Positions 1-64,000 are shown, counted from the stretch's first letter. The stretch: 64,000 bases of DNA from Algoriphagus sp. (GCA_021298245.1 JAJTDZ010000004.1:1-64000), one strand, 5' to 3'. The notes: generated from the letters alone by a model not told the origin. A program made the numbers and translations.

Positions 1-91
1 ACCATGACCCAGTACAACGATTGATTTCCAAAGGAATTTGGAATTGACGCTGCCACCTTATTTCTTTGTACTCGTTCAAAACACTGATTTT

Positions 92-192
92 ATAAAGAAG
101 AGGCGAGAGACTAGGCTCCCTGACCCTCTGGCAACCCTCCCCCTTGGGGAGTAAGGTGCCAAATCCTACCCGAGGCGGGAACTATAAATGGA
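92..192 (+). promoter_or_regulatory. SAM-I-clan (S-box-like) riboswitch leader upstream of metZ-like gene
   Basis: Leader reads agaggcgagagacta-ggctcccTGACCCTCTGGCAACCctcccccttggggagtAAGGTGCCAAATCCTACC, which matches the S-box pattern (GGCAACC...AAGGTGCYAAWTCC) and lies just upstream of a methionine-biosynthesis gene. Exact boundaries approximate. Confidence 0.8.
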
Positions 193-268
193 AGATACCT
201 CTCTACCAATTTGTTGTTTCTTTACCCTTCTCTGGAAAATTTCTTTTTCTTCAGGTAGTCTTGGATAA

Positions 269-1462
269 ATGCTAACTCAACACCTCACCATGCCTCATTT
301 CGAAACCGACTCCATTCGCATCCAGCAACGCTCCAACCAACGGGAACATGCTACTGCATTGTACCTAAGTTCTAGCTTTACTTTTGAATCAGCAGAAGAG
401 GCACGAGCCATGTTTGCAGAGGAAATCCCAGGCAATATCTATTCTAGGTATTCCAATCCTAATACCGCAGAACTTATAGAAAAAGTATGTGCTGCAGAAG
501 GTACGGAGGCAGGCATTGCTACCGCCTCGGGGATGGCTGCCATGTTTGGGAGTATTGCTTCCTTACTGCAACAGGGGGACCATATCCTGGCCTCTAGGTC
601 CTTGTTTGGATCTACCCACCAGTTGCTCACACGCGTTTTTCCCAAGTGGGGTATTAGCTCTACGTACGGGGACATATCCGATTACAAAAACTGGGAGAAG
701 CTCTTGCAGCCCAATACCAAAATGCTTTTTTTAGAAACCCCCTCTAATCCAGGCTTGGAAATCATAGACTTGGAATGGGCAGGAGAATTTGCAAAAGCGC
801 ATCACTTAATTTTAGTGGTCGATAACTGTTTTGCTACCCCTTACCTGCAGCAGCCAGCCAAATGGGGGGCTCACCTGGTAACCCACAGCGCCACCAAATA
901 CATGGATGGACAGGGTCGCGTCTTAGGAGGATTGATTCTAGGAAAAAAAGAACTTATCCAGGAGGTACAATTTTTCACCCGGCATACAGGCCCCTCCCTA
1001 TCCCCGTTCAATGCCTGGATCCTTTCCAAAAGCCTGGAGACCCTAGCGCTAAGAATGGATAGACATTGTGAAAGTGCCCTCACCCTAGCTAAAACTTTGG
1101 AAGGACATCCCGAAATAGAAAGCGTGAAATATCCCTTTTTAAAATCCCATCCCCAGCACGAATTGGCTCTCAAGCAAATGAAAGCTGGAGGAGGAATTTT
1201 GACCCTAAGCCTAAAAGGAGGTCTAGCAAGAGCGAAACGCTTTATAGATCACCTTCAAATGATCTCTGTTACTCCCAATCTGGGAGACAGTCGAAGTATC
1301 GTCACCCATCCAGCTTCTACTACACATAGCAAATTGACCCAAGAGGAAAGGCAAAAAGTAGGCATTACAGATGGATTGGTTAGAATTTCTGTAGGATTAG
1401 AACATCCCGAGGATATCCTCCAAGACATACTTCAGGCAATAGAGTCTTCTACCAAAGCCTAA
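269..1462 (+). CDS. metZ: PLP-dependent trans-sulfuration enzyme, O-succinylhomoserine sulfhydrylase-like (start may be 290, MPHFETDSI)
   Basis: Cys/Met metabolism PLP enzyme motifs: SRYSNPNT, ATASGMAAM, THSATKYMDGQGRVLGG, SRSIVTHPASTTH. SAM riboswitch-like leader upstream. Confidence 0.85.
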   Translation: MLTQHLTMPHFETDSIRIQQRSNQREHATALYLSSSFTFESAEEARAMFAEEIPGNIYSRYSNPNTAELIEKVCAAEGTEAGIATASGMAAMFGSIASLLQQGDHILASRSLFGSTHQLLTRVFPKWGISSTYGDISDYKNWEKLLQPNTKMLFLETPSNPGLEIIDLEWAGEFAKAHHLILVVDNCFATPYLQQPAKWGAHLVTHSATKYMDGQGRVLGGLILGKKELIQEVQFFTRHTGPSLSPFNAWILSKSLETLALRMDRHCESALTLAKTLEGHPEIESVKYPFLKSHPQHELALKQMKAGGGILTLSLKGGLARAKRFIDHLQMISVTPNLGDSRSIVTHPASTTHSKLTQEERQKVGITDGLVRISVGLEHPEDILQDILQAIESSTKA

Positions 1463-1463
1463 A

Positions 1464-3008
1464 TCATGGCTTCAGGGTATTTCTAAAGATGATAAAGGGC
1501 TTCCAACGCTCTTTAGGTGCCTGGTAGAGCTGATCAAAAGCAAATGCCCCTACCACTACATCTTGGTCTCCATCTAGGTCCAAATCCCCCTGAGTGAGGG
1601 TCAGCCAATGTCCATCTACCTGCTTATCCAGGGCAAAAGGTGTAAATGCCAAGGTCTTCGTCTGCTTAAAAAAGAGCAAATTTTGACTAGGAACTTGGTT
1701 TTTGTCTGGAAAAAAAGAAATGACAAATAGGTCCTTTTTCCCATCCTGATCAAAATCTCCAAGTTCTAATCCGCTTGCTCCATGCATGGGGTAAAACCAG
1801 GCTTCCTCAAATTCGCCCTCCGTAGTGGAAGTGAAAATATGAACGCCATGGTATTTTTTTAAGATTTGACTTTGATCTGCGTTGTCCCCATTGACCAAAA
1901 TAATTTCTTTTTTTCCATCTCCATCTACATCCTCCCAACGAAAATCGCTAGAACCAAAAGCGGGATGAAAGGCCAAAAGTTGCTTCTCCTTAAATTTACC
2001 ACCCCCCTGATTATCAAAGAGTACGAGTGCTTCCTTGGCCTGCGTCATCAAGGTCAGGATATCCAAATCTCCATCTTGGTCATAGTCAACCGCCAATGAT
2101 CTTCTAGCGCCTGGTTCACTTTTTAGAATCACTTCATTCCATTCCTTGCCTTGGCTGAGAAACAAACTCAGTTTTCCCAAATGGTTTCCAAATTGAGAGA
2201 CCGCGTAATCCCGATTCCCATCCAGGTTCCAATCCCCTACCTCCATATCCACCGGACGCATGAGTCGATCCAGTACAGGCAGATCCTTCCAGCGCTTTGT
2301 GCCCCTAGAAAAATGTGAAAGAATGCCTAATGAATCATTGGCTGGATCCATCAATCCCATGGTAAGTACGTCAAAGGAGCGATCGGAATCCCAATGCAGA
2401 TCTACCGGTGCTACAGCAGTGGGCAAGGAATCTATTATGGCAAATCCTTTCTTGGAATCCAGCCAAAACAAGGCTTTAAATCTATGTCCTACGAGTAAAT
2501 CTCCCGACTGAGGATGTATGGTCAATAGGGTAGTTAAGCTAGAGCGAACCTTAGGAAATTCAGGAACTTCCAATTTAAATCCAGGAATTCCCAATTGAGG
2601 AGCTTGTTTTGGGTCCTGGGGCAAGGGGGATTCCGGTGCATTCTCCAAGTAATAGGCTTCCAATTTCTGCCAATTCTCCCGCGTGATGTACGGGGTTTTG
2701 GAATAAATTCCTTCCGGCACCCCTTCGTCTTCAGGGAGGGTAGATCCAAAATCTTCCTCCAAGTAAAGTCCCATCCGCTTCCTCATATCAGGAAGCACCT
2801 TGGACCAGGTGGCCTTATCCAAAATATCTGGAGAAGGCATCAAGTGACATGCCGCACAGTATCCCTTGGCCAATTGTTCGCCCGAGAGATCAAGATCGGA
2901 TTGAGACAATTGGTACAGGCTGGGAGGAGGCTGCTTCCGCTCGGCTATGGGTTGGCAGGCAAAGGATAAAAACATGAATACGTGTAAGATTCCCCAATGC
3001 AGTCGCAT
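1464..3008 (-). CDS. VCBS/FG-GAP repeat protein with N-terminal c-type haem motif (CAACH)
   Basis: Signal/lipoprotein-like N-terminus (FLSFACQP), CxxCH motif YCAACHLMPSP, repeated DxDxDG Ca-binding-type motifs (DYDQDGDLDIL, DFDQDGKKDLF, DLDLDGDQDVV). Confidence 0.75.
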   Translation of the reverse strand: MRLHWGILHVFMFLSFACQPIAERKQPPPSLYQLSQSDLDLSGEQLAKGYCAACHLMPSPDILDKATWSKVLPDMRKRMGLYLEEDFGSTLPEDEGVPEGIYSKTPYITRENWQKLEAYYLENAPESPLPQDPKQAPQLGIPGFKLEVPEFPKVRSSLTTLLTIHPQSGDLLVGHRFKALFWLDSKKGFAIIDSLPTAVAPVDLHWDSDRSFDVLTMGLMDPANDSLGILSHFSRGTKRWKDLPVLDRLMRPVDMEVGDWNLDGNRDYAVSQFGNHLGKLSLFLSQGKEWNEVILKSEPGARRSLAVDYDQDGDLDILTLMTQAKEALVLFDNQGGGKFKEKQLLAFHPAFGSSDFRWEDVDGDGKKEIILVNGDNADQSQILKKYHGVHIFTSTTEGEFEEAWFYPMHGASGLELGDFDQDGKKDLFVISFFPDKNQVPSQNLLFFKQTKTLAFTPFALDKQVDGHWLTLTQGDLDLDGDQDVVVGAFAFDQLYQAPKERWKPFIIFRNTLKP

Positions 3009-3014
3009 AGTCCT

Positions 3015-3752
3015 TTACAGAAGAGATTTAAACTCAACCACAAGTTCAGGATTAATACCCAAGTGCTTGGAAAAATCTACAGGGGAAGAAGAAAAAGAAA
3101 GCTCGGGATTAATAAATTGATTTTCAGCCGCAAGCAACTGCTTGCAGGAAGCATGAATTTCCTTGAGATACCCCGTTTGCTTCAATATAGGAAGGTGTTC
3201 CGGCTTCAGCCCCCCACCTGGAAGGATTATTAGCGCCTCCTTGGCTTGCACCAAGAGGTCGGCTACAATTTCCAAGCCCTCGCTGAGGGAATTTTTTCCT
3301 CCTGAGGTAAGGATTCGTTGAAAGCCAAGCGACTTAATTTTTTTCAAGGAATCCTGTAAGTCCACCGAGGCGTCAAATGCCCTATGAAAGGTACATGGCT
3401 TGGAACCCGCAGCCCTAAGCAAGGATTCGCAAGCAGACTCTTGCACATATCCCTTGGCATCCAAAGCCCCAAACACAAATCCATCGGCACCTAAATCTGC
3501 TAGAAGTTGTATGTCTTGCTTCATGACCCACAATTCCTTGGGAGTGTAGACAAAGTCCCCTCCACGAGGTCTTATCATCACAAAGATGGGAATATCGAGT
3601 TCGCTCTTTAAAACTTTTAGCATGCCTGCACTGGGGGTTTCGCCTCCTTCCGGGAAATTGGCACACAACTCCAATCGATCTATACCTAAGTGGGCAGCAT
3701 CCAGTGCGGCTTGTACTGAAAATACCGGGGCTTCAAGAAGGATCTTACTCAT
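3015..3752 (-). CDS. cutC: Copper homeostasis protein CutC
   Basis: CutC-like TIM barrel: RLELCANFPEGGETPSAGML, IFVMIRPRGGDFVY, GADGFVFGALD, TFHRAFD, RILTSGG. Confidence 0.9.
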   Translation of the reverse strand: MSKILLEAPVFSVQAALDAAHLGIDRLELCANFPEGGETPSAGMLKVLKSELDIPIFVMIRPRGGDFVYTPKELWVMKQDIQLLADLGADGFVFGALDAKGYVQESACESLLRAAGSKPCTFHRAFDASVDLQDSLKKIKSLGFQRILTSGGKNSLSEGLEIVADLLVQAKEALIILPGGGLKPEHLPILKQTGYLKEIHASCKQLLAAENQFINPELSFSSSPVDFSKHLGINPELVVEFKSLL

Positions 3753-4735
3753 GGTTTAAAATGACTTCCTGCATTCATCAAGACATTGCCTGCTCCTGTG
3801 GCTTTTGCAAAGGTAAATCCAGGGTGTACGGCAAATGCACCCACTTCTCCATCCGTGTTCATGGCCAAAAAACCAGCTTGAATATCTTCAATATGTTTGT
3901 TTTTTGCCACCAATCTTCTTACCGCTTCTTCACAGGCTTCTTGAGGACTTCTCCCTTGACGCATCAATTCTACAATAAGAAAACTTCCACAGATCCGAAT
4001 GATGGACTCTCCCAAACCGGTTGCTGTGGCAGCACCTACCTCATCGTCAACAAATAGCCCAGCACCAATGATAGGGCTATCGCCTATCCTACCGTGCATC
4101 TTGTAAGCCAAGCCACTGGTAGTACAGCTTCCCGCCAATTTTCCTGAGGCATCCAATCCAATCATTCCGATGGTATCGTGATTTTCGATATTGATAATCG
4201 GCTTGTATTGGCTAGTCACCTTCCATTTATCGTATTCCACCTGTGCTTTGGGACTTAACTTTTCTTTTTCCATCGGGAAGCCTTGTGCAATGGCAAACTG
4301 ACGCGCACCCTCACCCGCAAGCATTACGTGAGGAGTCTTCTCCATCACTGCTCTGGCTAGCGAAATGGGATGCTTGACCTGTCGGACAAAGGCTACCGAA
4401 CCACAAGACCCATCACCACACATGATGGAGGCATCTAAGGTGGTGATCCCTTCCCGATCTGGAAGCCCTTGCAAGCCTACAGAAAGATTTTCCATGTCCA
4501 ATTCTGTTGTTCTGACCCCTGCTTCGACGGCGTCTAAGATACTCCCCGTATTTTTCAATTTTTCCCAAGCATTGGCATTGGCAGGAATTCCATGATCCCA
4601 GGTGGAAAGGATCAAAGGCTTTTCTGTCTTCCTAGTCCGGCTAGGACCTGCCATCGCCTCTAAGGAAGCCATGCCAGGTAAAATTAGGGCAGTTCCGAGC
4701 AAAGATTGCTTAATAAACTTTCTTCTATGGGACAT
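3749..4735 (-). CDS. N4-(beta-N-acetylglucosaminyl)-L-asparaginase (glycosylasparaginase), exported
   Basis: Signal peptide SHRRKFIKQSLLGTALILPGMA. Ntn-hydrolase autocleavage motif NHDTIGMIGLDASGKLAGSCTTSGLAYKMHGRIGDSPIIGAGLF. Confidence 0.9.
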   Translation of the reverse strand: MSHRRKFIKQSLLGTALILPGMASLEAMAGPSRTRKTEKPLILSTWDHGIPANANAWEKLKNTGSILDAVEAGVRTTELDMENLSVGLQGLPDREGITTLDASIMCGDGSCGSVAFVRQVKHPISLARAVMEKTPHVMLAGEGARQFAIAQGFPMEKEKLSPKAQVEYDKWKVTSQYKPIINIENHDTIGMIGLDASGKLAGSCTTSGLAYKMHGRIGDSPIIGAGLFVDDEVGAATATGLGESIIRICGSFLIVELMRQGRSPQEACEEAVRRLVAKNKHIEDIQAGFLAMNTDGEVGAFAVHPGFTFAKATGAGNVLMNAGSHFKP

Positions 4736-4820
4736 GGATTGTATTTTAGATTCAAGGAGTCAAATTATACATTTTGCGTCAAATAATCCCTTCTTTCATC
4801 TAAATACTCCAAACAAATCC

Positions 4821-5582
4821 ATGCGACCATACCTGTTGAGAGAGGCAAGTTGGAAATCATTAAAAACCTTCCGCTACGACCTTGCTATTTTACCCTGGGG
4901 TGCTACTGAAGCACACAATTACCACCTTCCCTACGGTACGGACTGCTACGAAGCAGATGCGATAGCCCAGGAAGGAGCTAGAAAGGCTTGGGAAAGGGGA
5001 AACAAAGTAGTGGTCCTTCCTTGCGTCCCTTTTGGCGTAAATACGGGTCAATCCAATATCTACCTAGACATCAATCTCAATCCAAGCACGCAATTGATTA
5101 TCCTTCAGGACATCATCACCGTACTGGAAAGACAGGGTCTAAAGAAATTATTGATTTTGAATAGTCATGGGGGCAATAATTTTCAACCCATGCTGCGCGA
5201 ACTCGGATTGAAGTTCCCCTCCATGTTGCTTTTCACCTGCAATTGGTTTCAGGCTCTGGATAAAAGCAAGTACTTTGAAGAAGGGGGAGATCATGCCGAC
5301 GAAATGGAAACTTCCCTGATTCAATACCTTCACCCCGAGCTGGTTGCCCCCTTGACCGAGGCAGGAGAAGGAAAAGAAAAAAAATCAGTTATCCGAGGCA
5401 TTCGGGAAAAATGGGCCTGGGCAGAACGAAAATGGTCAGAGGTGACCGAAGACACGGGCATTGGAAATCCAAAAAAATCCTCTCCCGAAAAAGGAAAGCG
5501 GTATTTTGAGGACGTCACCGAGAAGGTGGCCGAACTGATGGAAGATATTTGTCAGGCGAGGCCTGGAGCACTCTATCGCTGA
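4821..5582 (+). CDS. Creatininase family protein (track start 4602 extends upstream; likely ATG 4821)
   Basis: Creatininase motifs: AILPWGATEAHNYHLPYGTDCYEAD, ILNSHGGNNFQPMLREL, GGDHADEMETSLIQYLHPELV. Confidence 0.88.
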   Translation: MRPYLLREASWKSLKTFRYDLAILPWGATEAHNYHLPYGTDCYEADAIAQEGARKAWERGNKVVVLPCVPFGVNTGQSNIYLDINLNPSTQLIILQDIITVLERQGLKKLLILNSHGGNNFQPMLRELGLKFPSMLLFTCNWFQALDKSKYFEEGGDHADEMETSLIQYLHPELVAPLTEAGEGKEKKSVIRGIREKWAWAERKWSEVTEDTGIGNPKKSSPEKGKRYFEDVTEKVAELMEDICQARPGALYR

Positions 5583-8500
5583 TCAATTCTTTCTACCGTC
5601 TGCAAAGTTTAGCACCACAGCCATAGCTTCGACAGGAGGTAAAAGGTTACGAAGATTGGAATTTTTTCCAGCGAAGGCTAACAATTTAGAACGGTTTTGG
5701 GAGGCCATATACAACATCGACCCATTGGCAGCACTCATCTTGACCAAGGCCTTGGCATCTCCTGGCACCATGAATCCGCTTGCTCTGCCTGGCATGTATT
5801 TCAATTCACCTTTCCCGTTGCCCAAAAGGATCCAACCTATAGAAGCATCTAATCGGCCAATGAAAACTTCATTTCCATAATCGTTACCTACCATCATCAG
5901 ATCAGTATAGCCATCTCCATTAAAATCATCCGCAACAATACCATTCATCGGAGCCAGCTGTGCTTGTATTGGTAATTCGTGAATAGAAAACTTCCCACCA
6001 CCAAGGTTTTCTACCCAAACCGAACGATCCAAAGTTCCTGTAAAAACTTGGGCATCCTTTTTTTCCTCTTCGGTAAAAAAGGTCTGCTCGGTACTCTTGG
6101 CAAAATACTTGTAGCGATCAAATTTTCGTCTAAACATAGGACTTTGGCCAATCAAATCGTCCCAGAAATGACTTGGAAAAGCCTGGTATTCCCCTCCAAT
6201 TTTTTCCTTGTAGTAGGCAAAAGAAATGGGATCCACCGAACCATTCGCATCAAAATCTTTGGCATAGACCTTTACTGGCCGATCCGCAGAGGGATGATAG
6301 GCATTATTAGCCCCTAGATTTCCTACAACCCAATCTGAATCTCCATCTTGATCCAGGTCAGCGCTGGCTATAGAATTCCACCAACCGGTATATGATTCCA
6401 ATCCAGTCTCTTTGGCTAGCTGGAAAGCAGTACCCGTGTTGAGCAGCACGGTAATCGGCATCAATTCCCCTACTACCACCAAATCTACTTTTCCATCGGC
6501 ATTGACATCAGAGAAAAGCGCATCGGTAATCATGCCTATTTTTTCTAATCCTGGAAGCCAGGTAGAGGTAGCATCCACCAAGGTTCCTCCTTGATTTTTC
6601 AAAAGGAAGCTTCTTTCTGCTAAAGGATATTGACCTATAGGACTTCTCCCCCCTACCAATAGGTCCATCCATCCATCTCCATCTATGTCTGCACCGCGCA
6701 CCACGCTGCCGTTTGCTAGAGGAAGACTAGATCTTTTATCCAGAGTAAAATTACCCTTCCCATCGTTAAGGTAGAGCCTGTCCTGGTATTCTGGGGCATT
6801 GGGAACAAACTCAGCACTGCCCGAAACCAAATACATGTCTAGATCTCGGTCTTGATCCAAATCAAAAAGGAGAATACCCGTGATTTCTTCTCGAATAGAC
6901 TCCTTGGGGAGCAATTCTTTCTTGGCAAAACTTCCATCTTGGTTTTGGCTATACCACACCGGAGCATAGCCTGCAGAAGATCCTATCACGACATCTTCTC
7001 TGCCGTCTCCATTCAGGTCACCAACTGCCAAGGCAGGCCCATATTGAGAAAGTTTGTGTGGAAGAGTACGCTGTACGTTAAAATCAATTTTGTCGTCTTC
7101 TTGATGTAGGTAATCTATCCCCAAGGCTGTAGAGACCTCGGTCAGCAATTGATTTGCTTCTCCTAGGTTTCTCACTGCTACGGAAGCAGTGCCAGGAGAC
7201 GCTGTAGCATAATCCACTTCGATGACTTGGTTGGACCCAACATCCGTTAAGCGGTTGACCTTTCCATCTGGCCACATGACTAGTACTTCTTCCACTACCT
7301 TGCTGGAATCTACGCCAAAATGAATAATCGGCTCTGTGGAAGACATGTATCCCCTTACCACCTGCATTTCTTGATAGCCCAATTGGTCTTGGTTATAGGT
7401 GATCCAAACCTTAGCTCCAAGACCATCAGGATTCTTTTTTTGACCTTTAAGTTTTACTCTGAGGTAATTGGGCTTTTCTTTTTTCTCGTTGAGCTTGTTT
7501 TCAAAAACAAAGGCTGGATCATTGATATTGTTGACTACATAATCCAAATCTCCATCAAGGTCTAAATCGACTAAAACGGCACCATTGGAAAAAGAAGGCT
7601 GATTTAGTCCCCAAGTCTCTCCTACGTCTTCAAAGGCTAATTCTCCCACCTGCTTGTACGCGTAATTTGGAATTTTCACAATGGGTATAGAATCTAGCAA
7701 TTGCCTTACCGAAGCAATATTGCCTACATCCGCTCTATAATTGGCAAAATCCTTATCGGTGATATCTCTTGGGAACCCATTGGTGATCAATACATCTCGC
7801 ATCCCATCGTTGTCAACATCAGCCATTAATGGAGCCCAACTCCAGTCGGTTTGGTAAACTCCCGAAAGCATTCCCACTTCGCTGAATGGAATCCCTGGAC
7901 CATTATTGATGTGCAACATGTTTCGAACGTATTGGTATTCGTAGCCAAACTGTTCGTTGTTGATATAGGTCTGGTAAACGTTTTTCCCAATGGTAGTCTT
8001 CTTTCTATAGCTATCCTCTCCTAGCATGTCGATGGTGATCAGGTCAGGCAAGCCATCGTTGGTAAGGTCCGCCATGTCAGAGCCCATGGAAAATTGGCTT
8101 TGGTGTCGAAGGACTTCCTTGGTTTTATTGGAAAAGGTACCGTTTTGATTATTGATATATAGGATATCGTTGGTAATGTAGTCGTTGCTGACATGGATGT
8201 CAGGCCATCCATCGTTGTTTACATCCCCAATGGCAAGTCCCAAACCAAATCCCTCGTAGGTTATCCCTGCTTCTAAGGTTACATTGGTAAAGGTACCATC
8301 CCCGTTGTTTTTATAAAAGGAATCGTTGTTGATGGCAGATCCATCGGTAATTTTCTCCTTGAAATTGGTGGGTTTAATGGCCAATTGCTCATTATTCAAT
8401 ACGTAAAGATCCAAGTCTCCATCCAAATCATAATCCAAAAAAGCCGCTCCCATGGAATTGCCCGGATCGGCAATGCCGTACTGGCTGCCCATCTCTTTAA

Positions 8501-8972
8501 ATCGAAGTACGCCTTGGGCATCCTTGCCTTGATTCACAAAAAGCAAGTTATTTCTCTCACCAGGGCCCTTTTTCATGGCAGTAGCCACGTACAGGTCAGG
8601 CCATCCGTCTTCGTTGATATCTACCACTACCGTCCCCGTACACCACTTATCGAATGCCATGATTCCGGCATCTTCAGATACATCTCGGAAAGTAAACTTC
8701 CCTTGATTCAGGTAAAGACGGTTGGGTACTTGATTTCCCGTAAAAAATAAATCGGGTAATCCATCCCGGTCAAAATCAGCAGTTGCTACTCCCCCTCCAT
8801 TAAATATGTATTCGTCGGTAAGGATATTGAAGCTATCCGATTCGATGATTTCATTGTTGAACTCAATGCCCGTTTCCTCCGGGGACTTGAGTTCAAAAAG
8901 CGAATCCTTTTGTTGACAAGCAATAAAACATAGGACAACAAATACGTTGGGGAGAAAGGGAATCTTACTCAT
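5583..8972 (-). CDS. CRTAC1-like VCBS/FG-GAP repeat protein with ASPIC/UnbV-type segment, probable lipoprotein
   Basis: N-terminal FIACQQ lipobox-like. Many FDRDGLPDLFFTGN / DVNNDGWPDIHVSNDY repeats. Segment LGAKVWITYNQDQLGYQEMQVVRGYMSSTEPIIHFGVD resembles ASPIC/UnbV. Confidence 0.85.
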   Translation of the reverse strand: MSKIPFLPNVFVVLCFIACQQKDSLFELKSPEETGIEFNNEIIESDSFNILTDEYIFNGGGVATADFDRDGLPDLFFTGNQVPNRLYLNQGKFTFRDVSEDAGIMAFDKWCTGTVVVDINEDGWPDLYVATAMKKGPGERNNLLFVNQGKDAQGVLRFKEMGSQYGIADPGNSMGAAFLDYDLDGDLDLYVLNNEQLAIKPTNFKEKITDGSAINNDSFYKNNGDGTFTNVTLEAGITYEGFGLGLAIGDVNNDGWPDIHVSNDYITNDILYINNQNGTFSNKTKEVLRHQSQFSMGSDMADLTNDGLPDLITIDMLGEDSYRKKTTIGKNVYQTYINNEQFGYEYQYVRNMLHINNGPGIPFSEVGMLSGVYQTDWSWAPLMADVDNDGMRDVLITNGFPRDITDKDFANYRADVGNIASVRQLLDSIPIVKIPNYAYKQVGELAFEDVGETWGLNQPSFSNGAVLVDLDLDGDLDYVVNNINDPAFVFENKLNEKKEKPNYLRVKLKGQKKNPDGLGAKVWITYNQDQLGYQEMQVVRGYMSSTEPIIHFGVDSSKVVEEVLVMWPDGKVNRLTDVGSNQVIEVDYATASPGTASVAVRNLGEANQLLTEVSTALGIDYLHQEDDKIDFNVQRTLPHKLSQYGPALAVGDLNGDGREDVVIGSSAGYAPVWYSQNQDGSFAKKELLPKESIREEITGILLFDLDQDRDLDMYLVSGSAEFVPNAPEYQDRLYLNDGKGNFTLDKRSSLPLANGSVVRGADIDGDGWMDLLVGGRSPIGQYPLAERSFLLKNQGGTLVDATSTWLPGLEKIGMITDALFSDVNADGKVDLVVVGELMPITVLLNTGTAFQLAKETGLESYTGWWNSIASADLDQDGDSDWVVGNLGANNAYHPSADRPVKVYAKDFDANGSVDPISFAYYKEKIGGEYQAFPSHFWDDLIGQSPMFRRKFDRYKYFAKSTEQTFFTEEEKKDAQVFTGTLDRSVWVENLGGGKFSIHELPIQAQLAPMNGIVADDFNGDGYTDLMMVGNDYGNEVFIGRLDASIGWILLGNGKGELKYMPGRASGFMVPGDAKALVKMSAANGSMLYMASQNRSKLLAFAGKNSNLRNLLPPVEAMAVVLNFADGRKN

Positions 8973-9045
8973 CTGAATGAAGCTTCGGGATTAGAGTAGA
9001 AAAATAACATATTCCGTCATGGAAAAAAATAGAGTACCGTAGGGA

Positions 9046-9084
9046 GCAAAAAAAAAGAGGAGGTCCGAAAACCTCCTCTTTAAA
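9046..9084 (-). terminator. Intrinsic terminator downstream of SusCD operon
   Basis: Perfect inverted repeat AAAGAGGAGGT-ccgaaa-ACCTCCTCTTT, with a run of A on the + strand (U-tract for the - strand transcript) just left of the stem. Confidence 0.85.
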
Positions 9085-9102
9085 CTTTATAACTAAGTAA
9101 GC

Positions 9103-10848
9103 TTAGAAACCTGGGTTTTGAGCCAAGATATCCTTACCTACTAGGTCAATTTGGTCTTGAGGGATTGGAACCCACTTGAACTTGTCAGAGTACTTAGATC
9201 CACCCAAGGCAGAAGCAAGTTTCACTCCATCGTAAGCAAAGTAGAAGTCCAATTCTGCTTGAGCAGTACCCCAACGCTGTAAGTCATAGAATCTATGTCC
9301 TTCCATACCCAATTCAAGGAGACGCTCGTGACGCACGGCCAATTGCGCAGTAGCCTTGCTGGTCCAAGCTGTATTGTATGTGCTAATCACATAGTTGGCA
9401 GCATTGGTACCATTGGATCTCTTAAGGAAAGAGTTGATTGCTCTAGTTCTCACGCGGTTGACATACTCACGTGCTTTTTCCAAGCTTCCAACTTCGATCT
9501 CTGCTTCTGCAGCAAGCAATAGAATGTCTGCAAAACGGATGATCATGAAGTTGATTCCTGTATATCCAGGAGTCCAGGAAGAGTTGTCTTGGAAGGTTCC
9601 TGCCTCAGACTTAGCATACACATACTTCTTTGGAGAGTATGGTCCTGCATTAGGCTGGTTACGGATCCAAGCTTGACCTGGGTGATCCATCCAATCCAAG
9701 TAAGGGATACCTCTACGACCTACGGTATGATCCAATCTTGGATCCAAGTTACCTGCATCTGGAGTAAAGGCAGCACCTGAAGCTACGCCCATGTCATTTT
9801 TCACTTCATTACCAGCGCTATTGTAAGACTTATCCAAAAGAGGAAGTCCACTCGCATCTGTTCTGAAAGCATTGACGAAGGTAAAGCTTGGCTGGAAGAA
9901 TCCGCAGCAGTTACCTGGACCCGCAGGACCGGTATTGTAAGGGAAGTTCAAGTCAAACTCAGGGTTTGCATTGTTTACAGAACCTGTGTTAGCAGCAGCC
10001 TGATACGCCCAGATAGACTCTTGGTGGTTATCGTTTTTACCGCGGAACATGTCATCGTAGTAAGGAACCAAACCATACTTCAAGCCATTGGAAGTTACCC
10101 CATTGGCAATCACGTCGTCAAACAAGGCTTTTGCTTTGGTAAACTCCTTGGTGTACATGTACACCTTAGCCAAGTAAGATTTCGCAGCCCATACGTTTAC
10201 TCTACCTACTTGAGGCTGAGTAGCAGGAAGCTTAGAAATAGCATACTCTAAGTCAGCTACGATGAATGGCCAAAGAGATTTGTCATTCTTCACTTTTTCC
10301 AAGCCAGATCCGTAATCTACATTTTCGTCCACATAAGGAGTCTTATCGTAGTCACGAGCAAGCTCGAAATAGAAGTGTGCTCTTAGGAATCTTGCTTGAG
10401 CAGAAAGTCGAGTCACATCTGTAGGAGTCACATCAGGACCAGCCTTCTTCAATAGTCTCAACACGTTGTTTGCTCTAGCAATACCTTCGTAACATACGTT
10501 GTACTTCGCTCCGATATCTCCACCTGCAGCGTTGTTTTCAAAACGCTGAATAGGGTTGATTGAAGTAAAGTCACCTGGGTCAGTACCTTTATTGGCCTCA
10601 CCTCCACGAATACTTCCCCACACCCAGTTGGATGGGGATCCTAGTCTGTTGCCTCGTCCGTTTACTTGGGAGTAGGCCGCGATCAACGATGCATCAAGAC
10701 CAGCTAGGGATACAAGCTGATTTTCAGACAATTGTCCAACCGGCGGGACTTCCAAAAACTCCTCGCTACAACTCACTGCTACCATCATCGCTGTGGATGC
10801 TAGTAGGGCACCGATTTTTAATTTGAAATTGTTCATTTGTTTAATCAA
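9103..10848 (-). CDS. RagB/SusD family outer-membrane nutrient-binding lipoprotein
   Basis: VSCSEEFLEVPPVGQ lipobox, SusD-like NNVLRLL / RAHFYFELARDYDKTPYV, C-terminal RHERLLELGMEGHRFYDLQRWGTA. Confidence 0.95.
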   Translation of the reverse strand: MIKQMNNFKLKIGALLASTAMMVAVSCSEEFLEVPPVGQLSENQLVSLAGLDASLIAAYSQVNGRGNRLGSPSNWVWGSIRGGEANKGTDPGDFTSINPIQRFENNAAGGDIGAKYNVCYEGIARANNVLRLLKKAGPDVTPTDVTRLSAQARFLRAHFYFELARDYDKTPYVDENVDYGSGLEKVKNDKSLWPFIVADLEYAISKLPATQPQVGRVNVWAAKSYLAKVYMYTKEFTKAKALFDDVIANGVTSNGLKYGLVPYYDDMFRGKNDNHQESIWAYQAAANTGSVNNANPEFDLNFPYNTGPAGPGNCCGFFQPSFTFVNAFRTDASGLPLLDKSYNSAGNEVKNDMGVASGAAFTPDAGNLDPRLDHTVGRRGIPYLDWMDHPGQAWIRNQPNAGPYSPKKYVYAKSEAGTFQDNSSWTPGYTGINFMIIRFADILLLAAEAEIEVGSLEKAREYVNRVRTRAINSFLKRSNGTNAANYVISTYNTAWTSKATAQLAVRHERLLELGMEGHRFYDLQRWGTAQAELDFYFAYDGVKLASALGGSKYSDKFKWVPIPQDQIDLVGKDILAQNPGF

Positions 10849-10889
10849 TTATAGTTTCTATAACTCGATTCAAATTTGATTGTTTAAGC

Positions 10890-13800
10890 TTAGAAGCTTA
10901 AGTTAAGACCGAAAGTCCAACCTCTAGTAACTGGGTAGTTACCTACGTCAATACCGAAAGTCAAGTCAGCATCTCCACCTACTGCAGGATCCAATCCTTC
11001 ATATCCAGTAATGGTGAATAGGTTGTTGACGGATGCAAATACACGAGCTCTTTCCATTTTCAACTTCTGCAATACGCTTGCAGGAGCAGAATAACCTAGA
11101 GTCAAGTTTTGCAATCTTAGGTAAGATCCATCTTCCACATAGTGAGAGTTGGCCACGTTTGCATTAGAGAAGTTAGATACACGCTCTACCACTGGAATAG
11201 TTGCATCCAAGTTTTGAGGAGTCCAAGCTTCTAGCAATCTTTTTGCCTTAGCAGCACCTTCAAAGGTCTGATAGAAGTCAGTAAACCAACGAGATTGGTT
11301 CCAGATTTCGTTTCCAATAGAAGTATACAAGTAAGCAGAAACATCAAATCCTTTGTAACCTAGAGTGAAGTTCATACCCCCAGTAAAATCAGGCACTGGA
11401 TTTCCAAGGAATACACGATCGTCTGGAGTGATTTTACCATCCTTATTCACGTCTTCGTACTTGAAGCGTCCAGGAGCAGCTCCATCTTGTGCAGCATGCT
11501 TAGACACGTCTTCTGCATTTCTAAACAATCCTAGCACATTGTAGCCAAAGAAGGAAGAAAGTGGCTGTCCAACGGCGTTACGGATAGGCTGAATACCACG
11601 GTAAGAAGGGTTAACTGAAGTAATGAAGCTCAAACCTGGAGAAAGTGCAACAATCTCGTTTTTCAAGGTAGAACCCGTTACAGTCATTTCGTAAGTCAAG
11701 TCAGAAGTAAGGTTTCCTCTGGTAGACACCAACAAGTCCAAACCTCTGTTCAACATCTGTCCGATGTTTACCGCTGGAGGGGAAGCGTTGCTACCCGCAG
11801 TCAAAGGAATAGGCACAGTAAACAACAAGTCTTTGGTATCCTTCTTCCACCAATCGAAGATGATATCCAACTTTCCGTTGTAGAAGGTACCGTCAAAACC
11901 TACGTTTTGAGTGATGGCAGTTTCCCACTGAGCGTTAGGGTTACCAATACGAGATCTTCTAAATCCAATCACAGCACCAGAGTTAGAACCGGTGATATCG
12001 TAAGAAGAAGCACCTACGTTACCAGCAAATAAAGAGTACTGGTTGTTAGGATCTACGTTGTTGGAGTTACCCATCTGACCCCAACCACCACGGATTTTCA
12101 AGTCATCGATCCAAGTAGCACCTTGCAAGAAAGATTCAGAAGAAACTCTCCATGCTGCAGAGAATGCAGGGAACACCCCGTATCTCGCATTGGCACCGAA
12201 TCGAGAAGAACCGTCGCGACGAACCACTGCACTTACAATGTATTTGTCATCGAAGGTATAACGCAACTGACCAAAATAAGAGTTAAAGTTAACTCCCTTA
12301 AACTGGCCTGAGTTTACTTGACGAGTTCCAACCGGCAAGTTGGAGATGGTAATGAAGTTAGGATCGGTAGAGAAAGGATTCTGACCTACCGCGTTCATGT
12401 TTCTTCCAGCACCAGAGTTCAAAGCTTCTTGACCCACCAAGACGTTGAAGTCATGCTTGTCAATTTTCTTCTTATAAGATAAGGTGTTGGTAAAGGTCCA
12501 TCCAAACACGAAACCAGCTCCTTCTCCATAACCGAAGGCAGAGTTGTTTTCAGAGTTTTCGTACTGAAGACGAGTAAAGTCCCAGAAATAGAAGTTGTTG
12601 TACTGACCACCTACGGAAGTTCTGAAAGTCAAGTCATCGATGATGTCCCACTCTCCATACACGTTACCGAAAGCATTGGCGTTAAAGCTTCTGTTGTTCA
12701 AAAGACCTTGTCTGTTGGCCACTGGGTTTCTAGGGTTGTTGAAACCTCTAGAGGCAGTACCTGCGTATCCACCAAATTCATCGTATACAGGAATGATGGA
12801 AGGCATACGGAAGGCTTGAAGGATGTCGTTTTCGTCATCAGATACACCACGACCGCCTGTACCTCCTTGCTGACCCAATACCTGACGGTAAGTAGCTTGG
12901 AAGTTTTGACCTACACGGATACGCTTGGTCACATCAAATTCAGAGTTTGCTCTCAAAGAGTATCTCTTAAATTGGTTTCCAACCATGATACCGGATTGAT
13001 CTTGCACACCTAGACCCACATAGAATCTTGATCTTTCAGATCCTCCGTTGAAGCCCAAAGAATGTCTTTGCAATGGTGCAAAGCGAGTCAATTCAGCGTA
13101 CCAATCGGTTCCTTCTCCAGTCATTGCTCTAGTCAATTGACGGATAGTTCCTTTTGCAGGATCGATATTGTACCAACCTCTTTGCTGATCGATTTGGGCC
13201 TGAGTAAGTGGGCCTGGCTGACCAGACAATACACTGAAGGCACCTGCAGCATTTTGGCTAATTAAGCTCAAGTAATATGGCATTACTGGAGTAGCACCGG
13301 TACCAAATTGAGGGTGACCATAGGCTGGAGCACGGTTTTGCAAGGCAGCAGTATTCTTTTCTGCCAACCAAGTGATGTCTGCATATCCCTGAGGATTCAA
13401 CATCTCGATTCCAGTTCCTGGATCGGTTGTACCGAACATTCCATTATAATCTACTCTCAACTTGTTTTCTCTAGCACCACGCTTGGTAGTGTAAACGATA
13501 ACACCGTTAGCAGCACGAGCACCGTAAATGGAAGCTGCCGCAGCGTCTTTCAATACGGTAGTTGACTCGATGTCATCCGGGTTCAAGAAATCAGTAGATT
13601 CTACAGGCAAACCATCCACAATGTACAAAGGCTCGTTACCACCGAAGGCACCAAAACCACGAACACGAATGATGGAAGAAGTACCGGGCTGACCGTTGGT
13701 AATTACCGTCACACCAGATACACGTCCTTGTAGGGTTTGCTCGACGTTACCTGTTGGGATAACTGTCAAGTCTTTTGGACTTACTGTAGCAATCGCACCG

Positions 13801-14225
13801 GTAGTTTCTCTACGAGTATCGATAGAGTAACCGGTTACAACTAATTCAGTAAGGGTTCTTTCATCGGGCTGCAAGGAAACGTCTACTACGCTTCTTGCAC
13901 CAACCACTTGTTCAACGGTGGTGTAACCAATAAAAGAGAATACCAAGGTCGCTTGGTCGTTGGGAACACTGAGGGTATACTTACCGTCAATGTTGGTGGC
14001 AGTACCGGTAGTGGTTCCTTTCACAAGGATGGACACTCCAGGAAGGCCTGTGCCAAATTCATCAAGTACTGTACCCGTCACCGTTTTCTGCGCATAGGCA
14101 GCCGAGACAGAAAGCACTAAGAGCGTAAGGCACACACTTAGGATTTTGTAAACATTTTTCATAAACATAGATAGATTGGGTAACAAGATTAATCTCAATA
14201 ACTTGTTTGTTAATTGATTATGCAA
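10890..14225 (-). CDS. SusC/RagA family TonB-linked outer-membrane protein (likely start about 14162-14168)
   Basis: CarboxypepD_reg-like VTGTVLDEFGTGLPGVSILVKGTTTGTATNIDGKYTL, plug domain RVRGFGAFGGNEPLYIVDGLPVE...IYGARAANGVIVYTTKRG, C-terminal beta-barrel ending in F. Confidence 0.95.
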   Translation of the reverse strand: MHNQLTNKLLRLILLPNLSMFMKNVYKILSVCLTLLVLSVSAAYAQKTVTGTVLDEFGTGLPGVSILVKGTTTGTATNIDGKYTLSVPNDQATLVFSFIGYTTVEQVVGARSVVDVSLQPDERTLTELVVTGYSIDTRRETTGAIATVSPKDLTVIPTGNVEQTLQGRVSGVTVITNGQPGTSSIIRVRGFGAFGGNEPLYIVDGLPVESTDFLNPDDIESTTVLKDAAAASIYGARAANGVIVYTTKRGARENKLRVDYNGMFGTTDPGTGIEMLNPQGYADITWLAEKNTAALQNRAPAYGHPQFGTGATPVMPYYLSLISQNAAGAFSVLSGQPGPLTQAQIDQQRGWYNIDPAKGTIRQLTRAMTGEGTDWYAELTRFAPLQRHSLGFNGGSERSRFYVGLGVQDQSGIMVGNQFKRYSLRANSEFDVTKRIRVGQNFQATYRQVLGQQGGTGGRGVSDDENDILQAFRMPSIIPVYDEFGGYAGTASRGFNNPRNPVANRQGLLNNRSFNANAFGNVYGEWDIIDDLTFRTSVGGQYNNFYFWDFTRLQYENSENNSAFGYGEGAGFVFGWTFTNTLSYKKKIDKHDFNVLVGQEALNSGAGRNMNAVGQNPFSTDPNFITISNLPVGTRQVNSGQFKGVNFNSYFGQLRYTFDDKYIVSAVVRRDGSSRFGANARYGVFPAFSAAWRVSSESFLQGATWIDDLKIRGGWGQMGNSNNVDPNNQYSLFAGNVGASSYDITGSNSGAVIGFRRSRIGNPNAQWETAITQNVGFDGTFYNGKLDIIFDWWKKDTKDLLFTVPIPLTAGSNASPPAVNIGQMLNRGLDLLVSTRGNLTSDLTYEMTVTGSTLKNEIVALSPGLSFITSVNPSYRGIQPIRNAVGQPLSSFFGYNVLGLFRNAEDVSKHAAQDGAAPGRFKYEDVNKDGKITPDDRVFLGNPVPDFTGGMNFTLGYKGFDVSAYLYTSIGNEIWNQSRWFTDFYQTFEGAAKAKRLLEAWTPQNLDATIPVVERVSNFSNANVANSHYVEDGSYLRLQNLTLGYSAPASVLQKLKMERARVFASVNNLFTITGYEGLDPAVGGDADLTFGIDVGNYPVTRGWTFGLNLSF

Positions 14226-14589
14226 TCGTTTGCGATTATTCTTAAAATAATTGCAATAAATGCCGCTTTTTATTGATTTGGTATTTATTGCGCCTATACC
14301 TGGTCTGATGACCCGCTGACTAAAAAAACCGATAGGTTTGACATCGGTCGATGCTAGGTGAGAGAAGGAATTAGGTTAAGTAATTTTACTCATAGGCTGA
14401 AATTTTGGGTTTGATTGTGATTTCTCAACATTCAATGTTAAATAATCTTAAAGAAAAAACAAATTTTCTTGCCTAAATATTCTTCTGTTTTTTTTCAAAA
14501 AAAATAAATAGTTCTCCTTCGGGATTCTTTTTTTCTTTAGAATAATTTCCCTTCTGAAAGAAAATATTCGAAATTATTCCAAGTAAAAA

Positions 14590-16422
14590 TCATTCCACTC
14601 CAGACATCACCTGTTTGAGATCTAAGTCCTTAAAATGGGGGTCCAGTACTACTTTTCTTTGTAAAGACACATTTTTAATTGCCTTTTGCAGGTGAAGGGT
14701 AGCAATGTCCTTTTGACCCAGCTGCATGGCTACCAAGGCCAAGCCATAGTACCCGTATCCAAGCTCCCTACTCATGAGTACAGATTCCTCAAAAGCAAGC
14801 GTTGCCTGCATGTAATCTCCAAGCAAATAGAAGGCTAAGCCCTTGTTAAAATAGTCCTTCGCTTCTGTTATGGGAGTTTCAAATCGAAGGGTAGCCAATT
14901 TGTAGTCCCCTCTCCTGATATCCAATGCCCCTCGGAGCAATTCACTCTCTCTTCCTAATTCAGTCCCCTTAGCTAGTACCGTCACTTCAGAGATTTTTTT
15001 ATATCCCTCCCAGTAGTCTCCCAGAAGAACCAGAGCTTGGCCTTGATTAAACACCGCTTGGGGGAGCCCTCCAAGTTGAGTACAAGCATCTAAAAGTCTC
15101 AAGGCTTCTTCCAGCAGGATTTCGCGAGAGCCTGCATCGGTCTGAAGCTGTGCTTGTCGCATCCTCACCACAGCCAGATTGTTGTAAGGAATAGGTGATG
15201 GGTAATACTCAGCCAATTTAGAATAAAAAAATCCCTTTTCTTCCCAAACCTCAGCTTCTGCAGCGGCGATGGCCCATTCCTCTTTACTCAATTTATTTTT
15301 AGCCTTGGGCAGGAGGGATTGCTTTAGCCTTTGGATTTGCTCTTGGCTTAGCCCCAGGTAGGGCTTGGCTTTTATTTCAATAGTCACTGCCCTCAAGTTG
15401 GGATACAAGGCGGTAGATACTTTTTGGAAATCAGGCAACTTTCGTAATTGGTTGCCCACCTCAACAAAAGTGGCTGCTTGTTGCAAAATTTCAATATAGA
15501 TTTCCTTTCTTTCCTCTGAAATTCCTGAATAAGAGGCAAGCTGCTTCCGGAAATCAAACCAATCGTTCCATCTAGAATCTACACGAACTAAAGCAGGATC
15601 AAGCTGGGGAGTGATTTCAAGAAATTTCTTTTCTACTTCTTTGGCACGTTGGTAGCCCAGCTGACTTGATCTACCTTCTGCTTGTTCGGGAGATTGCAAA
15701 CCTGTAATTCTCACGTACTTTAGGCTGGAATTTTTTTGAATAAATTGTCTTATTTTATCCCAAACGTCCTGGTTGCCTAGTTCTGAAGAAAGAACAGAAG
15801 ATCCTGCAGAAAACCGTAGGACGTAAGTAGCTTCTTGAGCAATCGTGGGTTGGTAGGAAGAGGGATGTACGTATTTACCTACATCAGACAGGTGCTCTCC
15901 TAGCATACGATCTTCAAGCAGCACCAAGCGTTGGGGAGCAACTACCCCAACGGCCAATACCTTGTACAGCGGAGCTAATCTCCCGGAGGAATTTTTGGAC
16001 TGATGCACCAGAAGTAATGAAGAGGCTTCCATCCAGTCTTGATAGGGAAGTACTGCTTCTTGCTCTAGGTTCCAAATACCTCCTTTTCTCTCGTAGGTTA
16101 AGGGACCCAGGTCCAGGGTGTCTTGGGACCCTACCAAAAGAAGTTGAAGCCGGGAAAGAAAAGAAGCAGCGCTAGTGGTGTGAGGAATTTTACCTAAGAC
16201 TTTAAAATACAGAGAATCCCCATGTACCCTGGGCTCCATGGAACCTACCTTAATCTTTGAAAACACCTGATCTTCCAATCCCCTCTCCTGTCCTTGGGAA
16301 AAACCCTCCAAGGAACAACTAAAAAAAATCAAGAAAATCCAAAACAATCTGATTATCAGCGTTGTTTGAAAATAACAAGTTTTTTTTAGTATTTTCGAGA
16401 CTAGCAATTGACACCTATTCAT
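14590..16422 (-). CDS. Exported TPR protein with OmpA-like segment (track start 16581; likely Met at 16422)
   Basis: Hydrophobic leader TLIIRLFWIFLIFFSCSLEG, OmpA-like YVLRFSAGSSVLSSELGNQ...VRITGLQSPEQAEGRSSQLGYQRAKEV, C-terminal TPR-like repeats. Confidence 0.6.
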   Translation of the reverse strand: MNRCQLLVSKILKKTCYFQTTLIIRLFWIFLIFFSCSLEGFSQGQERGLEDQVFSKIKVGSMEPRVHGDSLYFKVLGKIPHTTSAASFLSRLQLLLVGSQDTLDLGPLTYERKGGIWNLEQEAVLPYQDWMEASSLLLVHQSKNSSGRLAPLYKVLAVGVVAPQRLVLLEDRMLGEHLSDVGKYVHPSSYQPTIAQEATYVLRFSAGSSVLSSELGNQDVWDKIRQFIQKNSSLKYVRITGLQSPEQAEGRSSQLGYQRAKEVEKKFLEITPQLDPALVRVDSRWNDWFDFRKQLASYSGISEERKEIYIEILQQAATFVEVGNQLRKLPDFQKVSTALYPNLRAVTIEIKAKPYLGLSQEQIQRLKQSLLPKAKNKLSKEEWAIAAAEAEVWEEKGFFYSKLAEYYPSPIPYNNLAVVRMRQAQLQTDAGSREILLEEALRLLDACTQLGGLPQAVFNQGQALVLLGDYWEGYKKISEVTVLAKGTELGRESELLRGALDIRRGDYKLATLRFETPITEAKDYFNKGLAFYLLGDYMQATLAFEESVLMSRELGYGYYGLALVAMQLGQKDIATLHLQKAIKNVSLQRKVVLDPHFKDLDLKQVMSGVE

Positions 16423-16639
16423 GGAAAAACTTAAGCTATTTTTTGAAGAACGAACCTTTGGCGTTTGCTCCAAACTTGGTGAAAAATTAAATTTTCCCAT
16501 AGACAGCATTCGACTCTTTTTTATATACACTTCTTTTATCACCTTAGGTTCACCGGTGGTATTGTACGTGTCTATGGCCATGATGATGAAAATTCGAACT
16601 TATTTTCGAAAAAAGAACCATCCTGCCTTATTCGATTAA
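16421..16639 (+). CDS. PspC domain-containing small membrane protein
   Basis: FGVCSKLGEKLNFPIDSIRLFFIYTSFITLGSPVVLYVSMAMMM is PspC-like. Confidence 0.75.
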   Translation: MEKLKLFFEERTFGVCSKLGEKLNFPIDSIRLFFIYTSFITLGSPVVLYVSMAMMMKIRTYFRKKNHPALFD

Positions 16640-17634
16640 AGATCCGAAAATTTTTTCTTTCCCAGTAATTTATGCTCTGCGAAGACCAATAATGCAGGCC
16701 CAGAACCTATTTTTCCAGAAGGGTGCTTGGTTTTTAAACTTTTAGATTTTTGACTGACAAAGAAATCTGCATAACCCCTGCCAATGGCCTTGGCATAGGT
16801 AAATTTTCCTGTAATCAGGTAGGTAAGCAGAGCTACTCCTTCAATACCACCTTTGATCAGCAAGATGAATAAAAAGCGAAGGAAACTGACCTGCTTGTAA
16901 ATCATGGCCAAACTATTTCTAATATTTAGGTAGAGTTTTTGGGGACTGGCCCGATCGAGTGTAGCCCCACCCAGGTGGTAGACCCTGACCTGTCCAAGGT
17001 AGGCTATATTTTTTCCAGACCCCCTAAGCCTCCAGCAAAGATCTATTTCCTCCATATGTGCAAAAAAATGGGGGTCAAAACCGTGTTGCTTGAAAAAATC
17101 TTGGGAGCGAATTGCCATGCAAGCTCCTGAAGCCCAATCCACAGAAATGGTATCATCGTATTGTCCTTGGTCTTTTTCTAGGGTATTCCAAATCCTACCT
17201 CTGCAATAAGGATATCCGAATGCGTCTAAAAATCCTCCCCCAGCTCCAGCATAATCAAAATACTCTTTTTCCTTCCAGGATAAAATTTTGGGTTGTACCG
17301 CGGCACATGCTGAATTCGCCTGCAGGTGAGCTACCAATTCTTGGTCCCACGAAGGACTCACCTCCACATCTGTATTGAGCAAGATGAATGTTTCGTAGTC
17401 TCCTTTCAATTTTTCCAAGCCGAGGTTGTATCCAGCAGCAAAGCCATAGTTTTCCGAGAGACAAATCAAAGAAACGCTTGGAAACTCTTGCCTTAGGTAA
17501 TATAGAGAGGTGTCAGTGCTGGCATTGTCAATTACCCAAATGTCAAAGGAGCTATGTGCCAAAACCGAGGGCAAGAACTGGGGCAAGACCTTGGCACCGT
17601 TGTAATTGAGTAAGACTATGGCACAGGCTTTCAT
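16636..17634 (-). CDS. Glycosyltransferase family 2 (rhamnosyltransferase-like)
   Basis: AIVLLNYNGAKVLPQFLPSVL, WVIDNASTDTS, ILLNTDVEVSPSWD, HMEEIDLCWRLRGSGKNIAYL. Confidence 0.9.
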   Translation of the reverse strand: MKACAIVLLNYNGAKVLPQFLPSVLAHSSFDIWVIDNASTDTSLYYLRQEFPSVSLICLSENYGFAAGYNLGLEKLKGDYETFILLNTDVEVSPSWDQELVAHLQANSACAAVQPKILSWKEKEYFDYAGAGGGFLDAFGYPYCRGRIWNTLEKDQGQYDDTISVDWASGACMAIRSQDFFKQHGFDPHFFAHMEEIDLCWRLRGSGKNIAYLGQVRVYHLGGATLDRASPQKLYLNIRNSLAMIYKQVSFLRFLFILLIKGGIEGVALLTYLITGKFTYAKAIGRGYADFFVSQKSKSLKTKHPSGKIGSGPALLVFAEHKLLGKKKFSDL

Positions 17635-17966
17635 CCAAAAAGATTGCCCAGGTCCATCCCTGGAATGGAAGGAATCATTCCCTCGGTAGCAGCTTTCATT
17701 TCGGCTTTGATTTTGAGATCTATGGCTTCCATTGCTTTGTTGGTGGCCGCCACAATCAAATCAGATACCATCTCCTTATCCTGCGGAGTCAGCAAGGACT
17801 CGTCCAAATCGATTCGGATTACCTTTCTTTCTCCATTGACGAGCACTTTTACAAGACCTGCTCCAGACTCTCCTTCAGCAGAAAGTAATACCAATTTGGC
17901 TTGGGCTTCTTTTATTTTGGCTTGGGCCTCTTTCACTTTGCCCATCATGCTCATAAAATCAAACAT
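17631..17966 (-). CDS. YbaB/EbfC family nucleoid-associated protein
   Basis: MFDFMSMMGKVKEAQAKIKEAQAKL...VKVLVNGERKVIRIDLDESLL...NKAMEAIDLKIKAEM. Confidence 0.88.
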   Translation of the reverse strand: MFDFMSMMGKVKEAQAKIKEAQAKLVLLSAEGESGAGLVKVLVNGERKVIRIDLDESLLTPQDKEMVSDLIVAATNKAMEAIDLKIKAEMKAATEGMIPSIPGMDLGNLFG

Positions 17967-18018
17967 GCTCTTCGTAGTTATGCGGTGTATCGTTGTCGAA
18001 TGGCTTCGGCCTCGTCAA

Positions 18019-19392
18019 TCAAATTTTATTTCCTAGTAACTTTTGAACTACCTGATCAAGGGAAAGTTTTTCTTGATGTCCAGTAGTTAAATTTTTTAAT
18101 GATAGGGTTTTGGAATTAGCCTCTTCTTGGCCACAAATTCCCACGTGGGCTATCTGCTTTTTAAAAGCAAATTCCAACTGCTTTTTGAGTTTGGCTACCT
18201 CAGGATAAAGTTCTGAAGCTATACCAGCTTGCCTCATTTGGGTCAATAGGGTCAAAGCATAATCAAACCCTGCTTCATCTACGGGGCAAAGCAATAGGCT
18301 TGTTCCTAAAGACGCTTCCTCAGGAAAAAGCTGCAATTCCTCCAGCACATCATACAGTCTATCCACGCCAAAGGAAAATCCTACCCCTGGAACATCCGGT
18401 AGACCAAATACGCCGGTAAGGTTGTCATACCTTCCTCCTCCACTGACTGAGCCGATGGACACGTTCAGCACTTTTACTTCAAAAATAGCTCCTGTATAGT
18501 AGGAAAGTCCTCTAGCCAACATGGGATCAAACTCGAATTGTTCCAAGGATGCTCCCATTTTTTCTAGAAGATCGACCATCTCTTGAAGTTCTTGCAATCC
18601 TTTTCTACCTAGCTCTGAATGTTTTATAAAATCGCCCAAGGCGGACATTCTCTCCTTTCTACCCTTTGGAAGTTGCACTAAAGGACTCAAACCCTGAATG
18701 GAGGATTCGCTAAATCCCTTTTGCCTCAACTCCTCCTGCACTTTTTCCCATCCGATTTTATCCAATTTATCAATGGCTACGCAAAGAGGACCTTCCATTC
18801 CTTGGGCGCCAATCGCTTCTGATATGCCGGCAAGCAGTTGCCGGTGATTGACTTTGATGGAAAAAGCAGGAATTCCAAGCTTGGTAAATACCCTTTGGAT
18901 CATGAGGATAATTTCGGCTTCACACAGGAGGCTACGGGTGCCTACCACATCGGCATCGCATTGGTAAAACTCTCGGTACCTTCCTCTTTGAGGACGATCT
19001 GCCCTCCAGACTGGCTGTATTTGAAATCGCTTGAAGGGAAATGAAAGTTCTCCCCGATTCATCGCCACATAGCGTGCAAAGGGAACGGTCAGGTCGTAGC
19101 GAAGTCCTTTTTCCGCTACTTTTGGCAATACCACTGCTGCTCCTTTACCAAGATCAGCAGGAGAAAGTTCCTTTAAAAAATCTCCGCTATTTAAAATTTT
19201 AAAAAGCAATTGATCCCCCTCTTCTCCGTACTTACCGGTAAGGGTGCTCAAATTTTCCATAGCAGGCGTCTCGAGCTGCTGGTACCCAAAAAGCTGAAAA
19301 GTATCCTTGATGGCATCTAAAATATAGTTTCTACGTGCCATTTGAAGGGGTCCAAAATCACGGGTTCCTTTTGGGAGGCTTGGCTTTTGCAT
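18019..19392 (-). CDS. hisS: Histidyl-tRNA synthetase (track start 19449; likely Met at 19392, MQKPSLPKGTRDFGP)
   Basis: Class II aaRS motifs: KGTRDFGP, RADRPQRGRYREFYQCDADVVG, ARGLSYYTGAIFEV, GGGRYDNLTGVFG, GVGFSFGVDRLYD. Confidence 0.95.
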   Translation of the reverse strand: MQKPSLPKGTRDFGPLQMARRNYILDAIKDTFQLFGYQQLETPAMENLSTLTGKYGEEGDQLLFKILNSGDFLKELSPADLGKGAAVVLPKVAEKGLRYDLTVPFARYVAMNRGELSFPFKRFQIQPVWRADRPQRGRYREFYQCDADVVGTRSLLCEAEIILMIQRVFTKLGIPAFSIKVNHRQLLAGISEAIGAQGMEGPLCVAIDKLDKIGWEKVQEELRQKGFSESSIQGLSPLVQLPKGRKERMSALGDFIKHSELGRKGLQELQEMVDLLEKMGASLEQFEFDPMLARGLSYYTGAIFEVKVLNVSIGSVSGGGRYDNLTGVFGLPDVPGVGFSFGVDRLYDVLEELQLFPEEASLGTSLLLCPVDEAGFDYALTLLTQMRQAGIASELYPEVAKLKKQLEFAFKKQIAHVGICGQEEANSKTLSLKNLTTGHQEKLSLDQVVQKLLGNKI

Positions 19393-19555
19393 GAGGCTTT
19401 CGAGATTTGCTTTCAAAATTATCCAAAATTCCCAAAAAGAGGGCGACATCTTTCTGGAAAGAACAGAATAAAATCAAAAGAAGTGTAGGCAGAAAAAATA
19501 AGTTTAGTTAGCTTTGCAGTCCAATTTAGAAATTCATCTTTAAACATATAGGGCC

Positions 19556-19699
19556 ATGGGTGTTACTACTCTGAAAAGAAAATTGAAAAGAAAAAGACAA
19601 GGTCAGACCGAGCGAGTGATCAAAATCAAGCAATTGAGCGCTAAGCCTGTGATCAAGAACGTGGATGTAGAAGCCATCAAAGCTTCATTCAAAAAATAA
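19556..19699 (+). CDS. Small highly basic 47-aa protein (not in supplied ORF track)
   Basis: Translates as MGVTTLKRKLKRKRQGQTERVIKIKQLSAKPVIKNVDVEAIKASFKK-stop. Good context: own intergenic space, then hairpin terminator. Confidence 0.7.
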   Translation: MGVTTLKRKLKRKRQGQTERVIKIKQLSAKPVIKNVDVEAIKASFKK

Positions 19700-19720
19700 T
19701 CCTCTTGCCTTTAAAATTCT

Positions 19721-19746
19721 AAAGCGGCCATCAGCCGCTTTTTTTA
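19721..19746. terminator. Bidirectional intrinsic terminator
   Basis: AAAGCGGC-catca-GCCGCTTT followed by TTTTATTTT. The loop contains the stop codon of the opposing phosphoesterase gene. Confidence 0.75.
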
Positions 19747-20261
19747 TTTTGTGTTGGCAAAACCCCTCTTTTGCCCAGCTCTACCACGCGGAGATTAATG
19801 ATATTTCCGGCATCCAATTCAAAAAGCAAGAGGGTGCGCATCTGGTGAAATCCATGCTGGCCTACCGCCCCAGGATTCATGTACAGACAATTCAGCTCCC
19901 GATCCAACTCTACCCGGCAGATATGCGAATGTCCACAGACAAATACTTGGGGGCGCATTTTTAGGAGTTTGTTTTTTACCCCTTTGGCATAGCGCGGCGG
20001 TAGCCCTCCAATATGAGTCATGGCCACCTTCACTCCTTCTACTTCAAATTCTTGCCATTCTGGAAACAGCTCTTGAACCGCTTGATCGTCAATATTTCCA
20101 AAGACTCCGCGTAGCGCCTTTCCTTTGGGCAAGATTTCCAAGATTGCTGGATCGCCTACATCTCCAGCATGCCAAATCTCATCTACCTCTTGCAGATAAT
20201 CACCGATTTGGTAATCTAAGTAACTGTGGGAATCCGAAATCAATCCAATCTTTAGCGGCAT
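19731..20261 (-). CDS. YfcE/MJ0936-type metallophosphoesterase (track start 20411; likely Met at 20261)
   Basis: MPLKIGLISDSHSYLD...EIWHAGDVGD...GVFGNIDD...VAMTHIGG...FVCGHSHICR...YMNPGAVGQHG. Confidence 0.9.
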   Translation of the reverse strand: MPLKIGLISDSHSYLDYQIGDYLQEVDEIWHAGDVGDPAILEILPKGKALRGVFGNIDDQAVQELFPEWQEFEVEGVKVAMTHIGGLPPRYAKGVKNKLLKMRPQVFVCGHSHICRVELDRELNCLYMNPGAVGQHGFHQMRTLLLFELDAGNIINLRVVELGKRGVLPTQNKKSG

Positions 20262-20328
20262 ATTGAGGAGAAAGCAGTAAATTTTCGAGTCAATTAGGCA
20301 GTTGTTTCCACAATAACCAAATCCTTCG

Positions 20329-20724
20329 ATGAAAAATACCTTCATCCTTTTCGCCCTTCTATTTCTTCTTGGCACCAAAGGCTTTTCACAAACAGCAACA
20401 AAAGATTCCATTCAGGTGCTTTCCATTGCCCAATTTGAAAAAATGGCTTCCAAAAAGAAGTCGAAAATCATCGACGTACGTACCCCTGAGGAGGTAGCTG
20501 AAGGACATTTGGCTGGTGCCAGTCCAATTAATTTTCTGAGCCCCGATTTCGCTACGCAAGTAGCTAGCCTAAACAAAAAAGGAACTTACTTGCTCTATTG
20601 CCGCTCTGGTGCCCGTACGAGAAAAGCCGCAGATGCCATGCAAAAAATGGGGTTTAAGCGCGTGTATATGTTGGGTGGAGGTATAAATGCATGGAAAGAA
20701 GCCGGTAAGACCGTTGAAAAATGA
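20329..20724 (+). CDS. Exported rhodanese-like domain protein
   Basis: Signal peptide MKNTFILFALLFLLGTKGFSQ. Rhodanese motif IIDVRTPEEVAEGHLAGA...LLYCRSGARTRKAADAM...MLGGGINAW. Confidence 0.9.
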   Translation: MKNTFILFALLFLLGTKGFSQTATKDSIQVLSIAQFEKMASKKKSKIIDVRTPEEVAEGHLAGASPINFLSPDFATQVASLNKKGTYLLYCRSGARTRKAADAMQKMGFKRVYMLGGGINAWKEAGKTVEK

Positions 20725-22091
20725 GTTTTTTTCGTTCGATCAATCCCTGGAATGGAGAAACCCTCCAGGAATATCCACCCACAACTCCAGCAGCAGTGGA
20801 ACAGGCACTAGCCTTGGCGGAGCATTGCTTTGATTCCTGGCGCTCACAATCAAGCCTAGAAAAATCATACCTTTTTCACCAACTCGCTCAGCTATTGCGT
20901 GCTCGAAAAGAGGAATTGGCGCGACTGATTAGCCTTGAGGTAGGGAAAGTAATTTCCGAATCACGCGCCGAAATCGATAAATGTGCCTTGGTATGTGATT
21001 TTTATGCAGAGCGAGTAGATGAGTTTTTAGCCCCCGAATCCATTCTCCTCCCAGACCAAACCAAAGCAAAGGTCATCTTCCAGCCCTTAGGCATCATCTT
21101 GGGGGTAATGCCATGGAATTTTCCCTTTTGGCAGGTATTTCGCTTTGCAGTCCCCACGCTGATTGCAGGAAATGTGGGACTACTCAAACATGCTTCGAAT
21201 GTGCCCCAATGTGCGCTAACCATCCAGCAACTTTTTGAAGAAGTGGGGTTTCCTCCAGGCTGCTTTCAAAGCCTGCTGCTGGATGGACCAAGCGCTACTG
21301 CGCTACTGGATGACCCTCGGATCAAAGGCGTAAGCCTTACAGGCAGTGAAAAAGCAGGAGCCACTGTGGCGGCAGCCGCAGGAAAAAATTTAAAGAAATC
21401 ACTGCTCGAACTAGGAGGCAGCGACCCGTTTATCGTCCTTGCTGACGCAGACCTCCCCCTTGCCGCCTCCACAGCAGTCAAGGCACGAATGGTCAATTTT
21501 GGTCAAAGTTGCATTGCTGCCAAACGGTTTATCATTGAGGAACCCGTTTACGATGCGTTTGTGGACCTTTTCCTTCAAGAACTGGAAAAACTAAAGCCCG
21601 GAAGTCCCTTGGATGAACATGCCTCCTACGCTTGCATGGCGCGGCCTGATCTTGCTGCCGAACTTTACCAGCAAGTCCGTGAAACCGTAGCCCTTGGCGC
21701 TCGGGTCTTGACAGGTGGCAAGGCACCAGAACCGGGTTCAGCATGCTTCGAACCTACCGTTTTAGAAAATATCCCCAAAGGATCCCCAGCTTATTCGGAC
21801 GAGCTTTTTGGGCCAGTGGCCAGTCTCTTTAAGGTTGCCTCATTTCAAGAAGCAATTGCTTTGGCTAATGCTACCGAATATGGCTTAGGCGCCTCTATCT
21901 GGACTGCAAACCTGAGTCTTGGAGCTGAACTAGCCGCGCAAGTGGAATCAGGAGCGGTGTTTCTAAATGCACAGGTTGCCTCGCATCCGATGTTGCCTTT
22001 TGGGGGCATCAAAAAGTCTGGATATGGGCGAGAATTGAGCAAACAAGGGATCTTGGAATTTGTCAATCAGAAAACCATCTACCTCGGCTGA
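20721..22091 (+). CDS. Aldehyde dehydrogenase family protein (succinate-semialdehyde dehydrogenase-like)
   Basis: PWNFPFWQVFRFAVPTLIAGN, SLTGSEKAGATVAAAAGKNLKKSLLELGGSDPFIV, NFGQSCIAAKRF, PFGGIKKSGYGREL. Confidence 0.9.
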   Translation: MSFFRSINPWNGETLQEYPPTTPAAVEQALALAEHCFDSWRSQSSLEKSYLFHQLAQLLRARKEELARLISLEVGKVISESRAEIDKCALVCDFYAERVDEFLAPESILLPDQTKAKVIFQPLGIILGVMPWNFPFWQVFRFAVPTLIAGNVGLLKHASNVPQCALTIQQLFEEVGFPPGCFQSLLLDGPSATALLDDPRIKGVSLTGSEKAGATVAAAAGKNLKKSLLELGGSDPFIVLADADLPLAASTAVKARMVNFGQSCIAAKRFIIEEPVYDAFVDLFLQELEKLKPGSPLDEHASYACMARPDLAAELYQQVRETVALGARVLTGGKAPEPGSACFEPTVLENIPKGSPAYSDELFGPVASLFKVASFQEAIALANATEYGLGASIWTANLSLGAELAAQVESGAVFLNAQVASHPMLPFGGIKKSGYGRELSKQGILEFVNQKTIYLG

Positions 22092-22177
22092 GTGCCGCAT
22101 CAGACAAAGAAATGCATAGGCTTTGCAAATGCCCGATTCCTTTCTATTTTTACGAGCCAAAAATTTGTCCCTAAGCA

Positions 22178-23158
22178 ATGAGAGAACTACAATTTCGGGA
22201 AGCCTTGAGAGAGGCAATGTCTGAGGAAATGAGACGAGACAAAAACGTCTTTTTAATGGGTGAAGAAGTTGCCGAATACAACGGTGCTTACAAGGTATCC
22301 CAAGGGATGCTGGATGAATTTGGTCCTGAGCGCGTGTACGACACCCCTATCTCTGAGCTTGGTTTTGCCGGTCTGGGAGTGGGTGCAGCGATGAATGGTT
22401 TGAAGCCCATCATCGAATTCATGACCTTCAACTTCTCTCTGGTAGCTATAGACCAAATCATCAACTCGGCCGCAAAAATGTACGCCATGTCGGGTGGTGC
22501 TTATTCCGTGCCCATCGTGTTCCGTGGCCCTACGGGTAATGCAGGACAATTGGGGGCTACACACTCTTCTAATTTCGAAAACTGGTTTGCCAATACCCCA
22601 GGGCTTAAGGTCATTGTACCTTCTAATCCTTATGATGCCAAAGGACTACTCAAATCAGCCATTCGTGACCCTGATCCAGTGATTTTCATGGAGTCTGAAG
22701 TGATGTATTCCGATAAAGGAATGGTGCCAGAAGGAGAATATTTATTGCCAATTGGCGTCGCCGATATCAAGCGCCAAGGCAACCAAGTGACGGTTATTTC
22801 TTTTGGGAAAATGATGAAAGTAGCTCTTGAAGCTGCCGAGGAAATGGCCAAACAAGGAATTGAATGTGAAGTGATTGATTTAAGAACCGTTCGTCCCATT
22901 GACTACGCTACTTGCGTAGAATCTTTGAAAAAGACCAATCGCGTGGTTATTGTAGAAGAAGCAAATCCTTTGGCGGGGATTTCTTCTGAGCTCACCTACC
23001 ATTTCCAGCGCCATGCGTTTGATTATTTGGACGCTCCCGTGGTGCGCGTCAACTCCATGGACGTACCCTTGAGTTATGCTCCTTCCTATATTGAAGTGAC
23101 GATTCCTAACGTAAAACGAACCGTAGAAGCCATCAATAAAGTGCTCTACAGGTCCTAA
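22178..23158 (+). CDS. pdhB: Pyruvate dehydrogenase complex E1 component, beta subunit
   Basis: MRELQFREALREAMSEEMRRDKNVFLMGEEVAEYNGAYKVSQGML...YDTPISELGFAGLGVGAAMNGLKPIIEFMTFNF. Confidence 0.92.
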   Translation: MRELQFREALREAMSEEMRRDKNVFLMGEEVAEYNGAYKVSQGMLDEFGPERVYDTPISELGFAGLGVGAAMNGLKPIIEFMTFNFSLVAIDQIINSAAKMYAMSGGAYSVPIVFRGPTGNAGQLGATHSSNFENWFANTPGLKVIVPSNPYDAKGLLKSAIRDPDPVIFMESEVMYSDKGMVPEGEYLLPIGVADIKRQGNQVTVISFGKMMKVALEAAEEMAKQGIECEVIDLRTVRPIDYATCVESLKKTNRVVIVEEANPLAGISSELTYHFQRHAFDYLDAPVVRVNSMDVPLSYAPSYIEVTIPNVKRTVEAINKVLYRS

Positions 23159-23183
23159 TGCCAAACTCTAAGACTTTCCAAAA

Positions 23184-23212
23184 CCAGATGCTTTTGTCAT
23201 CTGGTTTTTTTT
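23184..23212 (+). terminator. Intrinsic terminator after pdhB
   Basis: CCAGATG-cttttgt-CATCTGG followed by TTTTTTTT. Confidence 0.9.
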
Positions 23213-23252
23213 ATGCAAAAAAAATCCCGAATTCAACAAATTCGGGATTTTG
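23213..23252 (-). terminator. Intrinsic terminator for the downstream minus-strand TonB receptor gene
   Basis: AAATCCCGAATT-caaca-AATTCGGGATTT preceded on the + strand by an A-tract (U-tract for - strand). Confidence 0.75.
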
Positions 23253-23292
23253 GATACAATCTATCTAGTTTTTATTTATTTCAAAGAAGTGC

Positions 23293-25809
23293 TTATCTGT
23301 TTCGAATTGGAGTTCCTCCTTGTTCGCCTTGTCCTTCTCCCCCATCTTTCAAATCGTCGTTGTTGACAGACTTTCTTTTACGGGGCCTCTGGTCCAAACT
23401 CATTTTGCCTATTCTGTAATTGAAATTGATCTTAAAGTTGAGATTCTGAAGTCGGGAGGCACTATTTTGTATAATGGTTGGCGTCACGATTTCGTTGCGG
23501 ATGACCATCTCCTTCATTAGGAAGTTTTCTGCTCCAAAACCAAAGGAACCTCTTTTCTCTTTGAACTGCTTGTTGAAGTTCAAACCATAGGCAGCAAAAC
23601 CACCAGAAGTACCTTGCAATTGTACCTGGCGACCTCTAGCAAAGGTGAAGAGCTGAATTTGCCAATCTTTAGGAAGCGTGTAATTACCAAATGCACGTCC
23701 ACTAACTACGAAGCCTTCGTTTTGCGCTGCAAATTTGGGGTCAGTCAAGCCATTATCCAGCATGGAATAGTACAGGTCCATACCTCCATTCAAAGAAAGT
23801 TTGTTGTTGAGATTTACATTGAAAAATAAATTGGTACCTACAGCCTGCTCCTGACCAATATTTTCGAAACTGGTAAAGATGATTCCATCTTCACGGACGT
23901 TACGGATAGGCTGAATAGAGCCGGTGGTATTTCTGTAGAATCCAGTAAAATTCAAGGTGGTCCCTTTGATAAAGGTGCTGTACCCAATCTCATAGTTATC
24001 GGTCAATTCCGGATCTAGCTCAGGATTGCCTTGAGAAAGCTGCTGGGGATTGGATGCTTCGATGTTGGGATTGAGAAAACGAAGGGAAGGCCGTTGGATA
24101 CGTCTGTTGTAAGCCAACTTGATCAGGTTACCATTCTTCAGTTTTCTGCTGGCATTTACGCTAGGCACGAGGGTTCCATAAGACGGAATCTCTGCCTTAA
24201 AGTCTGTTTTGAAGTCAGCTTGGATGGTAGTATACTCGTAGCGTAGGCCTGGCTTCAAGGTGTAGTTTTTTAATAGCTGAAAGGTGTAAGACAGGTATCC
24301 TGCGGTTACGTTTTGATCGTAGCTAAATTCATTGCTCAAGGTGGGATCTGGCAAGGCTACAAAGGCACCTGTAGGACCCTGAGCTAGGAAATAGGAGAAA
24401 TCAGAATAGGCCTTACGCAGGATGTTTTTGGCTCCATATTCAATAATCTGAGACCCTTTTTCATCCATCGGCGTGACATAATCCACTTGAAGGGTAAATT
24501 CTTCATTCTTGCTTGGATTCACGTTTTTCAATCGAGAAAAGATGGATTCTAGATCATTTTCTTCAAAAAGCGTATTCGTAAAGGAATTTTCACGATTGTT
24601 TTTGGAATACAGGGTCAAGAAGCTCAATTCCTTTCCTTTCTTTTCAAAAGTCTTGGTGTAGTTCAAACTCACATCCACCGAATTGGAGTTGTCCAAGGTG
24701 TTCGTTTCTCGATTTTGTTGCGCTCGTATTACGTTATTTAAAGAATTCTGTGTGAGGAAATTGTATTGCCAGTTTTCAGAATTTCGGATACCAAAATTGA
24801 CGGCACCTGTAATGAAGTTATAGGCATCGACTTCGTAATCCACTCCAAAATTGTATCGGCCAAAAATTTCACTTCTTTCGGTGTCCGCAGACTGTTTGGA
24901 AGTTGACACACTTCCATTGGCAAGATTGGTCACTTGTTTGTTTTCAAAACTTCCGAGGATATTATATCCCGAGCGACCAAATCCACCCAAGGAAAAGCCC
25001 ATTTTCCCCTTCCGAGCAGATCCTTGAAGACCCAAGTTGGATCCTCTCCAACCTGCCGCAGAATTGATATTGAGCGTCATGCCTTGCAAGTTATTTTTCT
25101 TGGTTACGATGTTGATTACCCCAGAAGTACCTTCTGCATCAAATCGAGCTGAGGGGGAGGTGATCACTTCCACGGCTTTGATTTCATCAGCAGGAATCTG
25201 TCTCAAGGCATCCGCAATAGAGGATGCGGCAATGGCAGAAGGGCGATTATCGATCAAAACGAGAATATTGGAGCTCCCTCGCATGGATACATTGCCATTC
25301 AAATCTACGGAAAGCATGGGTACGCGGCGGAGGACATCCGTGGCATCCCCACCGGCGGTAGTGCGGTCATTTTCTGCCTTATAAATGGTACGATCGACCC
25401 GTTCCTCAATCAGTTCTCGCTGACCTTGAACTGTCACCTCTTCTAAGGCAAGCCCCTCGTCCGTCATGGCGATTTCCCCGAGATTGATATCTACTTCTAG
25501 GGAATTCACATTTACCGTACGCTTTACGGTCTCAAAGCCTAGAAAAGATACTTGCAATTCATAGGTACCAAGATCAAAACCGGTAATGTAAAATACGCCA
25601 TTACCATCTGCTACTGCTCCGGCAACAGACAATTCTGATCCTGTCTTATAGAGCGCAGCCGTAGCGTATCCTATCGCTTCTCCTGTCTTCAAATCCTTGG
25701 CTATACCAATGATTCTTGCGGGAGAGGGACTGTTGTTGGTTTGCTGAGCGAAGGCGAAATGAGTAATGAAAAAAAGTAAAAAAGATACTGTAAAAGTTAC
25801 TGTTTTCAT
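23293..25809 (-). CDS. TonB-dependent receptor, outer-membrane beta-barrel family
   Basis: Signal peptide, CarboxypepD_reg-like N-terminus, plug RRVPMLSVDLNGNVSMRGSSNILVLIDNRPS...DAEGTSGVINIVTKKN, beta-barrel. Confidence 0.9.
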   Translation of the reverse strand: MKTVTFTVSFLLFFITHFAFAQQTNNSPSPARIIGIAKDLKTGEAIGYATAALYKTGSELSVAGAVADGNGVFYITGFDLGTYELQVSFLGFETVKRTVNVNSLEVDINLGEIAMTDEGLALEEVTVQGQRELIEERVDRTIYKAENDRTTAGGDATDVLRRVPMLSVDLNGNVSMRGSSNILVLIDNRPSAIAASSIADALRQIPADEIKAVEVITSPSARFDAEGTSGVINIVTKKNNLQGMTLNINSAAGWRGSNLGLQGSARKGKMGFSLGGFGRSGYNILGSFENKQVTNLANGSVSTSKQSADTERSEIFGRYNFGVDYEVDAYNFITGAVNFGIRNSENWQYNFLTQNSLNNVIRAQQNRETNTLDNSNSVDVSLNYTKTFEKKGKELSFLTLYSKNNRENSFTNTLFEENDLESIFSRLKNVNPSKNEEFTLQVDYVTPMDEKGSQIIEYGAKNILRKAYSDFSYFLAQGPTGAFVALPDPTLSNEFSYDQNVTAGYLSYTFQLLKNYTLKPGLRYEYTTIQADFKTDFKAEIPSYGTLVPSVNASRKLKNGNLIKLAYNRRIQRPSLRFLNPNIEASNPQQLSQGNPELDPELTDNYEIGYSTFIKGTTLNFTGFYRNTTGSIQPIRNVREDGIIFTSFENIGQEQAVGTNLFFNVNLNNKLSLNGGMDLYYSMLDNGLTDPKFAAQNEGFVVSGRAFGNYTLPKDWQIQLFTFARGRQVQLQGTSGGFAAYGLNFNKQFKEKRGSFGFGAENFLMKEMVIRNEIVTPTIIQNSASRLQNLNFKINFNYRIGKMSLDQRPRKRKSVNNDDLKDGGEGQGEQGGTPIRNR

Positions 25810-26069
25810 GGTTTAGTTTTCAAATGAGAATTTTGTCTCTACTTATATACCTCGAAGATGGGGGGATTGTTTAAGCTTATTCCATGGAGTAGACCAGATC
25901 AAGGCATTCCTCGACCAATCCCCAAAAAAATAAGATCAAGGATTTTTAGAAAGAACAAGGGACATTCATTTGGAAAAATCTCCTATTCATAGGATAGAAT
26001 GAGTATTTGGTAGATTAATTAAAAATAGTAGCCAAAAAATAACTTAGCTTCACTCCACAAAGGATCGTC

Positions 26070-27152
26070 ATGAATAAGCCCACCCCCAAAAGAAAACTTT
26101 CCATATTAGTCCATTTTTTGGGATGGGTGATGCTTTGTGTGGTCCTATTGATCCTTTCTCCTCTTTCCATGCGCATGGGAGAAATCGACCTTCCCCAACA
26201 ATTTTGGTGGAAGCAGATCTTTTTGATTTCTCTCCTGATTACCATCTTTTACACCAATTCCGAGGCTATTGTCCCAAGGTTTTTGCTTAAGGGGAAAAAT
26301 TACCAATACCTGCTAGTCATCTTAGGCGGAGCTTTTATTTATTATGGACTGATCGTTTATTTCGATGATTTTTCCCAGTATGCCCAAAAAATGCACGAAC
26401 TTTTTAATCCTGAGAAGCCATTTATCGCTAAAAAACGATGGATTCCGGGGGATGTTTTTCAAATGCTACTTTACGGTATTTCCATTGGATTGAGTACTTC
26501 TGTGGCCCTAGTAGGTAAATGGCAAAAGGATGAAGCCTTTCGAGCTGAATTAGAAAGGCAACGGATCGATACTGAGCTCTCTTATCTCAAAGCGCAAATC
26601 AATCCCCACTTCTTTTTCAATACCTTAAATAATATTTATGCCTTAACTAATCTGGACAAATCCAAAGCACAGGAAGCCCTGCTCACTCTTTCTAGAATGA
26701 TGCGCTATGTGCTCTATGAAAATCAAAAAAATGAAACCGTATTAAGCAAAGAAGTCAAATTCATGGAGGATTACATCGAGTTGATGAAAATGAGACTTTC
26801 TCCTCATGTACGCTTGCATGTCGCCTTGGAAGAGCCCAAAGACGATTTAGTAATTGCTCCCATGCTGTTTCTACCTTTCTTAGAAAATTGTTTCAAGCAT
26901 GGAGTGAGTGCCCAAAAGGACTGTGATATCCTTATCCGCATGGAACTGATGGGCAATACTGTTTTTTTTGAAACTAAAAATCATATTTTTCCATTACCAA
27001 CTGAAAGTCCTGAAGCCAAAGAAAATGGTATTGGTTTGGTAAATACCAAGAGAAGACTTAGTTTGCTTTATCCAGAAAAACACCGGTTAAAAGCAGGTAA
27101 AAATGAAAATGGAGAGGAATATATGGTCAATTTGACGATTAATTTGGCATGA
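26070..27152 (+). CDS. LytS/YehU-type sensor histidine kinase
   Basis: Multiple TM segments, then LSYLKAQINPHFFFNTLNNIYALT...PMLFLPFLENCFKHG...GIGLVNTKRRLSLLYP. Confidence 0.92.
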   Translation: MNKPTPKRKLSILVHFLGWVMLCVVLLILSPLSMRMGEIDLPQQFWWKQIFLISLLITIFYTNSEAIVPRFLLKGKNYQYLLVILGGAFIYYGLIVYFDDFSQYAQKMHELFNPEKPFIAKKRWIPGDVFQMLLYGISIGLSTSVALVGKWQKDEAFRAELERQRIDTELSYLKAQINPHFFFNTLNNIYALTNLDKSKAQEALLTLSRMMRYVLYENQKNETVLSKEVKFMEDYIELMKMRLSPHVRLHVALEEPKDDLVIAPMLFLPFLENCFKHGVSAQKDCDILIRMELMGNTVFFETKNHIFPLPTESPEAKENGIGLVNTKRRLSLLYPEKHRLKAGKNENGEEYMVNLTINLA

Positions 27153-27892
27153 AAATCTCATGTGTTGCCGTAGATGATGAACCCTTAGCCCTAGGTCTTT
27201 TGGGCAAATTTATAGAGCAAACCCCATTTTTAGACTTACAAGCAAAATTTTCAAGTGCCATTGAAGCCCTAGCCTATGTCAATCAACACGAGATTCAATT
27301 GGTGTTCCTTGATATTCAAATGCCCGATCTTTCCGGAATGGAATTGGCAAGGATTCTTGATGGCAAGAAAAATACCAGCCCTCCAAGAATTATTTTTTGT
27401 ACTGCCTACCATCAATTTGCTATAGAAGGCTACAAAGTAGATGCTTTGGATTACCTATTGAAGCCCTACAGCTATGAGGATTTTCTTAGCGCTGCCACCA
27501 AGGCCTACCACTTTTTTGGTGCCAAGGAAAATACCACAACTTCCAGATCCGAGGCATCAAGACCAAACGCAGAGTATATCTTCTTAAAAGTGGAATACCA
27601 GCTTGTCAAGGTGGTACTCCAAGACATTACCCATGTAGAGGCCTACAAGGACTATGTAAAGGTCCATATCACTTCAAAAAAGCATCCCTTACTCACCCTT
27701 ACCAGCATGAAAAATATGGAAGAATTGCTTCCATCCGATCAATTCATGCGCGTACATCGCTCCTATATCGTGGCCTTAAACAAAATAGATTCGGTCTCAA
27801 AAAACACCATACAGATTGGGGATCAACATATTGCAGTGGGCGATCTCTACAAAGAACAATTTGCGGACTTTCTCAGTCGCTGGATGAAGTAA
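27149..27892 (+). CDS. LytTR family response regulator
   Basis: Receiver CVAVDDEPLALGLL...LVFLDIQMPDLSGMEL and LytTR domain VEAYKDYVKVHITSKKHPLLTLTSMKNMEELLPSDQFMRVHRSYIV. Overlaps the kinase by 4 nt. Confidence 0.93.
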   Translation: MKISCVAVDDEPLALGLLGKFIEQTPFLDLQAKFSSAIEALAYVNQHEIQLVFLDIQMPDLSGMELARILDGKKNTSPPRIIFCTAYHQFAIEGYKVDALDYLLKPYSYEDFLSAATKAYHFFGAKENTTTSRSEASRPNAEYIFLKVEYQLVKVVLQDITHVEAYKDYVKVHITSKKHPLLTLTSMKNMEELLPSDQFMRVHRSYIVALNKIDSVSKNTIQIGDQHIAVGDLYKEQFADFLSRWMK

Positions 27893-27928
27893 TTGGCAAG
27901 GGTCTCTAAAGAGTTGAGGTAAAAGAAT

Positions 27929-28567
27929 TCAATACAAATCCTCCATTTTTCCAAGGCCTTCACGAAGGCATTTTACCTCATCTCCCGTACAATCCACTAC
28001 CGTAGAGGGTACATAAGACCCTTGTCCTCCATCTATGACCAAGTCTACGAGATGTTGGTATTTTTCAAAAATCAATTCCGGATTGGTGCTGTATTCCAAG
28101 GGTAGTCCTTCGTTTATTAGAGAAGTAGAAAGGATGGGATGCCCCAATTCTTCTACTATGGCACGTGGTATTTTATGGTCTGGGACCCGAATACCTACGG
28201 TTCTCTTGCCGCTATGCAGCATTTTTGGAACTTGGGAACTTGCCTCCAAAATAAAGGTAAAGGGTCCAGGAAGCCCTTTTTTCATCAACTTAAACACGGG
28301 CTTTGGAATCACTCGCGTATATAGCGCAAGATGACTTAAATCGGCACAGACGATAGAGAAATTATGCTTTTTCGGATTGATTCCCTTGATCCTACAAATT
28401 TTCTCTACTGCTTTTTGCAGGGTAATGTCACAACCAATCCCATACACCGTGTCGGTGGGGTAGATAATGACACCACCTGCCCTCAATACTTCAGCTACCT
28501 GCTGTACCCGACGAGGGTCAGGATTTTCTTGGTAAAGCTTCAGGAATTCAGCCATTTTCCGCCACAT
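27929..28567 (-). CDS. L-threonylcarbamoyladenylate synthase (Sua5/YciO/YrdC family)
   Basis: GGVIIYPTDTVYGIGCDI...GLPGPFTFILEASSQVPKML...KRTVGIRVPDHKIP...STSLINEG...STVVDCTGDEVKCLREG. Confidence 0.9.
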   Translation of the reverse strand: MWRKMAEFLKLYQENPDPRRVQQVAEVLRAGGVIIYPTDTVYGIGCDITLQKAVEKICRIKGINPKKHNFSIVCADLSHLALYTRVIPKPVFKLMKKGLPGPFTFILEASSQVPKMLHSGKRTVGIRVPDHKIPRAIVEELGHPILSTSLINEGLPLEYSTNPELIFEKYQHLVDLVIDGGQGSYVPSTVVDCTGDEVKCLREGLGKMEDLY

Positions 28568-28973
28568 TTTCCTTGATGAATTGCTCCCAGCGTAAGTCCA
28601 CCTCCTTCACTACGGGTAGGTCTGCTGGCGCCCATGCAAGTTGAAAAAGCTGCCCTTTCTCTAACCAGGCCACCTGGGAATGCTCCTGTGGCAGCACCTT
28701 ACCCGACTTCCAGCTAGCTAGAAAAGGTAGTAAGAGGATGTTTTTTGAAGGGTAGCAGTATTTTACCGGGGTCAAAGGCAGGAGAAGTTCAATACCGATT
28801 GCCAACTCTTCTTGAATCTCGCGGACCAAACATGCCTGTGGGTCTTCTCTAGGTTCCACCTTACCCCCTGGGAATTCCCACATACCCGGCAACTCCATGC
28901 CCTGAGATCTTTGGGCAGCAAATAATTTCCCTTGATGAAAAAGCACCATGCAGGTGACAGGAAGGTAAAGCAT
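28548..28973 (-). CDS. NUDIX hydrolase (MutT-like, (deoxy)nucleoside triphosphate pyrophosphohydrolase)
   Basis: Nudix box: GGKVEPREDPQACLVREIQEELAI. Confidence 0.9.
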   Translation of the reverse strand: MLYLPVTCMVLFHQGKLFAAQRSQGMELPGMWEFPGGKVEPREDPQACLVREIQEELAIGIELLLPLTPVKYCYPSKNILLLPFLASWKSGKVLPQEHSQVAWLEKGQLFQLAWAPADLPVVKEVDLRWEQFIKENVAENG

Positions 28974-29137
28974 AAGTTAAGTTAAATAATTCTTGACACT
29001 CTACCAAGGTCAAAGGATGCTCCTCCTTACTCTCCTCTGACAAAGAGGGGATCTACACGGCCTCGCCAATCATGGATATGCCTGTGCCAGTACGGGAATA
29101 GGAATTTGTAAAAGTATATTTCCTATTTTTGTTGGCT

Positions 29138-30181
29138 ATGGAATTAAAAAAAGGTAAAAAATTTCTCTTAGTTCTTCTGGTGGCTGGTTCGGTCTTGGTC
29201 ATCTCCATGACTTTCTACTTTTACCAAGTTTTTTTTAGTGCCAATGCCTTAATCGATCAAGAGGAACCCTACCTTCTAAAAATTCCTTCGGGTTCAGACT
29301 ACCCTGCTGTAGTAAATTCTCTATACGAAGAAAAGGTGATCAACGATGCCCTTAGTTTTGGATTTGTAGCCAAAGTTTTGGGATACCAAGAAGCGGTGAA
29401 GCCTGGTTTATATAGGGTTGATCCCAAAATGAATAATTTGGATCTGGTTAGAATGCTAAGATCCGGAAACCAGGTCCCTGTCAAAGTGACTTTCAATACC
29501 ATACGAACCAAAGAGGATTTGGCTGAAAAAATAACTTCCCGATTGGAAGTTCCCAAAGAACAGGTTTTAGCCCTACTTCAAGATTCAGTTTACATCAGAA
29601 AGTTTGGCTTTGAGGAAGAAACTATCCTGAGCATGTTTATCCCCAATACCTACGAGCTGTGGTGGAACACCAGTGCGGAAGGCTTAATAGATCGGATGCA
29701 TACCGAGTACCAAAACTTCTGGACAGAAGAGCGAAAGCAAAAAGCAGAGGCCTTGGGACTCCAACAGCAGGAGGTAAGCACCCTAGCCTCTATCGTGCAG
29801 GCAGAAAGTCAAAAAGCAGACGAGCGGCCAAGAATTGCAGGGGTATACCTCAATCGCCTTCGTATGGGCATGGCCTTGCAAGCAGACCCTACCTTGGTAT
29901 TTGCAGTAGGGGACTTTACCCTGAAAAGGGTACTCAATATTCACAAGGAAATTGATAGCCCTTACAATACCTACAAATATACGGGGTTACCTCCTGGTCC
30001 CATCAATCTCCCAGATGTCAATTCCTTGGATGCCGTATTAAATGCAGAAAAACACGAATACTTATATTTCTGCGCCAAAGAGGATTTTTCGGGCTACCAT
30101 TCCTTCGCTGAGAGTTATGCGGAGCATTTGCAAAATGCCAACCGCTACCAGCGGGCTCTGAACGCCGCTAACATTTACTGA
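29138..30181 (+). CDS. mltG: Endolytic transglycosylase MltG (ATG 29138; track starts at TTG 29129)
   Basis: MltG/YceG-type sequence: ASIVQAESQKADERPRIAGVYLNRLRMGMALQADPTLVFA...YNTYKYTGLPPGPINLP. Confidence 0.93.
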   Translation: MELKKGKKFLLVLLVAGSVLVISMTFYFYQVFFSANALIDQEEPYLLKIPSGSDYPAVVNSLYEEKVINDALSFGFVAKVLGYQEAVKPGLYRVDPKMNNLDLVRMLRSGNQVPVKVTFNTIRTKEDLAEKITSRLEVPKEQVLALLQDSVYIRKFGFEEETILSMFIPNTYELWWNTSAEGLIDRMHTEYQNFWTEERKQKAEALGLQQQEVSTLASIVQAESQKADERPRIAGVYLNRLRMGMALQADPTLVFAVGDFTLKRVLNIHKEIDSPYNTYKYTGLPPGPINLPDVNSLDAVLNAEKHEYLYFCAKEDFSGYHSFAESYAEHLQNANRYQRALNAANIY

Positions 30182-30182
30182 C

Positions 30183-30590
30183 ATGTTTACATCCAAAACC
30201 CAAATCCGTGTGCGTTATGCAGAAACCGACCAAATGGGGTACGTGTATTACGGGAATTACGCCATGTACTTTGAGGTTGCCCGTGTAGAAGCCATGAGAT
30301 CCGTAGGATTTTCTTACCGAGAAATGGAGGAAAGTGGCATACTTATGCCAGTTTTAGAAAATCACATCACTTACCTCAAGCCAGGGAAATACGATGATTT
30401 GCTCAGCATCCATACGGTCATTCCTGCACTTCCCGGTGTAAAAATTAGATTTGAATACCAGGTGAGTAACGAGTCGGGTGAACAAATTGCCCGAGGCTGG
30501 ACCAGCTTGGCTTTTCTGAAAAAAGAAAGTCAGCAGCCTACGCGACCCCCTAAAAATTTACTGGAAGTGTTGGCACCCTTTTTCAACTAA
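30183..30590 (+). CDS. Acyl-CoA thioesterase (YbgC-like hotdog fold)
   Basis: VRYAETDQMGYVYYGNYAMYFEVARVEAMRSVGFSYREME. Confidence 0.9.
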   Translation: MFTSKTQIRVRYAETDQMGYVYYGNYAMYFEVARVEAMRSVGFSYREMEESGILMPVLENHITYLKPGKYDDLLSIHTVIPALPGVKIRFEYQVSNESGEQIARGWTSLAFLKKESQQPTRPPKNLLEVLAPFFN

Positions 30591-30604
30591 ACCTTCTTTC
30601 GGAG

Positions 30605-31579
30605 ATGAAGGAAAAAATTTCAAAGTGGAGAATTAGGCTACAGCTCAAAGCCAGGCTGTTGAAAAAAATTCACTTTGGAACCCGAAGCAAAAATCTTTAC
30701 GATGTGCTTCGCATTTTTATCCAACAGCTCAAAAAAGACGACATCACCGAGCGGGCAGGATCCATGGCCTTTAGCTACACCATCGCTTTATTTCCTTTGC
30801 TCCTTTTTTTGCTTAATCTGGTTCCTTACCTGCAACTGTTTTTCCCCATGGTGACTACCGAAAACATCCTAGGATTTGTAGAAGGGATTATGCCTGAAGA
30901 AGTCTTTGCTAGCATTTCCTCTACCCTACTGGATATTGTGTCAAAACCACGACAAAGCCTACTTTCCTTGGGTTTTTTCTTTGCACTGTATGCCTCTACC
31001 CAGGGAGTTGTCTCCATGATGAATTCCTTCAATGCAGTGTATAAAACCAAGGAAAATCGGGGATGGTTGGCCAGTCGAACCATTGCCGTATTTATTGTCC
31101 TAGCGCTGGTATTTACCATCATTGCAGCCAGTACCGTCATGATCATTGGAGAGTATTGGCTCAATGACCTACAGGAAAAATTTCTTCTATCTAGTGGAAT
31201 TTTGATTTCTCTATTTAACGCGCTGAAATTCCTGGTGCTCTTGTCTGTTTTCTACATGACTTCCGCATTGATATTTCGCTTGGCACCGGCCATCCACGAC
31301 AAATGGAACTTCTTTTCAACAGGAGCTCAGCTTGCAGGCTTCCTGATCACGCTTTCCTTTTATTCCTTTATTTTTTACTTAGAAAATTTTGCCAGCTACA
31401 ATAAGCTCTACGGATCCATAGGTACGGTGATCGCCTTGATGCTGTGGTTATACCTCACTTCCGTCATTGTTTTGGTCTGCTTTGAAGTCAATGTAAGTTT
31501 TGATTTGGCGGAGGAAAAGCAGAGAGAACGAGAGCAGCGAAAAGCTTTTTTTGGACGTAAAGCGAATCAAAAAACTTGA
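30605..31579 (+). CDS. YihY/virulence factor BrkB family membrane protein
   Basis: ITERAGSMAFSYTIALFPLLLFLLNL...YNKLYGSIGTVIALMLWLYLTSVIVLVCFEVN. Confidence 0.9.
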   Translation: MKEKISKWRIRLQLKARLLKKIHFGTRSKNLYDVLRIFIQQLKKDDITERAGSMAFSYTIALFPLLLFLLNLVPYLQLFFPMVTTENILGFVEGIMPEEVFASISSTLLDIVSKPRQSLLSLGFFFALYASTQGVVSMMNSFNAVYKTKENRGWLASRTIAVFIVLALVFTIIAASTVMIIGEYWLNDLQEKFLLSSGILISLFNALKFLVLLSVFYMTSALIFRLAPAIHDKWNFFSTGAQLAGFLITLSFYSFIFYLENFASYNKLYGSIGTVIALMLWLYLTSVIVLVCFEVNVSFDLAEEKQREREQRKAFFGRKANQKT

Positions 31580-31748
31580 ATCGAATTAAATCCTCATCTC
31601 TATACTTCAAATTTTTAGGGATAGGAATGGGAGTTGAAATTTTTATCGATAAAAAGAGAGGAATACAAATAAAAAGAGGAAAAGGGTTTGGCTAAAAAAG
31701 TTAAAGCAACTACTTTTGTCCTCTCAATTCAGCATCGACAATTTACCC

Positions 31749-31833
31749 AGAGGAGTGGCAGAGTGGTCGATCGCGGCGGTCTTGAAAACCGTTGTACCGA
31801 GAGGTACCGGGGGTTCGAATCCCTCCTCCTCTG
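31749..31833 (+). tRNA. tRNA-Ser (anticodon TGA)
   Basis: Acceptor AGAGGAG / CTCCTCT, anticodon loop CTTGAAA, long class II variable arm, T-arm GGTTCGAATCC. No encoded CCA. Confidence 0.93.
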
Positions 31834-31840
31834 CACATTC

Positions 31841-31870
31841 AACCCTTCCATCGCTTGGAAGGGTTTTTTT
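31841..31870 (+). terminator. Intrinsic terminator after tRNA-Ser
   Basis: AACCCTTCC-atcgctt-GGAAGGGTT followed by TTTTT. Confidence 0.85.
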
Positions 31871-32218
31871 ATAAGGAAGAAGCCACAAATTTTCTTTTAA
31901 TGATTTACTCCCCATTTCTAAAGGCTTAGCCCCAGTATTATTTTTTGAATAGGCAACTGATAAAAATAAACAAACCCTTCCATAAGAATTCATTTTGGGG
32001 GTTGTAGCTTATGCAAATAATTGGTTTAGTTTGGAAAATTTAAAATAAATAATCAGATTAGCTTTTATTGTAAGAACAAAAAAATCTATTACATATAAAA
32101 AGTTACATATTGTGTTGTTTTTATTCCTTATTGCAACTCACACCTGTACTTACCTAAAGATGTTTACATAAAATATTACCTTTTGATTTAAGAACACTCC
32201 AGATAAAAATTAAATCTC

Positions 32219-33652
32219 ATGAACCCCTATCAACTAACAGCAGGTCATCTTTTACACGATAGATATTCCATCCTAAAAACGCTTGGCCAAGGAGGATTTG
32301 GAATTACTTACCTCGCGCTTGACAATAAATTACACCAAGAGGTTTGTATCAAAGAATTGTTTATCTCAGGTAGCAGTACCCGGGGCACTAACATGACCGT
32401 ACAATCTCAAGGGGGTTCTGATTTTTCATTTTCAGAATTTGTAGATCGTTTTATCCAGGAAGCGAGGCAGCTGGCAAAATTTCAACATCCTAACATCGTG
32501 AGGGTGATGGATATTTTTGAGGAAAATGACACTGCCTATTCTGTTATGGAATTTGTCAAGGGCGAGACCTTGAAAGAAAAAATTCAACGAGAAGGAGCTC
32601 TTGAGGAAAAAGATTCTAAGGCACTGATCAATCAACTATTGGACGCTGTGAGCATGGTGCATGACAAAGGTATGCTCCATAGAGATATCAAGCCTGATAA
32701 TATATTAATTACCCCAGAAGGCCGAGTAGTATTAATTGATTTTGGATCGGCTAGAGAATTTGCTGAAGGTAAGACAAGCAACCAAACGGCCATGGTCACC
32801 CCTGGCTATGCTCCCCCTGAGCAATATTCTGAAAGAGCCAAAAGAGGGCCATTTACAGATATTTATGCCTTAGGTGCCACCCTATATTTCTTAATGACAG
32901 GTGAAAAACCCATTGCTTCTACAGATCGAAGCTTTGAAGAGCTTACTCCCCCGCAGCAGCTCAATCCCAAGGTAAGCAATCAGCTATCAAGTACCATTTT
33001 AAAAGCCATGGAGCTTAGACCAGATCAGCGGTACCAAAAAGTAGCTGAGGTCAAAGAAGCTATCAATTCAGCATCCGGCATGGAAGCTCCAAAAGTTTCT
33101 AAAGCCAAAGCTTCTCCTAAAGCAAAAGTTGATCCGGAAAAAACAGCGATAGCATCCGAAAGTCCTACTACCGTCATCCAAGAAAAGCCAAGCAATCCAA
33201 CCGTAATTCAAGAAAAAACTCCTACAAGCCCACCTCCCCCTACAACTCCTCCTCCCTATAACCCCTACCTATATAAACCAAAAAGTAACAATACTTGGAT
33301 TATAGTAGTCGTTATTGTGGGCTTTATTTTTGTTGTAGGCGCAATCACCACGGCTGTGGTTTTATTTTCTAGCGCTTATGACGACAGCTCCTATACCTAC
33401 CCTGATTATTCGGATTCCAATGATGCCACGGAGGAATGCTTAGACTGCTACGAAGAAACTGACCCTTACATGGCTGAATTTGATTGTGGAGATGGGACTA
33501 CTATTAACAGTGATTATGTCAATGATGGAGAATGCGATTGCTATTCCTGTGAAGATGAAGCTGAATTGTGGAGATGCGGCAGTGGAGAAACAATCCCAGT
33601 TTCCTACCTCTATGACGAAGACTGCGATTGTTCCGACTGTTCAGACGAATGA
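32219..33652 (+). CDS. Transmembrane Ser/Thr protein kinase (PknB-like) with Pro-rich linker and C-terminal Cys/Asp-rich LDLa-like tandem repeats
   Basis: GQGGFGITYLA, HRDIKPDNILI, DFGSAREF, GYAPPEQYSE. TM helix WIIVVVIVGFIFVVGAITTAVVLF. Tail FDCGDGTTINSDYVNDGECDCYSCEDE / WRCGSGETIPVSYLYDEDCDCSDCSDE. Confidence 0.9.
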   Translation: MNPYQLTAGHLLHDRYSILKTLGQGGFGITYLALDNKLHQEVCIKELFISGSSTRGTNMTVQSQGGSDFSFSEFVDRFIQEARQLAKFQHPNIVRVMDIFEENDTAYSVMEFVKGETLKEKIQREGALEEKDSKALINQLLDAVSMVHDKGMLHRDIKPDNILITPEGRVVLIDFGSAREFAEGKTSNQTAMVTPGYAPPEQYSERAKRGPFTDIYALGATLYFLMTGEKPIASTDRSFEELTPPQQLNPKVSNQLSSTILKAMELRPDQRYQKVAEVKEAINSASGMEAPKVSKAKASPKAKVDPEKTAIASESPTTVIQEKPSNPTVIQEKTPTSPPPPTTPPPYNPYLYKPKSNNTWIIVVVIVGFIFVVGAITTAVVLFSSAYDDSSYTYPDYSDSNDATEECLDCYEETDPYMAEFDCGDGTTINSDYVNDGECDCYSCEDEAELWRCGSGETIPVSYLYDEDCDCSDCSDE

Positions 33653-33762
33653 TGGTTGGAGCCCACCTTTGTCTAGATAGGTTGCCATGGTATTTACTTT
33701 AGAATAATTTGGAAAGGGATTAGAAGCCAGGATATTTTCTAGTCTTAAATAAAATATTCGAA

Positions 33763-33797
33763 AAAAAACGTTTCCGGTTTTTGGGAACGTTTTTTTT
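33763..33797. terminator. Intrinsic terminator between convergent kinase genes (likely bidirectional)
   Basis: AAAAACGTTTCC-ggtttttg-GGAACGTTTTTTTT with A-tract on the left and T-tract on the right. Confidence 0.85.
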
Positions 33798-33947
33798 ATG
33801 ATTAAAAATGAAAGCCCCCTTAACTAAAAAAGGATTATAGGCTGGAGTTCTCCTTAGTCTAATCTCCTTTTCCACCTTAGCCTTTGACGAAGCAAAGTGC
33901 CAAGGTCCTCCTGGAAGTTAAACCAATAAGTTGAATATGATATTGGT

Positions 33948-35165
33948 TTATTTTGGTATAATAGAATCATATCTTCGGCTTCTACGATATGAATTAATAG
34001 CATTAATAGTATCTTGTCTGGCTATTTCTTCATAAGCAGTCGCAATTGAATCTTGTCTGGCTATTTCTTCAAGAGTAGCCTCAATCGCAGCCGCAGTCGC
34101 AATTGAATCTTGCTTAGCTTGTTCTTCATAGGGGGTACTTTCTCCTCCTTCTCTTTTCATTATAAAGAAAAAAATAAGGAAAAAAAGAACTATACCCGCC
34201 CCAATTAGAAAAGTTTTATTTGATTTGCTTTTTTGGGTTTCTTTCTTTTCTGGAATTGATTTTTCGGTAACAGCCTTGCTTGTTAGCTGAGGCTCTTCAA
34301 TAGAAATTCTTTCTTTACCCTCCCCAGTACTTTTCACATCGATTTGTGTGGAATCCGAATCTACTATTCTTGAGCTGGATGGCGATTCCAGGTCTTGTTT
34401 TAGCTCTGTGGAACTGCTGTATCGATTCAAAGCCTCTTTTTCCGTGGCCCGCTGAATGATCCTATCCCAAGATGTATTGGTTTCGGCCAAGCGCTCCGTT
34501 ACAATCTTGGTTTGCAACTGAAAATTGGATAGGGTCTTGGTATCGTAAGGCTTCTTGCCGGTTACCATCTGCCAAAGCACCACGCCCAAGGAGTAAATGT
34601 CGGATTGTGCCGTGACACTCTTGGTCTCCGTGATCTGCTCCGGACTCATGTACATGGGTGTACCCATTTGCATACCTGTACCCGTTTGGGTATACTCGGC
34701 AGCATTTGCATCCGTGTTTTTGGCAATCCCAAAATCCATCAACTTCACCTTTCCCTTTTTGTCAATCATAAAGTTGGAAGGCTTGATGTCTCTGTGAACC
34801 ATCTTCTGCTCATGCACATAACCCACCGCATCCAGCATCTGAGAAAAGATTTCCCTCACCTCATTATCCGGAAGGGCTCCCTTGCGATCCAAGTATTCTT
34901 TGAGGGTCTCTCCTTTCACGTATTCCATCACAAAGGCAACCGTATCCCCTTCGTCAATCAAATCGGACACCCGAATCACGTGGGGATGGGACATGCGAAA
35001 CATGCTCCTTGCTTCAGCTAAAAAACGCTTTTTGATGTTTTCGTTGGACACAAATTCCTTCTTAAGCATTTTCACCGCTACCTCCGTATGGAATTTGTGA
35101 TCTTCTGCCAGGTGCACTATCGCCATGCCTCCCTCGCCTAGTATGGATTTTAAAGTGTAGTTCAT
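33948..35165 (-). CDS. Transmembrane Ser/Thr protein kinase with short repetitive C-terminal tail
   Basis: GEGGMAIVHLAEDHKFHTEVAVKML, HRDIKPSNFMI, DFGIAKN, GTPMYMSPEQI. TM FLIGAGIVLFFLIFFFIM. Tail with 13-aa repeats EEIARQDSIATAY. Confidence 0.92.
   Translation of the reverse strand: MNYTLKSILGEGGMAIVHLAEDHKFHTEVAVKMLKKEFVSNENIKKRFLAEARSMFRMSHPHVIRVSDLIDEGDTVAFVMEYVKGETLKEYLDRKGALPDNEVREIFSQMLDAVGYVHEQKMVHRDIKPSNFMIDKKGKVKLMDFGIAKNTDANAAEYTQTGTGMQMGTPMYMSPEQITETKSVTAQSDIYSLGVVLWQMVTGKKPYDTKTLSNFQLQTKIVTERLAETNTSWDRIIQRATEKEALNRYSSSTELKQDLESPSSSRIVDSDSTQIDVKSTGEGKERISIEEPQLTSKAVTEKSIPEKKETQKSKSNKTFLIGAGIVLFFLIFFFIMKREGGESTPYEEQAKQDSIATAAAIEATLEEIARQDSIATAYEEIARQDTINAINSYRRSRRYDSIIPK
34512..35165 (-). 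repeat. Direct repeat copy A (kinase catalytic domain, 654 bp)
   Basis: Indel-free alignment with 36242..36895 at a constant offset of 1730 bp, from the start codon through LSNFQLQ. Confidence 0.9.
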
Positions 35166-35239
35166 GTTAAAAATATCTTAGTTCTTCAAACTTCTATTGA
35201 TAATAAGGAGCTTTATTGTTTAAATTAAATTCTTACACT

Positions 35240-36895
35240 TTATTTTTTTCTTAAACATCGAACGGACATTCCAAAGGCCTTATTTTCAGAAAATATTGAA
35301 AGATCAAAAAAATCATCTACTTCAAAATACCAAGCAGTATTTTCATATCCAAGCTCATCGCTTTGATCTGAACACCACCACGCACCTATTAATATATTAT
35401 CCTCAAACTCTCCATTTAATTTTCTATACCCACCAAAAAAAATATTAAATCTAGTTCTATCTAGAACGGGTCCTACCACCTCAGGACCATAACCGGGGAT
35501 AGAATCCCTCCATGTTTTATTTACAATTGTATCAGTTGCAGTTTTATAATTATCATAACACCAATCAATTAGGAGGTTCCAATCATCTGAAGAGGGAATT
35601 ACCCAACCTTCTGGAGCCAATCCCCTTGGATCATTTACAGCATACCAATTGTATAATTTTCCATACTTCTCACCATAAGCCGGGTCATTTTTAAAATAAC
35701 TCCATGCAGGCCTACCTTCTTCAGCCGCCATCCTCCATTCCTCATCAGTTTTTGCTTCAGGAATAGGATCTCCATTTTTGAATGTTGCTACACTTAAATT
35801 AGATGTCATCCATTCCTGAGTGCCTATTGTTACTGTTTCAACTGATGAAAAATCATCACCATCACCTAAACTTAAAAAAATGGCAAGAACTAAAAGTGGT
35901 ATAATTGCCAGAAGAAAATACCATTTCTTACTGGTTTTGGTCGACTCAATTTTTTCTTCTTCCCTTTTTAATTCTTCTGGATTTGTGCTAATTGACTTTT
36001 TTTCGCTCGATAAAGGAACTTTTTCTACACTAACAATTTGTTCAATTAAAGTTTTTTCCTCCTTACTAGAATGAGCCGTTAATTTATTTTCAGTATTCTT
36101 TTTCTTCTTCAAAGAAATTAGATTTTCGGAAAAATCTAAACTGTTTTGAAGTCTTTTACTCGTATCCTTAACGGTTGCCATTTGAATTGGCCCATCCCAT
36201 TGCGTATTAGTTAGTTCTAAAGGTTCTTGTACGATCTTTAATTGCAACTGAAAATTGGACAGGGTCTTGGTATCGTAAGGCTTCTTACCGGTTACCATCT
36301 GCCAAAGCACCACGCCCAAAGAATAAATATCCGATTGAGCCGTGACACTCTTGGTCTCCGTGATCTGCTCCGGACTCATGTACATGGGCGTACCCATCTG
36401 CATACCTGTACCCGTTTGAGTGTATTCTGCAGCTGTTGAGTCTAACGTTTTAGCAATACCAAAATCCATCAACTTTACCTTTCCCTTTTTGTCAATCATA
36501 AAGTTGGAAGGCTTGATGTCTCGATGAACCAGCTGCTGCTTATGTACATAGCCCACCGCATCCAGCATCTGAGAAAAGATTTCCCTCACCTCATTATCCG
36601 GAAGGGCTCCCTTGCGATCCAAATATTCTTTGAGGGTCTCCCCTTCCACATACTCCATCACAAAGGCAACCGTATCCCCTTCGTCAATCAAATCGGACAC
36701 CCGAATCACATGCGGGTGGGACATGCGAAACATGCTCCTTGCCTCAGCTAAAAAACGCTTTTTGATGTTTTCGTTGCTCACAAATTCCTTCTTGAGCATT
36801 TTCACCGCTACCTCCGTATGGAATTTGTGATCTTCTGCCAGGTGCACTATTGCCATGCCCCCCTCGCCTAGTATGGATTTAAGGGTGTAATTCAT
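35240..36895 (-). CDS. Transmembrane Ser/Thr protein kinase with C-terminal Fib_succ_major (FISUMP)-like domain
   Basis: Kinase domain almost identical to 33948..35165. TM WYFLLAIIPLLVLAIFLSLG. C-terminal VTIGTQEWMTSNLSVATFKNGDPIPEA...YGKLYNWYAVNDPRGLAPEGWVIPSSDDWNLLIDW...MSVRCLRKK. Confidence 0.92.
   Translation of the reverse strand: MNYTLKSILGEGGMAIVHLAEDHKFHTEVAVKMLKKEFVSNENIKKRFLAEARSMFRMSHPHVIRVSDLIDEGDTVAFVMEYVEGETLKEYLDRKGALPDNEVREIFSQMLDAVGYVHKQQLVHRDIKPSNFMIDKKGKVKLMDFGIAKTLDSTAAEYTQTGTGMQMGTPMYMSPEQITETKSVTAQSDIYSLGVVLWQMVTGKKPYDTKTLSNFQLQLKIVQEPLELTNTQWDGPIQMATVKDTSKRLQNSLDFSENLISLKKKKNTENKLTAHSSKEEKTLIEQIVSVEKVPLSSEKKSISTNPEELKREEEKIESTKTSKKWYFLLAIIPLLVLAIFLSLGDGDDFSSVETVTIGTQEWMTSNLSVATFKNGDPIPEAKTDEEWRMAAEEGRPAWSYFKNDPAYGEKYGKLYNWYAVNDPRGLAPEGWVIPSSDDWNLLIDWCYDNYKTATDTIVNKTWRDSIPGYGPEVVGPVLDRTRFNIFFGGYRKLNGEFEDNILIGAWWCSDQSDELGYENTAWYFEVDDFFDLSIFSENKAFGMSVRCLRKK
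36242..36895 (-). repeat. Direct repeat copy B (kinase catalytic domain, 654 bp)
   Basis: Pairs with 34512..35165 without indels over the kinase domain. Confidence 0.9.
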
Positions 36896-36896
36896 T

Positions 36897-38144
36897 TTAT
36901 TTCACTTTGGTAAGTGGTATTTTATTCAAATTGACCCCATAGATCACAGGGATCTGAGAGTTGGCAGTATGATTGGATACCTTGTTTTTGGTATACATAA
37001 ACAACTCTCCTGCGGTCACGTACTTGTCCTGATTTAGATCAGCAAGGCCCTGCATGCCTCGAATCAGGTAGTAGCTAAAGACTCCTTGTTCTAGACTGCC
37101 TAATTCCATGGAATATTGATCTGGTTTGGAAGACATAATTACCGCCAACCTGGAATCGTACAGGTCTTGGGTACTAGAGACGGAAGTTTCGTTGGCAGTG
37201 CCTATGCTCCCTGAAAAACAGGCGTCAGCCACTACCAATCGGAATTTGGCCTCCGTATTTTTAAAATAATTTTTCAAATCTGCATGCCTGAGTCCTACAG
37301 AATGATTGTAGGGGACAAACTCTCCTACACTTCCATGCCCTGAAAAATAAAAAATGATAAAATCATTCGAATTGGAAGTACTAAATACATTGGAAAGCGC
37401 TGCTTGAATATTACTCAAAGTAGCTCTTTCATTGAGCAACAAAACTGCCTTCCCGGATGCTACCTCATTGGGCATAGCCTGGTGTAAGTGATTGTAAAAC
37501 AATTGAGCGTCTCGATCCGAATAGCTCAAGTCCAATTCCGAACCCTGATAGTCTGAAATGCCAACTACCACGGCAAATACTCTAGGTCGAAGCGTTTTTT
37601 GAGAAGAATATCCCTTATTTTCTAATGAATCAGGGGGTATTACCAACATGGAATCTGTCAATCCCAATTCCTCTTCTAGGGCCAAATTGAATTTCCCATT
37701 TTCCCAATATCCTTCTATGAGCTCGCCCGTATGCTTTTTAAACGAGCCATAGCCATTGAATTGGTTTCTTGCGAAACTTCCCGTGTAGCTGTCTCCATTT
37801 TTGAAAGTAAACTTCCCATAGGACTTGGCGTCTTCCACATAAAATCCTTCGTAAAGTTCCCCATTGGAATAGCGATAAGTCGCCAAACCGTCCCTATTCC
37901 CCTCCTTAAAAGTTCCTTCGTAAATATCCCCGTTAGGATACAAATAAGTGCCCTTTAGTTTTTGCCCTTGCTGAAAAAATCCTTGAAACTTACTCCCATC
38001 AGGGTATATTTTCTCTCCAGTTCCATTTTCACAATCTCCCTTGATGCATTGGGCAATGGAAATAGACGCTATCCAAATTAGGGTGCAGGTAAGTAGAAGT
38101 TTTTTCATCATTACTTGATAATGTAGACACACAGTATAATCCAC
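36897..38144 (-). CDS. MORN-repeat protein with caspase (peptidase C14) domain, predicted exported (likely Met at 38108-38111)
   Basis: Signal peptide MKKLLLTCTLIWIASISIAQ, at least five MORN-like repeats (YPNGDIYEGTFKEGNRDGLATY, YSNGELYEGFYVEDAKSYGKF), caspase His motif FYFSGHGS and Cys motif VVADACFSGSIG. Confidence 0.92.
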   Translation of the reverse strand: MDYTVCLHYQVMMKKLLLTCTLIWIASISIAQCIKGDCENGTGEKIYPDGSKFQGFFQQGQKLKGTYLYPNGDIYEGTFKEGNRDGLATYRYSNGELYEGFYVEDAKSYGKFTFKNGDSYTGSFARNQFNGYGSFKKHTGELIEGYWENGKFNLALEEELGLTDSMLVIPPDSLENKGYSSQKTLRPRVFAVVVGISDYQGSELDLSYSDRDAQLFYNHLHQAMPNEVASGKAVLLLNERATLSNIQAALSNVFSTSNSNDFIIFYFSGHGSVGEFVPYNHSVGLRHADLKNYFKNTEAKFRLVVADACFSGSIGTANETSVSSTQDLYDSRLAVIMSSKPDQYSMELGSLEQGVFSYYLIRGMQGLADLNQDKYVTAGELFMYTKNKVSNHTANSQIPVIYGVNLNKIPLTKVK

Positions 38145-38189
38145 AGATTACATTAGTAGAGGTAAGAAATAATCCTTTTCCTTTAAAAT

Positions 38190-39347
38190 CTAAGGCATAT
38201 TATCCGATCCTGGGGGCTTTTTAGGATTTTTTCCAGCATCTTCCTTTTCAGGTTTTTCCTCCGTTTTATTCGGTGCGGATCCTTCTTCCTGATTTACTTC
38301 TTCTTGGGCATCTTGCGACTCAGAATTCTCCTCTTTATCTCCTTGGGTTTTGGAATCTTCCGGCTCTTTATCTCCAGCAGGATTTTCTCTTTCCTGTTTA
38401 GGTTTTGACTTTCCATCACCTTCCAACGCCCTCTTAATAGGATCCTTCAGGAGAAAAAATCCTACCACCAAAACCAAAATGGCTAAAGAAATAAGGGCTA
38501 TTTTTTTTATGTTGCCTGGTATATTTTCCTTTTCACTCTCAGGATGAGGATATGGAAAGGATCGGGATTCGGCGAAGTCATGCACAGGAATAGCCTCCAC
38601 GACTTGTGGTTCAGAATCAATCGCGGCCAACAAGGAAGCCTCTTTGATTTTAAAAGCAATCGCTGTAAAATTATCCTTGGACTGTTTTTCGCATTTTAGT
38701 TTTAGTTGATCTAAGACTTGCGCACAGGACGACCCTGAGGAAAACAATTGTTCCAGCTCATCATCTTTCCAACTTTCTAGAACGCCATCTGAACAAAGAA
38801 GAAAATAGTCATTGGCTTGTATATCCTTCAATAATTTGGAATCGGCCTTCATGGGTTTGCTGGTGCCCTGAACTGCACGAGTAATCATATTCGACTTTGG
38901 ATGATTGATTGCTTCTTCGGGGGTTATGATTCCCAGATCCAAGGCATCATTTACCCAGCTATGGTCCTTGGTCACAAAATGGATCTTACCGGCTCTAAAT
39001 TGATAGATCCTGCTGTCTCCTACCCAAGCCACATACACCCCATCCTCTCGGATATGGGCTAGGGTCAAGGTAGTTGCCATTCCTGAGGATTGTGGATTTT
39101 CCCCAATATAGGCTGCCATCTTTGATTCAGCGATGGGAAGGGCTTTTTCAATGGAACTATTCTTGTCCTCCTTAAACGTGTTCAAGATGGACCGGCATAC
39201 GATATCAGATGCAATCTCACCCTTCTCTGATCCACCTACTCCATCGCATACCACATAGGTAACGTTGGGTAGATAGCCACATTTATCTTCATTGTTAGCT
39301 CTTTGACCTACTTCAGAAATAAATTCTTGTTCTAATATTTTTATCAT
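38190..39347 (-). CDS. PP2C-family Ser/Thr phosphatase with TM helix and acidic C-terminal tail
   Basis: VGQRANNEDKCGYLP, YVVCDGVGGSEKGEIAS, VAWVGDSRIYQFRAGKI, LLCSDGVLE, KDNFTAIAFKI. TM KIALISLAILVLVVGFFLL, then a Glu/Lys/Pro-rich tail. Confidence 0.93.
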   Translation of the reverse strand: MIKILEQEFISEVGQRANNEDKCGYLPNVTYVVCDGVGGSEKGEIASDIVCRSILNTFKEDKNSSIEKALPIAESKMAAYIGENPQSSGMATTLTLAHIREDGVYVAWVGDSRIYQFRAGKIHFVTKDHSWVNDALDLGIITPEEAINHPKSNMITRAVQGTSKPMKADSKLLKDIQANDYFLLCSDGVLESWKDDELEQLFSSGSSCAQVLDQLKLKCEKQSKDNFTAIAFKIKEASLLAAIDSEPQVVEAIPVHDFAESRSFPYPHPESEKENIPGNIKKIALISLAILVLVVGFFLLKDPIKRALEGDGKSKPKQERENPAGDKEPEDSKTQGDKEENSESQDAQEEVNQEEGSAPNKTEEKPEKEDAGKNPKKPPGSDNMP

Positions 39348-39358
39348 AGGTTATGCTT

Positions 39359-40486
39359 TTAAATGAATCCTAAACCTGATTCATCTATACCAAAATCACC
39401 CATGCCGTAGTCGGTTTCACTGTAGCTTTGGGGAGTTTCCATGGCCTCAAAATCAATAGTTTCTAATTCCGAAGAATAGGGATTGTCCACTGGACTATCA
39501 TAAAATGACTCCCAATCAATGGCATCATAATTTTCCGACGTAGCTTCAGTTGATTCTTCTACAAAATAGGATTCATCGGCAATGTAGGAAGTCTCCATAC
39601 TCTGCTCTGTAGTTTGATAGGGATCATAGATTTGATCTCCCTCGGGAATAATTAAATTATGACCTGCATAAATCAAATCAGGGTTAGAAATCTGAGGATT
39701 TAGCTCCATCAAATGTTCTATACTGGTATTGTTGGCAGCCGCAATTTCTGACAAGGTATCCCCTGGCTGAATTTGATATAAATAGGAATCCATCATGCTC
39801 ACCCCAAGGGCATCGCAATAGCCACATTCTACATAATCGCTATTATCTGCCAATAGAATATCTTCTATGAAGGTTGGATCTATAGAATTTCCAAATTCGG
39901 TGTAGGTAATTGTCACCCCATCTACGGATTGAAATTCCAAGGTTTGGCTATCGATTTCTCCATCACCCTCAAAATCTAAAAAGGAAACCGAATACACATT
40001 GCCTTCTTGATCCATTCCCGAAATTTCCAATGAAGAAAATCCTTCTAGATCAGATTCTTCTACAGGGCTATCCAGATCGACTTCTTCTGACTCCGTTGAG
40101 GCTACTGAAGCAGCTGTAGGTATATTTTCAGACGTTGAAGGAGTTTCATCCGCAAAGAAAGGTTGAGCAATCACTTCCTTAATTTCATCTGAAAAAGTAG
40201 CTCCAAGGGCCACTCCTGCTATTCCGCTTACTGCAGCAGCAGCACCTGCAGCAGCTACTACCGGTACTACCGAACTTTTTGCTTTTGACTGAGCCATAAA
40301 CTGCTCCGTAGTTTTAGATTCGCTTTGCTTGGCTGAAGAATTTCCTCCTCCATTCTCCGGTTTCGCTTCGTTTTTTTCTTCAGATTTTGAATTATCAACC
40401 GGAGTTCCAGAACTCATCACGATAGTTTTGTCTGCTTTCTCAGGTTCACCTGAATTTGAAATTTGAGTTTTATCTTCCATGATCAA
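39359..40486 (-). CDS. LysM-domain protein with Ala-rich hydrophobic segment and acidic low-complexity flanks
   Basis: LysM: YQIQPGDTLSEIAAANNTSIEHLMELNPQISNPDLIYAGHNLIIPEG. Hydrophobic VVPVVAAAGAAAAVSGIAGVALGATF. Confidence 0.85.
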   Translation of the reverse strand: MIMEDKTQISNSGEPEKADKTIVMSSGTPVDNSKSEEKNEAKPENGGGNSSAKQSESKTTEQFMAQSKAKSSVVPVVAAAGAAAAVSGIAGVALGATFSDEIKEVIAQPFFADETPSTSENIPTAASVASTESEEVDLDSPVEESDLEGFSSLEISGMDQEGNVYSVSFLDFEGDGEIDSQTLEFQSVDGVTITYTEFGNSIDPTFIEDILLADNSDYVECGYCDALGVSMMDSYLYQIQPGDTLSEIAAANNTSIEHLMELNPQISNPDLIYAGHNLIIPEGDQIYDPYQTTEQSMETSYIADESYFVEESTEATSENYDAIDWESFYDSPVDNPYSSELETIDFEAMETPQSYSETDYGMGDFGIDESGLGFI

Positions 40487-40920
40487 TTTATTTTTAATGT
40501 GATTTTACTAAGACCAACAATTACAAAATCATCCTTCTTAAAAGGGTATTTTTGAGAAGGCTTTAATCTTAACTTATTTTTATTGAACGTACCGTTTAAA
40601 CTCCCCTTATCTTCTAAGGTAACGAAAAGTTTGTTGTCAGTTTCTTCCAATACCAATTCCAAATGATTTCTACTCACGTGCTCATCCTCTAGTTGAAAAT
40701 CTGCACCTGAACTTTCAGTCTTTCTACCCAAGGTATTTTTTCCCATTTTTAAAGGGAATTGCTGGATTTTGTCTTTGGATTGAACAACCAAAAATGGCCC
40801 AAATCTAATGATGTTTTTAACTCCGCATTTTGGGCAATTCACAGCGACCTGAACTTTCTTGATAATTGCCTCATCAATTTTGTATGGAGCTTGGCAATTT
40901 CCGCATTTAAAATATTTCAT
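40483..40920 (-). CDS. FHA-domain protein with N-terminal MJ0042-like zinc ribbon (track start 41010; likely Met 40920)
   Basis: KYFKCGNCQAPYKIDEAIIKKVQVAVNCPKCGVKN zinc ribbon, then FHA NTLGRKTESSGADFQLEDEHVSRNHLELVL...LEDKGSLNGTFNKNKL. Confidence 0.9.
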   Translation of the reverse strand: MKYFKCGNCQAPYKIDEAIIKKVQVAVNCPKCGVKNIIRFGPFLVVQSKDKIQQFPLKMGKNTLGRKTESSGADFQLEDEHVSRNHLELVLEETDNKLFVTLEDKGSLNGTFNKNKLRLKPSQKYPFKKDDFVIVGLSKITLKIN

Positions 40921-40921
40921 T

Positions 40922-42010
40922 TCATCTAAATTTAGTTTTACACTTAAAACAATCTCGTATAGTAATCCAAGGTTTTTTTTGAAAAGATTCCTTACATCTT
41001 GGGCAGGCATATACCTCTAAAAAGGCATCTTCAAAGGTCAAATCCCCTCTAATTTTATTGGATTCTTTTTGGCCAAGGTATCTACCCAAAATACCACCCC
41101 CACTCATCAATAAAATACCAGCGATTCCTCCTGTAAAAGCTGATGCTGCTAAACCCAAAACTGCCCCACCAATACCATACCCCGTAGCCTTTGTGGTTGC
41201 CTGATTCAATCTGTTATTGTATTCTTTCCAGACAGCCTCCAAGTCCTTAAATTGCTTTAACTCTTCACTTGTGGCCTCAGCCCCAGGAGCTGGGAGTACT
41301 TGTGCTTTTTGTAAAGCAGGCTCTTGCCTTTTTTCAAGAACTACTAGTTCAGGAAAATATTTTTTAAGATCCAAGACCAGGTTAGTCCCTATTCTAATTT
41401 GTGCTGAAGAGGAGAATTGATAGCGCTTATTGGCTTGCAATTTCTCTCCATCTACAAAGGTGCCATTGGTAGAATTTAAGTCTTCAATTTCAAAAATAAC
41501 AGGAGTGAGTAACCTTATTTTGAGATGTTGTTTGGATACTATCGAATGTTCTAGTTGAAAATCACAGGTGGAAGCCCTACCCAGAGTTTTATACTCATTC
41601 ACATCATGCTTGGCAAGGTCCTCTAGCTTTGCATGATTCCTGTCAAAAATTATAGTCTTTCCTCCAGCATTAAGTTGTACTGAAGAATTATTCAGTAAAA
41701 TAGTTTGATCATCTTTTGATGGTGAATTAGGGTCATTTTCAAATTCTAAATTCTTGAATCTAATCTTTTGAAAATCCAATTCATAATCTTTTGAAAGCGT
41801 AATTTTATTGTGAAAGGTAATAGGCACTTTCATGTTAGGTTTTATCTGCCTACCATCAATAAATGTCCCATTTACACTTCCTAAGTCTTGAATAAATAAT
41901 TTATTCCCTTCTTTAATTAATAAGGCATGCTTTCTAGAAACGCGATTTAATGGATCATATACGATATAATCACATTCTTCTAAACGACCAATTGAAATGG
42001 TTTGATTCAT
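40922..42010 (-). CDS. Double-FHA protein with glycine-zipper-like segment and C-terminal zinc ribbon
   Basis: FHA1 ISIGRLEECDYIVYDPLNRVSRKHALL...DLGSVNGTFIDG. FHA2 KTLGRASTCDFQLEHSIVSKQHLKI...DLNSTNGTFVDG. GYGIGGAVLGLAASAFTGGIAGILLMSGGGILG. CPRCKESF...CFKCKTKF. Confidence 0.92.
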   Translation of the reverse strand: MNQTISIGRLEECDYIVYDPLNRVSRKHALLIKEGNKLFIQDLGSVNGTFIDGRQIKPNMKVPITFHNKITLSKDYELDFQKIRFKNLEFENDPNSPSKDDQTILLNNSSVQLNAGGKTIIFDRNHAKLEDLAKHDVNEYKTLGRASTCDFQLEHSIVSKQHLKIRLLTPVIFEIEDLNSTNGTFVDGEKLQANKRYQFSSSAQIRIGTNLVLDLKKYFPELVVLEKRQEPALQKAQVLPAPGAEATSEELKQFKDLEAVWKEYNNRLNQATTKATGYGIGGAVLGLAASAFTGGIAGILLMSGGGILGRYLGQKESNKIRGDLTFEDAFLEVYACPRCKESFQKKPWITIRDCFKCKTKFR

Positions 42011-42193
42011 TATTGAATTAATCTTTGCTTCTTTTTATAATAAACTCTAATATCCATTAGAGTGAAATTTTAATTTAGAAATTAAATTTTTCTTGTTTTA
42101 GAAAGGTCGGAATTTATTTAAAAATATATGCTTTTCAAAAAAAAAAAAATTAAAACCCTTTTTCATTCACATTTCATGTATGAAGATATTAAA

Positions 42194-42445
42194 TCAGGAC
42201 ACCCGGGTTTCAGAATATAAATCGTATGCAGCGACCATCACCAAGGACACAGGAGAATATCCATATTTTTCTATCTCATCTATCTCTTCTCGCGTACTCA
42301 GGTACCGAGGGCTATACTCCTGTTCTAATTCATCCCAAAGAATTAGCAAATAAGCATAAGGAATCCTACTGGCACGACCTTTTTCCAGCCATTCCATAAA
42401 TACCGATTCTTCCAAGGGTTGGGGATATGCTTTGCTCTCAAACAT
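42194..42445 (-). CDS. Small uncharacterised protein (83 aa)
   Basis: Intact ORF just downstream of the LLM-flavin gene in the same direction. No family recognised. Confidence 0.5.
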   Translation of the reverse strand: MFESKAYPQPLEESVFMEWLEKGRASRIPYAYLLILWDELEQEYSPRYLSTREEIDEIEKYGYSPVSLVMVAAYDLYSETRVS

Positions 42446-42460
42446 GTTATCTGACTTGGT

Positions 42461-43495
42461 TTACTTCAAACCTTGTTTAACCTGTGGAATAACTTCCTCT
42501 CCCACCAGGGCGATGGATTCACTGAGTTGCTGGTGGCTAAGGCCTGCATTGTCCATTTGAAAAGTAAATCGCTGAATTCCTCCCAAGGAATGGCTATGTC
42601 GAATGATTTTCTCTGCCACTTCCTCAGGACTACCCACCAGGTAGGCTCCTCTAGGGGCATTTTGGGCTTCAAAGTGGCCACGAGTCACTGGAGGCCAGCC
42701 CCGCTCTCTGCCAATGCGGGTAAAGGTTTCTGCATAGCCTGGATAATAACTTTCCACCGCCTCCTCACGGGTCCTAGCCACATACCCCAAAGAATGTAGT
42801 CCCACTTTCAAGTCCTCCTGTGCATAACCGGCCTTGTCTCCTGCCTCTCGGTACAAATCCACTAGGGGACGAAAGCGATGGGTTTCTCCTCCAATCACCG
42901 CTACCATCAAGGGTAGTCCTAAGGAGCCTGCGCGTACAAATGAGGCTGGAGTCCCTCCCACTCCCAACCAAACGGGTAATTTCTGCTGCAAAGGCCTAGG
43001 GTAAATCGCTTGCTCTTGCAATGGAGCGCGAAATCTTCCCCTCCAAGTCACCACTTCTTGCTCGCGAATCTGCAAAAGCAGGTCCAACTTTTCTGCAAAA
43101 AGAGCATCGTAATCTTGAAAACTGAATCCAAAAAGGGGGAAAGCTTCCGAAAATGATCCTCTGCCTACCACGAGTTCGGCCCTTCCTTGGGAGATCAGGT
43201 CTAGGGTAGCAAACTGCTGGAATACCCGAACCGGATCCGCTGCACTGAGTACGGTCACGGCACTGCTTAAACGAATCCGAGAAGTACGAGATGCAGCTGC
43301 CGCCAAGATCACCGAGGTGGCGGAATCCAAAAACTCCTTGCGGTGATGCTCCCCGATGGCAAATACATCTAGACCCTTTTCATCGGCTAACTGGATACGG
43401 TCCAATAATTCTCTTAAGGCATCCTGAGCTGTCCCGACGGGATTACCTTGAGCATCCGTTACAAAAGCGGCAAAGCTATCGATTCCAATTTCCAT
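42461..43495 (-). CDS. LLM-class flavin-dependent oxidoreductase (luciferase-like)
   Basis: GLDVFAIGEHHRKEFLDSATSVILAAAASRTSRIRLSSAVTVLSAADPVRVFQQFATLDLISQGRAELVVGRGSF. Confidence 0.93.
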   Translation of the reverse strand: MEIGIDSFAAFVTDAQGNPVGTAQDALRELLDRIQLADEKGLDVFAIGEHHRKEFLDSATSVILAAAASRTSRIRLSSAVTVLSAADPVRVFQQFATLDLISQGRAELVVGRGSFSEAFPLFGFSFQDYDALFAEKLDLLLQIREQEVVTWRGRFRAPLQEQAIYPRPLQQKLPVWLGVGGTPASFVRAGSLGLPLMVAVIGGETHRFRPLVDLYREAGDKAGYAQEDLKVGLHSLGYVARTREEAVESYYPGYAETFTRIGRERGWPPVTRGHFEAQNAPRGAYLVGSPEEVAEKIIRHSHSLGGIQRFTFQMDNAGLSHQQLSESIALVGEEVIPQVKQGLK

Positions 43496-43593
43496 GTCAT
43501 AAACCTAGGTAGTCTTGACTAAATCCCCAAGAGATCGGCTAGCAAAGGTATCTTGTTTGCTTTTCAAGTTGAAAAAAGGGTATTTTTAGCACT

Positions 43594-43818
43594 ATGAATC
43601 CCAAAATCTTGATCGATATTGTCACACTTAGGATGCCTTTTGGTAAGTACAAAGGAAAGCTGCTCTGCGATATTCCTGAAGATTACCTGGTATGGATGCA
43701 GAAAAAGGGATTCCCCGCTGGACACCTAGGGATGTGCTTGAATACCTTGTATGAAATTCGACTCAATGGATTGGAGGAGTTGATCGTTCAGGTACGGAAA
43801 AACCATAGGTCAATTTAA
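43594..43818 (+). CDS. DUF3820-like small protein
   Basis: MPFGKYKGKLLCDIPEDYLVWMQKKGFPAGHLGMCLNTLYEIRLNGLEEL. Confidence 0.8.
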   Translation: MNPKILIDIVTLRMPFGKYKGKLLCDIPEDYLVWMQKKGFPAGHLGMCLNTLYEIRLNGLEELIVQVRKNHRSI

Positions 43819-43826
43819 TCTTTACC

Positions 43827-44594
43827 ATGAATTGGATTACTTGGCAACGCGTTCCTGCAAATCATCTTTCCTTTAAAGACCTGAATCAAGAGTGTAATGC
43901 ATTGCTCGGTTACTCCGTTTTTTATATCCTCCTAGCTGTGGGTATTGGAAAGTTGATTCAAGTAGTTCCACTGCCAATCCTAGGTGCTGCAGATTTCATC
44001 CAAGACCTGTGGTATGCACTCGTTTTCAAACTGATTTTTTTACAACTTATTCCTTGCATACTCTTCTTTAAAATTTGGAACTACTCCAGCAAGGACCTGC
44101 TGCTAGACCTTCGTCCTAATCTATTCTCTTGGATCAAAGGGATTTTGCTCATTCTAGCAGGATTTGGACTCAATGTGCGACATATTCCGGCAATTATGGA
44201 ACAGGCTACATTAGTTGATTATCCCACCCTTAGGTGGCTTATCGGGATTTTGTTACCCTTGCTAATCGCGGGATTACCCGAGGAACTTTTTTTCCGGGGA
44301 ATGCTACAAACTCGCTTGGAAAAACGCTGGAATACCCCTCTTGCTATCCTAGTATCAGGACTTTTATTTACCGCTTGGCACCTACCTTCAAGATTTTTTC
44401 TTGCTTCCGGAGTAGAGGGTCAAGCAGGTGACTGGTCATCAATACTCCTAGGAACAGGAATACCTGTATTGTTGGTTAGCCTTTTTTTCGGATGGCATTG
44501 GGCGCGTTACCGCAATCTTCCGCTCTTGATTTGTACCCACTGGGCGATTGATATCCTACCTTCCCTCAGTTCCTTTTTTGGTATCAAAGTTTAG
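43827..44594 (+). CDS. CPBP-family intramembrane metalloprotease
   Basis: Multi-TM. Motif GLPEELFFRGMLQTRLEKRW and second motif LLFTAWHLP. Confidence 0.9.
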   Translation: MNWITWQRVPANHLSFKDLNQECNALLGYSVFYILLAVGIGKLIQVVPLPILGAADFIQDLWYALVFKLIFLQLIPCILFFKIWNYSSKDLLLDLRPNLFSWIKGILLILAGFGLNVRHIPAIMEQATLVDYPTLRWLIGILLPLLIAGLPEELFFRGMLQTRLEKRWNTPLAILVSGLLFTAWHLPSRFFLASGVEGQAGDWSSILLGTGIPVLLVSLFFGWHWARYRNLPLLICTHWAIDILPSLSSFFGIKV

Positions 44595-45726
44595 GGATTT
44601 CAATCCACTCATCGTACAAAATTTGGAAAGCTTTTCTGATGACGATATTGAATCCCTCCTCATAGCTAGGGTCACATCCGTTACTAATGACTACAAATCC
44701 ATATTTTTCATTTGGATTAAAAAATAGAGCACTATACAATCCGTAGGCTGATCCTGTATGACCCACCAAATCTACCCCAGGAATCAATTTTTCAGTATGC
44801 CAAAGGGCTAATCCATAGTATTCATCTTCAGAAAAAGGAGTTTGCATTAAAGTGGAGCTTTCTGTTGAAATAATTCGAGAAGTTCCTATTTTCCCGTAAT
44901 TCATGTGCATGATTAGGTATTTCGCTAGGTCTGGGGCAGAAATTTTCATCCCTCCCGTGGGAGAAAAAATAGGGGTTGAATAACCAGAAATATAGGATTT
45001 GAGTTCTTCACTCTTGGAAGAATAGGCCTCTGGGGTGAGTAAGAAAGAGGAGGAATCAGGCAGATACCTGTAAATTTTTGCAAATCTAGAAGAGTCCAAT
45101 ACATCTACATCATACCCTCCATACACCCCAAGCGGCCTAAGGATGTTCTCCTGGATGTAAAGGTCAAATCGCTGCCCAGCATACTTTTCCAATATTGCTC
45201 CCGCCAAATTGAAATTTAAATTGCAGTATTGATACCCCGCCCCAGGCGCATAGGCATTGTAGACTTCCTGCCACCGTGCATTTTTATCTGGATGGGCTAC
45301 ATCAAGCGTAAAATACCCCTGGCTATCGTTTAGACTAGAAGTATGAGAAAGCAGCATGCGTAAAGTAATCACGGTATCCGGGAATTTGGGATTTCGAATC
45401 GGAAACCCAATCAGCTCACTTACGTCATCGTCCAAGGAAAGAATTTTTTTCTCGACCAACTGCAGCAGTCCTGTAGCCGTAAAAGACTTGGAAATGGAAG
45501 CGATACGAAACAAGTCGCTGGTTTGTAAGGGAACTTTTCCTTCCTCTTTCCAGCCTAAAGCTTGGGTATGCACTAGTTTACCCTCCTTGACCACAGCAAT
45601 GGAAAGACCCATAACGGGATGCTCTTGCATCAATTGACTTAGTCGCTGCGTGGTGGACTCTTGGGCATGTAGGGGTAAAACAAAAAATAGCACGCAGCCA
45701 AAAAGGAGGATTTGGATTGTTTTCAT
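44584..45726 (-). CDS. Exported serine hydrolase (beta-lactamase/class C PBP-like)
   Basis: FRIASISKSFTATGLLQL (SxxK), QYCNLNFNLAG (YxN-type), LVGHTGSAYG. Confidence 0.9.
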   Translation of the reverse strand: MKTIQILLFGCVLFFVLPLHAQESTTQRLSQLMQEHPVMGLSIAVVKEGKLVHTQALGWKEEGKVPLQTSDLFRIASISKSFTATGLLQLVEKKILSLDDDVSELIGFPIRNPKFPDTVITLRMLLSHTSSLNDSQGYFTLDVAHPDKNARWQEVYNAYAPGAGYQYCNLNFNLAGAILEKYAGQRFDLYIQENILRPLGVYGGYDVDVLDSSRFAKIYRYLPDSSSFLLTPEAYSSKSEELKSYISGYSTPIFSPTGGMKISAPDLAKYLIMHMNYGKIGTSRIISTESSTLMQTPFSEDEYYGLALWHTEKLIPGVDLVGHTGSAYGLYSALFFNPNEKYGFVVISNGCDPSYEEGFNIVIRKAFQILYDEWIEIPKL

Positions 45727-45888
45727 AAAATAGACTTAGACTGAGCACTCAATATAGAAAATTAAGCGGTTTCTTTAGCTTTATTAGCTTGTCAAATTAA
45801 ATTTGATTCGATCTGATTTATTTTATTTCACTATTTATTTATTGTTTATCAATAAATTTTTACTGATGTTTGGAAAAATTTTAAAAAT

Positions 45889-46452
45889 ATGAAATCAACA
45901 CCTACCACTTGGAAAGAAAAGTGGACCCAACAACCCACCTTGATGCTGATCACAGTCATCATCTGGTCCATATTTATAGGACTATGCATTCAAGCGGGAA
46001 CTTTGCTCTTTACATTTACTTATAGTTTTTTCAATCCTATAGTAGCTCAGGACCTGTATGAAGGATTGAATTTATATGCCTTGCTTCAACAGGAGGTCTG
46101 GTTTTATGGCGGAATAGTCACCCTTATCCTTTCCATTGCCATTTTGAAGGCACAGCTGTTCTACACTATGATCCGGATTTTCCTAAAGATTGACTTGATT
46201 CATCCCTTTAGTAAGGAAATCGCCAAAATGATTAGCACCCTCAGTTATATTGCCTTTGAAATAGGCTTTTTTCTATTGATTGCAAGAGGCTGTGTCAAAT
46301 GGCTAAGCAAGCGTTCATTCGAACTGGAAGGAATACAATCCTATCTCTCTGGGGCATTTGAATATTTTTTAATAAGCGCACTGATATTTGCCATTGCGCA
46401 AGTCTTTAAGCGAGGCGTTGAAATCCAAGCTGAAAACGAGCTAACTGTCTAA
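45889..46452 (+). CDS. DUF2975-like membrane protein
   Basis: Four TM segments, partnered directly with an HTH regulator (the classic DUF2975-YozG type arrangement). Confidence 0.75.
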   Translation: MKSTPTTWKEKWTQQPTLMLITVIIWSIFIGLCIQAGTLLFTFTYSFFNPIVAQDLYEGLNLYALLQQEVWFYGGIVTLILSIAILKAQLFYTMIRIFLKIDLIHPFSKEIAKMISTLSYIAFEIGFFLLIARGCVKWLSKRSFELEGIQSYLSGAFEYFLISALIFAIAQVFKRGVEIQAENELTV

Positions 46453-46455
46453 ATC

Positions 46456-46668
46456 ATGAGAATTGTAGTCAATCTAGACGTGATGATGGCCAAGCGCAAA
46501 ATGTCCCTCAACGAGCTATCCGAGAAAGTGGACCTGACCCTATCCAACCTATCCATTCTCAAAACGGGCAAAGCCAAAGCTATCCGATTTAGTACACTGA
46601 CCGCCCTTTGCAAGGCGCTAGACTGTCAGCCTGGAGACATCTTGGAATTCGTGGAAGAAACAACATAA
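46456..46668 (+). CDS. Cro/CI-type HTH transcriptional regulator (YozG-like)
   Basis: MRIVVNLDVMMAKRKMSLNELSEKVDLTLSNLSILKTGKAKAIRFSTLTALCKALDCQPGDILEF. Confidence 0.92.
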   Translation: MRIVVNLDVMMAKRKMSLNELSEKVDLTLSNLSILKTGKAKAIRFSTLTALCKALDCQPGDILEFVEETT

Positions 46669-46761
46669 ACCTCTAGATCAAAGTAGAGGCATCTAGGTTT
46701 TAAATTATATAAACTAATTGATCTACCTAATTTGTATTTTTCTATCCGATTCAATTACAAC

Positions 46762-47388
46762 ATGGTAAAACCCAACCCTCTGATTGACCAATTCCTCCTT
46801 GAAGGATGCATGCGCTGCCCAAAGGGAGCCACTCCAGATTGTAAAGTGCATCGTTGGACGGATATTTTGGAGTTTCTCCGCCAACTCCTCCTAGAAACCG
46901 AACTCCAGGAGGAACGAAAATGGGGAATGCCTACCTACACGCTTCAAGGCAAGAATGTGGTGATTTTAGGGGTTTTTAAGGAGTCCTGTGTGTTGAGTTT
47001 TCTCAAAGGAGGACTTATGGAAGACCCCTACCAGATCCTAGAACGCCCAGGTCCTAATTCCCAGGAAGGACGATTTATTCGTTTTACCCAGCTATCCCAA
47101 GCCCAAGAAATCAAAGGTAAAATCAAGGAATACCTCCTCCAGGCCATAGCCGTGGAACGTTCAGGCAAAAAATCCAGTTCCAAACCTACCATTCAAGTCC
47201 TACCCGAGGAACTCCTGCAAAAATTCGAAGAACATCCCGGTCTGCAAACTGCATTTCTTGCACTCACTCCCGGCAGACAAAGGGGCTATGTAATTCACTT
47301 CTCAGAAGCTAAGCAATCCGCTACACGCCTCAATCGGATAGAAAAGTATGTGCCCAAGATTTTTGCAGGTAAAGGGATGTTGGATTAA
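46762..47388 (+). CDS. YdeI/OmpD-associated-like (DUF1801-like) protein (track start 46732; likely Met at 46762)
   Basis: EERKWGMPTYTLQGKNVVILGVFKESCVLSFLKGGLMEDP...LTPGRQRGYVIHFSEAKQSATRLNRIEKYVPKIFAGKGM. Confidence 0.85.
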   Translation: MVKPNPLIDQFLLEGCMRCPKGATPDCKVHRWTDILEFLRQLLLETELQEERKWGMPTYTLQGKNVVILGVFKESCVLSFLKGGLMEDPYQILERPGPNSQEGRFIRFTQLSQAQEIKGKIKEYLLQAIAVERSGKKSSSKPTIQVLPEELLQKFEEHPGLQTAFLALTPGRQRGYVIHFSEAKQSATRLNRIEKYVPKIFAGKGMLD

Positions 47389-47413
47389 TATTCCCTTTTT
47401 TTATAAAATATAC

Positions 47414-48949
47414 CTACGGCAAGGGCTTTACCTCTATCACAAATCGTCGGTAGCGGGTCATGGGATGCTCCCCACTGTCCCGCACTTCTGCTACGACATG
47501 GAGCTGTCCTGAGGAAGTAGGGTGCAGTTGAATCTCCAACTGGTTACCTTCCTGCATCACTAGAGGTTGGGCCTCATAGCTTCCTACTTCCGGATAAATC
47601 CAAAAATGGGTATGGAGATCGTCTCCATCCGGATCACTGGTTTTTACTTCAAGGAGAAGTCTATCCCCTGCTGTTGCCGTTCTATGGGTTTCTCCCAGCG
47701 CTTCTACGACTGGGGGATGATTGGCCTCGGCAACATCCTTAATGCACCAATCCGCCCTTCCTGCAAAATCTTGTTGAATAGCTTCTATCCACCGAATCTG
47801 AGGATAGGTCGCATCCATTTTCTCGGTAAAAGGATTGTAATCCAGGACATCTTTTCCATCTTCCCAACGGTTAGGCTGCTCGGTAGATTGCACCAGCCTA
47901 CCACCCCAGCCACCCCATTGAGGATGTTGAAGGTTGTCCAGGCCTACATCGATCAAATGAAGGTATGCTGGAGAGTCTCCCTCGGAAATAAAGTCATATT
48001 TTCCGAAGGTTCCCCATTGGGAATTGACCAATTTGGTTGGGTCCCCATGGATGTGCTCTTCGTCTCCTGCCTGTACCTGACCATCCCCATAGCTGTAGTA
48101 CTGACTGAGCAAAGGACCATGCCCGTGGAGAATTTCTTCACGCATAAACTTACCCTCTAACAGAAATTGCTGTGCAGGTGGAACTGCTCGTTTCCATGGA
48201 TATGCCAAGCACCAAAACTGACTAGAGTTATAGTAAATTTTTAAATCTGGCCACTGTGGGGCGATATACTTGCGGTAGGTAGCATCCTGATCCAAGATGG
48301 CATAGAGTATGGCTTTTTGAGTGACTTTATTGTAAATCGACTCCCATTCTGGAGTACCCTTGTATTGATCTTCAATGGACTTCAATGCGCGTGCGATGGT
48401 GTTGGTACCACCCCAGACTTGCAGGTATAGGGGTTCCAGGTTGTCGTCTAAAAGCTTTCCTTTGATAAATTCAGAGCCTTCCGTGTCCACAGCCATTTCT
48501 CCCTCAAAATCAATGTTTCCCACGCGCACTACAGATTGTAAGTATTCCTTTGTCGGAAAGCCAGCAGCATGCTGAGACAAGTTGGGATAAACTTCTCCAT
48601 AAGCCTCAAGCAGGGGTTCCATCCAAGTTACCCCAGGCCACCTCAGGGAAGTTTTTGCCCCATACATCTTGCGGGTCATTTCCATTTCTGAAGTGAAAAG
48701 GGTGCCTTTTCCATCTCCCTTGTAGTGCCACATGCTGGAGGAATAAATCAATCCCTCGATGCGAAACTCATTGGCATAGAGCAGCAAGCGAATAAAGGAA
48801 TCTACGTCATCAATTTCCCCATCGGTAGTGATGATGGTGCGGGGCTTGGGTTCACCCTGTCTTGCTCCGGCTAGATTCAACACAGACTGACTTAAAAAAA
48901 GCGATAAACTAAGCTGGATAGCGAATAAAAGCGAAGCAGAGCGATACAT
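47414..48949 (-). CDS. DUF1593-like / cellulose-binding Sde182-like nucleoside-hydrolase-fold protein, exported
   Basis: RTIITTDGEIDDVDSFIRLLLYANEFRIEGLIYSSSMWHYKGDG. Ig-like C-terminal HFWIYPEVGSYEAQPLVM... Confidence 0.85.
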   Translation of the reverse strand: MYRSASLLFAIQLSLSLFLSQSVLNLAGARQGEPKPRTIITTDGEIDDVDSFIRLLLYANEFRIEGLIYSSSMWHYKGDGKGTLFTSEMEMTRKMYGAKTSLRWPGVTWMEPLLEAYGEVYPNLSQHAAGFPTKEYLQSVVRVGNIDFEGEMAVDTEGSEFIKGKLLDDNLEPLYLQVWGGTNTIARALKSIEDQYKGTPEWESIYNKVTQKAILYAILDQDATYRKYIAPQWPDLKIYYNSSQFWCLAYPWKRAVPPAQQFLLEGKFMREEILHGHGPLLSQYYSYGDGQVQAGDEEHIHGDPTKLVNSQWGTFGKYDFISEGDSPAYLHLIDVGLDNLQHPQWGGWGGRLVQSTEQPNRWEDGKDVLDYNPFTEKMDATYPQIRWIEAIQQDFAGRADWCIKDVAEANHPPVVEALGETHRTATAGDRLLLEVKTSDPDGDDLHTHFWIYPEVGSYEAQPLVMQEGNQLEIQLHPTSSGQLHVVAEVRDSGEHPMTRYRRFVIEVKPLP

Positions 48950-49171
48950 AGGAAATGGAGGTTTGAGAAGAAAAATTTAATACAATCTTAGCAGTTAACC
49001 TAGTTCCAACCCAGGATTTACGGGAAAGGGATTTGCTCCAACTTCCACTACATGCAGGGGTAAGGAAAAAGGCAAAAATTCGCGTAGAATTACCAAAGGA
49101 ATACTGATTCCTCATTGTAAACTTAAAGAAAGCCTACGTTCTTTGTAGAAGAAAGAATATTCCTACCAACC

Positions 49172-50518
49172 ATGCCCCAAGCCACGCTTATCCAGCAAGT
49201 ATCTCTCGTCAACGAAGGCAAAATCCAAGTTACTGACGTCCTCATCCAAGGAGAACGCATCCAAAAAATCGGTTCTATCCCTGCCCAAGACCAGTACCAG
49301 CTCGTGGATGGCCGCGGCAAGTACTTGCTCCCTGGCGTGATCGACGGACAGGTACATTTTAGGGATCCAGGTTTGACCCATAAAGCTGACCTAACTAGCG
49401 AAAGCAAGGCGGCGCTAGCCGGAGGAGTTACTTCTTTCATTGAGATGCCCAATACCCGGCCCAATACCTTGACTCTGGAACTCTGGGCCGATAAATACCA
49501 ATTGGCCTCCACAAAATCCTTGGCCAACTATGGATTTTTATTAGGAATCACAGCTGAGAATTTGGAAGAGGTGCTAAGTTGGGACACCTCCAAGCACCTG
49601 GCCATCACCGACGATGGGCTCTACTTTACAGGAAAAGGCAATATTTTGGCCGATAGGCCAGATATGTTGGAAAAGATTTTTTCCACATACCGAGGATTGA
49701 TTGCCATCCATTCGGAAAAAGAAGAAATTATCGAAAAGAATGAGGAGCTCTACCGTGAAAAATACGGAGAAAATGTACCCATCGCCTGCCATCCTTTGAT
49801 CCGTAGTGAACAAGCCTGCTACGAAGCTAGCGAAAGGGCCATTGGCCTTGCCCAAAAGCATGGGGCCAGATTGCACATCCTCCATTTGAGTACTGCCAAG
49901 GAAACGGGGCTGTTTCGCAACGACATCCCCCTAAAAGATAAAAACATCACTACCGAGGTTTCCGTTCACCATTTGTGGTTTACCGACCAGGATTATGAGC
50001 GCCTGGGCGCCTTGATCAAGTGGAACCCAGCCATCAAAACCCAAAAGGACAAGGATGGCCTACTTGCTGCCCTTTTGGATGACCGCATTGACCTGATTAC
50101 TACCGACCATGCGCCCCATACCCTAGAAGAAAAGCAAAAGCCCTACTTCCAATCCATGTCCGGAGCTCCTCTGGTGCAGCATTCCCTCAATTGTCTCCTT
50201 GAGTTTTACCGCCAAGGGAAAATCAGCTTAGAAAAAATTGTAGAGAAAATGTGTCACAACCCAGCTATCCTCTACCGCATCAAGGATCGGGGGTATATTC
50301 GGGAAGGCTATTTTGCTGACCTAAGCTTGGTGGATCTTCACTCCACGTGGACGGTAAGTAAGGAAAATATCCTGTACAAATGCGGCTGGTCTCCTTTGGA
50401 AGGCACTACCTTCCACAGCAAGGTACTAATGACCTGGGTGAATGGACATCTGGCCTACGACCAAGGCGTATTTCACGAGGAAGTCAAAGGCAAGGCCCTG
50501 GAAGTGCAATCCAACTAA
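49172..50518 (+). CDS. pyrC: Dihydroorotase
   Basis: LLPGVIDGQVHFRDPGLTHKADLTSESKAALAGGVTSFIEMPNT...HILHLSTAKE...LITTDHAPHTLEEKQKPYFQSMSGAPLVQHSL. Confidence 0.9.
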   Translation: MPQATLIQQVSLVNEGKIQVTDVLIQGERIQKIGSIPAQDQYQLVDGRGKYLLPGVIDGQVHFRDPGLTHKADLTSESKAALAGGVTSFIEMPNTRPNTLTLELWADKYQLASTKSLANYGFLLGITAENLEEVLSWDTSKHLAITDDGLYFTGKGNILADRPDMLEKIFSTYRGLIAIHSEKEEIIEKNEELYREKYGENVPIACHPLIRSEQACYEASERAIGLAQKHGARLHILHLSTAKETGLFRNDIPLKDKNITTEVSVHHLWFTDQDYERLGALIKWNPAIKTQKDKDGLLAALLDDRIDLITTDHAPHTLEEKQKPYFQSMSGAPLVQHSLNCLLEFYRQGKISLEKIVEKMCHNPAILYRIKDRGYIREGYFADLSLVDLHSTWTVSKENILYKCGWSPLEGTTFHSKVLMTWVNGHLAYDQGVFHEEVKGKALEVQSN

Positions 50519-50524
50519 ACCCTT

Positions 50525-51370
50525 ATGCCGGGATTTTTTGAAGGAAGGCAACTCGTCATCGCCAGCATGCACCAGAAAGAGCAGGTTCTACAGCCCCTCC
50601 TAGAAGCGGGTTTGAAGGTCAAGGTAACTGTAGCCAATGGCCTGAATACTGACCTACTGGGCACATTTTCTGGAGAAGTAGCGAGGACTTCAGATCCATT
50701 GACCACGGCGCGCAAAAAATGTGAACTCGCCCTAGAACTTACCGGTTGTGATCTGGCCCTTGCCAGCGAAGGCTCCTTCGGCGCACATCCCTCCGCATTC
50801 TTTCTGCCTGCCAATGAGGAGTGGCTGCTCTTGATGGACCGCAAGCACCAACTGGAAATTCACGCCCGCCATCTGAGCTTAGAAACGAACTTTTCAGGAC
50901 AAGAATTTTCAAATATGGAAGAGTTAGACGCCTTTGCCAGCAAGGTAGGATTCCCAAGTCATGGCCTTATCCTAAGACGAAGCAAGGACCACCTAGAAGG
51001 TATCTTGAAGGGTATCAAAGACCCTGAGCAACTCCGAACAGCTGCCCAACGACTTATAGAAACCCAGGGATCTGGATTTGTTGAAACCGACATGCGAGCC
51101 CTGTTCAACCCCAGTAGAATGCAAGTCATCGGAGAAACAGCCCAAGTCCTGATTCAAAAATTGAATTCTTTTTGCCCCTCCTGCCAGCTGCCTGGTTTTG
51201 CGGTTACGGCAGCAGAACCTGGCCTTCCCTGTAGCCTCTGCGGCACCCCAAGCAGCGCTGCATTGGCTCACCTGCTCGTATGCAGCCACTGCCAACACGA
51301 AGAAAAAGTCTTATTTCCACACGGTAAAATAACAGAGGATCCCCAGTATTGTCAGGTTTGCAATCCCTAA
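50525..51370 (+). CDS. Uncharacterised protein with C-terminal double CxxC zinc-ribbon (DUF6671-like)
   Basis: FEGRQLVIASMHQKEQVLQPLLEAGLKVKV...ALASEGSFGAHPSAFFLPANEEWLLLMDR...CPSCQLPGF...CSLCGTP...CSHCQHEE...CQVCNP. Confidence 0.6.
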   Translation: MPGFFEGRQLVIASMHQKEQVLQPLLEAGLKVKVTVANGLNTDLLGTFSGEVARTSDPLTTARKKCELALELTGCDLALASEGSFGAHPSAFFLPANEEWLLLMDRKHQLEIHARHLSLETNFSGQEFSNMEELDAFASKVGFPSHGLILRRSKDHLEGILKGIKDPEQLRTAAQRLIETQGSGFVETDMRALFNPSRMQVIGETAQVLIQKLNSFCPSCQLPGFAVTAAEPGLPCSLCGTPSSAALAHLLVCSHCQHEEKVLFPHGKITEDPQYCQVCNP

Positions 51371-51444
51371 TCCACTTTTCTTCGATATTCCACTTCGCTA
51401 GAATTATTTGGAAAAAGAAGTAAATTGGAGCAAATGCCTGGCTC

Positions 51445-52724
51445 ATGACCCATCTCCAATCCATTTTAGCTAGTCTACTTTTTTGTCTCTGCAGTGTAGG
51501 GATTCAAGCACAGCAGATAACTAGTAAAAATCCAAGTCTAAGCTACCCATCCTACAGCCCCAAGGATACAGACCTAAAGATCGACCGTGCGGCCTACGCC
51601 GAAAAACTACAAGGATTTTGGCTGGCCACTTGCATTGCCAATTGGACCGGACTCGTAACGGAGATGGATAAAATTGGTAACGTAGGCGAACTCAAAACTG
51701 GCCACTTCTATACCCGAGCGGATTGGGGTACCCCCGATCAACCCAGCATCTGGGCAGCAGGTATTCCGAGTAAGCTTTCCCCGACCATTGACTTTGTCTT
51801 TGCCGACCAAGACACCCTCTGGGGAGCAGACGACGATACCGATATCGGATGCAACACATCAAAGGAGAAGAAGAAAACTACCTCTGGGTATCCAATCAAA
51901 AAGCCTTGGATTTGATGAAAACAGGCCTGGTCCCTCCTGCCACAGGAGACCCGAAGCACAATCCAGAATACGACATGATCGATGCCCAACTTACCACAGA
52001 GATCTTTGGACTATATGCCCCTGGAAGACCCGATGTAGCCGTCAAGATGGCCACCCTGCCCATACAAACGACCGCCCGAAAGGAAAGCGAGTGGATTTCA
52101 GCTTTTTATGTGAGCATGTTTTCCCTTGCCGGCATAGCAGATTCCTCCCTTACCCTAAAGCAACAACTCTCCCAAATGGCCGAACAGGCTTCCTTGGAAC
52201 TCCCCCCTTCCTCCTACCCTGCAGCCATGTACCGCTATGTCAAGTCCTTGTATGCTTCGGGCATTCCTTGGGAACAAGCCAGAGATTCGGTGTACCAGCG
52301 CTACCAAGTAGAGCAGCTAGATGGCTACGACATGAGCAGCCGCAATTTGTATTGCAACGGCTGCTTTGCGGCAGGGATCAACTTTGCCTCCAGTTTGGTA
52401 AGCCTTTTTTATGGAGAAGGAGACCTGAAAGAAACCATCAAAATCGGCTCCTTGGCAGGCTGGGATTCGGATAATCCTACGGCGACTTGGGGAGGTTTGA
52501 TTGGGTTTATGCTGGGAAAAGAAGGGGTAGAAAATACTTTTGGTCGAAAATTTTCGAACAGATTTCATATCCACCGTACCCGTGTGGGATTTCCCAACGA
52601 GGGGATTGATACCTTTTCTTCCATGGCTAAAAAAGGAATCTGGATTGTGGATCGCGTAGTGCAAGAAGAACTCAAGGGTGGCATAGACCTACGCAACAAT
52701 ACCTGGTACATCCCTAAAAAGTAG
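51445..52724 (+). pseudogene. Exported ADP-ribosylglycohydrolase-like protein interrupted by a single frameshift near 51847
   Basis: Frame 51445..51915 reads ...FADQDTLWGADDDTDI then diverges. Frame 51849..52724 resumes MQHIKGEEENYLWVSNQKALDLMKTGLVPP...GWDSDNPTATWGGLIGFMLG. Confidence 0.75.
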
Positions 52725-52738
52725 GGCTACTAATGGTT

Positions 52739-53590
52739 TTACAGGTTGTGCTTTGCACACATTTCGTGGATGAGTTGGTAGCCCTGCTCCGCCATCTCCC
52801 AAGGAGCTGAAAACTCCCGCCAAACCCCGATCGCATTGGCGAAGTCCGGGTCATTTCGTGAGAAGCCTTCAATGGTCAGCCAGCCCGTATAACCCACTTT
52901 TTTCAGCGCAGCGAAGGTTTCGTCAAAATCCACATGTCCCGAGCCAGGCGTACCTCGATCATTTTCTGAGATATGCACGTGCCGCAATCGTGGCCCAATC
53001 TGTTGGATAGCCAGCCCCAGCTTTTTCTCCTCCATATTCGCATGATGGGTATCAAACATGCCCTGCACATTGGGGTGATTGACCAAGGCAAGAAGATGGT
53101 CCAACTGCCCCATGGTGTTGGCCAGGTAGCATTCAAAGCGATTGAGCGCCTCTGGGGTCAGTAGGATTCCCAACTTTTCGGCGTATGGTCCAGCCTCTCG
53201 AAGTACTTCCGCTGCCCAGTGGTACTCTTCTTCTATAGGAGCCCTAGCTACAAAAGTCGCAAATGCGGAATGAAAAGGACCACACAACACCTGAGCACCC
53301 AAGTCAGCTGCGCGGTCAATAACCCAATTGAGTTTTTCTTTGGATTTTTGCCTTACAAGTGGATCTGGTGAAATGGGATTGGCATCCGCCCCCATCACGG
53401 TCACTGCCGTTACTTCTAATCCTATTCTTTTGCAATACGCTCCCACTTCTCTGCAGGATTCTGTAGTAGTATCCCCAATAAAAAACTCTGCCCCATCGTA
53501 GCCTATCTGCTTTAAGCGATCTAGGATAGGGAATAATTTCGGGGAAATTTCGGCCGACCAGGCCAGCACGTTAAAGCCTATTTTAGTCAT
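52739..53590 (-). CDS. Sugar phosphate isomerase/epimerase (xylose-isomerase-like TIM barrel)
   Basis: MTKIGFNVLAWSAEISPKLFPILDRLKQIGYDGAEFF...HHANMEEKKLGLAIQQIGPRLRHVHISENDRGTPGSGHVDFDETFAALKKVGYTGWLTIEGF. Confidence 0.92.
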   Translation of the reverse strand: MTKIGFNVLAWSAEISPKLFPILDRLKQIGYDGAEFFIGDTTTESCREVGAYCKRIGLEVTAVTVMGADANPISPDPLVRQKSKEKLNWVIDRAADLGAQVLCGPFHSAFATFVARAPIEEEYHWAAEVLREAGPYAEKLGILLTPEALNRFECYLANTMGQLDHLLALVNHPNVQGMFDTHHANMEEKKLGLAIQQIGPRLRHVHISENDRGTPGSGHVDFDETFAALKKVGYTGWLTIEGFSRNDPDFANAIGVWREFSAPWEMAEQGYQLIHEMCAKHNL

Positions 53591-53636
53591 GAGGGAAGAG
53601 ATTAGGGAAGGGAAATTAAGTACGAATTACGAGGTA

Positions 53637-53655
53637 CCTGCCTGCGGCAGTCAGG
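53637..53655. repeat. Intergenic imperfect palindrome in REP-like sequence
   Basis: CCTGCCTGC/GGCAGTCAGG inverted repeat embedded in tacgaattacgaggta...gaaatacggaattaaattaatttcgaac. Confidence 0.4.
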
Positions 53656-53744
53656 CGAAATACGGAATTAAATTAATTTCGAACACCGAACGCTGGTTGA
53701 AGAATTTTGAAGTGAAACGTCTATTTGCCTTGTACTTTGTACAA

Positions 53745-54720
53745 TTAGTTAAAATCCTTTACCCGCATGCCTTTGCGGAAGGTATCAAATCCAAAGGAAG
53801 TAGGCCGGTAAGTTCCCACATAGTCCACATTCAGATCTGCCGTGACTGCATCTCCCCTGCCCAACAACCAAAAGGAAGCATTCACTACCAATCTCCGCAA
53901 ATCTGTACTTAGAAAATCTAGAGAAGCCCCCATGGTAGTTGCAAAGGCCATTCCAGGCTTACCTTCCTCCAGCCGATAAGGCTTTACCCAAGCAATAGGC
54001 ATAAGAGATTTTTCCCAAATCAAGGGAGCCTGCGCATCCATTCCAGCAGTGCTTTGTCCATACAGGAAGACTTCTGCTTCGGAGGGCAAGTTTCTAATCC
54101 CATAGACATCGGAAGGGCCCCAAATGTCTTTTACTCCCCGAAGAATCGGATGATTTGCTTCTTGCTTGACTCCATTGACCAAAGCCCGGGTACCTTCTTT
54201 GCCGTGTACTCCATGGTGGTTGACCCAGGTTTCGCCAAAAATTAGCTTTCCAAACCCTTGTTCCCAGCCGGGAACTTTACTCATCCAATCCCATTTGGCA
54301 TAGGGCGAGGTCTTGTCTTTTTGGTATGCAAAGGCATGGGTGGAGGTCCTCAATCCCAGAATGGGCTTTCCCGCCAAGAGATATTCCTCAAGGTACCTAG
54401 ATTGTGTATCCGGCAATTCCCGAAATCGAATCAAAAGGATCACTAAGTCTGCCGACGGAAGTTGCTCCATGCCCGGAATATGCCACTGGTAGCTGGGAAC
54501 TACATCCCCCGAACTGGGGTCAATAGGAAATAAGACACTGGGGCATGGATTCTTCCGATCGGTATTCGTCGTCCCCAGCAATCAAGACAATATGCTTGCC
54601 TTGACCTGGTCCCTCTCCTCCCTGGAATTGCAAGAAGCTAGGTTCCGATTGCCCATAAACCCATTGGGAAACAAAAAAAAGGAGGGCAACGCCAAGAAAC
54701 TTACTAGAGAATGACTTCAT
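53745..54720 (-). pseudogene. Exported ThuA-like domain protein, split by an internal deletion/frameshift near 54540
   Basis: 54520..54720 encodes signal peptide + GKHIVLIAGDDEYRSEESMPQ then terminates in the shifted frame. 53745..54581 resumes VLFPIDPSSGDVVPSYQWHIPGMEQLPSADLVILLIRFRELPDTQ... Confidence 0.75.
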
Positions 54721-54777
54721 AACAAGAAGGTTAAATTCTTGGAATTTACCTAAAATCGCATATTTCTAAACAAAAGC

Positions 54778-55680
54778 TTAGCTAGATTTTTTTATAATCT
54801 TCTGAAAAATCATAATTGGGATTAGGGCTACTATCCCAACGGACAATCCAAAAAGAAACTCCTTCACTAAGCCTGGCCAGGTGGGCAAAAGGTTTTTGAA
54901 AAAGGGAATATCATGTGCAAAAATACCTCCCGACACCAGCAGTAAGGCGAGCGTTCCCACAAAACCTATGCCTCGCACAAAATAGGGCAAAGCCTTGACC
55001 AGCACCCAACCTACCTTATCTGAAAAGGAATCCTCCTGCTCATTGAATGCAATCAATTTAAATCCAATTTCATCCATACGCACCACCAAGGCTACAATCC
55101 CATACACGCCTACGGTGGCAATAAGCGCTATGATTGACACCACAGCGATCTGATTGATCAAAGGCTTGTCGACCACTGTACTCATCGCGATGATGACAAT
55201 TTCCACCGACAAAATAAAATCTGTAGTTATGGCCGATTTGATTTTTTTCTTTTCCAGCGTAAGTACCTCCTCAGGACTTAAATCAACGACAGAAGCCTTT
55301 TCTTTTTCTTTCGTATGAGGAATGAGGTAGGCAAAGATTTTTTCCGCCCCTTCGTAGGCAAGGTAGACCCCTCCTATCACTAGGATATAAATTACCACCA
55401 TGGGAGCGAATGCGCTCAGTAAAAAAGCTGCTGGAAGGATGATTAACTTATTGATAAATGAACCCTTGGAAATGGCCCACAACACTGGAAGTTCTCGATC
55501 GGAAACAAATCCTGAGGCTTTCTCTGCATTTACAGCCAGATCATCCCCTAAAATTCCTGCAGTTTTTTTTGCTGCTACTTTACTCATCGTAGCCACGTCA
55601 TCCATGAGGGTGGCAATATCATCCAATAATGCAAATAGTCCAGAAGCCATGTGATATGGGAAATAATTTAAACGAGCCAT
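54778..55680 (-). CDS. DUF808-family (YedI-like) membrane protein
   Basis: GLFALLDDIATLMDDVATMSKVAAKKTAGILGDDLAVNAEKASGFVSDRELPVLWAISKGSFINKLIILPAAFLLSAF. Confidence 0.92.
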   Translation of the reverse strand: MARLNYFPYHMASGLFALLDDIATLMDDVATMSKVAAKKTAGILGDDLAVNAEKASGFVSDRELPVLWAISKGSFINKLIILPAAFLLSAFAPMVVIYILVIGGVYLAYEGAEKIFAYLIPHTKEKEKASVVDLSPEEVLTLEKKKIKSAITTDFILSVEIVIIAMSTVVDKPLINQIAVVSIIALIATVGVYGIVALVVRMDEIGFKLIAFNEQEDSFSDKVGWVLVKALPYFVRGIGFVGTLALLLVSGGIFAHDIPFFKNLLPTWPGLVKEFLFGLSVGIVALIPIMIFQKIIKKSS

Positions 55681-55761
55681 CTGCTCACGCTATCCAAGTC
55701 GTCTCCAAGAAGAACTATTCAAGTGAATAAAATCTACTCAAAGAAAATACTCGGCCCGAAA

Positions 55762-56640
55762 TTAGATGTTTTTCGGATCAAATAGTAAAGGAAAAAATTT
55801 ACCTCCCATTTTCTCTCCTTTTGGGATCACCGGTACTCCTGACAATAGGGGCTCATTTGTATCAGAAACAGTCCCATCGGCAAACACATTTAATACAAAG
55901 GCTTTGCGCGAGCGAGGAGAATAGTTGGCATAGCTGCCATGCACCAACAAAGGATGGTGAAATGCCGCATACCCTGCTTTCAAAGGAATGGCTACGGGAG
56001 AAAATTGCTTTTTTTGTTCCTCACTCAACATGGCCATCAAGCCATCCATAGCTCCGGCTAGGGCAGGTTTTTCCAACAGACCCCATCGGTGTGAGCCCGG
56101 AACGTATTGCAAGCATCCATTTTCTTCGGTGGCATCATCCAAGCCACACCAGCAGGTCAAATGCTGCATGTCTACCGTCCTAGTCCAATAAGAGTAGTCT
56201 TGGTGCCAAGCCACTACCCCTCCGTGGTGGGCTGGCTTACAGAAAAGTTGATCGTGCCAAAACCTTACTCCACGATCCCCCAAAAGCTGGCTTGCTACCA
56301 TGCGGAAGGCGGGATTCCAAATTGCATCATGAAATGCCTCTGCAATTCGCCAATGACCTAGGGAATGAAACAATACTGTATTTGGATCATCGGATTCGTT
56401 GCTATGAAACTCATGAAATAAAGAATGTAGCGGATGCATGGGGTCCATCACCTCATCCAAGGCCATTTTAAGAGCTAAAATTTGGGAGTCGTCCAAGAGT
56501 TTTATTCCAGCCAAATAGCCATTTTCATGAAAAAACTGAATTTGTTCTTTGCTCAATCTGTACCGATCCCAGTCCGCCAAACTTTTAGGCTGGGGAAACA
56601 AATCGGTTAGTGGGTAATGATAATTTGCTAGATCGTTCAT
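55762..56640 (-). CDS. Phytanoyl-CoA dioxygenase family protein
   Basis: [15 protein letters not shown]...[43 protein letters not shown]...[26 protein letters not shown]. Confidence 0.93.
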
Positions 56641-56730
56641 GAGCTAAGCTAATTTTGACAGAGATAAATTAAGTAATTTTTTTTAAAAAAAAGAAACCAA
56701 AACCCCTTCTAGCACGAGCCAACTCGGCTT

Positions 56731-57963
56731 TCAATTTTCTAAGCGAGCTAAGCGCTGCAAAAGGGGAGGATGAGAATAGGTAAAAAATACGTACCAGGGA
56801 TGGGGATTAATCGTACTCAAGGTTTTGACAGAAAGAGTCTTCAAGGCTTCAGCCAGAGGCTTCCCTGCATAGGTCTCCTTAGCAAAGGCATCCGCCTGAA
56901 ACTCATGGACTCGGCTCATCCAATTCATGCCTACACCCAAAACCATAGATAGAGGGGTAAACAACATGGTGAAGCCAAGTATATTCAACTGAGCTGACCA
57001 AGACGGTCCTCCCAATGCCGTACTCATCTCTTCAGAAAACAGAACCAAGCTCAACAAATAGAGCAAAAGGCCCACCTCCAAACAGGAAATAAGCATCCCC
57101 CATTTCACGTGCTTCTTCTTGTAGTGACCGATTTCATGGGCCAAAACTGCCACTACCTCATCGGGAGGATGCTGCTCCAACAAGGTGTCGTAGAGCACTA
57201 CTTTTTTCCTTTTGCCAAAACCTGAAAAAAATGCATTGGCTTTGGAAGATCGTTTACTCCCATCCATGACTACGATATGAGTCAAGGGAAACTGCACTTT
57301 TGCAGCATAGCGAAGCAACTTCTCCTTGACTTCTCCCTCCTCCAATGGGGTCAAGGTATTGAATAAGGGAAGAATCCATGCGGTGTATCCCAAATTGACC
57401 AGCACCATAAATACACTAGCAACCATCCAAAATTGCCACCAAAAATCTTCTCCCATGTAATGAATTAGGCTCAGAAACACCAGCAATAAGCTCCCCCCCA
57501 CGAGGATGGAGAGCACATATCCCTTAAGCTTATCTACGAAAAAAGTGCGTCTATTCGTCTTATTGAAGCCGTATTTTTCCTCAATAACAAAAGTACTGTA
57601 GTAATCAAAAGGCAAACTCAACAAGTCCGACCCAATAAAAATTAGCGCAAAAAAGAAAACAGAGGCCAGTAAAGGAGGTAGACCAAAGCCACCTAACCAG
57701 GAATCAATGGCCCCAAACCAACCTTGGGTGATGAAAACCAGGGTGAACACGAAAGAGAAGGTCCCAGCAATAAGTTTAAATTGAAAGTTGTCTTTCTGGT
57801 ATGCTTTGGCTTCCAAAAGTTTGCCCCGAGTAAGGTACTGGGACAAGGTGGTCGGTACCTCTGGAACTGGCCTGAGTACTTGAAGAAATTCCAGAATTTT
57901 GGGAATAAGGAATCCAAATGCCAAAATTCCCACAAGCAAGTAGGTCAAACTCTCCGCTGACAT
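56731..57963 (-). CDS. M48-family metallopeptidase (CAAX protease 1/Ste24-like)
   Basis: IVVMDGSKRSSKANAFFSGFGKRKKVVLYDTLLEQHPPDEVVAVLAHEIGHYKKKH (HExxH), multi-TM. Confidence 0.94.
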   Translation of the reverse strand: MSAESLTYLLVGILAFGFLIPKILEFLQVLRPVPEVPTTLSQYLTRGKLLEAKAYQKDNFQFKLIAGTFSFVFTLVFITQGWFGAIDSWLGGFGLPPLLASVFFFALIFIGSDLLSLPFDYYSTFVIEEKYGFNKTNRRTFFVDKLKGYVLSILVGGSLLLVFLSLIHYMGEDFWWQFWMVASVFMVLVNLGYTAWILPLFNTLTPLEEGEVKEKLLRYAAKVQFPLTHIVVMDGSKRSSKANAFFSGFGKRKKVVLYDTLLEQHPPDEVVAVLAHEIGHYKKKHVKWGMLISCLEVGLLLYLLSLVLFSEEMSTALGGPSWSAQLNILGFTMLFTPLSMVLGVGMNWMSRVHEFQADAFAKETYAGKPLAEALKTLSVKTLSTINPHPWYVFFTYSHPPLLQRLARLEN

Positions 57964-57972
57964 CTCTATTAT

Positions 57973-59019
57973 TTAGAATTTGGGACAAGGAAGGATGGTA
58001 TCCCTACCTGCTGGTTTTCCTTGATAGCGACTTGGAAGTGTCCAAGAAAGACTGACTTCATGGGCACCTCCGGATTGAATTCCAAGTTGAGACACCGTGT
58101 AGTCAAAACTATACCCCATGTTTAAGCCATTCAGTAAATTCACCCCTACCATCATGACGACAGCATCTCGATTGCTCTGTCCTTCTACAGGCTTGTAAGG
58201 TAAGCCTCGGTACCATGCTCCAAAGACTATGGGTTCCACATAAAAATAAGCCCCCATATCTAGCTGTTCGAAAGGGCCCTGCTTTTTAAAATTGACCGTT
58301 GGCGTAAAGTATCTCTGCTTGCGCAAGTGGGTAAAATCCCTGCGCATACTTCCCTGACCAAGGGAAATCCGGTACCCTGCATGAAAAGATAATTTTCTAG
58401 GCAAGGGACTTAAGCCATCCACAAAAGATTGGTTGGGCTCGTTGAGATGGTGGGCTGAAAACCCTATCCACGCATTTTCAGTAAACAATATACCTCCAGC
58501 AGAAAGCGAAAATAGATTGACTGGATCTCCCAACCCAGGAATATCTATCCCTGGCAATAGGGGGCCAGTAGGATCGGCTGGGTTGATTTGATTAGCGAAA
58601 ACTAGATTTTCGTAAAATCCAATTTCCCTACGGATATAACTGGCCTGAAAACCAGGTCTAAAGTAGAGGTTATCACCTAGACGAAGTTCATAAGAATATA
58701 AGGCAGATATGCTGGTAGACCTCAATTTTGCGGATCCCTCGGTATCCTGCATCACGTGTACTCCTAGCCCACTATTGTAATCGGGCAAATAAGTATCGTA
58801 ATAGGCAGAAAAGGTAGTAAATTGGGCTTCAATGGAAGGCCATTGGTTTCGGTAATTGAACCCCACTCTTCCCGTCAGCTCTGCTCCTGCCATAGCTGGG
58901 TTGAGATAAAGTGGGGCCGCATAGTACTGACTGTATTGAGGATCCTGGGCCCTAGCAGGTGTGTAGAGGACCCAAGTCAACAGGGTAAAAAAAACAAATG
59001 TCAGTCTAGACCGTAACAA
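57973..59019 (-). CDS. PorP/SprF family type IX secretion-associated outer-membrane protein
   Basis: QDPQYSQYYAAPLYLNPAMAGAELTGRVGFNYRNQWPSIEAQFTTFSAYYDTYL, beta-barrel. Confidence 0.95.
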   Translation of the reverse strand: MLRSRLTFVFFTLLTWVLYTPARAQDPQYSQYYAAPLYLNPAMAGAELTGRVGFNYRNQWPSIEAQFTTFSAYYDTYLPDYNSGLGVHVMQDTEGSAKLRSTSISALYSYELRLGDNLYFRPGFQASYIRREIGFYENLVFANQINPADPTGPLLPGIDIPGLGDPVNLFSLSAGGILFTENAWIGFSAHHLNEPNQSFVDGLSPLPRKLSFHAGYRISLGQGSMRRDFTHLRKQRYFTPTVNFKKQGPFEQLDMGAYFYVEPIVFGAWYRGLPYKPVEGQSNRDAVVMMVGVNLLNGLNMGYSFDYTVSQLGIQSGGAHEVSLSWTLPSRYQGKPAGRDTILPCPKF

Positions 59020-59101
59020 AGAATTGTTCGTTTATTTGAATATTGTGTTAGCTACTTAACGATGCAGGTTCTGTCTTGTTTTAGATAGCCATGCTAAAAA
59101 T

Positions 59102-62100
59102 ATGAAAAGCAGCCCTAATTCCATAAGGTTCATTTTATTATTTGCCATTACCTGTATGGGTTGGGCATCCTTAGGAAGCAACGCATCCCTTGCTCAGGGC
59201 TTCAATGATAACGAATGGATTTTTGGAAATTGTCCTACTGGAGACAATACTTACCTCTCCTTTGGGAAAGGAGGGCCCGCCTCGGTCAAAACCATCCCCT
59301 CCTCTGTAATTACAGGGGAATTCAATAATGCCCTTGCCATAGATCCCATCACGGGACAACCCTTTTTCTATACCAACGGGGAGTTGGTGTACGACTACAG
59401 TGGAAGTCCCATAGAAGGAAGTGCGCCTGGGCTAAATGGCAATTTTCAGGGCCGACAGACGGTAGCGACCGGGTTTCTGGAATACCAGCCTGCAGGCAAT
59501 AAATTGTTTTATATCTTTTACGTTTCTCTTGCAGGTCAGCTTCAGTATGCCTTGGTAGACATGAATGCTCCAGGTCAAGCTACAGGAAATCAACGTCCCC
59601 TTGGTAAGATTACTACTAAAAATCAGACCATTGCTCCTGCACAAGGCGCTATTCTTGTGGTAAAAAGTCCCAGTTCTCCCTCCTACCTGATCAGCTTTTC
59701 TGGTGGAAATCTCCAAGCCAGAAGACTAGGAAACAGTGCAGGCAGCTTTACTACAACAGGCACCCGATCCCTCCCCTTCACCCCCATAGCCATGGTTTTT
59801 GATGAGCCCAAGGGTCGCTTGCTTCTGCTTCCTCCAACCCCTGGAGAGGCCCTGCTAGTCGTACCTTTCGATACGGCTACGGGCGCATTTGGCGTACCCC
59901 AAGCATGGATCAATTCAGGGGGTACTGAGACCATTCCAGGTGCAGCATTTTCCCCAGACGGGTCATTTATCTATTTTTCTAGAGGCAATAAACTTTTCCG
60001 TCTTCCAAGCAATAGTCCAACGGCTAGTCCTGTAGAAATCCCAATAAATCCAAGCATTCACAAAGTTTATGACCTCAAAGTAGGGCCAGATGGAAGCCTT
60101 TACTACCTCTACGAAGAGCGGGCCGGCGGGCCCCAAGTGATGGGGAGAATCACCCAGCCCAACGCCAGTAATTTGGTCAATGTAGGCGTAGAAGAGGACC
60201 CCTTCGCTGGCAGCGATTTTTGTGGTCGAATTTTTCCAGTCTTTGCACCAAATGCAGACATAGAACCCTCCATTGATTTTACTTGGGATCCAGAGGCTCC
60301 CTGTGCCAACAACCCTGTTCAACTTACCAGTGTCCTTACCCCTCAAAACTACCGTCCGCTCTCCTTCCTTTGGGAATTTTCTCCTCCATTGACCGATGCC
60401 GATGGCAACCCTCTGCCAGCAGATTTTAAACAAGAACATTTTTTGGTGCCCTCAGAAGCTGCCCAAGGAAATAGCATAGCTGTCACCCTCACCGTCACCT
60501 TTGCAGACAGCACCACCAAAAAGGTGACCAAAACCATTTCCTTGACAGAAAACGACCTTCAAGCCAATTTTACTCCCTCAGACACCACCCTTTGCGAATC
60601 ATGCATCGATATCGAACCCTTGCTCCAAGCTCAGGCTGGAGGCGATTCGGGAGGAGGAGCCGGAGGGGGAACTGGTGGAGGTACTGGATCTGGCACCTCC
60701 TACGAATACTTTTGGTCCAACAAGCGAGACCAAGGCTGGATTGGAAAGCAAGGCAATGAAGTATGTAAGCCAGGACTCTATTGGGTACTCGTTAGAGAAC
60801 CAGGATCCACCTGCTATGCCTATGCAGAAATCCGCATCAAAATGTGGGATGTCCCCGATCAAAGTAACAATATCTGGTACTTCGGAGACGGTGCAGGGCT
60901 AGATTTCAATCCTGATCCAAACGACGAAAACGCGCCTATTCCAAGACCCATTGCAGCAGCACACCCTCAAAATATTCCGGCAGGCACCTCCACCGTCTCA
61001 GACCAAGCGGGACAAGTTTTATTTTTCACCGATGGCCAATCCGTCTGGGACCTCAACGGCGCCCTGATGCAAAACGGGAGCGATATTGGTGGTAGCAATA
61101 CTTCTAGCCAAGGCGTACTTGCCGTCGTAGTACCTACCCAGCCTACCCTATATTACCTGTTTACTACGCAGGCATCTAGCAGTGGAACCAACGTGGTTAG
61201 CTTTTCCCTAGTAGATATCAAAGCAGAAAATAGTACTGGGGTAGGTAATGTGGTGACCAAAAATAATTTTCTATTTAGCCCCTCCACCGAACACAGTGCA
61301 GCCCTAACCGCAGGGGATATAACCTGGGTAGTTTTTCATGAGTTGGGCAACAATACCTTCCGGGCCTATCCAGTCTCAAGCCAGGGGATTGGACAAGCTG
61401 TGCTCAGTTCGGTGGGTAGTACCCACGGCTACTCCTCTGGAATTGGCGCGATGAAATTTAGTCCTGACGGGACCAAACTGGCCATCACTCGATCGGAGGG
61501 AGGCTGCAACCGAGTTGAAATTTTTGACTTTAATCAGCAAACGGGTGAACTAAGTGAATATGCGCTACTAGATCTGGGATGCAATGGTGACGTATATGGA
61601 TTGGAATTTTCTCCAGATTCGGACCGAATCCTGGTCTCCTACAGAGATGGCGGTCCTGGTATAGAGGAAATGATCATCAAAGAAGTCAATCCCAATTGTC
61701 CCAGTTGCTTTGCTGCTGCCACAAGCCCTGCCTTGAGGGCAGCCTGTATTTTGAGTACTAAAAAACAAGTCAGCGGTACCCAAGGCCTCAACCTGGGCTC
61801 CTTGCAAATCGCTTCAGACGGGCAAATCTATGTGGCCGTGGTGGGAGATAATAAGATTGGCCAAATCCAAGTAGGCACCGGCTGTACTGCTAGCAGTACT
61901 TTCAACCAAAATGCAGTAGAAGCCATGCCCGGAACAGCCAATTTGGGATTACCTTCCTTCGTACAAAACTCAGGCAGCTCCATTCCCGAGCCCGCCCTAG
62001 CTTTGCCTCCCCAACTCTGTATTGACCCCATATCCGGAACTACGGCTACCTTGGAAGGAGGAGGCGAACCTGATATAGATTCTTACTTTTGGACCATCAC

Positions 62101-64000
62101 CCACGAAGACGGCACTGTGGTTCGATTCAACTTTGGAGGCCCAGGGGATCAATTTCAGAACTTAGAGCAAATTTTTACCCGTGCGGGTACCTACACCATC
62201 GAGTTGCGGGTAGACCGCTGCGCGGAAATCGGCTATTTCACCGCCGAAGGTACCTTGGAGGTGATAGCCCCGCCCACACTTACCTTGGCATCCGATGCTA
62301 CCCTTTGTGCAGGTACTCCCATTACCTTGACCGCCATAGATGGATACAATCCTTCAGACGGTCTGTACGATTTTTTATGGACCAATGCAGCGGGCGATGT
62401 TTTTGGAGATGCCAATTCCAATAGCATTACCGTTACAGAGGAAAGCATATACACCGTGGTGGTTAGCTACCGTCCTTCAGCTGGAGATGAGGAGGAAGTG
62501 ATTGAAAGTTGTACCTCCACAGCAGAAATTTTTGTTGGCCCTGCCTTCGAATTTGACATGACCCAAACTGCCCAAGAGGTATGTTATGAAGAAACTTCCG
62601 TCACCTTTGCTCCCAATACACCCCTCACGGGAGAATGGTTTTACGAGCGAAACCAAAGCGGAACCCAGGTAGCCTTAGGATCATTCTTTGAGTTGAAATT
62701 GAATATTTTGAGCCTTCCTGGCCCAGGTCAGTACGAACTTACTTTCTTGGCCCAAGACCCCATACTTCCGGGCTGCAAGGTTTCCAAAACCATGAACCTA
62801 TTGGTCAATGAAGTTCCTGTGATAGTGGCCCAAGCTACTGCCATAGCCAGCTCTTGCGCCACTGCCAATGGAGCCATCGAAGTACGTCTCCAAGCGCCCG
62901 TCTCTAGAGTAAGGTTGGTGGAGCTGGGACTCAGCTACCCTGCTGCTCCAGCAGGTAGCATTATTCCCATTACTGGGCTTCTTCCTGGGGTATACACCCT
63001 GGAGGCAGAAAATGCAGCGGGCTGTACCTTTTCTACCTCCGTGACGGTTCAAAATGCAAATCCTCCCAGCGGATATGCCTTCAGCGTCCTTGCTGGAGAC
63101 GAAACATGCTCCGCAACGGGAATTGTACAGGGGTCAATCCAAGTGACCTTCACTCAAGGTCAGCCAAAAGTGGGAACCTACAAGTTGGTACGCCAAGGGG
63201 ATGGATTAGAATTTACTGGACCTCTACCCAATCTGGCCACGTTTCAAGTATCCGTACCTCATGGAGACTACTTGGTAGAAATCAGCGACCCTACCGGCTG
63301 TGCCATTCCTGATCAAAAGGTGTATTCGGTAAAGCAGAAATTTGAGGTACAATTTTCTGTCCCTTCCCAAGTAGAGGCTTGCGTGTCTTATGTATTTACC
63401 CCAAGTGGTCCCAAGCCTCTGAATTATAGCCTAACGGGACCAGGGGGTGTGACTATTCCAGCCGAAGCCAACGGATCATTTATTTTGACACAATCGGGCA
63501 GCTATTCGGTCTTGGGAATAGATCCCGCAGGAATGGATTGCCCTAAGCAAGTCACCATGAATTTGCTGCTCAGTCCTGCCATAGATTTTGAAGTTTCTCC
63601 TCCCCTAGTAGACTGCCTCACAGGCATACGCTACGAGGCAGTCTTGAAAAATGCTCTCCCTGAGGGCGTAATTTTCTTGTGGAGGGATGAGCTTGGCATC
63701 ATCGTAGGTAGAAGACAAGAGTTTGTGCCTAGCAAATCAGGAACGTATTCTTTGGAAGTGCAGCCTGCTTCAGGGGGACTTTGTCCACCCAAAAAAATCA
63801 GCTTTACCGCCACCCTACTACCACGACTTGTTTCCATAAACCTGACTGTCCTTCCCTTTTGCCGAGATCAGTCTAGCACCAGCCTAGAGGTGAAAGGCTC
63901 CTTGACTGGAGTGAGTACCTACGAGTGGTACCTGGTTACTGGGGGCACGCGAACCCGACTCCCTCAGTTTTCTGCCAAGACCATTGAGGTAAGTCAAGAA
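59102..64000 (+). CDS. Very large exported PKD/gliding-motility-type surface protein, truncated by the window end (absent from track)
   Basis: ATG 59102 gives MKSSPNSIRFILLFAITCMGWASLGSNASLAQGFNDNEWIFGNCPTGDNTYLSFGKGGPAS... The stretches I translated read through in one frame, and 4899 nt to the edge is a multiple of 3. Repeated Cys-containing Ig/PKD-like segments. Confidence 0.85.
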   Translation, partial: MKSSPNSIRFILLFAITCMGWASLGSNASLAQGFNDNEWIFGNCPTGDNTYLSFGKGGPASVKTIPSSVITGEFNNALAIDPITGQPFFYTNGELVYDYSGSPIEGSAPGLNGNFQGRQTVATGFLEYQPAGNKLFYIFYVSLAGQLQYALVDMNAPGQATGNQRPLGKITTKNQTIAPAQGAILVVKSPSSPSYLISFSGGNLQARRLGNSAGSFTTTGTRSLPFTPIAMVFDEPKGRLLLLPPTPGEALLVVPFDTATGAFGVPQAWINSGGTETIPGAAFSPDGSFIYFSRGNKLFRLPSNSPTASPVEIPINPSIHKVYDLKVGPDGSLYYLYEERAGGPQVMGRITQPNASNLVNVGVEEDPFAGSDFCGRIFPVFAPNADIEPSIDFTWDPEAPCANNPVQLTSVLTPQNYRPLSFLWEFSPPLTDADGNPLPADFKQEHFLVPSEAAQGNSIAVTLTVTFADSTTKKVTKTISLTENDLQANFTPSDTTLCESCIDIEPLLQAQAGGDSGGGAGGGTGGGTGSGTSYEYFWSNKRDQGWIGKQGNEVCKPGLYWVLVREPGSTCYAYAEIRIKMWDVPDQSNNIWYFGDGAGLDFNPDPNDENAPIPRPIAAAHPQNIPAGTSTVSDQAGQVLFFTDGQSVWDLNGALMQNGSDIGGSNTSSQGVLAVVVPTQPTLYYLFTTQASSSGTNVVSFSLVDIKAENSTGVGNVVTKNNFLFSPSTEHSAALTAGDITWVVFHELGNNTFRAYPVSSQGIGQAVLSSVGSTHGYSSGIGAMKFSPDGTKLAITRSEGGCNRVEIFDFNQQTGELSEYALLDLGCNGDVYGLEFSPDSDRILVSYRDGGPGIEEMIIKEVNPNCPSCFAAATSPALRAACILSTKKQVSGTQGLNLGSLQIASDGQIYVAVVGDNKIGQIQVGTGCTASSTFNQNAVEAMPGTANLGLPSFVQNSGSSIPEPALALPPQLCIDPISGTTATLEGGGEPDIDSYFWTITHEDGTVVRFNFGGPGDQFQNLEQIFTRAGTYTIELRVDRCAEIGYFTAEGTLEVIAPPTLTLASDATLCAGTPITLTAIDGYNPSDGLYDFLWTNAAGDVFGDANSNSITVTEESIYTVVVSYRPSAGDEEEVIESCTSTAEIFVGPAFEFDMTQTAQEVCYEETSVTFAPNTPLTGEWFYERNQSGTQVALGSFFELKLNILSLPGPGQYELTFLAQDPILPGCKVSKTMNLLVNEVPVIVAQATAIASSCATANGAIEVRLQAPVSRVRLVELGLSYPAAPAGSIIPITGLLPGVYTLEAENAAGCTFSTSVTVQNANPPSGYAFSVLAGDETCSATGIVQGSIQVTFTQGQPKVGTYKLVRQGDGLEFTGPLPNLATFQVSVPHGDYLVEISDPTGCAIPDQKVYSVKQKFEVQFSVPSQVEACVSYVFTPSGPKPLNYSLTGPGGVTIPAEANGSFILTQSGSYSVLGIDPAGMDCPKQVTMNLLLSPAIDFEVSPPLVDCLTGIRYEAVLKNALPEGVIFLWRDELGIIVGRRQEFVPSKSGTYSLEVQPASGGLCPPKKISFTATLLPRLVSINLTVLPFCRDQSSTSLEVKGSLTGVSTYEWYLVTGGTRTRLPQFSAKTIEVSQE

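Follow-up and report, generated by a model that had tools for sequence, protein, structure and literature searches.

A conserved Bacteroidota gene set suggests a possible phosphothreonine switch across the inner membrane, paired here with an exported metacaspase

Introduction

A 64,000-nucleotide stretch of DNA from Algoriphagus sp. (the window) carries eight neighbouring genes for Hanks kinases, a PP2C phosphatase, FHA proteins, a LysM protein and a caspase. Do these genes belong to one signalling system and, if so, what would it control? A preliminary description of the sequence proposed them as a candidate signalling system with all parts of a phospho-Thr circuit. Here, we analyze the organization of the locus, its recurrence among Bacteroidota and its likeness to known systems.

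Results

Organization of the locus

ORF calls and Pfam searches recovered all eight open reading frames of the preliminary description at the same positions:

32219–33652, plus strand: K1, Hanks kinase (Pkinase, E=3e-48, Pfam)
33948–35165, minus strand: K2, Hanks kinase (Pkinase, Pfam; one transmembrane segment)
35240–36895, minus strand: K3, Hanks kinase with a FISUMP ectodomain (Pkinase; PF09603, E=4e-33; TIGR02145; one transmembrane segment)
36897–38108, minus strand: exported MORN-caspase, Peptidase_C14 (PF00656, E=1e-20; PF02493; signal peptide)
38190–39347, minus strand: PP2C phosphatase, Stp1-like, with a charged tail (PF13672; NF033484, E=1e-51; transmembrane segment 282–300)
39359–40480 (40486 with a TTG start), minus strand: LysM membrane scaffold (PF01476, E=1e-12; one transmembrane segment)
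40483–40920, minus strand: ZnFHA, MJ0042-type Zn ribbon and FHA, soluble (PF00498, E=3e-10; PF13717; no transmembrane segment)
40922–42010, minus strand: FHAGZ, two FHA domains, Gly-rich hydrophobic segment and C-terminal Zn ribbon (PF00498, two domains, E=7e-34; family alignment)

The seven minus-strand genes indeed lie close together, separated by 1, 2 or −4, 11, 81, 1 and 74 nt from FHAGZ to K2, and the third kinase, K1, faces them on the plus strand, as previously noted. The 4-nt overlap reported for the LysM gene holds with the TTG start at 40486, but becomes a 2-nt gap with the ATG at 40480. The operon status rests on gene spacing, since promoter and terminator scans of the locus gave no excess over shuffles. 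K1, K2, K3 and PP2C each have one transmembrane segment, in line with their earlier assignment as single-pass proteins, and the LysM protein likewise has one. By inspection, key residues are intact in the kinases (VAIK/HRD/DFG), PP2C (DGVGG/SDG/DN), the FHA domains (GR..S..H..N) and the caspase (H258/C297). The hydrophobic Gly-rich segment and the C-terminal CxxC..CxxC of the double-FHA protein are additions to the preliminary description, as are the caspase signal peptide, the FISUMP domain of K3, the Cys-rich ectodomain of K1 and the neighbouring tRNA-Ser gene. Every FHA domain of the window genome assembly (2.48 Mb, 83% complete) sits in this locus, together with all three of its Hanks kinases above the Pfam cutoff and its only C14 caspase.

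The locus occupies a variable site, bounded as follows:

31749–31834, plus strand: tRNA-Ser(UGA), left edge of the variable site (homology to the flank of locus L205 stops at 31870)
31871–42479, strand not applicable: region missing from L205, the closest relative found (flank comparison)

Homology to L205 ends just past the tRNA gene and starts again from 42480, and the gap is filled in L205 by 1.56 kb of small resident genes. An 85-aa DUF at 42194–42445 is also present in L205 (63% at the amino acid level), which places the true right edge near 42.1 kb. FHAGZ has no match in at least 20 congeneric genomes. The GC content of the island (0.38–0.41) is only slightly below that of the flanks and would be a weak sign of transfer.

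The nearest related locus (L204, from a Cyclobacteriaceae MAG) is about 74–79% identical in nucleotides over alignable blocks and has a syntenic flank; judging from synteny, the window is probably from Cyclobacteriaceae. The next nearest, G058 and G099 from another family, are at 45–48% at the amino acid level. These three and the window form one clade (100/100), all with the double FHA. The MORN-fused caspase is found in the window, L204 and G058, the G099 contig stopping before the caspase, and LysM was seen only in the window and L204. Values of dN/dS between these last two are 0.06–0.19 for the double-FHA, ZnFHA, LysM and PP2C genes, indicating purifying selection; for the caspase, dS is saturated and dN/dS not computable.

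Recurrence of the gene set in Bacteroidota

We ran an FHAGZ profile over genomes of the order (391), the class (395) and the phylum (396), and typed the regions around the matches with six HMMs. Among 45 non-redundant FHA-seeded loci, some of them incomplete through contig ends, ZnFHA is present in 41, PP2C in 39, a kinase (KIN) in 36, a scaffold (SCAF) in 36 and a caspase (CASP) in 26. The genes are most frequently arranged as FHAGZ-SCAF-ZnFHA-PP2C-CASP-KIN; the median gap is 18 nt. The caspase is frequent, but not obligatory, as 19 of the 45 loci lack a separate one within some 10 kb; these 19 include a PP2C-caspase fusion (L099), one locus on a split contig whose other part carries the caspase, and some contig ends. 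An independent scan seeded with the caspase yielded 32 loci that have a short caspase, 19 of them with four or more of the five partners, and 45 loci whose caspases are all of the long Saprospiraceae type, none of them with any partner. The distance matrices of FHAGZ, ZnFHA, PP2C and CASP correlate with r=0.80–0.90, as expected under joint inheritance.

The distribution of the module spans Cytophagales, Bacteroidales, Chitinophagaceae and Saprospiraceae. Carriers include Runella, Spirosoma, Dyadobacter, Persicitalea, Rhabdobacter, Larkinella, Bernardetiaceae, Ferruginibacter and Saprospiraceae, as well as Bacteroidales MAGs from rumen, deer and termite gut. A scan of genome contigs with the double-FHA protein alone gave no match. 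The neighbourhood scans thus find the genes conserved together, as the view of one system supposed: the gene set is conserved and the association is real.

A threonine-specific motif in cytoplasmic segments

Several proteins of the locus share a short motif, noticed as [DE]KTx[IV] and afterwards evaluated statistically as [DE][KRQ]T.[IV]. Candidate phosphothreonine sites in the window include:

40460–40474, minus strand: DKTQI, scaffold cytoplasmic tail (motif statistics)
40418–40432, minus strand: DKTIV, scaffold cytoplasmic tail (motif statistics)
33137–33151, plus strand: EKTAI, K1 juxtamembrane segment (sequence motif)

With shuffles that count homologues as independent, the motif was seen 15 times versus 0.5 expected in scaffold cytoplasmic tails, 22 versus 1.6 in kinase juxtamembrane segments and 13 versus 0.7 in ZnFHA linkers; catalytic, extracytoplasmic, PP2C, CASP and FHAGZ sequences showed no excess. 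On loci outside the set that defined the motif, clustered at 50% identity, the counts were 8 versus 0.31, 4 versus 0.62 and 7 versus 0.28. The threonine version occurs 50 times versus 2.75 expected, compared to 2 versus 2.7 for serine and 2 versus 3.0 for alanine. FHA recognition would impose such a specificity for threonine (PMC3953482). The motif favours the proposed phospho-Thr/FHA circuit, constitutes strong sequence evidence for its putative wiring, and would supply a concrete phosphosite consensus. Together with the recurrence of the gene set in many families, these statistics refute a chance clustering of unrelated signalling genes, whose probability we regard as negligible.

Kinases with exchangeable ectodomains

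K1 has a transmembrane segment at residues 361–379, followed by a weakly LDLa-like, Cys-rich ectodomain (residues 423–477). The latter is 50–54% identical to resident ORFs of the island-free relatives L205, L206 and L207. The resident protein in L205 (143–155 aa) has one transmembrane segment and two Cys-rich repeats, and matches the K1 ectodomain in position and orientation. The simplest reading is that K1 arose as a kinase domain fused to a resident surface protein. K2 has a single transmembrane segment and a short extracytoplasmic tail with QDSIAT repeats. The first 666 nt of K2 and K3 are 92% identical and the two are unrelated thereafter, a second instance of ectodomain exchange. Kinase C-termini at other loci contain YceI, Sel1, DUF4328, TonB_C, FGE-sulfatase, WD40 or WG domains, and one transmembrane segment follows the kinase domain in 65 of 85 kinases at a strict hydropathy threshold.

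Scaffold and FHA proteins

The window scaffold consists of a cytoplasmic N-terminus with two of the threonine motifs, one transmembrane segment and an acidic periplasmic part with LysM. Its gene holds the position that SCAF, a family with a short cytoplasmic tail, a transmembrane segment and an acidic periplasmic part, has in other loci. Sequence comparison of the LysM scaffold with SCAF gave marginal scores only, and we claim equivalence by position and architecture alone. AF2 models SCAF with confidence as two domains, one of 70 residues (pattern 'SFxEAFxxAR..GxGGxFxWxGxxYxTY') and one of D-x-N-x-D-G repeats. SCAF would define a new membrane scaffold family without a fold match in the PDB at E<=1e-3. 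ZnFHA proteins have no transmembrane segment. The membrane scaffold probably bridges the two sides of the membrane.

An exported caspase

The caspase consists of a signal peptide, MORN repeats and a caspase domain, whose His/Cys dyad is invariant across 22 homologues. Its AF2 model (mean pLDDT 83) matches MORN1, MALT1 and Yca1 among PDB folds. The protein thus has the caspase fold and His-Cys dyad of C14 caspases/metacaspases, and proteolytic activity is predicted. A GTG at 38144 is a possible alternative start.

A signal-peptide-like N-terminus is present in 36 of 47 caspases, covering most relatives as well as the window. The earlier view of the caspase as a kinase substrate or an ordinary cytoplasmic effector is at odds with this signal peptide, which makes direct phosphorylation by the kinases very unlikely. 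In Runella aurantiaca (L099), a single 521-aa ORF encodes PP2C, a hydrophobic segment and a caspase, so that the cytoplasmic phosphatase and the caspase are linked through what was a signal peptide. This fusion is supportive only, since it was found in one genome and a single indel could produce the same ORF.

An exported protease with extracytoplasmic partners might instead serve envelope homeostasis: its trimming or shedding of kinase ectodomains, the scaffold or adhesins would provide feedback or remodelling and not cell death. The PKD/LamG lipoprotein, TPR and sigma/anti-sigma-like genes added to Spirosomataceae loci would fit such a role, but are absent from the window, and we judge it quite unlikely.

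Linkage to T6SS genes and varying output

The preliminary description saw no T6SS gene. This is correct for the window and its assembly, where neither TssC family (PF05943, PF17541) was found at 83% completeness, but not for the family, as the module adjoins T6SS genes in some Spirosomataceae. In genus g57 (L045, L046, L113–L115 and L106), it lies beside ClpV, TssB, TssC (PF17541, E=3e-146) and a VgrG-like gene; five of these T6SS-linked loci are without a caspase and one has it. TssC is located 4–32 kb from FHAGZ in 13 loci, each with less than 1% expected by chance. Such linkage raises the possibility of a T6SS-type threonine-phosphorylation (TPP) module that regulates secretion or a contractile machinery. 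The caspase would then have an accessory role, either in maturation or as an exported effector, and the copy in the window would be a detached or orphan version. Besides the missing TssC of the window genome, this is opposed by the lack of PF17541 in 18 of 43 genomes searched, comprising 17 module carriers (including the window's) and the island-free G1107; caspase carriers are among them (G058, G039, G081, G093, G598 and G605, for example). We consider a dedicated T6SS role unlikely for these loci. In the tree, caspase and T6SS linkage are scattered over several clades. Given this scatter and the 17 carriers without PF17541 TssC, the phospho module is constant, while its output varies.

Comparison with known systems

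The closest mechanism is the Agrobacterium T6SS pathway of PpkA, TssL (pThr14) and Fha (PMC3953482). With the T6SS TPP (PpkA-PppA-Fha), the module shares a membrane kinase, PP2C and FHA reader encoded together, a bitopic membrane protein whose cytoplasmic tail bears a candidate phosphothreonine, and T6SS genes near some of its relatives. Unlike the TPP, it has two FHA proteins, both with a Zn ribbon, and its scaffold is not related to TssL; a caspase output, swapped kinase ectodomains and a window genome without T6SS also set it apart.

The closest accessory module is the kinase-kinase-phosphatase module, KKP (PMC11341870). Kinases and PP2C with FHA and an accessory genomic location are common to both; in contrast to KKP, the present kinases are membrane proteins and the locus includes a caspase and is not prophage-borne. 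Pfam searches of the locus proteins identified neither a cold-shock domain nor a kinase-FHA fusion, which argues against KKP membership. PASTA kinase/Stp1 systems of the PknB family likewise combine single-pass kinases that carry an ectodomain with an Stp1-type PP2C. Membership is rejected here, as Pfam detects no PASTA domain in the locus kinases and K2 and K3 score 297–298 of the 450 bits needed for the PknB_PASTA equivalog. TerY-P triads and vWA-kinase-PP2C systems combine a kinase, PP2C and Zn ribbons with a vWA (TerY) partner. The first three are shared, with the Zn ribbons here on FHA proteins, but none of the eight locus proteins has a vWA domain in Pfam. TerY-P-related neighbourhoods are covered in PMC7159879. 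MoxR-vWA/VMAP conflict systems were also rejected, with MoxR NTPase, vWA and VMAP missing from the locus proteins in Pfam.

The C14 fold and His/Cys dyad are shared with metacaspases and orthocaspases (PMC3501461) and with caspase conflict systems (PMC7159879, PMC8195603). Unlike the NTPase/EAD caspase systems, the present caspase is exported, stand-alone and tied to putative phospho-Thr signalling. A survey of prokaryotic caspases describes operons with signalling domains, without FHA (PMC3501461). No published description of the gene set was found in a partial literature coverage that included few subscription journals and preprints; the system is real, widespread in Bacteroidota and apparently undescribed.

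Hanks kinases and caspases are known in defence (KKP, PMC11341870), and the module forms a presence/absence island beside tRNA-Ser, with AbiEi/AbiEii genes adjoining the caspase gene in G058. Infection might perturb the envelope and fire the kinases, with the caspase killing the cell. PADLOC-DB gave only generic kinase (PD-T4-6, mad6) and caspase matches, however, and no defence-specific model. A periplasmic caspase also differs from cytoplasmic conflict effectors, and there is no systematic enrichment in defence islands. No homologue was found in the phage collection, and only two plasmid records carry the module, one from Runella rosea that includes the caspase and one from Parabacteroides distasonis that does not. 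An anti-phage or abortive-infection role is, in our estimation, improbable.

Discussion

Our best reading is a T6SS-TPP-like switch with an interchangeable output. The chances seem evenly balanced that these genes encode a phosphothreonine switch, conserved in Bacteroidota, which passes signals through the inner membrane and is paired, in the window, with an exported metacaspase. The kinases, whose extracytoplasmic domains (FISUMP and the Cys-rich type among them) can be exchanged, would sense the envelope or the surroundings, autophosphorylate, and phosphorylate the threonine of [DE]KTx[IV] in their own juxtamembrane segments, the scaffold tail and the ZnFHA linkers. The FHA proteins, one of them membrane-associated, would bind these phosphothreonines to form a cytoplasmic complex on the scaffold. 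Its assembly may change the periplasmic part of the scaffold, such that the exported caspase is recruited, released or activated and cuts envelope or surface proteins. PP2C would reset the switch. The purpose could be cell death, envelope repair or defence, and the earlier suggestion of envelope surveillance or regulated death is likewise conjectural.

More tentatively, the module may be a general Bacteroidota outside-in-outside phosphothreonine relay with interchangeable sensors (kinase ectodomains swapped or taken up from adjacent genes) and outputs (T6SS or exported metacaspase). The caspase form would then be a bacterial executioner pathway, in which a cytoplasmic FHA-scaffold signalosome, assembled under the action of the kinases, fires a caspase across the membrane; we hold this broader proposal to be possible but doubtful.

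To our knowledge, the physiological triggers of bacterial metacaspases are mostly unknown. If the proposed switch is correct, it would connect Hanks kinases with a bacterial metacaspase in a way open to testing, define a natural PP2C-caspase fusion, and show that a T6SS-type phosphothreonine switch has been reused for another output.

Kinase ectodomains and their origin

The Cys-rich ectodomain of K1, one of three single-pass Hanks kinases of the window (32219-33652, plus strand), resembles a stand-alone small membrane protein of relatives that lack the kinase/FHA/PP2C/caspase island. This protein is encoded in the same tRNA-Ser-linked position as K1:

L205:4511-4942, small membrane protein matching the K1 ectodomain
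L206:6370-6837, the same
L207:5301-5759, the same

From these sequences, K1 appears to be a kinase that captured a resident gene at the tRNA-Ser-linked site. The other two kinases, K2 and K3 (33948-36895), share 92% nucleotide identity across their initial 666 nt, beyond which the C-termini are unrelated; both are domain-swap chimeras. Elsewhere, kinases of L132 and L187 carry FGE-sulfatase-type ectodomains.

Genes adjoining the module

ClpV/TssB/TssC/VgrG-like genes lie beside the module in L045, L046, L106 and L113-L115, and one kinase among these loci has a TonB_C ectodomain. In G058, a genome of the same double-FHA clade as the window, AbiEi/AbiEii toxin-antitoxin genes come after that of the caspase (L040:12009-13453). 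In both G058 and its clade member G099, the double-FHA gene is preceded, at a distance of 2 nt, by an XRE-type HTH gene (L041:1863-2162; L039:1883-2224) that is absent from the window. In Spirosomataceae loci (L047-L049, L089-L098, L137, L139 and L141), extra genes encode a PKD/LamG lipoprotein as well as one TPR, one sigma70-region-4 and one anti-sigma-like protein.

Variant module proteins

Some loci contain fused or split genes:

L125:9218-10783, on one contig with L099:6371-7936 (minus strand), PP2C-hydrophobic segment-caspase fusion, Runella aurantiaca
L113:8503-9896, scaffold reading frame in pieces
L159:9199-9986, PP2C reading frame in pieces

The two broken frames may reflect decay, sequencing error or frameshift. 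Long caspases of Saprospiraceae (L126-L203; about 500-690 residues), frequently in tandem pairs, have no module genes in their vicinity and are a caspase group of their own, separate from the module caspases. At many loci, the zinc-ribbon FHA protein ends in a second conserved Thr motif (e.g. DYSQTIIW, DYAPTVIIK or FNPDRTQ), possibly an additional phosphosite at its very C-terminus.
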